Positions 1-39,566 of a stretch of 39,566 bases of DNA are shown here, in pieces. Below the pieces are notes generated by a model. That model did no database searches, was not told the DNA's origin, and saw only the letters and a program-made list of their open reading frames with translations. The translations under genes and the position numbers were made by a program. The stretch's first letter is position 1. Every line of letters begins with the position of its first letter. Source of the DNA: an uncultured Bacteroidota bacterium (lineage in GTDB: Bacteria; Bacteroidota; Bacteroidia; Chitinophagales; LD1); NCBI GenBank assembly GCA_903917755.1, contig CAIXBT010000278.1, positions 1 through 39,566 on the forward strand, in the 5' to 3' direction.

Positions 1-282
1 GAGATCAAAAAGCATATACCTTACCTGATGGTGAAGGAAAGAAAAACCACAGGTACCGCTATGCGCATTTATCTTAGCTATACAGAAGGTTCCGACTCTC
101 TGGACTATATAAAGAAACTTCACCTGAGCACAAACGGATATCTGAAGATGGAGGGATTGAAAGATGGCCTCATCGATGGTACAAATATTACCAATGGCAG
201 GATCGACTTGATAGAACTGGTGACGTATGATGAACCCTGGGATGGCCTGATACGTGATTTCTTCTGGGATGAAAAATTTTAA
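1..282 (+). CDS. C-terminal part of an unrecognised protein, cut by the window edge
   Basis: The reading frame is open from base 1 to the TAA at 280-282, so the gene probably starts outside the window; the first in-frame ATG is at 28. The visible 93 residues are soluble, with no membrane segment, and contain several acidic and aromatic residues near the end (DEPWDGLIRDFFWDEKF). I do not recognise the family. The stop codon directly abuts the stop codon of the convergent murF-alr gene, leaving no room for a terminator between them. Function unknown. Confidence 0.6.
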   Translation, partial: EIKKHIPYLMVKERKTTGTAMRIYLSYTEGSDSLDYIKKLHLSTNGYLKMEGLKDGLIDGTNITNGRIDLIELVTYDEPWDGLIRDFFWDEKF

Positions 283-2787
283 TTATTCCTGAAAATATAC
301 CCTCTTGACCCTCGCCGATACACCCGTTAGTATTTCATACGGTATGGTCTCAGAGGCTTTGGCTACGTCTTCTACTCTCGGGTTATTTCCAAATACAGTC
401 ACCTCATCACCTTCCTGTACCTGCTCTATACCTGTGATGTCGAGCATGGTCATATCCATACATACATTGCCGATCACAGGTGCCAGCTGATTGCTCACTA
501 GCATGTGTCCGCGTCCATTGCTGAGCTTACGGTTCAGTCCATCAGCATATCCGATACCTACTGTGGCGATGGTCTTGTCTTTTTCCACTTTTCCCACTCG
601 ACCATAGCCCACAGAGTCTCCTGCTTTGACATGTTTGATCTGAGAGATAGTGGTCTTGAGAGATGAAACCGGCAGCAGTCGCGATTGGACTGCAGGTGTA
701 GGGTCGAGGCCATAAAGGCCTATACCGAGGCGCACCATATCGTATTGGGCATAGGTGTGACGTGCTATACCGCTTGAGTTGAGTATATGGCGGATGATCT
801 TGTAGTTGAAGTGCTCTTTGATAGCTGTACTCATCTCTTCGAAACGTGCTATCTGCCCTTTAGTAAATTCATCATATTCCGTAGCCTCACTGGCCGCCAG
901 ATGCGAGAAGATAGATGCGATCGCTATACACTCTGAGGCCTTTATTTTATCTATCAGTGTGCTCAGATCCGCAGCTTCGAAGCCGAGACGATTCATACCC
1001 GTTTCGACTTCGATATGGATCTTATAATGCGGGTCAGTTTTATTTCTTTTCAGTTTCAATACTCCGACAAACTTCTCTAACAGCGACAGGCTGTAAATAT
1101 CAGGCTCCAGATCGTGAGTGATCATTGCTTCAAAACTACGCTCCTCAGGGTTCATGACCATGATGGGCAGCGTGATGCCGTTTTTACGCAGCTCCACACC
1201 TTCATCTGTATAGGCTACGGCGAGATAGTTGACACGATTGAATTGTAACACATTGGCTATCTCATAGCTGCCGCTGCCATAGCTGAAAGCCTTGACCATG
1301 GCCATCATCTTCGTTTCGGGTTTGAGCAGTGACTGATATACTTTCAAATTATTGACCAGAGCATTGAGATTGATCTCCAGCATGGTCTGATGCGCCTTCT
1401 TCTCCAGCAGTTTTGCTATTTTCTCAAACTCAAATGAGCGTGCCCCTTTGAGTAGTATGACCTCATCATGAAAGATAGATGTATCCAGATTTTTTAGCAG
1501 TTCATCAGTACTGTTGTAGCAGATCAGTTCGCCCAGTTCGATGCGCTCGAATACTTTTTTCTCGCGCTGTATAGAGGGCCCGATGCCTATCAGTCTGTGA
1601 ATATTATTTTGTTTAAGCAGCTTGGCCACTTCCGTATAAATATCACCTCTGCCGCTCTGCAGAATATCTGAGAGGATGATAGTCTTGCGCGGATGCTGAT
1701 TTTGCTGTCGCAAAAAATCGATGGCTATTCTCAGCGATTCAAAATCCGAATTATAGCTGTCATTGATCAGCGAACAATTATTAATAGCATCCTTCATTTC
1801 CAGACGCATAGCGATACGTGTCAGATTGCGCATGCGGTTGCGCAGCACGGAGTAATCTTTATTTAAAACAAGAAGTGTGCAGGCACAGTGGATCGCATTT
1901 TCCACAGAGGCCTTGTCAGCGAATGGTATTTCAAAATCAAATTCCTGTCCCTTGTATTGCGCCGAAATATAGGAGTGGTTGTTTTGCTGTAGCAGGGAGA
2001 TGATCCGCACATCGGCATCTGAGTGCTGTGACCAGGTGAAGGTCCGTATGGCATCCGCTCCTTTCAGCGCATTGATCTCCGCTACTGCCTGATTGACTTC
2101 TGCATGATCCTTGCAGTAGATCAGAATGTCAGTCTGGGTAAATAGCTTTAGCTTTTCTTTAGTCTTATGCTTCAGATTCAGAAAGCCATCATTATGCGCT
2201 TCGCCTATATTAGCCAGAATACCGATCGTGGGGCGGATTATTTTTTCGAGCTTTTCCATTTCGCCGCTTTCTGAGATCCCCGCTTCTATGATGGCGAGAT
2301 CGTGCTCTTCGCTCATCTGCCATAGAGACAGCGGCACCCCTATCTGCGAATTGTAACTTTTTGGGCTGCGTACTATATTGTAATCTTCGTTGAGCAGCTG
2401 ATAGAGCCATTCTTTGATAATGGTTTTGCCGTTGCTGCCGGTGATACTGATGACCGGGCAGGTAAATTTTTTTCTGTGAAAGCCAGCCAGTTTCTGCAGT
2501 GCAGCGATCGTGTCTTTGACCACTATGAAATTTGCTTTAGGATACTTGTCTATCCATGCACTATCTGTAACCACAAAATTGCTAACGCCTCTCGCTACCA
2601 GATCATCTATGTATTGATGCCCATCCTGTCTGCTGCCCGGCAGTGCAAAGAAGAGGCTCTCGACTGCTTGCTGCAGCTTACGGCTATCCAGCAGAAGGTA
2701 AGATATGTTTACCTCCTCGCCAGCCCCGGCTGTGAGTTTGCCGCCCATGGCCTTCGCTATTTCTTTGATAGGGTATCCTTTGTTCAT
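283..2787 (-). CDS. murF-alr: Bifunctional MurF ligase / alanine racemase
   Basis: This 834-residue fusion makes D-alanine from L-alanine and adds D-Ala-D-Ala to the UDP-MurNAc-tripeptide in peptidoglycan synthesis in the cytoplasm. Residues 1 to about 460 are MurF: ATP-binding loop GSNGKT at 117-122, the SYNSQIGVPLS segment near 144-154, NIGEAHND at 193-200 and INDSYNS near 341-347. Residues from about 466 to 834 are a fold-type III alanine racemase: the PLP lysine is K499 in MVKAFSYGSG and the opposite catalytic tyrosine is Y728 in SVGYGR. Both halves look complete. This fusion is a known arrangement in Bacteroidota. The gene runs convergently into the partial gene at the left edge with stops touching. 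A TAnnTTTG-type -7 box lies about 70 bp upstream. Confidence 0.96.
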   Translation of the reverse strand: MNKGYPIKEIAKAMGGKLTAGAGEEVNISYLLLDSRKLQQAVESLFFALPGSRQDGHQYIDDLVARGVSNFVVTDSAWIDKYPKANFIVVKDTIAALQKLAGFHRKKFTCPVISITGSNGKTIIKEWLYQLLNEDYNIVRSPKSYNSQIGVPLSLWQMSEEHDLAIIEAGISESGEMEKLEKIIRPTIGILANIGEAHNDGFLNLKHKTKEKLKLFTQTDILIYCKDHAEVNQAVAEINALKGADAIRTFTWSQHSDADVRIISLLQQNNHSYISAQYKGQEFDFEIPFADKASVENAIHCACTLLVLNKDYSVLRNRMRNLTRIAMRLEMKDAINNCSLINDSYNSDFESLRIAIDFLRQQNQHPRKTIILSDILQSGRGDIYTEVAKLLKQNNIHRLIGIGPSIQREKKVFERIELGELICYNSTDELLKNLDTSIFHDEVILLKGARSFEFEKIAKLLEKKAHQTMLEINLNALVNNLKVYQSLLKPETKMMAMVKAFSYGSGSYEIANVLQFNRVNYLAVAYTDEGVELRKNGITLPIMVMNPEERSFEAMITHDLEPDIYSLSLLEKFVGVLKLKRNKTDPHYKIHIEVETGMNRLGFEAADLSTLIDKIKASECIAIASIFSHLAASEATEYDEFTKGQIARFEEMSTAIKEHFNYKIIRHILNSSGIARHTYAQYDMVRLGIGLYGLDPTPAVQSRLLPVSSLKTTISQIKHVKAGDSVGYGRVGKVEKDKTIATVGIGYADGLNRKLSNGRGHMLVSNQLAPVIGNVCMDMTMLDITGIEQVQEGDEVTVFGNNPRVEDVAKASETIPYEILTGVSARVKRVYFQE

Positions 2788-2853
2788 GACTAAAAATCTC
2801 GCTGAAGAAGCAAAAATTATTTAAAACTATGTTTAATTTATGAAAAAACAGAC

Positions 2854-2861
2854 CAAAGCTA
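2854..2861 (-). promoter_or_regulatory. Putative -7 box for murF-alr
   Basis: On the minus strand this reads TAGCTTTG, matching the Bacteroidota -7 consensus TAnnTTTG, 66 bp before the murF-alr ATG. No clear TTTG -33 box is found at the usual 19-21 bp spacing, so this is a single-box call. Confidence 0.4.
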
Positions 2862-3002
2862 AGTGCAGAAATCGAATCCATATACTAAAACGGTATTTTT
2901 TGCATTAAAGGGTGCTATGAGAAACATTTTTTTCATTTTATTCATCCTGTATCCAGCTGAGTAACTTCTCTCCGAGAAACGGGATTAAATCATAAACTGA
3001 AT

Positions 3003-3010
3003 TATCTTTG
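3003..3010 (+). promoter_or_regulatory. Putative -7 box for the K+ channel gene
   Basis: TATCTTTG matches the Bacteroidota -7 consensus TAnnTTTG and lies 28 bp before the channel ATG at 3039. No good -33 TTTG element is seen at the expected spacing. The remaining 2788-3038 gap between the two divergent genes is AT-rich and shows no RNA gene or ORF that I can support. Confidence 0.4.
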
Positions 3011-3038
3011 AGATCAAGTGTAAAAGAATATCACAGCC

Positions 3039-4049
3039 ATGAGTCTGATACGAGACAGGATAAACAGAAACAGAAATAAAGTAGACATTGGTCTCGACCA
3101 CTCTGCAGAGCAGGGGCGTCAGCGCACCGTCAATCTCGATGGCAGCTATAATATCAAACGGATCACCGGAGATGCTATAGACTTTGATCTCTATCACTGG
3201 CTCATCACTACATCATGGAAGCACTACTGGATGGTGGTTTTTCTTTTCTATGGCGTGGTCAATGGTATTTTTGCTTTGGCTTACTATGCCATAGGTATAG
3301 ATTCTATCGGAGGCATTGTACATGTAGACCGCCTACATGATTTTCTGCAGTGTTTTTTCTTTTCCAATGAGACCTTTACAACGGTGGGCTATGGCGGATT
3401 GCGCCCTATGGCCTTTCTCAGCAACTTTGTCGCATCGCTCGAAGCTTTTATGGGCTTGATGAGTTTTGCATTGGCCACAGGCACACTCTATGGCCGATTT
3501 TCTAAACCCAAGCCGAGGATCAAGTTCAGCACCAATGCCATCATAGCACCCTTTGGAGAGATGACAGCGTTTCAGTTTATGATAGCCAATCAACGCAGTT
3601 CAAATATCATGGAACTGGAAGCGATCGTAAATTTCAGTTGGGTCGATAAATCTGAAGGCACGGGATACAGAAGATTCAAGCTGCTTAATCTGGAGCTGTC
3701 TAAGATAGCGATGTTTCCTACCAGCTGGACCATCAACCATGTGATAGATGAAGAGAGTCCGATGTATGGCATGAGTGCCCGGGACCTGATAGACAAAGAA
3801 GTGGAGGCATTTATTACGCTCAAGGGTTTTGATGAGACCTACTCACAGACTGTTTATATCCGTATGTCATATACAGCCCGCGACCTGATCTATGGTGCGA
3901 AATTTCAAAGGCCGTTTTATGTGGGTGAAACAGGTCAGCTGGTCATTGATCTGCGCAAGGTCGGCAGCTATGATCTCGTGCCTATGCCTGCACAGGTTCA
4001 GGTAGAAATAGAAAAACATCTGGAGGCAATAGCTGAGAGCGAGATCTAA
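3039..4049 (+). CDS. Inward-rectifier (Kir-type) potassium channel
   Basis: A 336-residue membrane protein with the two-helix pore plan of bacterial Kir channels. The first membrane helix is about residues 63-86, a pore helix leads to the selectivity filter TVGYG at 115-119 (context ETFTTVGYGGLRP), and the second helix is about 128-151. The following roughly 180 residues form a cytoplasmic domain of the Kir beta-sandwich type (segments such as FQFMIANQRSSNIMELEA), which in the family binds ligands and gates the pore. It would conduct K+ across the inner membrane; the physiological role in bacteria is not settled. The start at 3039 fits the N-terminal length of the family. It ends 7 bp before the convergent tadA stop. 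Confidence 0.92.
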   Translation: MSLIRDRINRNRNKVDIGLDHSAEQGRQRTVNLDGSYNIKRITGDAIDFDLYHWLITTSWKHYWMVVFLFYGVVNGIFALAYYAIGIDSIGGIVHVDRLHDFLQCFFFSNETFTTVGYGGLRPMAFLSNFVASLEAFMGLMSFALATGTLYGRFSKPKPRIKFSTNAIIAPFGEMTAFQFMIANQRSSNIMELEAIVNFSWVDKSEGTGYRRFKLLNLELSKIAMFPTSWTINHVIDEESPMYGMSARDLIDKEVEAFITLKGFDETYSQTVYIRMSYTARDLIYGAKFQRPFYVGETGQLVIDLRKVGSYDLVPMPAQVQVEIEKHLEAIAESEI

Positions 4050-4056
4050 GCTTACA

Positions 4057-4503
4057 TCACTTTTCTCTTTTTCCTCTGAAGAATTCTGTCATGAACACAC
4101 CACAATCATGCTCCAGAGTGCCATGGCTGATCTCGGTCTTGGGGTGAAACATCTTATTGCCAAACTGAGAATAACCTGCCTTAGGATCTGCTGCGCCATA
4201 GACCACCCTGCTTATTCGTGCCCAACGAAGCGCAGCGGCACACATAGGACAGGGTTCGATAGTGACATAGAGCGTGCACTCTTCGAGAAATTTTGCTCCG
4301 AGGTAATTAGCTGCCGCGGTGATGGCGATCATCTCGGCATGAGCGGTGACATCATTCAGCCGTTCTGTTTGATTGTAGCCTTTGCCTATGACTTTGTTAT
4401 TGCAGACTATCACAGCTCCTATGGGAACTTCATCGTCCTCATAGGCATAACCGGCCTCTTTGAGTGCCAGCCTCATCCAGTATTCATCATTGTATGGTGT
4501 CAT
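4057..4503 (-). CDS. tadA: tRNA-specific adenosine deaminase (TadA family)
   Basis: A 148-residue zinc-dependent deaminase expected to convert A34 to inosine in the anticodon of tRNA-Arg(ACG). The deaminase signature is complete: H55-A-E57, where H55 binds zinc and E57 is the proton shuttle, and PCPMC with zinc ligands C85 and C88. Length and the N-terminal YWMRLALKEA helix agree with TadA rather than with cytosine or guanine deaminases, though guanine deaminase-like paralogues share the same core. The start codon ATG lies inside the 3' end of the upstream membrane-protein gene (17 bp overlap), which implies translational coupling in a two-gene operon. Confidence 0.9.
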   Translation of the reverse strand: MTPYNDEYWMRLALKEAGYAYEDDEVPIGAVIVCNNKVIGKGYNQTERLNDVTAHAEMIAITAAANYLGAKFLEECTLYVTIEPCPMCAAALRWARISRVVYGAADPKAGYSQFGNKMFHPKTEISHGTLEHDCGVFMTEFFRGKREK

Positions 4504-5449
4504 CGGGTTGCAACTTTAAGATATAAAAATAACCAATGATAGCGGGTATGAGAAGATTGATGGCCCAAAGCATCACTGGCACCATAAAGATGCCCATCGT
4601 CATATCTGTGCCATAGTTATTGAGCACCAGCAGCGCTATGCCGCCACGCACGGTCATATCTGTGAGCGGTATCAGGGGAGAAACAGATTGTAGGAATAGT
4701 ATGAGACTGATTGCGGCTATCATTTCAAAAACATTTGAAGCTATTCCGATAAACCTTAGAAGCAAATAGTACTGCAGCACATATACCCCATAGCGCAGGA
4801 TGCTGGTGAGAAATACAAGCCATTTATCATTTCGGTGAGGGGTCTTGCTTTCGTCTATCACATACTCGCTGATATGAAGCTGGCTTTTTTTCAGCCACAG
4901 CATCACCTGCTCGAAAGAAATATATACTACGATCATGATCAGCGCCAACACGGCAAAAGCCACATAGCTATATGCACTGAAAAAGACCTCAGAGTTGCCC
5001 CTATAAAAACGCAGCATGAATAGCGCAGTGAAAAAAGTCACTATGCTCTGTGCGAGACCTCCTATGGCACTGAGATAAATACCGTCCACTCGTTCGCCTT
5101 TGTGCAGAAACATCACCCTGCCTGCGAACTCACCTATACGGGCAGGAGTAGCAAAGCCGATAGACAAGCCACCGAGCACCGAGCGCATCGCTTCTCTTAG
5201 TGTGACATGTGCAGAATGTTTGAGCAGTAATTTCCATTTGAGTGCTTCGAGAGACCAGTTGAGAGGCATGAGCAGCATCACTACACCTATCAGGGCTATA
5301 TTGCCGCCGTGAAACCTGCCGGTGAAAGCATCAAGTGAGCCGACAAACTGCTCCACACCTGATACTTTGCGATATATCACGAACAACATAAAAAAGGAAA
5401 TGCCTACTTTTAGCCCCAGGAGCAGTCGGCGATATACGGGTGTATTCAT
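4487..5449 (-). CDS. Flippase-like / LPG synthase transmembrane-region protein
   Basis: A 320-residue integral membrane protein with about eight hydrophobic segments, beginning with a membrane helix right after MNTPVYRRLLLGLKVG. The pattern (ALIGVVMLLMPLNWSLEALKWKLLLK, then GFATPARIGEFAGR and a C-terminal PLIPLTDMTVRGGIALLVL) is that of the lysylphosphatidylglycerol synthase N-terminal / UPF0104 group, whose members are flippases or membrane parts of MprF-like proteins. There is no attached synthetase domain. The substrate is unknown. It is first in a unit with tadA, whose start overlaps its end, and is divergent from ruvC across a 34-bp gap. Confidence 0.8.
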   Translation of the reverse strand: MNTPVYRRLLLGLKVGISFFMLFVIYRKVSGVEQFVGSLDAFTGRFHGGNIALIGVVMLLMPLNWSLEALKWKLLLKHSAHVTLREAMRSVLGGLSIGFATPARIGEFAGRVMFLHKGERVDGIYLSAIGGLAQSIVTFFTALFMLRFYRGNSEVFFSAYSYVAFAVLALIMIVVYISFEQVMLWLKKSQLHISEYVIDESKTPHRNDKWLVFLTSILRYGVYVLQYYLLLRFIGIASNVFEMIAAISLILFLQSVSPLIPLTDMTVRGGIALLVLNNYGTDMTMGIFMVPVMLWAINLLIPAIIGYFYILKLQPDDTIQ

Positions 5450-5483
5450 CTACTGATGGTAAAAATGCTAAAACAATTCCAAA

Positions 5484-6032
5484 TTGGCTAAGATAATCAT
5501 GGGCATAGATCCGGGCACCATCGTGATGGGATACGGAGTGATCGAGGTCGAAGGGCAGCGCATCAAGCTCATCAGCATGGGTGTGGTACAGTTATCTAAG
5601 TATGATGATCATCTCGACCGCCTCAAGATCATAGCCGAAAAGGTCAAAGGACTGATCGAACAATATGAACCTGTGAGTTGTGCGATCGAGGCTCCTTTTT
5701 TTGGCAAGAATGTACAGTCCATGCTCAAACTCGGCAGGGCACAGGGTGTGGCTATAGCTACGGCACTCATACAGGGAGTCGAGGTCACAGAATATTCTCC
5801 GAAAAAAATAAAACAATCCATCACCGGCAATGGAAACGCCACCAAAGAACAAGTAGCCGCTATGCTGCAGCAGTTATGCAAATTTGACCTGCAGCCGAAG
5901 TTTCTCGATGCCACAGATGGTCTCGCTGCTGCTGTATGTCATCACTTCCAAAGTAATTCTGTCATGTCTACCGGCAAAAAATTATCCGGATGGGGCGACT
6001 TCGTAAAGAGTAACCCGAAGAGGGTGAAGTAA
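5484..6032 (+). CDS. ruvC: Crossover junction endodeoxyribonuclease RuvC
   Basis: A 182-residue Holliday-junction resolvase that cuts four-way DNA junctions with RuvAB. The RNase H-like catalytic acids are present: D9 in MGIDPGT, E69 in AIEAPFFG, and D142 and D145 in DATDGLAAAVCHH. The start is debatable: TTG at 5484 gives MAKIIMGIDPG, which keeps the full first beta strand found in the family, while the first ATG at 5499 would leave only one residue before GIDPG. I favour TTG. The C-terminal SGWGDFVKSNPKRVK tail is basic. The gene ends 2 bp before the convergent nucleotidyltransferase gene. Confidence 0.94.
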   Translation: MAKIIMGIDPGTIVMGYGVIEVEGQRIKLISMGVVQLSKYDDHLDRLKIIAEKVKGLIEQYEPVSCAIEAPFFGKNVQSMLKLGRAQGVAIATALIQGVEVTEYSPKKIKQSITGNGNATKEQVAAMLQQLCKFDLQPKFLDATDGLAAAVCHHFQSNSVMSTGKKLSGWGDFVKSNPKRVK

Positions 6033-6034
6033 TT

Positions 6035-6499
6035 TTAGAGCTTTTGAATCCTTTGAAGCATTTCTACGTCTAGTTTATCTTTTGTCCGATTCGAAAGCAT
6101 TTTGTTTAGGATAAGATCATTAATACTGATAAAATATATCGGCATTTCAGAAGAGTAATTAAATAATATTTTGTGAGGCTCGGCCTCCTCGTATTTTACT
6201 CCTGTCACAAAGTTAAAAACCTCAATGTCGTGGGGCTCATTCCCAATATGAAAAAGGAAGGGCTTGGTGAGATCAAATTTCCGGATATGATCTATAGAAC
6301 TTTTATCAAACCCTAATTTATTTAACGCTGCTGCAATTTTATCTAAATTTTCGTGTGTCGATTTTACCCATATATCGAGATCGCTTGTGTTTCTTTCATA
6401 CCCATGAAAATTGACAGCATAGCCACCTACCAACATATAGCTCACCTTATACTCGTAAAATGCTGCCAGAACTTCTTCAAATTCATTTTCAAAATTCAT
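6035..6499 (-). CDS. Nucleotidyltransferase-fold protein (MNT/AbiEii-like)
   Basis: A 154-residue soluble protein with the minimal nucleotidyltransferase signature: VGGYAVNFHG at 24-33 and the metal-binding pair D40/D42 in TSDLDIWV. Such small enzymes transfer NMP groups to proteins or tRNA and often act as toxins or antitoxins, but the substrate cannot be told from sequence. The N-terminal half matches the family well; the rest (EPHDIEVFNFVTGVKYEEA) looks like the third acidic strand region. It is co-transcribed with the 83-residue gene immediately upstream (3-bp gap). Base composition is more AT-rich than the flanking ruvC and DUF2279 genes, which suggests that the pair was acquired. Confidence 0.78.
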   Translation of the reverse strand: MNFENEFEEVLAAFYEYKVSYMLVGGYAVNFHGYERNTSDLDIWVKSTHENLDKIAAALNKLGFDKSSIDHIRKFDLTKPFLFHIGNEPHDIEVFNFVTGVKYEEAEPHKILFNYSSEMPIYFISINDLILNKMLSNRTKDKLDVEMLQRIQKL

Positions 6500-6502
6500 T
6501 CT

Positions 6503-6754
6503 TCAACCTTTAACTATAATAATTACTCTCTCAAGTGAAGGTAATTTCCCATTGGAAAGTAATGGCCGCATGTATGTTCTTTTACGAATTACCTCAAGAT
6601 TACTTAATCTTTCTTCATGACTGTGCTTAGCCATCTGTCTCAATTTATACTCCTCTGCTTCATCGAATGAGTTGAAAAAAGTAATCTTCTTTTTCGAAGA
6701 TGTAGCATCATAAATTGCTTCAGGCTCATTAAATTTGTTACCCTCTTCTACCAT
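6503..6754 (-). CDS. Small unknown partner of the nucleotidyltransferase
   Basis: An 83-residue, strongly charged protein starting at the ATG at 6754; a TTG five codons further upstream (6769) is possible but less likely. It reads MVEEGNKFNEPEAIYDAT, then a helix with DEAEEYKLRQMAKHSHEERL, and ends with basic residues and IIIVKG. No known domain recognised. Its stop lies three bases before the nucleotidyltransferase start, so the two are one transcription unit. A small charged protein preceding a nucleotidyltransferase resembles a toxin-antitoxin layout, but that is inference from position only. Confidence 0.65.
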   Translation of the reverse strand: MVEEGNKFNEPEAIYDATSSKKKITFFNSFDEAEEYKLRQMAKHSHEERLSNLEVIRKRTYMRPLLSNGKLPSLERVIIIVKG

Positions 6755-6792
6755 ATAGTAAAAATACAATTAATTTTAAAGTTTAGCTCTCT

Positions 6793-7773
6793 CTAATCAT
6801 CTCTGCCCCATCCGTTAGCATTTGGGTTTACATATTTTGTTGCTTCCCATTTGTGCTGAATGCGTGGGAATGGAACCTTAAAGATATTGAGCATCTTAAA
6901 CAGTGCCAGTTCTTTTTTATTGCCACTGCTCAGCTGCGGCAGGTCTGCATCGAGAGAGAAATTCAGTACGCGCATCCGTGGCAGGTCAGTACGGTCGTGT
7001 TTGTTGCCGTCTTTGTCTATCCATTTATTTTCAAAGCCACCATAGAGGTTCTCTGCGCTATAGCCTATCGAATAGCATAACCATTTAGGATACATACCCG
7101 GGTAGAACTTCGATGGATTGACGGATGCCCATAAAGTCATGTTGTTATAATCCTTGAGTCCCTTATCCAGCGGGCCATCGCCGAATAGATCGCTGGCTCG
7201 TTCACCGAGTTCGCCTTTGGGATAGCTGTGATTGCCATCATATCCATACTTCAGCATGATGCGCTGCTCTTCCCACATCCAGTATTGAGAAGCAGCTATC
7301 AGCGCACCGGTGAGGTTTGCACCCAGGTCGCTCTTTGATGCTCCGTATTTTGAAGAGAATCCATCCATACCCTCGATCGAGCTCTGTATGGACATTCCCA
7401 GCATGGCTCCTATCAGTGCAGATTGATTATTGCTCAGGCCGCAATAGCGCAGCAGTTCATAACCCCATACAGTTTGAAAATACCCGCCATAGATGTGACC
7501 GGCCTTATCGATCTGATTCCATTCGCCTATGTCATTGAACCAATGGAATGCGCTTAGTTTACTTCTCTTATACCAGAAAAAATAAAGCCCGGTAACGGCT
7601 ATAGCATAGAGCCCGATGACGGTAATAGCAAACACTTTCAATCTCGTCCTGTCAGGCACCGGAGAGCGGTCCCAGAGGGTGATGGCACCGCTTGTATTTT
7701 CTGCAGCAGGTGCAGGTTTTTTGACCATGTCCCGCCAAAGAATATATGCCACTAAAATGAGAAGAATGATCAC
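6793..7773 (-). CDS. DUF2279-family envelope protein
   Basis: A 326-residue protein of a predicted periplasmic family of unknown function (DUF2279) common in Bacteroidota. The core is KAGHIYGGYFQTVWGYELLRY followed by GAMLGMSIQSSIEGMDGFSSKYGASKSDLGANLTGA, the conserved part of that family. The N-terminus has one membrane segment (IILLILVAYILW) and a second at about 47-70, so the protein is probably anchored in the inner membrane with the body outside the cytoplasm. The start is GTG at 7773, the only standard start upstream of the first membrane segment; an ATG at codon 16 would delete that segment. Same strand as the MFS gene upstream, 50-bp gap. Confidence 0.75.
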   Translation of the reverse strand: MIILLILVAYILWRDMVKKPAPAAENTSGAITLWDRSPVPDRTRLKVFAITVIGLYAIAVTGLYFFWYKRSKLSAFHWFNDIGEWNQIDKAGHIYGGYFQTVWGYELLRYCGLSNNQSALIGAMLGMSIQSSIEGMDGFSSKYGASKSDLGANLTGALIAASQYWMWEEQRIMLKYGYDGNHSYPKGELGERASDLFGDGPLDKGLKDYNNMTLWASVNPSKFYPGMYPKWLCYSIGYSAENLYGGFENKWIDKDGNKHDRTDLPRMRVLNFSLDADLPQLSSGNKKELALFKMLNIFKVPFPRIQHKWEATKYVNPNANGWGRDD

Positions 7774-7823
7774 TAAAAAGATATTAGACGTTAGTGCAAA
7801 TTAAAATATTAATGAGGACAACA

Positions 7824-9071
7824 TTACTCCAGATAGTTCAGATCTTTTCCAAAAGTTTCTTCTGTAAAGTATAATGCGATCAGCGGCAGCACGATAATAA
7901 ATACGGCGAGTATCTCTGCACTGAACAGTTTAGTAAAATGCCCTTGCAACATGGCAAGGCAAACAGACATGATCGGGAGCGAACCGCGGATAAAATTAGG
8001 TACAGTGGTCGTGACGGTGGCGCGAATGTTAGTGCCGAACTGCTCTGCCGCATTGGTCACGATCACGGCCCAGAATCCTGTGCCTATGCCTGTGATCACC
8101 ATCGTGGCATAGAAATACATGGCACTGGTGCCTGCAGCTGTGAAATACATCACAAACCCGACTGCTGTGAGCAGCAGAAAATAAAACACGGCTTTCTTCC
8201 GGCTCCGCAGTACCTGGCTCATCCATCCGCAGAGAAAATTGCCGAGTGTAATGCCTGCATAGGCATACATAATAGCATCGCCACCATTTATTTTGCCCTG
8301 AATATTCAAGTTCTTTTCTGAAGCAAACTCGGGCGAGAAAGTGACCAATATGCCGATCGCAAACCATGTAGGGATACCCACTATGACACACCTCAGATAC
8401 TTGATGAATATTTTCCCGCTTTTGAACAGCATCAGAAAATTTCCTTTCTCCACTACCTCGCCCTGCATACCCTTGAAGATGCCTGACTCATACACACTGA
8501 TGCGAAGAATAAGCAGTGCTAATCCGAGCACACCGCCCAGAAAATAACAGCCCCTCCAGTTATCTCCGAAAATGTGATTGACCACTCCGGCGAATACCGC
8601 TCCCGATACTCCCACCAGTGCTACTATCATCGTACCGTAACCGCGTTTTTCTTTCGGTAGCGACTCTGCCACGAGCGTGATACCGGCCCCCAGCTCTCCG
8701 GCCAGACCGAAACCCGCTATGAACCTCAATATGCCATACTGGGTCACATCATGTATGAAGGCATTAGCGATATTAGCGAGAGAGTAGATGATGATAGAAC
8801 CAAAAAGTACCGACAGCCTTCCTTTTTTATCACCTATCACGCCCCAAAACACACCACCGGCCAGCATACCGATCATCTGAATATTGATGAGCAGCAATCC
8901 GTATTTTTCGACTTCTTCTTTGCCATATCCCAGTGAGCTGAGGCTTTTGACACGCACTATACTAAACAGGAGCAGGTCATATATATCTACGAAATAACCC
9001 AATGCGGCTACGACCACACCCGCAGTGATCACCGTGGCAGCATATTTGACTTTGGATCGATCTGTATCCAT
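7824..9071 (-). CDS. Major facilitator superfamily transporter
   Basis: A 415-residue inner-membrane transporter with about twelve hydrophobic segments. Helix 1 carries DIYD at 29-32, and the helix 2-3 loop carries motif A as GDKKGRLS at 80-87; a second, degenerate loop motif occurs at the middle. GLAGELGAGITLVAESLPKEKRGYGTMIV is typical of the metabolite:H+ symporter / aromatic acid-sugar porter branch. The likely substrate is a small organic acid or sugar, but nothing around it decides which. It lies downstream of ctaA on the same strand, separated by a 73-bp gap that contains a strong inverted repeat. Confidence 0.85.
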   Translation of the reverse strand: MDTDRSKVKYAATVITAGVVVAALGYFVDIYDLLLFSIVRVKSLSSLGYGKEEVEKYGLLLINIQMIGMLAGGVFWGVIGDKKGRLSVLFGSIIIYSLANIANAFIHDVTQYGILRFIAGFGLAGELGAGITLVAESLPKEKRGYGTMIVALVGVSGAVFAGVVNHIFGDNWRGCYFLGGVLGLALLILRISVYESGIFKGMQGEVVEKGNFLMLFKSGKIFIKYLRCVIVGIPTWFAIGILVTFSPEFASEKNLNIQGKINGGDAIMYAYAGITLGNFLCGWMSQVLRSRKKAVFYFLLLTAVGFVMYFTAAGTSAMYFYATMVITGIGTGFWAVIVTNAAEQFGTNIRATVTTTVPNFIRGSLPIMSVCLAMLQGHFTKLFSAEILAVFIIVLPLIALYFTEETFGKDLNYLE

Positions 9072-9098
9072 AGAATATTGAGATTATTGAAATGTTTC

Positions 9099-9131
9099 GA
9101 ATCCTAATATGGTAAGTTTTAATTAGGATTC
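9099..9131. repeat. 10-bp perfect inverted repeat between ctaA and the MFS gene
   Basis: Arms GAATCCTAAT and ATTAGGATTC flank a 13-base loop in the gap between ctaA (end 9145) and the MFS start (9071). On the minus strand no T-run follows the stem, so it is not a classical intrinsic terminator. It may be an operator for the MFS gene or an mRNA processing/stability hairpin. Confidence 0.6.
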
Positions 9132-9144
9132 AAAGAATGAGGCC

Positions 9145-10206
9145 TTATTGCACTTGTTTTGATGACAAGTGATAATAGATGAAAGTAGTATTGGCCAATA
9201 AAACCATTGCCCCCACCTGATGGAGCACGCCCCACAATACAGGCACGTGGCCCACGCAGTGAAGCACTGTGATGATACCAAATGTAGCCTGTAGCAACAC
9301 CGCAAAAGGAAAAAGCATGACCCCTGTATTAAAAACCTTGTCTTTGCTTAGGTTTCGGAGCTGAAAGAAGAAATATATTATGACCACCACCAGAAGATAT
9401 GCAGTACATCTATGCAGGAGTTGGATCAGACTCGCTTCCCAATGGGCTGTCGGGTCGTAATACAAAATTCCATCCCATCTGGATGGCAGGGTCGTGAGCG
9501 CTGATGGTATCCATTCTCCATTCATGGTGGGCCAGGTAGGATATGCCAGTCCAGCCTTCATGCCTGACAGTATGCCGCCGAGAAACAATTGAACAAATAG
9601 CAATATCATAACCGTTAGTCCGATTTTTTTCTGCTGTGGTGCATATATCCTCACACGATCGCCATCACGCATCACATATACTGTCAGCCACACCAGATAT
9701 GCTAGAATGATAAGCGCAAAGAAAAGATGCATAGACAGCTTGAAAGGTGATACATAGGGTTTATTGATCAATCCGCTCGCCACCATGATCCAGCCCAGTG
9801 TGGCTATCAAAGCACCTAAGAGAAAGAGCATGGACAGCTTGATCATAAGGTCGCGGTCTATCCATTTTTTATAAATAAAATAAGATAGGCCCAGTAGAAA
9901 AACCAAACCAAGCAGTCGTGCATTGAGCCGGTGAAAAAATTCCCAAAAATAAATGAATTTGAATTCGCTCAGGGTCATATCCTGATTGATCTGCCGGTAC
10001 TGTGGTGTCTGCTGATATTTAGCAAATTCGTCCTGCCACTTTGCCTCTGTGAGTGGCGGAATAGCTCCCATTACGATCTCCCACTTAGTGATCGACAGGC
10101 CCGATCCGGTCAGCCTCGTCACTCCTCCTATCATGACCTGAAAGAAGACCATACAGCAACCGGCTATCAGCCATGCACCTATTATTTTTCTAGCTATCGG
10201 GGGCAT
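9145..10206 (-). CDS. ctaA: Heme A synthase (COX15/CtaA family)
   Basis: A 353-residue integral membrane enzyme that oxidises heme O to heme A for cytochrome aa3-type oxidases. Eight membrane helices are visible. Conserved histidines expected to bind heme occur in EFFHRLNARLLG, SMHLFFAL, LLHRCTAYLL and LHQVGAMVLL, and the N-terminal GGVTRLTGSGLSITKWEIVMGAIPP is the family hallmark (long COX15 type rather than the short Bacillus type). I start it at the ATG at 10206, which gives MPPIARKIIGAWL; a GTG at 10248 would add 14 residues with no family counterpart. A canonical promoter lies upstream at 10268-10299. Confidence 0.94.
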   Translation of the reverse strand: MPPIARKIIGAWLIAGCCMVFFQVMIGGVTRLTGSGLSITKWEIVMGAIPPLTEAKWQDEFAKYQQTPQYRQINQDMTLSEFKFIYFWEFFHRLNARLLGLVFLLGLSYFIYKKWIDRDLMIKLSMLFLLGALIATLGWIMVASGLINKPYVSPFKLSMHLFFALIILAYLVWLTVYVMRDGDRVRIYAPQQKKIGLTVMILLFVQLFLGGILSGMKAGLAYPTWPTMNGEWIPSALTTLPSRWDGILYYDPTAHWEASLIQLLHRCTAYLLVVVIIYFFFQLRNLSKDKVFNTGVMLFPFAVLLQATFGIITVLHCVGHVPVLWGVLHQVGAMVLLANTTFIYYHLSSKQVQ

Positions 10207-10267
10207 ATGAAATAAGGGTCGAAAGGCTGGACGAGGGAATACCACCACGTATCAACCTTTCAGCGCA

Positions 10268-10299
10268 CAAACATACTACCTGAGTTCATACTATCCAAA
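10268..10299 (-). promoter_or_regulatory. Bacteroidota-type promoter of ctaA
   Basis: On the minus strand a TTTG -33 box (10296-10299) is followed after exactly 20 bp by TATGTTTG (10268-10275), a full match to the TAnnTTTG -7 consensus. Transcription would start near 10262, about 55 bases before the ctaA ATG. Confidence 0.7.
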
Positions 10300-10327
10300 G
10301 ATTCTGTGTTTTTCTCCTCGGGTACAC

Positions 10328-10354
10328 AAAAAAGCCACCCTCTCGGATGGCTTT
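10328..10354 (-). terminator. Intrinsic terminator of the ompA-family gene
   Basis: Read on the minus strand: AAAGCCA, a U.G pair, CC, loop GAGA, GG and TGGCTTT, followed by more T. The stem is 10 pairs with a GNRA-type GAGA tetraloop and a T-run. It sits 20 bp after the stop codon of the OmpA-like gene. Confidence 0.88.
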
Positions 10355-10374
10355 GATATTTTGATCTGTTGTTC

Positions 10375-12375
10375 TTATTTATTCGAACCGGCTTTGAGGC
10401 CCGGATGTGGTGCAGGAGGATTGATTTCGCCTTTCTCGCCGTCTGCTGCATAGTTGAAGTCCACTCTTCTTGCTTTCTTACGTTCCTGAGGAGTTTTGTT
10501 AGCATCAGATTTCTTACCACCCTGATACTTCACGATGAATCGATCACGAGAGATACCGTATTTCTCTACCAGATAGTCCACTACTGATGATGCACGGTTG
10601 TAAGCCAGTTGCTCATTGTATTTCTGATCATTCTTAGATTCATCCACACCTGTTATAACCATCTTCACGTCAGGGCACATCTGAAGTTTCTCAGCTACCT
10701 GATGCAGTGCACTGTAGTAAGCAGGATCTATGTAGTATTTATCGTCATCGAAGAATACACCCGGCATTTCCATCTTAGAGCAGTCATACTGACCACCATG
10801 AGATCTGTTTTTGCCTTTTCCGGTGCCAGGGCCACCAGGACCGCCGCCATCGGCACCACCTGTCGTATCATTATCGCAGCATGGATTCGGTGGTATGATA
10901 GCCACACCATTCTGATCGATAGGATATCCCGGAGGTGAGAATGGCTCCTTGTCATCACAGTCAGGTATACCATCTTTGTCGCTATCCAGTATCACACCTT
11001 TCACATCCACTGGGCAACCCTTCTTGGTATTTGGCTCTTTGTCCAATCTGTCCGGCACACCATCCTCATCAGTATCCTTAAATAGTTCTTTAGCCAATTT
11101 ATCAGGATTAGCATCGCTGAGTTTTTTGTAGGCGAAGTCCATTGGGTTTAACCACCACAGTGGCTCTACTGCATTCTTGCCTATCTGGAACTTAAGACTG
11201 ACCATGGTGCTGAAATAGTGATCATAGTGAGGAGCGAGACCCCCCGGTACAGGCTGGCTGCCTACAGTACGATCTGCCAGAAAATTAACTCCATCCAGAT
11301 TGCTATTGCCATTATAAATGAAACGCTCTTCCACACCCAGAGTAACCCATTTAGATACGTGGAAATCCAAACCAGCGCCTACGCTGAAGTCCGGTACCAA
11401 ATAATAATGAGCCACTTTAAAAGAACCCTTGATCGGATCACTTGCATCTATAGAATAGTTTCCTGTCTGCAGACTTTTCAGTTGTGAGCTTATCGTTTTG
11501 TTGATAGTAGACTGGCTGATGCTGCTTGCTTCCATAGCATTGAAAGTACTATCGATAGAATTGTAGTTATATGGATTGCCATTTTTGTCAGCCATATCCA
11601 TTTGTGTCCTGTACATGTGGAATCCCACACCGAAAAAGATATTGGCACTCACTAAGGTTCTCTCTCTGTGAAACAGCATATTTCCAAGATTGATGATACC
11701 ATCTATGTGTAAAGCGTGGCTGGTGTTTTTGTAATTATGAAATATCACCTGCTCATTATAGCCTGTCACTTGTCCGAGGTTATTATAAGAGTGCAGATAA
11801 TCTACGTGCCCTGAACCATTAGTACTCAGCATGGCATCGTTGGCCACATCAAAACGCGGCGCAAGGTCCTGATCCTTGATAAGTGAAAATATATAAGAGA
11901 GGCGAAGTGAGAAAAAGTAGTTCACGGCTTTTCTGACCGAGAATCCGCCACCCCAACCTTTAGTAAAGTCAGGTTTGATATCACCGTCTATCAGAGACGA
12001 ACCACCTTGGATACCTATCTCCCACTGGTCTTTCGGACGTGCAGGGTAGTGATATTTGTTTTGAAGAAAAGCTTTTTGTTGTTCTTCTTTCTTGGCAAAT
12101 CCTTTTTGATATACTGCTGAGTCCAGATCATATCTAGGCATCAAAGGAGTGCTGATCTTCTTTCTGTCATAGAAATTATAATCCTTAGACTCCATATCGG
12201 GTTTCATAAACTCCGTCTGATTCTGAGAATCTTTCGGGCCTTTTCCGTTTTTAGTAGAATCAGCCGGTTCCGGGTCATTCAGCCCCAAAGCCAATCCAGC
12301 CTTGCCTTCTGCAAGACTAATCCCGGCAGAAAACAAACAGATAACTATAATAACACGTGAGAAAAAATACTTCAT
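10375..12375 (-). CDS. OmpA-family outer-membrane protein with TSP3 calcium repeats
   Basis: A 666-residue exported protein. Residues 1 to about 22 are a signal peptide (MKYFFSRVIIVICLFSAGISLA). Residues of about 90-410 alternate polar and hydrophobic positions as in an outer-membrane beta-barrel (WEIGIQGGSSLIDGDIKPDF; FFSLRLSYIFSL). At about 435-480 are thrombospondin type-3-like calcium motifs (DTDEDGVPDRLDKEP, DSDKDGIPDCDDKEP), then a Gly/Pro-rich linker and, from about 540, an OmpA peptidoglycan-binding domain (VITGVDESKNDQKYNEQLAYNRASSVVDYL). Together this suggests a barrel tethered to the cell wall, possibly linked to T9SS/gliding or envelope stability. It has its own promoter (12442-12472) and terminator (10328-10354), so it is monocistronic and likely well expressed. 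Confidence 0.92.
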   Translation of the reverse strand: MKYFFSRVIIVICLFSAGISLAEGKAGLALGLNDPEPADSTKNGKGPKDSQNQTEFMKPDMESKDYNFYDRKKISTPLMPRYDLDSAVYQKGFAKKEEQQKAFLQNKYHYPARPKDQWEIGIQGGSSLIDGDIKPDFTKGWGGGFSVRKAVNYFFSLRLSYIFSLIKDQDLAPRFDVANDAMLSTNGSGHVDYLHSYNNLGQVTGYNEQVIFHNYKNTSHALHIDGIINLGNMLFHRERTLVSANIFFGVGFHMYRTQMDMADKNGNPYNYNSIDSTFNAMEASSISQSTINKTISSQLKSLQTGNYSIDASDPIKGSFKVAHYYLVPDFSVGAGLDFHVSKWVTLGVEERFIYNGNSNLDGVNFLADRTVGSQPVPGGLAPHYDHYFSTMVSLKFQIGKNAVEPLWWLNPMDFAYKKLSDANPDKLAKELFKDTDEDGVPDRLDKEPNTKKGCPVDVKGVILDSDKDGIPDCDDKEPFSPPGYPIDQNGVAIIPPNPCCDNDTTGGADGGGPGGPGTGKGKNRSHGGQYDCSKMEMPGVFFDDDKYYIDPAYYSALHQVAEKLQMCPDVKMVITGVDESKNDQKYNEQLAYNRASSVVDYLVEKYGISRDRFIVKYQGGKKSDANKTPQERKKARRVDFNYAADGEKGEINPPAPHPGLKAGSNK

Positions 12376-12441
12376 AATATCAAGTTTGTTAAATTCAAGA
12401 TACTTTACAATATCAGGGTTGTCAAAAATTCAGATGAGTGA

Positions 12442-12472
12442 CAAAACTAACTCATTTATCTAAAAAGTCAAA
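12442..12472 (-). promoter_or_regulatory. Bacteroidota-type promoter of the OmpA-family gene
   Basis: On the minus strand a TTTG -33 box (12469-12472) followed by 19 bp and TAGTTTTG (12442-12449) matches the TTTG/TAnnTTTG consensus perfectly. The predicted start is near 12436, giving a leader of about 60 bases. Confidence 0.75.
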
Positions 12473-12574
12473 CTTGTACACAAAAAATCCACATTTTATT
12501 CACTAAAACACTTCATTGTCTTTTATTATATTTTTTGAATGCAGAGATTTAATGTAGGGTCTGCTTTATTTTCT

Positions 12575-12582
12575 TACTTTTG
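12575..12582 (+). promoter_or_regulatory. Putative -7 box of typA
   Basis: TACTTTTG fits TAnnTTTG and ends 21 bp before the typA ATG at 12604. No TTTG -33 box is present at 19-21 bp spacing. It would give a very short leader. Confidence 0.45.
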
Positions 12583-12603
12583 CGCCCGCTTTCAAAAGAT
12601 AAT

Positions 12604-14403
12604 ATGAATATTAGAAATATAGCCATCATTGCCCACGTCGATCACGGCAAAACGACACTTGTAGACAAAATCCTTCACCAATGCTCGCTTTTCAGAGAAA
12701 ATCAGCATGCAGGGGAGTTGATCCTTGACAATAACGATCTCGAGCGTGAGAGGGGAATTACGATCCTCGCAAAAAACGTTTCTGTCGATTATAAAGGTAT
12801 AAAAATAAATATTATTGATACCCCGGGTCACGCCGATTTCGGCGGCGAGGTCGAGAGAGTACTTAATATGGCTGATGGAGTGTTGCTTTTAGTAGACGCA
12901 TTCGAAGGCCCAATGCCTCAGACTCGCTACGTATTGAGCAAAGCCATCGCGCTCGGCAAAAAACCTATCGTGGTGATAAACAAGGTAGATAAAGAAAACT
13001 GCCGTCCTGATGAAGTTCATGAGGCTGTATTTGAATTGATGTTCAACCTTGGTGCTACAGAAGATCAGTTGAACTTCCCTACCGTATATGGTGCGGCTAA
13101 AAGAGGATGGATGGGTGCCGATTGGAAAAACCCTACCACAGATGTGATATATCTGCTGGATCAGATAGTAGAGCACATACCTGCTCCGCCGATGATCGAA
13201 GGAACTACACAGATGCAGATCACATCACTTGACTTTTCGAGTTTTCTCGGTCGTATAGCCGTAGGCCGTGTGACTCGCGGATCGGTAGAGTCCGGCAAAG
13301 CTATCTCTCTCGTCAAGAGAGATGGCTCGATAGTGAAATCCAAGATCAAGGAGCTATATACATTCGTAGGTCTGGGGAAACTTAAAGTAGAAAAAGTAGA
13401 ATGCGGCGATATATGTGCCATAGCAGGTATAGAAGGATTTGATATCGGTGATACGATAGCTGATCTGGAAAATCCTGAAGGTCTGCCACCTATCTCTATC
13501 GATGAACCGACCATGAGCATGGTATTCACTGTCAATACAGGCCCATTCTTCGGTAAAGAAGGAAAATTTGTGACATCACAGAAAATTCGTGAGCGTCTGT
13601 ACAAAGAATTAGAAAAAAATCTCGCTCTCCGTATCGAAGATACAGGCTCGGCAGATACATTTCTGGTATACGGACGTGGTGTATTGCACCTGGGCATCCT
13701 GATAGAAACTATGCGTCGTGAAGGCTATGAACTGTGTATCGGAAACCCGCGTGTGATCATTAAAGAAATAGACGGTATGAAATGCGAACCTATAGAGGTT
13801 CTGACTATCGATGCTCCGGATGATGCCATAGCAGGCAAATGTATCGAGCAGGTAGCTATGCGCAAAGGAATGATGATAGACATGCACCCTAAGGGAGACA
13901 TGATGCACGTAGAGTTTGAAATACCTGCACGCGGTATCATCGGTCTTCGTACTCAGATCCTCAACGTATCTGCAGGCGAGGCTATCATGGGCCACCGTTT
14001 CAAAGGATATGAGCCATGGAAGGGAGACATCCCATCACGTAATGCAGGTGTACTGATCTCTATGGAGACAGGCAAAGCAGTAACTTATGCTATGGATAAA
14101 CTGGCTGACAGAGGTAAATTCTTCCTGCCAAACGGTGATGATATCTACGAAGGACAAATAGTAGGCGAGCACATACGTCCGAGTGATCTGGTAGTAAATA
14201 TCTCTAAGACCAAACAGCTGACCAACTTCCGTGCATCGGGTACTGATGAAAAATCAAACCTTGCACCTCCGACCATCATGAGCCTCGAGGAGTCAATGGA
14301 ATACATACAGGAGGACGAATACGTAGAAGTAACACCAAAGAGCATACGTCTCCGTAAGATATACCTCAAAGAACACGAACGCAAACGCGGATCAAAAGCA
14401 TAA
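12604..14403 (+). CDS. typA: Ribosome-associated translational GTPase TypA/BipA
   Basis: A 599-residue GTPase related to EF-G/LepA that binds ribosomes and supports 50S assembly and stress growth. The G motifs are intact: AHVDHGKTT (G1, residues 10-18), RERGITI (G2), DTPGHADFG (G3) and NKVD (G4). The EF-G-like domains II, III and V follow, then the BipA-specific C-terminal domain (RNAGVLISMETGKAVTYAMDKLADRG; TDEKSNLAPP). I use the ATG at 12604, giving MNIRNIAIIAHVDHG as in the family; a TTG 8 codons upstream is unlikely. A strong terminator follows the stop at 14426-14455. Confidence 0.97.
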   Translation: MNIRNIAIIAHVDHGKTTLVDKILHQCSLFRENQHAGELILDNNDLERERGITILAKNVSVDYKGIKINIIDTPGHADFGGEVERVLNMADGVLLLVDAFEGPMPQTRYVLSKAIALGKKPIVVINKVDKENCRPDEVHEAVFELMFNLGATEDQLNFPTVYGAAKRGWMGADWKNPTTDVIYLLDQIVEHIPAPPMIEGTTQMQITSLDFSSFLGRIAVGRVTRGSVESGKAISLVKRDGSIVKSKIKELYTFVGLGKLKVEKVECGDICAIAGIEGFDIGDTIADLENPEGLPPISIDEPTMSMVFTVNTGPFFGKEGKFVTSQKIRERLYKELEKNLALRIEDTGSADTFLVYGRGVLHLGILIETMRREGYELCIGNPRVIIKEIDGMKCEPIEVLTIDAPDDAIAGKCIEQVAMRKGMMIDMHPKGDMMHVEFEIPARGIIGLRTQILNVSAGEAIMGHRFKGYEPWKGDIPSRNAGVLISMETGKAVTYAMDKLADRGKFFLPNGDDIYEGQIVGEHIRPSDLVVNISKTKQLTNFRASGTDEKSNLAPPTIMSLEESMEYIQEDEYVEVTPKSIRLRKIYLKEHERKRGSKA

Positions 14404-14425
14404 TCAAGCGCAAACATACAGACCC

Positions 14426-14455
14426 AAGCCCTGAAAAAATTCGGGGCTTTTTTTA
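14426..14455 (+). terminator. Intrinsic terminator of typA
   Basis: Arms AAGCCC-T-GAA and TTC-G-GGGCTT pair over ten positions including one U.G wobble, with loop AAAA, and are followed by a run of T. It lies 23 bp after the typA stop. Confidence 0.9.
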
Positions 14456-14554
14456 TTAAACTCATACAAATCTGTAATATCCGTGTCATCCGTGTGCCAA
14501 TGTATTTGCATTAACCAGAACTTCTTAGTTTTGAATCCTCATTAATACTTCAGA

Positions 14555-15748
14555 ATGGACGCATACATCATAGACGCACTCCGCACTCCCATCGGCAAAT
14601 ATGCCGGCACACTCAGCACTGTCAGGCCTGATGATCTGGCCGCAAATGTGATCCGTGCTATCGTGGCGCGCAATCCCTGGCTGGATACAAATCAAATAGA
14701 GGATGTGATACTCGGTGCGGCGAACCAAAGCGGCGAGGACAATCGCAATGTGGGCCGTATGGCGGCACTGCTCGCGGGGCTGCCTGTCACGGTAGGCGGT
14801 ATCACAGTCAATCGCCTCTGTGCATCGGGCTTGCAAGCCATAGGCGATGCAGCACGCGCAGTACACGCAGGTGAAGGCAGTGTCTACATAGCCGGTGGCG
14901 TAGAAAGCATGAGCCGTGCACCGATGGTGATGAACAAGGCCACCAGTGCATTCGATCGCGGACATCAGATGTTTGACACGACGCTGGGCTGGCGTTTTAC
15001 CAATAAAAAATTTCCTGCAGACTATATCATCTCGATGGGCGAGACCGCAGAATGTGTAGCCAAGCAATGGAAAGTATCGCGCGAGGAGCAGGATGAATTC
15101 GCCTACCACTCACAACTCAAATACCAGAAAGCCCATGAAGAGGGTAGGTTCGCTGATGAGATAGTAGCTGTAGAAATAGAAAAAGGCAAGGGCGAAAAAA
15201 TAAACTTCATCAAAGATGAACATCCGCGCCTCTCTTCTGTCGAAGACCTCGCCAAGCTCAAACCGGCTTTCGCTAAAGACGGCAGCGTGACCGCGGGCAA
15301 CTCATCGGGCATCAATGACGGTGCTGCTGCTACCATAGTAGTGAGCGCCGATGTGGTCAAAAAACACAATCTCAAACCGCTCGCCCGCATAGTATCTATG
15401 GCTGTGGCAGGAGTGGAGCCCTCTATCATGGGTGTAGGTCCGATATTCGCGGTGCGCAAGGCGCTCGACCTTGCAGGCCTCAAGGTGTCTGACATCGGTC
15501 TCGTAGAACTCAATGAGGCCTTCGCATCGCAGAGCATAGCCTGTATGCGCGATCTGGGATTCGACCCAGCTATCGTGAATGTCAATGGCGGCGCTATAGC
15601 TATCGGCCATCCCCTCGGCTGCTCAGGTGCACGTATCACAGCTACGCTGCTACACGAGATGAAACACCGCCCTGAGGTAAAGTACGGTATCGCTACCATG
15701 TGTATCGGTGTGGGACAGGGACTGGCGGTCATTTACGAACGTGTGTAG
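14555..15748 (+). CDS. Acetyl-CoA acyltransferase, 3-oxoadipyl-CoA thiolase type
   Basis: A complete 397-residue degradative thiolase that cleaves a 3-oxoacyl-CoA with CoA. The nucleophile is C89 in NRLCASGLQA; H352 in IGHPLGCSGAR and C383 in TMCIGVGQG complete the active site. Features such as GAANQSGEDNRNVGRMAALLAGLP, VESMSRAPMVMNKATSAF and FDTTLGWRFTN are closest to the PcaF/PaaJ branch (beta-ketoadipate and phenylacetate pathways) that I know, but fatty-acid thiolases are near and no pathway genes flank it. Its TAG stop overlaps by one base a palindrome of the adjacent transposase island, and a relic of a second thiolase 3' end lies on the island's far side (16460-16516). Confidence 0.9.
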   Translation: MDAYIIDALRTPIGKYAGTLSTVRPDDLAANVIRAIVARNPWLDTNQIEDVILGAANQSGEDNRNVGRMAALLAGLPVTVGGITVNRLCASGLQAIGDAARAVHAGEGSVYIAGGVESMSRAPMVMNKATSAFDRGHQMFDTTLGWRFTNKKFPADYIISMGETAECVAKQWKVSREEQDEFAYHSQLKYQKAHEEGRFADEIVAVEIEKGKGEKINFIKDEHPRLSSVEDLAKLKPAFAKDGSVTAGNSSGINDGAAATIVVSADVVKKHNLKPLARIVSMAVAGVEPSIMGVGPIFAVRKALDLAGLKVSDIGLVELNEAFASQSIACMRDLGFDPAIVNVNGGAIAIGHPLGCSGARITATLLHEMKHRPEVKYGIATMCIGVGQGLAVIYERV

Positions 15749-15769
15749 AGACGCAAAATCTTGCGTCTC
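15748..15769. repeat. REP-like palindrome, copy 1
   Basis: Arms GAGACGCAA and TTGCGTCTC with loop AATC. It begins on the last base of the thiolase stop codon and could act as the transcript end of that gene. It is in the opposite orientation to copy 2, which follows 39 bp later, so the two make an inverted pair like the REP pairs of RAYT systems. Confidence 0.85.
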
Positions 15770-15808
15770 ATCTGCGCTTGCGTGTTACGAAATACGTCAC
15801 AAGGACGA

Positions 15809-15830
15809 GAGACGCAAGATTTTGCGTCTC
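15809..15830. repeat. REP-like palindrome, copy 2 (inverted)
   Basis: Same GAGACGCAA-type arms; the centre reads CAAGATTTTG, the reverse complement of copy 1. It lies 26 bp before the transposase ATG, and the transposase frame runs open back through it (codons would give ETQDFASLQ), so an upstream start would include it in the protein. Confidence 0.82.
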
Positions 15831-15856
15831 TACAACGAATAAGCAAATTTACTGAA

Positions 15857-16411
15857 ATGGACTTATTTCGAAATAAATACAGGATCAATAGTACGCGATT
15901 AGCAGCCTGGGACTATAGTTCCAATGGATTCTATTTTGTGACTATCTGCACTAAAAACAAAGAACCCCATTTCGGAACAATACATAATACAAGCCATCCG
16001 GGTAATGAGACGCAAAATCTTGCGTCTCTACAGGCGACAGATATTGGCATGATAGCTTCTCAATATTGGACTGAAATACCAGTTCATTTCCCCTTTGTAG
16101 AATTGGACGAATTCATAATAATGCCTGACCATCTGCATGGGATATTATTATTCAATAAAAATGAGCAATCTACCTGGCAGCCCAATAAAGCAGGGCCGCA
16201 AACCCAAAACTTAGCTTCAGTAATTAGAGGTTTTAAAGCTGGCGTTAAGAAATATGGAACTATGAATAATCTAGATTTCAAATGGCAACCAAGATATTAT
16301 GACCGGGTCATCAGAAATAGTAATGAACTGGAAAGAATCAGGAAATATATTTCAGACAATCCTGGTAACTGGCTGTCCGAACAAGGCAACCTCGAAAATT
16401 TATACAGATAA
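15857..16411 (+). CDS. REP-associated tyrosine transposase (RAYT, Y1/IS200-like)
   Basis: A 184-residue single-strand transposase of the HUH/Y1 superfamily. The HUH motif is H92-L-H94 in IIMPDHLHGILL and the catalytic tyrosine is Y147 or Y148 in WQPRYYDRVIRN; the N-terminal YFVTICTKNKEPHFG strand and the C-terminal RKYISDNPGNW are also typical. I start at the ATG at 15857; the open frame extends upstream through copy 2 of the palindrome. Residues 51-58 (ETQNLASL) are encoded by an in-frame copy of the same palindrome, and residues 116-121 repeat TQNLAS with different codons. No frameshift is visible, so the enzyme may be active. It sits between palindromes at 15748, 15809 and 16434, as expected for a RAYT with its cognate REPs. 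Confidence 0.88.
   Translation: MDLFRNKYRINSTRLAAWDYSSNGFYFVTICTKNKEPHFGTIHNTSHPGNETQNLASLQATDIGMIASQYWTEIPVHFPFVELDEFIIMPDHLHGILLFNKNEQSTWQPNKAGPQTQNLASVIRGFKAGVKKYGTMNNLDFKWQPRYYDRVIRNSNELERIRKYISDNPGNWLSEQGNLENLYR
16007..16028. repeat. REP-like palindrome, copy 3, inside the transposase gene
   Basis: Identical to copy 1 over all 22 bases (arms GAGACGCAA/TTGCGTCTC, loop AATC) and located inside the RAYT gene in a frame that encodes ETQNLASL. It falls in a variable loop between the FG-T-I strand and the helix before the HUH motif, so the frame is kept. Confidence 0.88.
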
Positions 16412-16433
16412 TTGTATTTTGCATTCCATCGTA

Positions 16434-16455
16434 GAGACGCAAAATATTGCGTCTC
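16434..16455. repeat. REP-like palindrome, copy 4
   Basis: Arms GAGACGCAA/TTGCGTCTC with loop AATA, 22 bp after the transposase stop. It shares flanking bases with copy 1 (GTA before; CATC then GCG after), which may be the element's true edge. It separates the transposase from the thiolase relic. Confidence 0.85.
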
Positions 16456-16459
16456 ATCA

Positions 16460-16516
16460 GCGTCAATGTGTATCGGTGTGGGTCAGGGTCTGGCGGTGGT
16501 GTATGAGAGGTGCTGA
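16460..16516 (+). pseudogene. Relic of a thiolase 3' end
   Basis: From the ATG codon at 16466 to a TGA at 16514-16516, 51 bases translate to MCIGVGQGLAVVYERC, nearly the same as the last 16 residues of the intact thiolase (MCIGVGQGLAVIYERV at 15698-15748). The first 33 bases differ at two positions only; the last 18 differ more and use another stop. The two preceding codons (Ala-Ser) also fit thiolases, and then similarity stops at palindrome copy 4. No upstream thiolase sequence is joined to it, so it cannot be functional. Confidence 0.8.
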
Positions 16517-16601
16517 TGGTGCGCGCCCTTACAAATGACATCTACATTTTGAGATTTATATTGAGCATATTTTGGTTTCAAATAATTTAAAAATAGTCAC
16601 T

Positions 16602-17987
16602 ATGGAGGATTCGGAATTAGATATAGAAAAAATTGTTTGTAATAAATTTATTGATGCATTAAAGGAGAGCGAATTAATAACTCGGCCTCAGGATAAATGG
16701 AAAACTCCCATATTAATCAGAAGGTTTGATATAGTCATCTATAAAGAACCATATCCTTTGGCCGTCATTGAAGTAAAGGTAAGACTAGACAATAAAAATC
16801 TGCTAGCCAGAGCAACTGATCAAGTTAGATCAGCAATGTCAATAACCAATTCAAGGTATGGAATTGTAACTGATTCAAAAGAATACTTTATTTATGACAG
16901 AAATAAAAAAGAAGAAGATTTCGTACGCAAAAGTTTTGATGAAATTATTCATTCATTACTTCGTCCTGAAGAAATAAGAGTAAATGAACCTGATCGTCAA
17001 TTGGTTTTAGAAATAATTAAAAAATCTGCTCACCAGTTTTTAAATAATAATACAAGCTTTTTGAATTTTATTGATAGTGATTTAACTATTTCACAAATAC
17101 AATTCAATCAAAAGGAATCAGTTTTCTTTTTATCAGACGAATCCGTTAAAAAAGGAGAGATTGATAAATTTGAAAACATTTTTTTCAATAAGATTTTAGG
17201 AGATTTTATAGAAACAACCATTTGTCGGTATTCCTCTTTCAAAACCATTTTTGATATGATTAGTTACTTCTCGTTTAGAATGAATGGCTTGGCAGGAATG
17301 AATGATAAGACGGAAGTTAATTATGTGGAATCCTATCTTAACAAAGTAGAAAAACCGTATATCAAAGAACTTCCCGAAAACATAGAACAACTTAATAGGA
17401 GATATATAACATCATGTTCAAACATTAAAAGAAAGGACGATCTAACATTATGGAGATTATATTCAGAGGATGGCACAGGTGTGTGTTTGATTTTTACAGT
17501 TGATAAAACAAAACTAAATGAAAATGTTTTTATTAATAAAGTAAAATACGCAGATCGAGCAAATAAACATGCGGAATTGGAGTTTTTAAAACAAATCAAA
17601 GAAGATGTAGAGGCTACAACAGGTTTTGCCTTTGAGTTTAAAAAACTCGGATATTGGAAACATTTTTTTAAACCCTATGATTATTCTGTGGAAGAAGAAA
17701 TTAGATTGTTAATTATAGATGATGATTCATTACCAAAAATAAAGACGGATTGGGTAATGACATATACTCATTCTATAATTAATCCAATAATAGATTTTCA
17801 ACTTAACAATTCTAAATTCCCTATTAAATTAAATGGAATTATGCTTGGGCCTAAATGTCCAGAACAAGAAATAAATATGGTGCAGCTTAGAGAAATGATC
17901 CGAAAAAAATCAATTGATGCTAAATTAAAGGGAGTTGACATAGAAAATATACAAATTGAATTGTCAGGAATAAAGCACTATAGATAA
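16602..17987 (+). CDS. HsdR_N-like nuclease domain fused to a DUF2971-like domain
   Basis: A 461-residue soluble protein, clearly more AT-rich than its neighbours. Residues of about 1-110 resemble the N-terminal nuclease domain of type I restriction HsdR subunits: D43 in RRFDIVIYK, E57-V-K59 in LAVIEVKV (PD-(D/E)xK core), then ATDQVRSAM near Q74 and YGIVTDSKEYFIYD. Residues of about 195-440 resemble DUF2971: a CRYSSFKTIFDMISY start, GMNDKTE, ITSCSNIKRKDDLTLWRLY and GTGVCLIF. There is no helicase motor or methylase nearby. I start at the ATG at 16602; a TTG at 16572 is in frame. Its position beside a transposase in an island and its nuclease signature suggest a defence or mobile-element role, but the function is unknown. 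Confidence 0.75.
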   Translation: MEDSELDIEKIVCNKFIDALKESELITRPQDKWKTPILIRRFDIVIYKEPYPLAVIEVKVRLDNKNLLARATDQVRSAMSITNSRYGIVTDSKEYFIYDRNKKEEDFVRKSFDEIIHSLLRPEEIRVNEPDRQLVLEIIKKSAHQFLNNNTSFLNFIDSDLTISQIQFNQKESVFFLSDESVKKGEIDKFENIFFNKILGDFIETTICRYSSFKTIFDMISYFSFRMNGLAGMNDKTEVNYVESYLNKVEKPYIKELPENIEQLNRRYITSCSNIKRKDDLTLWRLYSEDGTGVCLIFTVDKTKLNENVFINKVKYADRANKHAELEFLKQIKEDVEATTGFAFEFKKLGYWKHFFKPYDYSVEEEIRLLIIDDDSLPKIKTDWVMTYTHSIINPIIDFQLNNSKFPIKLNGIMLGPKCPEQEINMVQLREMIRKKSIDAKLKGVDIENIQIELSGIKHYR

Positions 17988-18069
17988 TAATTTAATGTTT
18001 ATAGGTATCAGCGTAGACAAGAGCAAATGCTCAGGAATGTTTTTGATCAACAGTGCTTTACTACTATTT

Positions 18070-18077
18070 TATCTTTG
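18070..18077 (+). promoter_or_regulatory. Putative -7 box of the NTF2-like gene
   Basis: TATCTTTG matches TAnnTTTG, 12 bp before the ATG at 18090. A TTTTG lies upstream at 18041-18045, but the 24-bp spacing is longer than the usual 19-21. Confidence 0.4.
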
Positions 18078-18089
18078 TCAAACTAACCA

Positions 18090-18452
18090 ATGCCCTCAAC
18101 ACCCACCATATCCATAGCCCAGTCTTGGTTTGATGCATTCAATCAACACAACCTGGAAAAGCTGCTGGCGCTTTATGCTGACGATGCACAGCACTATAGC
18201 CCTAAGCTGAAGCTGCGCCAGCCGGAGACGAAGGGCCTCATCACCGGCAAGGATGCTTTGCGGTCATGGTGGCGGGATTCTTTTGAGCGATTGCCTACTC
18301 TGAGGTATGAGCCTTCGCGATTTATAGCAGATGATAATAGTATCTTTATGGAGTATACACGCTATGTCGACGGCGAAGATAGCATGACCATAGGCGAGGT
18401 GCTGGAGATCAGCGGTGGCCTGATTGTGGCATCACGGGTGTTTCATAGTTAG
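18090..18452 (+). CDS. NTF2-like / SnoaL-family protein
   Basis: A 120-residue single-domain protein of the NTF2-like fold (SnoaL/nuclear transport factor 2 type): AQSWFDAFNQHNLEKLLALYADDAQHYSP forms the first helices and strand, followed by GLITGKDALRSWWRDSFERLP and a C-terminal strand pair ending in ASRVFHS. Members are isomerases, hydrolases or ligand-binding proteins; no catalytic residues specific to one activity can be assigned. It is complete, with no signal peptide. A REP-like palindrome begins at the base after its TAG stop. Confidence 0.78.
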   Translation: MPSTPTISIAQSWFDAFNQHNLEKLLALYADDAQHYSPKLKLRQPETKGLITGKDALRSWWRDSFERLPTLRYEPSRFIADDNSIFMEYTRYVDGEDSMTIGEVLEISGGLIVASRVFHS

Positions 18453-18474
18453 GAGGCGCAAAATATTGCGCCTC
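18453..18474. repeat. REP-like palindrome, copy 5 with compensatory arm changes
   Basis: Arms GAGGCGCAA and TTGCGCCTC with loop AATA. Relative to the other copies the fourth base is G instead of A and the partner is C instead of T, so pairing is kept. It starts directly after the stop codon of the NTF2-like gene. Confidence 0.8.
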
Positions 18475-18495
18475 TACGAAGTCCCTTTATTTCCT

Positions 18496-18503
18496 TACCT
18501 TTG
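18496..18503 (+). promoter_or_regulatory. Putative -7 box of the rlmL-like gene
   Basis: TACCTTTG matches TAnnTTTG. A transcript from here would start near 18510 and begin with the hairpin at 18512-18533. No convincing -33 TTTG is seen. Confidence 0.5.
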
Positions 18504-18511
18504 CGACATAC

Positions 18512-18533
18512 AGAATGAAGTGGGCTTCATTCT
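18512..18533 (+). promoter_or_regulatory. Leader hairpin before the rlmL-like gene
   Basis: A 9-bp perfect stem (AGAATGAAG / CTTCATTCT, loop TGGG) followed by an A/T-rich stretch with T-runs. It lies at the predicted 5' end of the transcript and covers an in-frame ATG at 18515, which argues for the downstream start at 18563. Confidence 0.5.
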
Positions 18534-18562
18534 TAATTTTTAATTTTAAAATTCAAATAGAG

Positions 18563-19750
18563 ATGAAGGGTATCTCAGAAAATTTCAAAATGGTCGCCAA
18601 GACCATCTTCGGCCTGGAGGAGATCTGCGCAGGCGAGCTCCGCAAAATGGGCGCTGAAAATATCAACCTGCACAATCGCGCGGTAAGCTTCGAAGGTAAT
18701 ATCGGTGTGATGTACAAGGCCAATCTCATGGTGCGGACTGCCCTGCGGATACTGGTGCCTATGCATGAGTTTAGCGTGAGCGACGAACATCAATTTTACA
18801 ATGAGGTAAAAAAGATAGACTGGAGCGTATACCTCTCTGCAGATGATACGCTGGCTATCGATACGGTGCTCAATACACCTATCTTTAACCACTCGCAGTA
18901 TATTTCGCAGAAGGCCAAAGACGCGATAGTGGATCAGTTTCGTGAGCGCTATGGACGGCGTCCATCAGTGGACCTCGACAAGCCGACACTTCGTATCCAT
19001 ATTCACATTTATAATGAAACTTGCTCGATAGCATTTGACAGTTCGGGTGAGTCGCTGCACAAACGCGGCTACCGCGCCAAGACCAATCTCGCGCCGATCA
19101 ATGAGGTACTCGCTGCGGGACTGGTGATGGTGGCAGGGTGGACAGGGCGCACGCCACTGGTCGATCCGATGTGCGGCTCCGGTACAATACTGATTGAAGC
19201 GGCCATGATCGCTTCTGACATTCCCTGCAATATCCACCGTGAGTGGTTCGGGTTTGAGATGTGGCATAGCTTTCTGCCCTATGATGCGGAACTATGGAAG
19301 ACCATCCATACAGCAGCTATCGACAAGATCAATGATGCCGATGTGAAACTATACGGCTGTGAAATATCTCCGCATGTGACCCGCAAGGCCAAAGAAAATA
19401 TCAAGTGGGCAAAAGTCGAGGACATGATCACGATCGTCAATACCGACTTTCAGGATTTCGCGCCACCAGAGGGCAGCGGCACACTCATCATGAACCCGCC
19501 CTATGGCGAACGTATGGACAATGATGACCTGACAGCGCTCTATAAATCTATCGGCGATACTTTTAAAAAACGCTATCAGGGCTACGACTGCTGGGTGATC
19601 AGCTCTAATATGGAAGCGCTGAAGAATGTGGGTCTCCGCCCTTCACGCAAGGTGACCCTCTACAACGGTCAGCTCGAATGCCGCTATATGATGTACAGCA
19701 TGTATGCAGGGACCAAGAAGCTGCACAAACTGGAGGGAAAACAGGAATAG
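18563..19750 (+). CDS. THUMP-domain 23S rRNA methyltransferase (RlmL-like)
   Basis: A 395-residue SAM-dependent RNA methyltransferase. The N-terminal part (FKMVAKTIFGLEEICAGELRKMGAENI) is a ferredoxin-like/THUMP RNA-binding module; the C-terminal part is an N6/N2-type Rossmann methylase with DPMCGSGTILIEAA at about 201 and the catalytic NPPYGERM at about 311. It corresponds to the first half of E. coli RlmL (m2G2445 of 23S rRNA), without the RlmK half. The ATG at 18563 is chosen because the family begins a few residues before FKMVAKT; the ATG at 18515 lies in a hairpin. A tRNA target cannot be excluded. Confidence 0.87.
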   Translation: MKGISENFKMVAKTIFGLEEICAGELRKMGAENINLHNRAVSFEGNIGVMYKANLMVRTALRILVPMHEFSVSDEHQFYNEVKKIDWSVYLSADDTLAIDTVLNTPIFNHSQYISQKAKDAIVDQFRERYGRRPSVDLDKPTLRIHIHIYNETCSIAFDSSGESLHKRGYRAKTNLAPINEVLAAGLVMVAGWTGRTPLVDPMCGSGTILIEAAMIASDIPCNIHREWFGFEMWHSFLPYDAELWKTIHTAAIDKINDADVKLYGCEISPHVTRKAKENIKWAKVEDMITIVNTDFQDFAPPEGSGTLIMNPPYGERMDNDDLTALYKSIGDTFKKRYQGYDCWVISSNMEALKNVGLRPSRKVTLYNGQLECRYMMYSMYAGTKKLHKLEGKQE

Positions 19751-19870
19751 ACTGAGCATAGATTCATATCTGTTTTTGTCGACAAATTTGTTTTTTCAGC
19801 AATAAGGCTGTAAAATCGTATCCCATTTTATTCGTCTATATTATTATTAAACAATAAAAATCATACAATC

Positions 19871-20482
19871 ATGGCTTTCACATTACCGGAACTTCCATAC
19901 GCATATAACGCACTGGAACCCTACATCGATGCACGCACTATGGAGATTCACCATAGCAAACACCACAACGCTTATGTCACCAATCTCAATGCCGCTCTGG
20001 CCGGAGGTGAGTGGGAAGGAAAATCACTTGAAGAACTGATGGCAAATATGTCGAAACTGCCTGCAGCCGTGCGCAATAATGGTGGCGGCCACTGGAACCA
20101 CAGTTTCTTCTGGCAGGTCATGGGCCCTAATGCCGGCGGCACTCCAAGTGGCGCACTGGCAGATGCCATCACAGCACAGCTAGGTGGTTTTGATAAATTC
20201 AAAGAAGACTTTGCGAAGGCCGGCGCTACCCGTTTCGGCTCAGGCTGGGCATGGCTCTGTGTAAAGAAAGACAAAACCCTTTGCGTTTGTTCTTCTCCTA
20301 ATCAGGATAATCCGCTGATGGATATCTCTGACTGTCCGGGCACTCCGATACTCGGCGTAGACGTATGGGAACATGCATACTACCTGCACTATCAGAACCG
20401 CCGTCCTGACTATCTCGCTGCTTTCTTCAATGTGATCAACTGGGCGGAAGTAGAAAAGAGATATGCTGAGGCGATCAAGTAA
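19871..20482 (+). CDS. sod: Superoxide dismutase, Fe/Mn type
   Basis: A complete 203-residue cytoplasmic enzyme that converts superoxide to oxygen and peroxide. The four metal ligands are H27 (MEIHHSKHH), H77 (GHWNHSFFW), D164 and H168 ([11 protein letters not shown]). The mixture of GGGH-NH (Mn-like) with GPNAGG (Fe-like) residues leaves metal preference open; cambialistic use is common in Bacteroidota. No signal peptide, so it is cytosolic. It is followed by a strong terminator at 20504-20539. The 120-bp gap upstream contains a perfect TTTGTCGACAAA palindrome (19775-19786) of unknown meaning. Confidence 0.96.
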
Positions 20483-20503
20483 TTAATCAGAAAGTATATC
20501 AGG

Positions 20504-20539
20504 AAATCCGGGAATCTTTAAGCTAGTTTCCGGATTTTT
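20504..20539 (+). terminator. Intrinsic terminator of the sod gene
   Basis: Arms AAATCCGGGAA (20504-20514) and TTTCCGGATTT (20527-20537) form 11 pairs with one G.U, a 12-base loop and a T-run. The toxin gene of the convergent TA pair ends 10 bp further on, so the hairpin may serve both directions. Confidence 0.85.
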
Positions 20540-20547
20540 ATTTTGGG

Positions 20548-20847
20548 CTACTTCTTTCTTGATTTCCATGTTTTCGGATCACGGGTGAGATGAATTATCG
20601 CCAAGATCAACACGGTTTCCTTTGAAACAACATAGAATATACCAAAAGGAAATCGTTTCAGATTGACTTTTCGTTTGTTTTTATAGACTTTTTGGAAATG
20701 TAATGGGCTACGTTCTATTTGATATAATACGGCTTCTACTGATAGGAGAAATTCAGCTCCAAGCCCGTTCAACTGCTGCTCATAATAGTCGTAACTTTCC
20801 ATAAGGTCAGCTTCAACTTTAGAACCAAAAGCAATTCTATAGATCAT
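20548..20847 (-). CDS. RelE/ParE-family toxin
   Basis: A 99-residue basic protein with the ParE-type plasmid stabilisation fold: YRIAFGSKVEADLMESYDYYEQQ at the N-terminus, a LYQIERSPLHFQKVYKN middle, and the beta core RFPFGIFYVVSKETVLILAIIHLTRDP. ParE members poison gyrase and RelE members cut ribosome-bound mRNA; the absence of obvious RelE catalytic residues and the sequence pattern favour ParE-like. Its ATG overlaps the antitoxin stop by 4 bp (ATGA), the normal layout with the antitoxin first. Confidence 0.88.
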   Translation of the reverse strand: MIYRIAFGSKVEADLMESYDYYEQQLNGLGAEFLLSVEAVLYQIERSPLHFQKVYKNKRKVNLKRFPFGIFYVVSKETVLILAIIHLTRDPKTWKSRKK

Positions 20848-21056
20848 TTCTTTCTGGCAGTAATAGACTTCTTAATTTCCTCCCAGGACTTTTTTGAGAT
20901 CTTGCCTGAGAGGGCATCTGCTTCTCTTTCGTCCAATAATTTTTTTTGCGCAGCAGATAATTTCATGGAAGTATCAGCCGCTATGCTGTCCCAAATATCT
21001 TCTACCAGAAGTATCCTCTCAGCTACACTTAATGATTTGTATTCCTCTTTCAGCAT
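20844..21056 (-). CDS. Antitoxin of the ParE-type module (addiction module component family)
   Basis: A 70-residue charged helical protein: LSVAERILLVEDIWDSIAAD followed by LSAAQKKLLDEREADAL and a basic KKSWEEIKKSITARKK tail. This is the pattern of the putative addiction module component family that precedes ParE/RelE toxins. It should bind and neutralise the toxin encoded directly downstream and probably repress the operon, although no clear palindromic operator is visible upstream. Confidence 0.87.
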   Translation of the reverse strand: MLKEEYKSLSVAERILLVEDIWDSIAADTSMKLSAAQKKLLDEREADALSGKISKKSWEEIKKSITARKK

Positions 21057-21126
21057 TGCTCTGCTTTTATATAAAATTACAAAATATTACTGATTAACTA
21101 TTTTCCTTTTTCCAGATTAACCTCTG

Positions 21127-22911
21127 TCACGCCACAGCCTTCTCCTGATTGAACTGCATATCATAGAGGCGTTTATAGTACCCATTTAAGGCCATGAGTT
21201 CATCATGATTGCCGAACTCTTTCATTTCGCCGCGGTCGAGTAGCATGATCTTATGAGCGTGACGAATGGTAGATAGGCGATGCGCGATGACGATAGATGT
21301 ACGCCCTTTGACGAGTTTCTCGATGGCCTGCTGCACCACATATTCTGACTCAGTATCTATAGATGAAGTAGCCTCATCGAGTATCAGTATGGCAGGGTCA
21401 TATACCAGCGCACGCACGAATGAGATCAACTGACGCTGACCCATAGAGAGCGTAGCGCCGCGCTCCATGACCTTATAGTCATAACCTCCGGGCAGCCGCA
21501 TGATAAACTCATGTGCTCCGATGGCCTTAGATGCCTCCATCACTTTCTCGCGAGTGATACTTTCGTTGCGGAGGGTGATATTGTCATACACACTTCCCGC
21601 AAAGAGAAACACATCCTGCAGTACGATGCTCATCTGTGAGCGGAGCGCTGCAAGTTTGTAATCCCTGATACTTACATCATCTATTCGGATGTCGCCTTTG
21701 TTTATTTCGTAAAACCGGCCGAGCAATGACATGGTGGAAGTTTTGCCTGAGCCTGTAGCGCCCACCAGTGCCAGTGTTTGACCGGCAGGGAGTTCAAAAT
21801 CCAATCCTTTCAACACATAATTTTCCCCTTCATAAGCGAACCAGACTTTGTCAAATTTGATCTTGCCCTGAGTATGGGTCGGAGCGAATGTGCCGCTGTC
21901 TGCTATGAAGTTATCCTTATCCAATAACTTGAAAACACGCTCTGCGGCTATGATACCCCGCTGAATGGTGTTGACCTTATCTGCTATGAAGCGCAGCGGC
22001 CTGAAGAGCAGATTGATCAGCATGATGAATGAGCTGATCACACCTACAGAGGCATACCCACGCACTATCTGCCCAGAGGCATACCAGACCATCAGCCCGA
22101 TAGCGACAGCGAGCAGTATCTCCACAGCGGGAAAGAACAGCGAATAATACCAGATGCCTCTGATATTGGCATCGCGAAGCTGGTCATTGATCCCGGTGAA
22201 TTTTTTCTGCTCCTTCTCCTCCACATTGAATATCTGGATGATGCGCATACCGGTGATATGCTCCTGCAGAAAGGCATTGAGACGGCCTATCTGCGTGCGC
22301 TCATCCTGAAAGGAGGCCTTGACCCCGCGCTGAAACCAACGAGTCATTATCAACAGAAAAGGCAAGGGCAGCAGCGTGATCAGACTCAGTCTCCAATTGA
22401 CTGAAAACATATAGATGGCCACTGAGATGATGGTGAGAATGTCTGAAAAGATAGTGATCAGCCCCTCAGAGAAAGTATCATTGATGGCCTCAACGTCTGT
22501 GATGGTACGGGTCGTAGAGGTACCGATAGGAGTGGTGTCAAAATATTGCAGCTTAGAGAAGATCACGTGGCTGTAGACTCGTTTGCGGAGGTCGCGGATG
22601 ATGCTCGTGCCCAGCCAGGCAGTCAGATAGCCGAAGTAATAGCGCATGGCAGTATCCACCACCAATAGCACGATCATGATGAGCGCTATGGTCCGCAGGC
22701 CATTCATATCAAACACGGATATATAATCATCTATGGCTTTGGCTACCAGATACGGGCGCAATGGTGCCATCAGAGCCAGGATCAGCGACAGACCGATAGC
22801 TCCGTAAAATTCAAATTTGTAAGGAATGGCGAGAGCCAGAACCCGCCTTATGAGCGAAATATCAAGCTTCTTTTTTGGTTCTTCTGATGACATTAGTGAC
22901 AAAAATAGCAT
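21127..22911 (-). CDS. ABC exporter, fused membrane and ATPase domains (MsbA-like)
   Basis: A 594-residue half-transporter that works as a homo- or heterodimer in the inner membrane. Residues of about 30-320 contain six membrane helices of a type IV exporter. The ATPase follows: Walker A GATGSGKT at 384-391, signature LSMGQ at 488-492, Walker B ILILDEA at 508-514 and the switch H544. It resembles lipid A/multidrug exporters; the substrate is not determinable. Two in-frame ATGs exist (22911 and 22893); the second gives MSSEEPKKKLDIS. It is divergent from the small gene at 22993. Confidence 0.92.
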   Translation of the reverse strand: MLFLSLMSSEEPKKKLDISLIRRVLALAIPYKFEFYGAIGLSLILALMAPLRPYLVAKAIDDYISVFDMNGLRTIALIMIVLLVVDTAMRYYFGYLTAWLGTSIIRDLRKRVYSHVIFSKLQYFDTTPIGTSTTRTITDVEAINDTFSEGLITIFSDILTIISVAIYMFSVNWRLSLITLLPLPFLLIMTRWFQRGVKASFQDERTQIGRLNAFLQEHITGMRIIQIFNVEEKEQKKFTGINDQLRDANIRGIWYYSLFFPAVEILLAVAIGLMVWYASGQIVRGYASVGVISSFIMLINLLFRPLRFIADKVNTIQRGIIAAERVFKLLDKDNFIADSGTFAPTHTQGKIKFDKVWFAYEGENYVLKGLDFELPAGQTLALVGATGSGKTSTMSLLGRFYEINKGDIRIDDVSIRDYKLAALRSQMSIVLQDVFLFAGSVYDNITLRNESITREKVMEASKAIGAHEFIMRLPGGYDYKVMERGATLSMGQRQLISFVRALVYDPAILILDEATSSIDTESEYVVQQAIEKLVKGRTSIVIAHRLSTIRHAHKIMLLDRGEMKEFGNHDELMALNGYYKRLYDMQFNQEKAVA

Positions 22912-22955
22912 AAATCTCCCGCAGATCCCGGTGTTTTACGCAGATGAATACATGT

Positions 22956-22988
22956 TTTGCAGAATGCAAATTTGTTGTTTTACTTTCA
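22956..22988 (+). promoter_or_regulatory. Possible promoter of the small conserved gene
   Basis: TTTG (22956-22959), a 21-bp spacer and TACTTTCA (22981-22988), the last matching TAnnTTTG at six of eight positions (all six fixed positions except the last two). The ATG at 22993 follows so closely that the transcript would be leaderless or nearly so. Confidence 0.35.
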
Positions 22989-22992
22989 TGTC

Positions 22993-23466
22993 ATGAAAGC
23001 AGCTACCCTTCATGAGTTAAAACAGGAACTGACCCATCTGCCGGCCAAGGAGCTATTAGAGTTATGCCTCCGTTTGGGCCGTTTCAAAAAAGAGAATAAA
23101 GAGCTGCTTACCTATCTGATATTTGAATCGCATGATGAGCGGTACTTTATCGAAAATGTAAAAGCGCATATAGACAGCGAGTTTGAGGTGATACCCAAAG
23201 ACAACAATCTCTATCTGGTCAAAAAGAGCCTGCGCAAGATACTTCGCACCATCATGAAGTATATTCGCTTCACGGGTTCTAAGATAGTGGAGGTGGAACT
23301 ATTGCTGCACTACTGTGAAGTGCTGAAGCAGTCCGGCATACCGATCCACAGGACCACCGCACTCACGAACCTGTATGAAGCACAGATCAAAAAAATAAAG
23401 AAAGCATTGCCTTCGCTGCATGAGGACCTGCAGTATGATTATACTAAGAAGATGGAAGGCTTATGA
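22993..23466 (+). CDS. Conserved small protein of unknown function
   Basis: A 157-residue, mostly alpha-helical, basic protein: TLHELKQELTHLPAKELLELCLRLGRFKKENKELLTYLIFE at the N-terminus, then LVKKSLRKILRTIMKYIRFTGSKIVEVELLLHYCEVLK. No membrane segment, signal peptide or catalytic motif. I have the impression of a family confined to Bacteroidota but cannot name it. I use the ATG at 22993; a TTG at 22957 would add 12 residues (containing the possible promoter). It is divergent from the ABC exporter and precedes the glycerophosphodiesterase-like gene by 57 bp on the same strand. Confidence 0.75.
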   Translation: MKAATLHELKQELTHLPAKELLELCLRLGRFKKENKELLTYLIFESHDERYFIENVKAHIDSEFEVIPKDNNLYLVKKSLRKILRTIMKYIRFTGSKIVEVELLLHYCEVLKQSGIPIHRTTALTNLYEAQIKKIKKALPSLHEDLQYDYTKKMEGL

Positions 23467-23523
23467 TCATAAAGAGAGTTATGAATTTATATTTTATCTT
23501 AGTCATACACAAAACGTAAGGAT

Positions 23524-24408
23524 ATGAAACTACTAAACATTGTACTTTTATCTGTTCTCTCTACTGCTGCGATTGCACAGACGATTGATATAGGAGGAAA
23601 CCGCGGCTTCAGGGGCATGTATCCCGAAAACAGCATACAGGCATTCACCCGTGCGGTCAAGATCGGTGTCAATACCATAGAGGTGGATGTGGTGATGAGC
23701 AAGGACGATCAGGTACTCGTCTCGCATGACCTGACCATAGACGAGAATATCTGCTCCAAACCTGACGGCACAGCCATGACCGATGCCGATAAGGATAAGT
23801 ACAAGATCTATGCGATGTCCTATGAGGAGATCAAAAAATTTGACTGCGGATCGAGGGGAAATAACCGCTTCACCGATCAGGTCAAGCAGAGTGCATACAA
23901 GCCGCTGCTCACAGAAGTGATAGATGCCATCGAGAAATACATCAAGGACAATAATCTCCCTCCCGTGACCTACAATATCCAGATCGTATCATCTAAAAAA
24001 GGCGATGAAGTGATGCACCCCGAGCCACCGCAATTCAGCAAGGCAGTGTATAATATAGTAAAGACCAAAGGCGTTCTGGCGCACACGCTTTTCTCTTCAT
24101 TTGACATGCGCGTACTGCAGGAGCTGCACAAGATGGATGGCTCTGCCTTGACCGCACTACTCTCTGAGAAGAGCACGGACGATCTGGAGACGAACCTCAA
24201 GGACCTGCATTTCAATCCTACCGTCTACAGCCCGGCTTTTCTATTGGTGACTAAAACGATGGTCACCAAATGCCACGCACTCGGCATCAAGGTCATAGCC
24301 TGGACACCAAACGATATAGCCAAAATGACCGCCCTGAAAACGCTGGGTGTAGATGGGATCATTACAGACTATCCTGACAGGGCGATCAAGGCACTAAGAC
24401 CGAAGTAG
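23524..24408 (+). CDS. Secreted glycerophosphodiester phosphodiesterase homologue, probably inactive
   Basis: A 294-residue exported TIM-barrel protein of the GDPD family. Residues 1-18 are a signal peptide (MKLLNIVLLSVLSTAAIA|Q). The family usually has a catalytic histidine in GHRG, then PEN, a metal pair in E-x-D, a second histidine in SHD, and a metal-binding Glu in NIEIK. Here the first histidine is N26 (GGNRG), the PEN and E53/D55 and H68 are kept, and the NIEIK site reads NIQIV (Q153, V155). Each change is one base away from the usual codon. The C-terminal VIAWTPND and GVDGIITDYPDRA are normal. So the fold is kept but activity is doubtful; ligand binding or an altered reaction is possible. 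Confidence 0.85.
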   Translation: MKLLNIVLLSVLSTAAIAQTIDIGGNRGFRGMYPENSIQAFTRAVKIGVNTIEVDVVMSKDDQVLVSHDLTIDENICSKPDGTAMTDADKDKYKIYAMSYEEIKKFDCGSRGNNRFTDQVKQSAYKPLLTEVIDAIEKYIKDNNLPPVTYNIQIVSSKKGDEVMHPEPPQFSKAVYNIVKTKGVLAHTLFSSFDMRVLQELHKMDGSALTALLSEKSTDDLETNLKDLHFNPTVYSPAFLLVTKTMVTKCHALGIKVIAWTPNDIAKMTALKTLGVDGIITDYPDRAIKALRPK

Positions 24409-24603
24409 GATTTATAATTCGCATTGCAAATGAGGCCGAGTGAGGGGAAGTTTTCGCGCACTATGAGTGGTACGGTGACAACACCGACCAAAGGTGGAAA
24501 ATTCTATCTATATTAGTGATGCGCTAGCCTCAATGATCTGATATGAAAATCAATACATTGTCGATTTATTATAGATTCTAGTTAAAACAGCCCGCTAAAT
24601 AAT

Positions 24604-25035
24604 ATGGACGCCACTATTAAAGAATTCTTTGACGAGATCATTGCACACAGGCAGAAGACGGCTACCACACTTAAATACCTGAGTGAAGCGGAAAATGAAA
24701 TGGGCCGAAGCAAATTATCCCAATTAAACGCACTTATGCTATCATGGATGCACGGTTATGCCATAGGTGATCCTTCTGATATATACTTCAAAATAGGAGA
24801 TCACCTTTATGGAGAGTACAGCCCATATTTCGACCGATGTGATACCATCAGAACTATCTTCACATTGCACAAGGACCGCCTGGATTGGAACTCCGCGCTC
24901 TCCGAAGAGAGCAGGAAAGAGATCGCAAAATACGTTCGCGAAAATTTTAAGATCAAGCTCTACGCTAACACTGACGGAAAAAGGAGAGAGATAGAAAAGT
25001 ATGTCCGAGAAAACTTTAGGATGTTCGATTTGTGA
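24604..25035 (+). CDS. Hypothetical protein with a duplicated C-terminal segment
   Basis: A 143-residue soluble, acidic protein that I do not recognise. The first 100 residues are helical and contain LSWMHGYAIGDPSDIYFKIGDHLYGEYSPYFDRCDT. The C-terminus contains a 13-residue segment twice with a 23-residue period: RKEIAKYVRENFK (104-116) and RREIEKYVRENFR (127-139), with matching DNA at 24913-24951 and 24982-25020. The gap before it (24409-24603) has a small CGGTG/CACCG hairpin and only very short ORFs. Confidence 0.6.
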   Translation: MDATIKEFFDEIIAHRQKTATTLKYLSEAENEMGRSKLSQLNALMLSWMHGYAIGDPSDIYFKIGDHLYGEYSPYFDRCDTIRTIFTLHKDRLDWNSALSEESRKEIAKYVRENFKIKLYANTDGKRREIEKYVRENFRMFDL

Positions 25036-25086
25036 TCTCATCTATGGTCGAAGATTTCATCGATTTCATCTTCTACCTATCATACC

Positions 25087-25103
25087 GCAAGCTTTCAGCT
25101 TGC
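25087..25103. repeat. Short palindrome GCAAGCT/AGCTTGC
   Basis: Arms GCAAGCT and AGCTTGC around the loop TTC, 22 bp beyond the stop of the T9SS relic in that relic's direction. It differs from the GAGACGC palindromes; it may be a second REP-like family. Only one copy is in the window. Confidence 0.55.
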
Positions 25104-25125
25104 CGTAAGATTAATACGAAATGAC

Positions 25126-25206
25126 CTATTCCACCACCATCTTCTTAGTACTAAGCACCTGCCCATCGCTCACCATCGAACAAAAATAAGCCCCACTGCT
25201 CGGGCC
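25126..25206 (-). pseudogene. Relic of a T9SS C-terminal sorting domain
   Basis: On the minus strand this encodes GPSSGAYFCSMVSDG followed by QVLSTKKMVVE and a stop. The (S/A)G-x-Y-F/V, DG and STKKMVV pattern is the final beta strands of the type A sorting domain of secreted Bacteroidota proteins. The frame is closed by TGA immediately upstream, and no coding sequence for the rest of such a protein follows, so it is a 3' remnant. Confidence 0.75.
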
Positions 25207-25512
25207 TCAGGTATGAATTGATACCTTGGCTGTTCGGGATTTATAATTCAGAACTAACGTAGGATACATATGAGGTCAATCACTTAAAATCCTAACATTA
25301 GAGTCAGAAAAATGAAAAATATGAACTCAGCTAAACTGTTGGTTCATCGCAATAATGCGTACCTGAGAGTTTAGAAAAAAGGCATCCATAGTGTCAAATA
25401 TGGATTTCCATTTATACATAAATGAAAAAATATCATACCACAGCAGGGGGTGTAAAAGATGTGGCATAAGGCATTTACTAGTAGACTATAATTATTACCT
25501 TGCAGACATAGT

Positions 25513-27468
25513 ATGTGTGGAATAGCAGGATATATCAAACTGACCAATGAGCCGACAGCGGCCACTCAGGAGGCAGTGGGCAGAATGGCCTCTGTCATAA
25601 GGCACCGAGGCCCTGATTCGTCGGGGGCATTTCAAAACGAACACATTTCGATAGCCAATACGAGGCTGTCGATCATTGATATTTCGGCTAATGCCAACCT
25701 GCCCATGCACAGTTCTGATGGATCTGTATGGATCTGCTATAACGGCGAGATATCTAATTTCAAAGAGCTGCGCGCCAAGTATAAACTGGAAGAAAAATAC
25801 CCCTTTCGCAGCACCTCAGATACCGAGGTCATCATATACCTTTACAAACTGCTTGGCATCAGTTTTCTGAATGAACTGAGCGGCATGTTTGCCTTCTGTC
25901 TGTATGACAGAGACCTGCAGAAAGTATATATAGTACGCGATTTCTATGGGATACTGCCCTTGTTTGTTTCCTTTCGCGACGGCGGTATTTATTTCGCCTC
26001 AGAGATCAAGGCCTTTCTGGAGATACCGGGTTTCAATGCCCATCTGAATCCGACTGCCATTCATCATTTTTTCTCACTGGCATATATCCCCGATTCACTC
26101 ACACCATACAAGGAGATCCGCGAACTAAAAGGGGGTGAACTGATAGAGGTCGAACTCCGAACATCAAACTACGAATTCAGGAAATACTATGATTTCGTTT
26201 ACAAAGAAGATTTCAGCATCAGCGCCGATGAGGCGATCAAAACCACACGTGCGCTGCTGATCGATGCGGTAGAGAGAAACCTCGTGAGCGATGCACCGCT
26301 TGGTATGACACTCTCCGGAGGCATAGATACCAGCGCCATGCTCGGCATAGTGAAGCATCTCGGCCTCGGTCACAAAATGCACACCTTCTCTCTGAAAATG
26401 GGAGAATCTAGTTTCGATGAGTCTCGCTATCAGCGCATCATGGCCGCATACGCAGGCTCTATACATCACGAGATACTGGTCACCCCGGATGATGTGATAG
26501 AGCAAATGCTATCGCAGATCTCCTATATCGATGAGCCTAATGGCAATGGTGCCTGCATTCCATCTTTCATTTTGGCACAGCAGGCCGCACCCATCGTAAA
26601 GGTCCTGCTGAGCGGCGAAGGGGGCGATGAACTGTTTAATGCCTATCCAAGTATAGCAGCCTATCAGATGCGAAAGTTATACCGCTCACTGGCACCGGCC
26701 TTCGTCAGAAATATTTTCAGAAAGGGGATCCAAATGCTGCCGGCAGATTATCGAAAACTGAGTTTTGATTTCAAGGCAAAGCGTTTCACGGGCGGGGCCG
26801 AGTTGAGTGTGCCCGAAGCGCATCTATACTGGCGGCATGTCTTCTCCGAAGAGCAAAAAGCCATACTGCTCAATGGCGATTTCGACCGCACACCGACCCA
26901 ATCCTTTTACGACAAGATATACTACGAAAGTGGCATAGACAATGAGATAAACCGTATCTCACTGATCGATATGAAACACTTTTTCATAGACGATCTGATG
27001 GTGAAAAACGACCGGACATTCCTCGCCAATTCGGTGGAGGGCAGATTTCCGTTCATGGATAGGATACTGGTAGACTATGTGACCAAACTACCTGTGAAAT
27101 ACAGGGTAAGACATTTCTCTAAACTGCGCTGGGTAGAAAAAGAAGCTATGAAACCCTACCTGCCGAATGAGATATACAAACGCGACGGATTTGGTCTCGA
27201 AATGCCGCATGCAGTATGGTTCATGGACAAGTTGGGTAAATTTGCGGAGAAGTATCTCAACAAAAAAATGGTAGACCAAACAGAAATATTGAATTGGGAG
27301 TTCATTGAAAAGATATGGAAGATACACCTGAGCGGCAAGCAGGATTTCGGCAGACCTATCTGGTGCGTGCTGAACTATCTGATCTGGTTTGACATGTTCA
27401 TCCTGAACAAAAACTACAAATCCTATTGGCATCAGCCGCCAGTCCGAAAAGCGCCTCAATGGAGTTAA
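25513..27468 (+). CDS. asnB: Glutamine-hydrolysing asparagine synthase (AsnB family)
   Basis: A 651-residue two-domain amidotransferase. C2 (MCGIAGYI) is the glutaminase nucleophile, and RHRGPDSSG and YNGEISNFKELR belong to the same N-terminal domain. The synthetase domain has the PP-loop as LSGGIDTSAML (about 269), YIDEPNGNGACIPSF, LLSGEGGDELFNAYP, and the C-terminal MVKNDRTFLANSVEGRFPFMD. It makes asparagine or, in glycan loci, amidates sugar acids or other substrates. The following glycosyltransferase start overlaps its end by 10 bp, and it resembles asnB genes found in polysaccharide clusters, so a role in surface glycan synthesis is at least as likely as free asparagine supply. Confidence 0.92.
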   Translation: MCGIAGYIKLTNEPTAATQEAVGRMASVIRHRGPDSSGAFQNEHISIANTRLSIIDISANANLPMHSSDGSVWICYNGEISNFKELRAKYKLEEKYPFRSTSDTEVIIYLYKLLGISFLNELSGMFAFCLYDRDLQKVYIVRDFYGILPLFVSFRDGGIYFASEIKAFLEIPGFNAHLNPTAIHHFFSLAYIPDSLTPYKEIRELKGGELIEVELRTSNYEFRKYYDFVYKEDFSISADEAIKTTRALLIDAVERNLVSDAPLGMTLSGGIDTSAMLGIVKHLGLGHKMHTFSLKMGESSFDESRYQRIMAAYAGSIHHEILVTPDDVIEQMLSQISYIDEPNGNGACIPSFILAQQAAPIVKVLLSGEGGDELFNAYPSIAAYQMRKLYRSLAPAFVRNIFRKGIQMLPADYRKLSFDFKAKRFTGGAELSVPEAHLYWRHVFSEEQKAILLNGDFDRTPTQSFYDKIYYESGIDNEINRISLIDMKHFFIDDLMVKNDRTFLANSVEGRFPFMDRILVDYVTKLPVKYRVRHFSKLRWVEKEAMKPYLPNEIYKRDGFGLEMPHAVWFMDKLGKFAEKYLNKKMVDQTEILNWEFIEKIWKIHLSGKQDFGRPIWCVLNYLIWFDMFILNKNYKSYWHQPPVRKAPQWS

Positions 27469-28166
27469 GCGTTATCATACCCGTTTACAATGAAGAAAAA
27501 AGTGTAGCCGATCTGATAGCTGCCGTTGATATGAGCCTGGCTGATATCGACTTTGAGTTGATACTCGTGAACGATCGCTCCACAGATGACACACTGAAAA
27601 ATGCGATCGAGAAAAAGAATGCTAATGTAAAGATTATTTCATTTGACAAGAACTATGGCCAGAGCACCGCTATCAAAGCCGGAATAGACCATGCCTCAGG
27701 TCGCATCATAGCGATCATAGATGGAGACATGCAGAATGATCCCGCAGATCTGCTTGCATTATACCAGCTGCTTAAGGCCGGTCATGCAGATATGATACAG
27801 GGATACCGAAAGAACAGACATGACAGTCTGACCAAAAAGATCCCGAGTACAGTGGCAAATCAGTTGATCCGGTCTGCATTCCACTGCGATCTGCATGATG
27901 TGGGCTGTTCGGTGAAGGTATTCGACAGAAAGCTGATCCCGTCTCTGATATACTTTAACGGATTTCACCGCTATCTCGCGCTGATAGCACATATCAAAGG
28001 ATTTAAAGTAATGGAAACAATAGTGGGCCATCACCCGCGAATGAACGGACAGTCGAAGTACGGTATCGAAAGGCTGATACCCGTATGCAAGCATCTATAT
28101 CTATTGAAAACCGACCCCGACAGACTGAGCGAGTCCATCGACTACAACATAGAAGCAACGTATTAA
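27459..28166 (+). CDS. Family 2 glycosyltransferase (DPM1-like, soluble)
   Basis: A 235-residue GT-A fold enzyme: SVIIPVYNEE at 4-13, VNDRSTDDT around 38-46, and the metal/nucleotide site DGDMQNDP at 88-95. GQSTAIKAGIDHA and the late VGHHPRMNGQSKYG motifs are those of dolichyl/undecaprenyl-phosphate mannosyl- or glucosyl-transferases. The C-terminal membrane helices of the ArnC/GtrB type are absent. It would load a lipid carrier with a sugar. The ATG at 27459 lies within asnB (coupled translation). Its stop overlaps in TTAA with the stop of the convergent GT-C gene, which could use the lipid-linked sugar. Confidence 0.88.
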   Translation: MELSVIIPVYNEEKSVADLIAAVDMSLADIDFELILVNDRSTDDTLKNAIEKKNANVKIISFDKNYGQSTAIKAGIDHASGRIIAIIDGDMQNDPADLLALYQLLKAGHADMIQGYRKNRHDSLTKKIPSTVANQLIRSAFHCDLHDVGCSVKVFDRKLIPSLIYFNGFHRYLALIAHIKGFKVMETIVGHHPRMNGQSKYGIERLIPVCKHLYLLKTDPDRLSESIDYNIEATY

Positions 28167-29713
28167 GAACCCTGATCGATCTGATAGATCATATAGCCAT
28201 CCTGACTGAAGAGCCGCGTGAAATTTCTATTCATATACGACTCATGTGGTTTAGAAAAATGGAGGCTCCTGCTCAATAGCCCATCGGGAAAAAGGACAAT
28301 GTGCGTGATCTCGTTTCGGTCCAGCAGATCGTCAAAACCGCTCCTGCTCCATGTTTTCCATTCAAACTCATGACCATTGATCCTGTAGCGCGCACCTTTC
28401 TTTACCCTGTTTATGAAAACCGTCGGATCGACATGCAGCTTTTGTGCAGCAGAGTCAATAAAAGCCTCGCTATTGATCGCATCATAGAGGTCAGCATATA
28501 CCATCCAGTTGCAGTTAGACATTCCGTCGCCATAATCGATATATGCTTTGGCCTGAGTGATGCTATCCTTAAAATAAGCAGCGCTGTGCATGAATCCGGG
28601 TGCGTATTTCATTGTGATATTATTATCACTCACTTGTCTGACAAAAGAGATATTTGATACTAGAATATAAAACAGCATGAAAAGCACCAAGGAGGTATCT
28701 CGTAACTTAAATCTCTGAGAAATACGATAAATGAAATGAGCGATCAAAACGATGCCCGGCACCATATATATGACCAGGTATCTGGCCTGTGCTGTTAGTG
28801 TCCCATTAAAGAGCTTTATCAAAAAGGGCAAAATGGGAAGCAGATATAATGCGAGGACGAGGAGCTCATCTCTCTTTTTTTGTTTCAAAGTATAAGCGAA
28901 TATCACTGTGACAGCAATGCCATAAAGCGGCAGAAAACTGGGCAGCAGATTCACGTATTGGGTCGCACCGTTAAACTGATTACTGAGCCGTACTTCAAAA
29001 TCGCTGTACAGGATACCTCGCAGCGGATGCTGCCCCTGCATTACTTCACAGATCATGACGAAGCTGACTGCTACAGTCGGGATCGCAAGCAGGATCAGAA
29101 AATTTGAGGGCTTCGTTTTTTTTATAAAAAGGAGAATGACGATGACCAGCGGTGCAAACACCCAGCCCTCATACCTGAGCAGACAGCAGGCGAATAATGA
29201 CAGCCCTATCCATGTGATCCATTTTCTGTCATCATCTTCGCTGCGGTATCTTTCGATGAAATAATAACAGCAGAGCAGAAAAAAAATATAAAAGCTTTCA
29301 CTGAGTATCAAGCCTGAAAGACATATGTGCATACCATAGAAAGCCAGAATGGCGGTGGCGATGAGAGCAGTAGTTTGATTGTATTTCAGCAGGCATAGCT
29401 TATAGAGCGGTATCAATGAGAGCGTGCTGATGAGCAGGGTGAAGAGACGCGGCGCATACACCATGTCATGAAAGATATAGCTCACCGACCCCATCAGGTA
29501 GAAATGCAGCGGAAGCCAGTCGAGAGATGGATTGAGTATCTTCATATAATCCACCTGTGGCAGCTGCCAGTAGCTATATAGCCACATCTGGGTGATATTG
29601 AGCCGGGCAGCCGCATCGCCGTAACCGATATTATCGGTGGAAAAGAACCACAACAATCTGACAGCGAAAGCCATCAGAAGGATAATGAGAAATGTGATAT
29701 GGGCCCTCTTCAT
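28163..29713 (-). CDS. GT39/ArnT-like integral membrane glycosyltransferase
   Basis: A 516-residue GT-C fold protein. Following an N-terminal helix (ITFLIILLMAFAVRLLWFF), the first outer loop has the acidic YGDAAARLN (D in about position 33), and about ten further helices follow, with LILSESFYIFFLLCCYYFIERYRSE typical of the PMT/ArnT family. The C-terminal 150 residues (GHEFEWKTWSRSGFDDLL) are a periplasmic domain. Such enzymes take a sugar from a polyprenyl-phosphate donor and move it to a lipid, glycan or protein outside the membrane. It is downstream of truA on the same strand (40 bp gap), and is tail-to-tail with the GT2. Confidence 0.82.
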   Translation of the reverse strand: MKRAHITFLIILLMAFAVRLLWFFSTDNIGYGDAAARLNITQMWLYSYWQLPQVDYMKILNPSLDWLPLHFYLMGSVSYIFHDMVYAPRLFTLLISTLSLIPLYKLCLLKYNQTTALIATAILAFYGMHICLSGLILSESFYIFFLLCCYYFIERYRSEDDDRKWITWIGLSLFACCLLRYEGWVFAPLVIVILLFIKKTKPSNFLILLAIPTVAVSFVMICEVMQGQHPLRGILYSDFEVRLSNQFNGATQYVNLLPSFLPLYGIAVTVIFAYTLKQKKRDELLVLALYLLPILPFLIKLFNGTLTAQARYLVIYMVPGIVLIAHFIYRISQRFKLRDTSLVLFMLFYILVSNISFVRQVSDNNITMKYAPGFMHSAAYFKDSITQAKAYIDYGDGMSNCNWMVYADLYDAINSEAFIDSAAQKLHVDPTVFINRVKKGARYRINGHEFEWKTWSRSGFDDLLDRNEITHIVLFPDGLLSRSLHFSKPHESYMNRNFTRLFSQDGYMIYQIDQGS

Positions 29714-29753
29714 CAGGTAAAGGAAAGAAATTAATCAGTCTTGGAGAATATCC

Positions 29754-30587
29754 TTAGTCCAGATACGGATACCTGACCTTGACCAGATAGAGGCCCTGTG
29801 GTGGCGACGATACAGCAAATGGCAATTCCTCTTTGGCCTCGACTATGCGCTTGTAATCTTCGATACTGAATCGTCCTCTGCCGATATGAAGATGCACCCC
29901 CACTATCTTTCGTACCATACCTCGCAGGAAACGGTTTGAGGTGATCGTGAAGCGCATGAATTCATCCTGTTTGAATCCTGCTATGGCCGGTTTAAAGACC
30001 TTTTCCCAGCGCGCCTCGGTCACATTGCAAATGTTGGTCTTAAAGTCCTCGCTCGGCCTGCATAGTGTAGTAAAATCAGTGAATGTAGGCAACAAAGCGG
30101 CGGCATCATTCATCAGGTCCCAGTTGATACCCTTCGCATAGATCTGAGTGCTGTAGTGACGCAAAAAGGGGTTCTTGTCGGCATTGATATAGTACTCATA
30201 GGTTCTGCTGGTAGCATCGAATCGTGTGTTGGCACGATCTCCGACCTGAAATACGCGAAATACTGTGATATCCATAGGAAGGATGGAATTGAGGCGAAAG
30301 GCGAATTTCTCATCGATCACTTTCTCCGTCGTGAAATGCGCATAAAAATCCGTGGCATGAACGCCTGTATCCGTGCGGCCGCAGCCTCCGGTAGATATAT
30401 GCTCGCTCAGCAGGGTGGATAAGGCAATATTGAGTTTGCCCTGCACCGTCTTGGCATTGAGCTGCACCTGCCAGCCGCAGTAGCCGGTACCGTCATAAGC
30501 CATATGGATGAAATAGCGCAAGGGGGTTTTTTGTGCAATATTAGCTTTTATAAAACAAAAGGGCGAGGGCCGAAGAGGCTTTGTCAC
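29754..30587 (-). CDS. truA: tRNA pseudouridine(38-40) synthase TruA
   Basis: A 277-residue pseudouridine synthase acting on the anticodon arm of tRNAs. The catalytic aspartate is D73 in GCGRTDTGVHA; RYFIHMAYDGTGYCGWQ at the N-terminus, FRLNSILPMDI, and the C-terminal NRFLRGMVRKIVG are family motifs. The GTG at 30587 adds about 22 residues ahead of the usual beginning; the true start may instead be the TTG at 30521, which gives MRYFIHMAYDG exactly as in homologues, or the ATG at 30503. Divergent from the DUF4293 gene. Confidence 0.94.
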   Translation of the reverse strand: MTKPLRPSPFCFIKANIAQKTPLRYFIHMAYDGTGYCGWQVQLNAKTVQGKLNIALSTLLSEHISTGGCGRTDTGVHATDFYAHFTTEKVIDEKFAFRLNSILPMDITVFRVFQVGDRANTRFDATSRTYEYYINADKNPFLRHYSTQIYAKGINWDLMNDAAALLPTFTDFTTLCRPSEDFKTNICNVTEARWEKVFKPAIAGFKQDEFMRFTITSNRFLRGMVRKIVGVHLHIGRGRFSIEDYKRIVEAKEELPFAVSSPPQGLYLVKVRYPYLD

Positions 30588-30671
30588 AATACCCTTTCTA
30601 CTTTGTCAAAATGTTATTAGGTTTGACACCGTGCCATTGGTCTTTTCTCAATATTAGAATTTCAAAAAACT

Positions 30672-31127
30672 ATGATCCAGCGCAAACAAACACTTTTTCT
30701 TATTTTTTCGATACTCATCATGGCCGGATATATCTTCTCTCCGGTCATCAAGGTGGATGGCGGTATGTTTCACTCTATGGTCAAAGCTCGTGACCTGGCT
30801 GTGAATATCAACTTTCCCATCATAGGTCATTATTTTGTCTTCGTCTGTATGGTGGCGGCACTGATCACTATCGGTATCAACCTGCTCACTATCCTCCTGT
30901 TCAAAAATCGCGGCATACAGATCGTTTTGTGCTGGCTGAGCCTGATTCCGGCACTTTTCTGTTTTTGTTATACCTATTACAGGATGACGACCACCGAAAT
31001 GATTCAGGACCAACTTTTTTATTACGGCAATATTTCTCCGATAGTGGCTGTGGTATTCATTTTTTTAGCCATGTTCTATATTCGCAAAGATGATGAATTG
31101 GTAAAAAGTGTTGACAGACTCCGTTAA
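30672..31127 (+). CDS. DUF4293-family membrane protein
   Basis: A 151-residue integral membrane protein with four hydrophobic segments (about 6-26, 47-73, 78-102 and 122-141). MIQRKQTLFLIFSILIMAGY is the hallmark opening of the Bacteroidota-specific DUF4293 family, whose function is unknown. The short basic C-terminus (IRKDDELVKSVDRLR) is cytoplasmic if the count is right. It is divergent from truA and 56 bp before the PurF-like gene, whose own promoter begins right after its stop. Confidence 0.82.
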   Translation: MIQRKQTLFLIFSILIMAGYIFSPVIKVDGGMFHSMVKARDLAVNINFPIIGHYFVFVCMVAALITIGINLLTILLFKNRGIQIVLCWLSLIPALFCFCYTYYRMTTTEMIQDQLFYYGNISPIVAVVFIFLAMFYIRKDDELVKSVDRLR

Positions 31128-31129
31128 TA

Positions 31130-31161
31130 TTTGCGTAACTGCTTATATAAGATTAAATTTG
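31130..31161 (+). promoter_or_regulatory. Bacteroidota-type promoter of the PurF-like gene
   Basis: TTTG (31130-31133), 20-bp spacer and TAAATTTG (31154-31161), a complete match to TTTG/TAnnTTTG. The predicted transcript start is near 31168, 16 bases before the ATG at 31184. Confidence 0.72.
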
Positions 31162-31183
31162 CGGCTCAGTTCTTACTACATAA

Positions 31184-33082
31184 ATGAGTGATGCAATAAA
31201 ACACGAGTGCGGTATAGCACTCATCCGGTTGCTAAAACCGCTAGATTACTACATAGAGAAATACCGCACGCCTGCCTACGCCCTAAACAAACTATATCTG
31301 CTGATGGAGAAACAGCACAACCGGGGCCAGGACGGAGCCGGGGTAGCTGTCATCAAACTCGACCCGATACCGGGCACACACTTCATCGACCGTTTTCGGA
31401 GCACACACCAGCAGTCGATAGTCAAGATATACGACCATATTTTTTCGCATTTCCCCAAGAACCGTAAGCCGTCAGACAACTATAAAGCCGAGGCAGACTG
31501 GTACAAGCAGAACGTGCCATTCATGGGTGAGCTGCTGCTCGGCCACCTCAGATATGGTACCTATGGCAAAAACAGCGATTCAAACTGCCATCCTTTCCTG
31601 CGTGAGAATAACTGGATGACCAGAAATCTGGCAGTGGCCGGCAACTTTAACATGACGAATGTCGATGAGCTTTTCAATAATCTCATACAACTCGGCCAGC
31701 ACCCCATAGAGCGCAGCGATACGATCACGGTCATGGAGAAGATAGGGCACTTTCTCGATACAGAGGTGCAGCATATATTTGATAAATACAAAGACCAGGG
31801 CTACGGCAATAAAGAGATCACCGATTTCATCATCAAGGAAATGAGCGTGAGGCGCATCCTGAGCCGCGCAGCAAAGAATTTCGACGGCGGCTTCGCGATG
31901 GCGGGTATGTTCGGTCATGGTGATTCATTCGTACTGCGCGACCCGAATGGCATCCGTCCTGCCTATTACTATCAGGATGAGGAGATCGTAGTGGTAGCCT
32001 CTGAGCGGCCATGTATCCAGACCACATTCAATGTGAATTTTGACTCTATCAAAGAGATCAAACCCGGATATGCCCTCGTGATCAAAAAAGATGGCCGTGT
32101 GAAAGAGGAAATGGTGATGGAACCCAAAGAGCGCAAATCATGCAGTTTCGAGCGGATCTATTTCTCACGTGGTACTGATAAGGAAATATATGCTGAGCGC
32201 AAAAAACTCGGCGAACTGATGGTGCCGCAGATACTCGAAGCCATAGACGACGATGTGGAGAATGCCGTCTTCTCATTCATACCAAATACTGCCGAGGTAG
32301 CATTTTATGGTTTGATAAAGGGGGTCGAAGATCACCTAACATATGAGAAAGTAAAAGCCATACAAAAGAACCCGAACCTGAGTCAGGACGAACTCGAAAA
32401 ACTGATCCGCTACAAACTCCGCATAGAGAAGATAGCGGTGAAAGATGTCAAGATGCGCACTTTTATCTCAGACGACTCATCGCGAGATGAGATGGTGTCT
32501 CACGTATATGATGTGACCTATGGCAGTGTGCGCGCCAACGAAGACACACTAGTCGTGATAGACGACTCTATCGTACGCGGCACTACACTGCAGAAGAGCA
32601 TCCTCAGCATACTGGACCGCCTGAGTCCGAAGAAGATCGTGATCGTCTCCTCTGCACCGCAGATACGCTATCCTGACTGCTATGGTATAGACATGTCGCG
32701 GATGAATGACTTCATCGCCTTCCGTGCATTGATAGCCCTGCTGAAAGAAGAGGGCAAAGAAGCCCTGCTACAGGAGGTCTATGAGAAATGCAAGGAAGAG
32801 CTGGCCAAACAATCTGCCGAAAACATAAACCACGTAAAAGAGCTGTATGCCCAATATACCGCTGACCAGATCTCTGCCAAAATATCTGAGATCGTAAGGC
32901 CTAAACAGATATTCGCGGATGTACAGATCATCTACCAGACTGTAGAGAACCTGCACGTAGCATGTCCGAAAAACCTGGGTGATTGGTACTTCACCGGCGA
33001 CTATCCTACCCCCGGCGGCAACCGGGTAGCCAATAAGGCTTTCGTCAACTATATGGAGGGCAACGACGGGCGGGCGTATTGA
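31184..33082 (+). CDS. Amidophosphoribosyltransferase-like protein, long Bacteroidota form
   Basis: A 632-residue class II amidotransferase with a PurF architecture. The nucleophile is C9 in KHECGIALIR, which would be exposed by removal of eight residues. QHNRGQDGAG, LGHLRYGTYGKNSDSNCHPF, VVASERPCIQTTFN and the PRPP-binding loop VVIDDSIVRGTTL (about 457-469) follow, so the first step of purine synthesis (PRPP + glutamine to phosphoribosylamine) is chemically possible. It is roughly 130 residues longer than standard PurF, with an insert near LTYEKVKAIQKNPNLSQDELEKL and an extended tail. I believe many Bacteroidota have this form in addition to a normal PurF; whether that is so here cannot be seen. 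Confidence 0.87.
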   Translation: MSDAIKHECGIALIRLLKPLDYYIEKYRTPAYALNKLYLLMEKQHNRGQDGAGVAVIKLDPIPGTHFIDRFRSTHQQSIVKIYDHIFSHFPKNRKPSDNYKAEADWYKQNVPFMGELLLGHLRYGTYGKNSDSNCHPFLRENNWMTRNLAVAGNFNMTNVDELFNNLIQLGQHPIERSDTITVMEKIGHFLDTEVQHIFDKYKDQGYGNKEITDFIIKEMSVRRILSRAAKNFDGGFAMAGMFGHGDSFVLRDPNGIRPAYYYQDEEIVVVASERPCIQTTFNVNFDSIKEIKPGYALVIKKDGRVKEEMVMEPKERKSCSFERIYFSRGTDKEIYAERKKLGELMVPQILEAIDDDVENAVFSFIPNTAEVAFYGLIKGVEDHLTYEKVKAIQKNPNLSQDELEKLIRYKLRIEKIAVKDVKMRTFISDDSSRDEMVSHVYDVTYGSVRANEDTLVVIDDSIVRGTTLQKSILSILDRLSPKKIVIVSSAPQIRYPDCYGIDMSRMNDFIAFRALIALLKEEGKEALLQEVYEKCKEELAKQSAENINHVKELYAQYTADQISAKISEIVRPKQIFADVQIIYQTVENLHVACPKNLGDWYFTGDYPTPGGNRVANKAFVNYMEGNDGRAY

Positions 33083-33126
33083 GAAACGGGCTGTGGTGAG
33101 AGATGAGCAGCTTTTTGTTTGAATTA

Positions 33127-33134
33127 TATCTTTG
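33127..33134 (+). promoter_or_regulatory. Putative -7 box of the T9SS adhesin gene
   Basis: TATCTTTG matches TAnnTTTG, 59 bp before the ATG at 33194. The nearest upstream TTTTTG (33112) is too close to be the -33 box. Confidence 0.4.
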
Positions 33135-33193
33135 GTTAAATGCTATATTGGTTGTACATTTAGTCAATTGATTTTGAACACTAACCGTATCAT

Positions 33194-36100
33194 ATGAAAA
33201 TAGCTATATCCTCTTTTAGAAATTTATTGATTCTTTCTTTGTTACTCTTTTCTGTTGAGGATTTTTCACAAGGGATTACGCTTAACACCACTTCTACTCC
33301 TTCGATTTGCTATAATGATGGATCAATAGCTGTCAAAGCATCAGGAGGTATTTTGCCTTATAGCTATTCGATTATCGCCGGTCCCGTCCACCCCAATCTT
33401 ACTTACCCGATCATAATCCCTGCGGGTAGTGATACTTTTATTGATTTACCGCACGGAACCTTCTCTATAAAAGTAACAGATGCCGCAGGTGCTACTGATA
33501 CTTTTGCAGCCTCGGTAGGTGGCAACTATCAGTTTCCAAGTTTGACTTTTAATACCTCATCAATAATAGGGATCATATGTATAGATTCCGGTGGCCGCGC
33601 TCCATTTCAATATGCCATTTCAAGAATGGGTTCCAATATTGGCTTTGGGGCCTATCAGTCTTCAGATACATTTCCTAATTTATGTTCAGGTACATATTGG
33701 ATTCGTGTAATGGATTCATGCGGTAATATTTTCACCAATGTGATCAATTATTCATACTGGCTGCATAACGAAATTAACTGTTATAATGCTTCAAAGGGTA
33801 TTCTTGATGTAACCGCACTTGGTGGTTTTCCGCCATACAATTATCACCTTGGCAGTTTTACAAACACGACCGGCAATTTTTCCGGATTGCCCAGCTATTA
33901 TCAAACTGTTCTTACTATCACTGATTTCTGCGGGGTTACATTTACACAGGATATAATCCCTCCTTCATTAACCCTAACCCAACCCTGTTCTTATGATAGT
34001 AATATTAATTGCATGATTCCATCTGTAGCAATACCCGATACCCTTACTTTCATTTGTACCAATTGTAATCCAATACAGATTACTACTATAATAGATACTG
34101 CTCAATATGGCTATGGATCCGCTTTAATTTTTCAGCACTTGGCTCCAAACCCGAATTATAATATAATCGTCTTAGGCTCGGCATGTGGGATAGATACAAT
34201 CAAGAGTCAACTCTTAGTTCCAACATATATCCTCTCTCTTCTTTCTCAAACCTGTAATACTGTTTCCGCAATAGCCAGCGATGAATCTGGTCAGTATGTA
34301 CCTATAGATTCTTTTGTTTTAAGTTATACATTGAATGGGCCATCAATACAAGCCAGCACTAATACATTTCCTATATTCCGTAACCTTCCTGACAGTACAT
34401 ATGTAATCACGGCATATATACATGGGGGCTGTGCAAGCAATCCATCGGCCTCTTTTCAAATACCAACTTTCAACATCACGGATTTTTGGTTAGAAAAAGA
34501 TTCTATGTGCCAAACCCGCTGGCAGCTTAACACAACTCCGCATGACTGGGAGTCTTTCTCAATAATATCAAGCACTAATGATACTCTGTTACCTGATCCG
34601 GGTTCGAATTTCCCTTATGAAAATTTCTCTTTTTTATTACCCAATCAGTTGTACACGCTCAGCTCTAATAGTGGCTGCTCGCTTGCTATTTATACTCCAC
34701 CACTACCTACCCCGATTTCCAGTATTTCTACCTACTTACCTTGTGTCGGGACCCCTTTGATTGATTACAACTGGAACCCATCTACTTTTTATTCTGACTA
34801 TGTTAATCTTACTATTAACGGCTCTGCAGTTACTAACTCTACTGGGGCAAATACACCAATTATAGCCCCGACAAATGATACCGGTTGGTGTAATTATGCT
34901 GCATATCTTGTCCCTGCATATACAAATGGTTCCCTGCTAACCCGTTTTGATGCTACATGTCCGATAGATTCAGGGCATATTTATATAAGTAATAATCATA
35001 TTCCATTCCCATATCCTAGTTCCGCTTATGTATGTAATTTGAACTCAAATAATGATTCTGTACCTTATTATATTTATGGTGGTACTATACCATATACTAT
35101 AGAGATATTAGGCTATAATGCTTATACCATTTCGGTAAATGCAGGAATTTTTCAAGTTCCGCATCAAGGCAACTATACTATGCTGGTCTATGACAACTGT
35201 GGTATCAGCCGTAGTTATACTTTCAGCGTCATTGATTCTTGCTCCGGCTGTCCTATAGCGGATGTTTCTACCCCTAATACTTATCGATGTTCCGGCGATA
35301 CAGTACATCTCATTAATAGCAGCATTGGTGCCAGCACTTATCAATGGTTTAGAAATGGTCACCTTTATAGCACATCTACAAATATTTCTTTAGTGATAGA
35401 TTCGGGTGGTGATCTTATTCAGCTGTATGCATATTCATCTACAGGTTGTGTTGATAGCACAAGCTTAATTCTAACCGATACCTGCCACCCATGTACCGGC
35501 TATAGCTATAATCATTTTATAATCACCGCAACAATTTGCTTCGGCAATTCATATCAACTGGGCAATAATGTTTACACCGCTCCGGGCATTTATATTGATA
35601 CAATACCTACTCTGAGCGGTTGTGATAGCATAATAACCTTAAACTTAACCGTTATACCCGCCATCACAGCCAGCAATAGCGGCCCTCAGATAGTCGGAGA
35701 TAATTGCGGTGCCCCTTCATTCGATCCTTTGTCATTGGGGGTCAGTGGCGGTGCGGGCAGTTACAATTATACCGTAAATCCCGGTACAGCATTTTGCAGT
35801 GCCATAGGCTATGATCAACCCTACAATACTGTTGTGACTGATTCTTTAGGCTGTCAGGCACAATTCAATACAGATTTCATTCTTCAGGACGATTCTTTTG
35901 TTGTCACCTCATTGATCGTCACAAATGCAATATGTCAGGACAGCGGTTCCTGCTTTTTTACCCTATCCGGCTCAGGGCTGGAATGCAATCCTACATGGAA
36001 TCTCTCGATCGCAGGTACAAATACCGGTTATTACAACTCCTTTTCAGGTTCCAGACTTATTGATACCATAAATGTGACGGGGCTGCCTACAGATTCATTC

Positions 36101-36871
36101 AGTTATTATCTCAGCGGCAGTAATGTTTGCTCACCATATATATTCGGCTCTTTTGCCATCAGTCAGTTACAATATTTTTCTACTACTCAATACGATACCC
36201 TGTGTGAGGGTAGCCCATATGTTTTCGGGAACCAAACCTATGATACATCAGGCATCTATATTGACACCATACATTCAGCGCTTGGCTGCGATACTTTAAA
36301 TACACTATTTCTGACTATCCTGACCAATGATACACCATCTGTCATCATCAGTCTGAGTCATGGCCCTCTGCTGGCTGGCATACAGACAGATACCTTCACG
36401 GCCACTTACTCTCAATGTAACAACCCCACCTACAGTTGGTATAAAGACACCACGCCCCTGGGGATACACAGCCCCATAGCGATCATTTCATATCAAGCCG
36501 GTACACATGATAGTATACTCTGTCGTGTGGATTGCAGTAACAGGTGTACTTCTATTGGTTATACCTTCAGCAATAGCATCTTTACAGCTGTTGATCAGAT
36601 CTCCTTTATACAGGCTGTAGCTATCTATCCGAATCCGACGAATGGTAGTTTCACGATGGATATCAGCGCGCCAAATATCTCTGATAAAGAGGCTCAAATA
36701 TCAGTGACCGATCTCTTAGGTCAATTCATTCTGACGGAGCCCATGACACTTCATTCGGGGAATAACAAAAAAGTGGTTTCGATGGCTGAAGGTAGTACTT
36801 CGGGTGTTTATGTTGTGCAGCTCAGAGTAGAAGGGCAGTCGCTATACTACCGGATAGTGTTGAATAGGTAG
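33194..36871 (+). CDS. Large T9SS-secreted, SprB-repeat-like surface protein
   Basis: A 1225-residue secreted protein. A signal peptide (MKIAISSFRNLLILSLLLFSVEDFS) is followed by SprB-type repeats with the SICYNDGSIAVKASGGILPYSYSI pattern, an Ig-like region near TYRCSGDTVHLINSS, two copies of a 36-residue motif of the CFGNSYQLGNNVYTAPGIYIDT-type (near residues 780 and 1003, each ending in GCD-(S/T)), and a T9SS type A sorting domain from about 1139 (VAIYPNPTNGSFTMDI; GVYVVQLRVEGQ). About 40 cysteines are present, many in DSCG-like turns, suggesting disulfides. It would be exported, cleaved and attached to the cell surface, where relatives act in adhesion or gliding. The first two-thirds is richer in T and A than the last third. 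Confidence 0.88.
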   Translation: MKIAISSFRNLLILSLLLFSVEDFSQGITLNTTSTPSICYNDGSIAVKASGGILPYSYSIIAGPVHPNLTYPIIIPAGSDTFIDLPHGTFSIKVTDAAGATDTFAASVGGNYQFPSLTFNTSSIIGIICIDSGGRAPFQYAISRMGSNIGFGAYQSSDTFPNLCSGTYWIRVMDSCGNIFTNVINYSYWLHNEINCYNASKGILDVTALGGFPPYNYHLGSFTNTTGNFSGLPSYYQTVLTITDFCGVTFTQDIIPPSLTLTQPCSYDSNINCMIPSVAIPDTLTFICTNCNPIQITTIIDTAQYGYGSALIFQHLAPNPNYNIIVLGSACGIDTIKSQLLVPTYILSLLSQTCNTVSAIASDESGQYVPIDSFVLSYTLNGPSIQASTNTFPIFRNLPDSTYVITAYIHGGCASNPSASFQIPTFNITDFWLEKDSMCQTRWQLNTTPHDWESFSIISSTNDTLLPDPGSNFPYENFSFLLPNQLYTLSSNSGCSLAIYTPPLPTPISSISTYLPCVGTPLIDYNWNPSTFYSDYVNLTINGSAVTNSTGANTPIIAPTNDTGWCNYAAYLVPAYTNGSLLTRFDATCPIDSGHIYISNNHIPFPYPSSAYVCNLNSNNDSVPYYIYGGTIPYTIEILGYNAYTISVNAGIFQVPHQGNYTMLVYDNCGISRSYTFSVIDSCSGCPIADVSTPNTYRCSGDTVHLINSSIGASTYQWFRNGHLYSTSTNISLVIDSGGDLIQLYAYSSTGCVDSTSLILTDTCHPCTGYSYNHFIITATICFGNSYQLGNNVYTAPGIYIDTIPTLSGCDSIITLNLTVIPAITASNSGPQIVGDNCGAPSFDPLSLGVSGGAGSYNYTVNPGTAFCSAIGYDQPYNTVVTDSLGCQAQFNTDFILQDDSFVVTSLIVTNAICQDSGSCFFTLSGSGLECNPTWNLSIAGTNTGYYNSFSGSRLIDTINVTGLPTDSFSYYLSGSNVCSPYIFGSFAISQLQYFSTTQYDTLCEGSPYVFGNQTYDTSGIYIDTIHSALGCDTLNTLFLTILTNDTPSVIISLSHGPLLAGIQTDTFTATYSQCNNPTYSWYKDTTPLGIHSPIAIISYQAGTHDSILCRVDCSNRCTSIGYTFSNSIFTAVDQISFIQAVAIYPNPTNGSFTMDISAPNISDKEAQISVTDLLGQFILTEPMTLHSGNNKKVVSMAEGSTSGVYVVQLRVEGQSLYYRIVLNR

Positions 36872-36872
36872 A

Positions 36873-36904
36873 TTTGGTGATGTGATCGTTATTTGCTATA
36901 TTTG
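36873..36904 (+). promoter_or_regulatory. Bacteroidota-type promoter upstream of the glycosyltransferase
   Basis: TTTG (36873-36876), 20-bp spacer and TATATTTG (36897-36904), a complete consensus match beginning right after the adhesin stop. Transcription would start near 36911, giving a leader of about 220 bases before the ATG at 37131. Confidence 0.68.
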
Positions 36905-36941
36905 CATTGTATAGATAAATAAAGCAAAACAAAATTCAATT

Positions 36942-37016
36942 ATGCATATTATTATTACAAATACTAATTTCCTATATGTACAAACAGATTATTTCGAGCA
37001 CTTTAATTTTTTTTGA
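36942..37016 (+). CDS. Possible 24-codon small ORF in the leader
   Basis: ATG at 36942 to TGA at 37014-37016, encoding a 24-residue peptide that starts MHIIITNTNF and ends in DYFEHFNFF. It begins about 30 bases after the predicted transcript start of a consensus promoter. No homologue is known to me and no ribosome site is evident, so it may be a chance ORF in an AT-rich leader. Confidence 0.25.
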   Translation: MHIIITNTNFLYVQTDYFEHFNFF

Positions 37017-37130
37017 AAAAAGAGCCCAATAGTGGTAAATTAGGATTATTTATATGCATAAATGAAAAATTAATACTTGTAAATTCAAGTCATAAGTACA
37101 AAAAACAAATAAGCTTACCTTCGGCTCTAT

Positions 37131-38039
37131 ATGTACCACTACTGTACCATCACTACTACAGATCACCTGTACAAGGTTCGTGCCTTGTATGATTCCATCA
37201 GAGCCATACATCCTGATGCCTGTCTGCATGTGCTGTGCATAGATCATGCAGACTCCCTGCCCGCACTGGAGCAGGTGGAGTACTATAGCCCCGCAGACCT
37301 GGGGCAGCTACCATCTGCAGCGGCGGTCCTGTCGCGATACACCAGCTCGAGAGACAAACTGCGCTGGTGCATCAAGCCTTTGTTTCTCCGATACCTGTTG
37401 GAGAATAAGACGGACCGTGTGATCTATACAGACAATGATATTTATTTTCACGGGGACTATGCTTTCCTCTTTGAGCTACTGGCAGAGCATAGTTTCCTGC
37501 TCACGCCCCACCACTATCCGCGTGACCCGGGTCATGACCAGAACTGGCTGGAGGCGAATTTTAAAGTAGGCCTGTATAATGCAGGCTTCGTCGGAGTAAA
37601 TAAAGCGGCTATCGCCGGTCTGGAATGGTGGGCAGCCTGTTGCGCCTATCGCTGCGAAAAAAATCCGCTCAGAGGGACCTTTGACGATCAGAAATACCTC
37701 GACCTGATACCTATAATAGATGAGAAGGCATGTATAGTGAGGCACAAAGGATGCAATATAGCAGAATGGAACAGGGCTGTGATAGCCCGCTCCGAAAAGG
37801 ATGGCAGGGTCATGCTGGATGGCATCTATCCGCTGATTTTCGTGCACTACAACGGTACCACCGTGCGTGCCATCCTGTCGGGATCCGAGCCCTGCCTGCG
37901 AAATAGTTTTGATAGCTACTTTGCGAACCTGAAAAAATATAAAGCTGAGCTAAAGCCCGAATCGCTCCGCAATACGGAAACGCTCATGAGCAGACTGAAA
38001 TACCATATCTGGAAACTGGCCACAGATAGCGGCTTTTAG
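37131..38039 (+). CDS. Glycosyltransferase, GT-A (GT8-like) type
   Basis: A 302-residue soluble enzyme with a nucleotide-sugar binding start (CTITTTDHLYKVRALYDSIRAIHPDACLHVLCID) and the metal site D101-N-D103 in RVIYTDNDIYFHGDYAF. WLEANFKVGLYNAGFVGVNKAAIAGLEWW, then FDDQKYLDLIP and the late FVHYNGTT correspond to the sugar-acceptor half of GT8/GT24-like enzymes. Sugar and acceptor are unknown. Its 3' end overlaps the stop codon of the convergent epimerase gene; together with the sulfotransferase the three look like part of a surface polysaccharide locus. A consensus promoter with a long leader precedes it. Confidence 0.8.
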   Translation: MYHYCTITTTDHLYKVRALYDSIRAIHPDACLHVLCIDHADSLPALEQVEYYSPADLGQLPSAAAVLSRYTSSRDKLRWCIKPLFLRYLLENKTDRVIYTDNDIYFHGDYAFLFELLAEHSFLLTPHHYPRDPGHDQNWLEANFKVGLYNAGFVGVNKAAIAGLEWWAACCAYRCEKNPLRGTFDDQKYLDLIPIIDEKACIVRHKGCNIAEWNRAVIARSEKDGRVMLDGIYPLIFVHYNGTTVRAILSGSEPCLRNSFDSYFANLKKYKAELKPESLRNTETLMSRLKYHIWKLATDSGF

Positions 38040-38986
38040 GACTTCATCTGAGATTCTATCCAGCTGTAGGTAGCCTCCACGCCGCGGCGCAAAGGACTCG
38101 TAGGTCTCCAATTTAAAGCATTGTTTATCAATGAATTGTTGGATGTTCGAACGTCTACACCTGTCGGGCCTTCAACATGCTGGATGGAGAGTTTCCTGCC
38201 TGAGATGCTGATGATCATCTCTGTCAGTGCGCGGATACTGACCATCTCGTCAGAGCCTAGGTTCAGCGGCTGCATGAAAGAAGATGATACGAGTCGCTCG
38301 ATGCCTTCGAGGCATTCATCTATATAGAGAAAAGAACGTGTCTGAGTGCCGTCTCCCCATATCTGTACAGTGCCTCCATCGGCAGCAGCGATGACCTTGC
38401 GAGAGATGGCGGCGATCGCTTTTTCCTTGCCTCCGTCCCATGTACCTTGCGGACCGAAGATATTGTGGAGGCGGGCTATACGCACATTGAGGCCGAAGTT
38501 TCTGGCATGCGCCAGGTACAGTCGCTCGCTGAAGAGCTTCTCCCAGCCATACTCACTGTCAGGCTGAGCAGGATAGGCAGTACTCTCGGCATAGATACCC
38601 GGATGATACTCCATAGGATCAGGATAGATACATGCTGAAGAGGAGAAGAACAGGACGCCGGGCTTGGTTTCTCTGGCCAGAGCGAGGACATTGAGATTGA
38701 TCTGTGCTGAGTTTGTCATGATGGAGGCATCATTATCTCCGGAGAAGATATACCCTGCACCGCCCATATCTGCTGCGAGTTGATAAAGCCTGTCGTAGCT
38801 GCCAAATATGGACAGGCAGAAAGCAGGATCCCTGAGGTCGCCGATATGAAACTCATCTGCGGGGCTCGGAGAAAATTGTGGCGGGCGTATATCTGCGCCG
38901 ACTACATAGCAGCCTTCAGCCTTCAGTCTGTGTGCCAAATGATGACCTATGAATCCGCCTGCGCCTAATATGAGAACTTTTGCCAT
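38036..38986 (-). CDS. NAD-dependent epimerase, GDP-mannose 3,5-epimerase-like
   Basis: A 316-residue short-chain extended reductase. NAD binding: LGAGGFIGHH at 7-16. The LAADMGGAGYIFSG segment near 70-83 and SSSACIYP (C119) are the signatures of GDP-D-mannose 3,5-epimerase, and the catalytic pair is Y146/K150 in YGWEK. GDGTQTRSFLYIDECLEGI and LNLGSDEMVSIRALTEMI complete the family core. Plant enzymes of this kind make GDP-L-galactose and GDP-L-gulose; in bacteria homologues supply rare sugars for surface glycans. Other nucleotide-sugar epimerases cannot be excluded. It is 19 bp downstream of the sulfotransferase gene on the same strand, probably one operon. Confidence 0.84.
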   Translation of the reverse strand: MAKVLILGAGGFIGHHLAHRLKAEGCYVVGADIRPPQFSPSPADEFHIGDLRDPAFCLSIFGSYDRLYQLAADMGGAGYIFSGDNDASIMTNSAQINLNVLALARETKPGVLFFSSSACIYPDPMEYHPGIYAESTAYPAQPDSEYGWEKLFSERLYLAHARNFGLNVRIARLHNIFGPQGTWDGGKEKAIAAISRKVIAAADGGTVQIWGDGTQTRSFLYIDECLEGIERLVSSSFMQPLNLGSDEMVSIRALTEMIISISGRKLSIQHVEGPTGVDVRTSNNSLINNALNWRPTSPLRRGVEATYSWIESQMKS

Positions 38987-39005
38987 GAGCAGTTTGTGTA
39001 CTGGA

Positions 39006-39566
39006 TTAACGAGCTTTGATCTTGTGTACTATGGCCTCTTGCGCCTTACGTTTCTTACTGCCCTCGGGGTCGAGTTTGAGCATTGCTTCTTCTTTCATCT
39101 GCCGATTGAGCGTATCAAAACCCTCGATCTCAGCCTCAGAAAAAGAAGATCTGTATGAAGACCTCGGTGCATGAAGTGCATAACCATAATGCTCCAGCGT
39201 ATCTCCGGCTATGCTTTCAAATATAAGGATTTCATCTTCGGTGAGCTGGGTCAGAAATTTGTTAGAGTTCTTTGTCATGACGGGACGGGCTACATTGTTC
39301 CACATCTTACCGGCTTCAGCAGTATGTTTGGCTTCATCGGTCTTGTAAAAGTCAAGCACATCTCTGTTGAAATGGAGGTGCATGCGCTCCAGGAGGCTCT
39401 TCATAGTAGCCTCTGCATGATGTATGAGGTCTTCGTATGAGACAAGGATATACCTGTCCGGGGCGTATTCCTTACAGTACTTTTCAGCAGTCTCCTGATC
39501 CTGTTTCCATTGTTTGGCCAGATGGTAAATGTGCTTTTCGCCCACGATGGCTTTTTTGAAACTGGC
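39006..39566 (-). CDS. Sulfotransferase, C-terminal part (cut by the window edge)
   Basis: At least 186 residues; the frame stays open to the right edge, so the N-terminal PAPS-binding loop lies outside the window. The visible part matches the end of bacterial carbohydrate sulfotransferases: ASFKKAIVGEKHIYHLAKQWKQDQE (after the usual VRDPR), then YILVSYEDLIHHAEATMKSLLERMHLHF and the late NVARPVMTKNSNKFLTQLTEDEILIFESIAG. It would move a sulfate from PAPS to a sugar. The C-terminus is long and charged. It is upstream of the epimerase gene in the same direction. Confidence 0.78.
   Translation of the reverse strand, partial: ASFKKAIVGEKHIYHLAKQWKQDQETAEKYCKEYAPDRYILVSYEDLIHHAEATMKSLLERMHLHFNRDVLDFYKTDEAKHTAEAGKMWNNVARPVMTKNSNKFLTQLTEDEILIFESIAGDTLEHYGYALHAPRSSYRSSFSEAEIEGFDTLNRQMKEEAMLKLDPEGSKKRKAQEAIVHKIKAR

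Follow-up and report, generated by a model that had tools for sequence, protein, structure and literature searches.

A REP palindrome read in frame within the gene of its own RAYT transposase in an uncultured Bacteroidota bacterium

RAYT genes that carry REPs within their own coding sequences touch on the question of how REPs spread and how RAYTs remain matched to their REPs. In the main text of Quentin et al. (2018, PMC6006769), REPs lying in frame in tnpA_REP genes are described as a unique feature of TnpA_REP subclass 2.4, which corresponds to RAYT group 4 of Bertels et al. and is found in Bacteroidota and in scattered phyla. The same text places these REPs between the HuH motif and the tyrosine, a location worded as typical ("generally") and not as defining. 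REPs are also known from inside genes of many kinds, as are the RPEs of Rickettsia (Di Nocera et al. 2013, PMC3733652). In vitro, RAYTs from other groups cleave single-stranded REPs and join them, with GTAG influencing the sites used (PMC8266576).

Here, we present an analysis of a RAYT gene located in a 39,566-nucleotide stretch of DNA from an uncultured Bacteroidota bacterium (hereafter the window), together with the REP copies around and within it (Table 1). The encoded protein has the features of the Y1 HUH fold, including the HUH motif, the WQ and one catalytic tyrosine, and the top Foldseek match of its structure model is E. coli TnpA_REP (4er8, E 5.1e-7). Against the 184-residue protein, the profile NF047646 (REP_Tyr_transpos) gives an E-value of 6e-14 and 52.2 bits, which is below the cut-off of 80 bits, while Pfam Y1_Tnp (E 0.009) misses the protein at its cut-off when used alone. 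The palindromes flanking the gene are dispersed through the genome and carry GTAG feet (at 15745, at 16431 and, inverted, at 15830), in agreement with the GT[AG]G foot by which RAYTs are recognised.

Table 1. Positions of the RAYT gene, its REP copies and the second TQNLAS in the window.
Feature	Position	Strand	Details
RAYT / TnpA_REP-like Y1 HUH transposase gene	15857..16411	+	184 aa, ATG at 15857; HUH motif PDHLH, WQ, Y164 in YISDNP
Core palindrome GAGACGCAAAATCTTGCGTCTC, inner copy (copy 3)	16007-16028	+	encodes ETQNLASL, residues 51-58
In-frame REP insert, residues NETQNLASLQ	16004..16033	+	core 16007-16028, CTAC foot 16028-16031; tip of the hairpin preceding the HUH motif (loop 1)
Flanking REP copy 1	15745..15769	+	core 15748-15769; GTAG foot on + strand; TAG of the foot serves as the thiolase stop codon
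Flanking REP copy 2	15809..15833	-	core 15809-15830; inverted relative to copy 1, 39 bases apart (REPIN-like pair)
Flanking REP copy 4, variant (GAGACGCAAAATATTGCGTCTC)	16431..16455	+	GTAG foot at 16431, core from 16434
Variant REP (GAGGCGCAAAATATTGCGCCTC)	18453..18474	-	CTAC foot on + strand, 3' side; directly after the stop of ORF 18090-18452
Second TQNLAS, residues 116-121	16202..16219	+	conserved start of the helix after HUH; no palindrome remnant

Subclass 2.4 is defined by clustering, and the window RAYT is set beside it here by motifs and features, with DHLH, WQ and YISDNP against the subclass motifs NH[IFV]H, WQ and YIxNNP; its close relatives (L021-L023) have NHVH or NHIH at the HUH motif. 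It shares with the subclass, as described in the main text of PMC6006769, the GTAG-footed flanking REPs and the presence of a REP in the tnpA_REP gene that leaves the frame unbroken, here at residues 51-58, and it is described here as resembling subclass 2.4 / group 4, not as a member of it. Unlike the inserts in that text, the insert of the window precedes the HUH motif and is common to a clade; it lies 39 residues upstream of the motif, and so not between HuH and Y, while most other relatives carry theirs after HUH. An in-frame REP in a RAYT is thus of an already known kind, whereas the pre-HUH site, the inheritance by a clade, the conservation at the DNA level, the paired stem changes and any tracking of the flanks are absent from the main text of Quentin et al.

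Among the more distant systems, the RPEs and intragenic REPs of PMC3733652 are likewise short palindromes translated in frame and tolerated in flexible parts, with GTAG feet supplying TAG stops, but they reside in many unrelated host genes, the CGTC type apparently without a dedicated transposase, whereas in the window the host gene encodes the transposase of the repeat itself. E. coli TnpA_REP (4ER8) is the nearest solved structure and has the WQ after the HUH motif and the single catalytic tyrosine, but it is 19% identical, belongs to group 2 and has bulged REPs; IS200/IS605 TnpA (IS608, ISDra2) share the Y1 HUH fold and the recognition of hairpins, but serve true transposons with left and right ends. 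In the parts of the literature covered, we found no description of an in-gene REP for the former or of an in-gene copy of an end for the latter. A substrate that is also protein-coding sequence, and that shows paired stem changes, records RAYT-REP matching over time in a form open to testing, since the inner copies of different strains can be set against the outer ones, and the case shows how a protein can take up a mobile palindrome into its sequence.

An earlier note, made from the sequence of the window alone, held that the third palindrome copy is identical to the first and yet encodes residues 51-58 of the transposase, and this was confirmed: the 22-base inner palindrome equals copy 1 exactly and equals copy 2 when inverted. 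Across the genome (4.05 Mb in 430 contigs), the REP pattern is found at about 14 places and the reversed-pattern control at none, and the copy in the RAYT is the sole one of the 14 deep within an evident gene. At the mRNA level, the inner palindrome is predicted to form a hairpin of -19.6 kcal/mol (z -3.1). A chance match or a misassembly as the source of the palindrome has negligible probability: the window does come from an assembly of 430 contigs, but zero matches are expected by chance in shuffled windows and the feature recurs in independent genomes, same-genus relatives and named isolates among them.

At the same loop-1 site, the same-genus relatives G026 (69% identical) and G024 (61% identical) have NETQYLASLR and DKTQGIASLR, respectively, and Pontibacter burrus has LETQGIASLQ. 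In a tree of 115 RAYTs, the insertion or an apparently decayed form of it characterises a clade of 21 genes, mostly with one offset to xTxIG and one frame (xTxxxASLxxTxIG), four of the members (L061, L064, L121 and L122) having diverged so far at loop 1 that the insert cannot be recognised. About half of this clade preserves the palindrome as DNA, while in the others it has decayed and left a trace in the peptide, as in the Mucilaginibacter-type genes, where the palindrome is gone and QGISSLQ or QGITSLQ remains. Because the insert marks one clade, with position and frame shared by most members, a single old insertion is its most likely source. The reading of the first site as a REP that is translated as part of its own RAYT, in a hairpin at the protein surface, is supported. 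The close relative L022 has a further palindrome (L022:1082-1111) that forms the C-terminus of the RAYT (FVETHNYASLH), besides the copy in loop 1.

Where the palindrome persists, the insert is conserved at the level of DNA. When two genes share a residue, they also share its codon in 58 of 60 comparisons inside the insert versus 364 of 863 outside, these pooled figures coming from comparisons that share sequences and are not independent (single pairs, P 0.002 to 0.011), and synonymous divergence is 0 to 0.15 inside the insert and saturated outside. Four of the 12 stem pairs have changed on both sides, and the stem covariation of 0.226 compares with 0.068 after shuffling, with none of 500 shuffles as high and the best slid control at 0.045. 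Between G024 and G026, whose RAYTs adjoin the same neighbouring gene, the inner loop reads TACC in one and GGTA, the reverse complement, in the other, while the foot is unchanged, a difference consistent with inversion of the copy or with its exchange for an inverted REP.

The repeat-derived linkers that the earlier note mentioned for other RAYTs of Bacteroidota proved to be real, as perfect palindromes, with arms of 10 or longer, occur inside 66 of 115 RAYT genes, versus 0.8 expected under synonymous shuffling. Most of these palindromes lie after HUH (63, in loop 2), with 12 before it (loop 1) and one at the C-terminus; they vary among genomes, often equal the flanking ones and use all three frames. 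When each was compared with its own flank, 27 of 76 matched at 18/20 or better, and the own flank ranked in the top 5% of 114 loci for 32 of 76 genes (about 4 expected) and outside it for the remaining 44. In the sister species G024 and G026, the inner copies are unlike the REP type flanking their RAYT, so the match to the flank is not universal. With arms of 11 and one mismatch allowed, an inner REP is present at loop 1 or loop 2 in 80 of 113 genes, against 9.2 expected anywhere. Palindromes in loop 2 are absent from the whole loop-1 clade and present in 67 of 92 other genes, a distribution that may reflect a single historical event. A clean empty loop-2 site was not found among pairs of close homologues, nearly all of which have some palindrome there.

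The idea that loop 2 of the window's own clade is a decayed REP found no support, its residues (W, NK) being conserved and non-palindromic. Loop 2 of four other genes (L123, L133, L145 and L153) contains several full and partial REP copies with adjoining short tandem repeats, suggesting linker growth from REP fragments. A second RAYT in the same genome as the window (L019:1771-1998, contig C225) carries, in its post-HUH loop, 4.5 in-frame repeats of a 51-base unit (VTLAVTPLGTTESIDPV), and this array adjoins a different palindrome.

The sequence TQNLAS does recur at residues 116-121 with altered codons and without a palindrome, as the earlier note had observed; codons differ from those of the first site at most positions. 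The proposal that this second stretch is an echo of the palindrome was refuted, because (T/S)QNLAS is conserved in RAYTs without such a palindrome. The family motif here is PQSxNLASxIRG[FY]K, from which the window differs only by S to T, and homologues have PQSKNLASIIRGFK, PQSQNLASIVRGYK and similar in the same columns, other branches having SGSLSSIIRSFK or NTIGAIIRGYK without a gap. The pattern xQxx[ND]L[AGP][SAD] is present at this site in 47 of 115 RAYT genes and NLAS in 32 of 115; among the 47, 25 lack an inner palindrome with arms of at least 10, some of these, the window included, having one with arms of 9, and 17 have a palindrome that does not encode NLAS or NFAS. In the structure model, residues 119-136 form a confident helix with the second TQNLAS at its start. 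Given this position, and the occurrence of forms of the motif in RAYTs whatever their palindrome, the second TQNLAS is the family's conserved helix start after HUH with one residue changed, and is unrelated to the palindrome. Of the two sites placed in loops by the note, the first is indeed the tip of a surface hairpin, while the second begins a helix in the model; alignment of relatives over both revealed a repeat-related stretch at the first and a conserved core motif at the second. That an older REP insertion was retained here at the protein level is very improbable. The six residues are identical at both sites, and other Bacteroidota RAYTs hold palindromes just upstream in the loop, some of which (in L120 and L171) encode TQNLAS, but these two genes have the motif separately, and the stretch aligns without gaps to SLSS, TIGA and others at the same helix start in RAYTs with unrelated palindromes or none, so that the family alignment already refutes the idea. 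The dN/dS across the second TQNLAS is limited by synonymous sites that are saturated in most comparisons, even against same-genus copies. An older insertion kept in the protein does seemingly exist at the first site, in relatives with traces of the QGISSLQ kind.

We consider it likely that the inner palindrome goes back to an old REP insertion in its own transposase, at a loop that tolerates it, and that replacement has kept it in agreement with the flanking REPs. In an ancestor of the clade to which the window's RAYT belongs, the cognate REP would have entered the tip of the pre-HUH hairpin a single time and in frame, at a place where the peptide it encodes would be tolerated. The simplest origin would be that the REP entered its own RAYT gene while this was being replicated and that only insertions lying in frame within tolerant loops survived, and RAYT activity presumably made the insertion. 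In many lineages the inner copy would have stayed palindromic and been updated toward the surrounding REPs, probably via RAYT-driven strand transfer or recombination among REP copies, while in others updating would have ceased, the palindrome decaying to a peptide trace. Later replacement by neighbouring REPs would explain why the inner copy is palindromic and often matches its flank, and we infer that such replacement, and not selection on the hairpin, maintains it. The paired stem changes could alternatively come from selection on the hairpin or from repeated insertion at a hot spot. A hot spot at loop 1, receiving REPs independently in each lineage with only the in-frame ones surviving, would accord with the in-frame inserts at other offsets near the hairpin outside the clade (L167, L128, L180 and L182) and with the agreement of flanking and inner copies in several genomes; we regard it as improbable, however, as nearly all recognisable copies in the clade share one frame and lie at one distance from the xTxIG that follows, and the identical place is also occupied by decayed copies whose peptides are related.

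It is also unlikely that the inner palindrome persists because it acts as a signal in nucleic acid; in this reading, its own RAYT would bind it, either as a hairpin in the mRNA or as single-stranded DNA, and expression would be limited or the gene marked out to the cognate enzyme. Its preservation as DNA with paired changes, the strength of the mRNA hairpin, and the occurrence of an inner REP at either loop in most of the family, never at loop 2 within the loop-1 clade, would all suit a signal. Nevertheless, several relatives have a decayed palindrome and an intact gene, the distribution over the loops may stem from one historical event, and replacement from the flanks explains the same data. 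A broader proposal, which we find rather unlikely, is that the in-gene REP is a built-in part of the family, an own substrate within the coding sequence that would remain palindromic by selection or by enzyme-driven replacement and would tie the gene to its cognate REP or let the protein control its own message.

Downstream of the RAYT, and before a SnoaL-like gene, ORF 16572-17987 combines an HSDR_N_2-like N-terminal part with a DUF2971 domain, and no tblastn match to it was found in the corresponding regions of same-genus relatives. The RAYT of the window directly follows the thiolase gene, whereas those of G026 and G024 (L101 and L102) are neighbours of an RlmL-like methyltransferase gene and lie 2 to 8 kb away from the thiolase gene. 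The last approximately 50 bases of the thiolase gene are present twice, at 15698-15748 and 16466-16516, on either side of the RAYT unit (85% over 41 bases). Because the thiolase tails of relatives resemble the downstream copy, the gene end now in use may have arrived with the RAYT.
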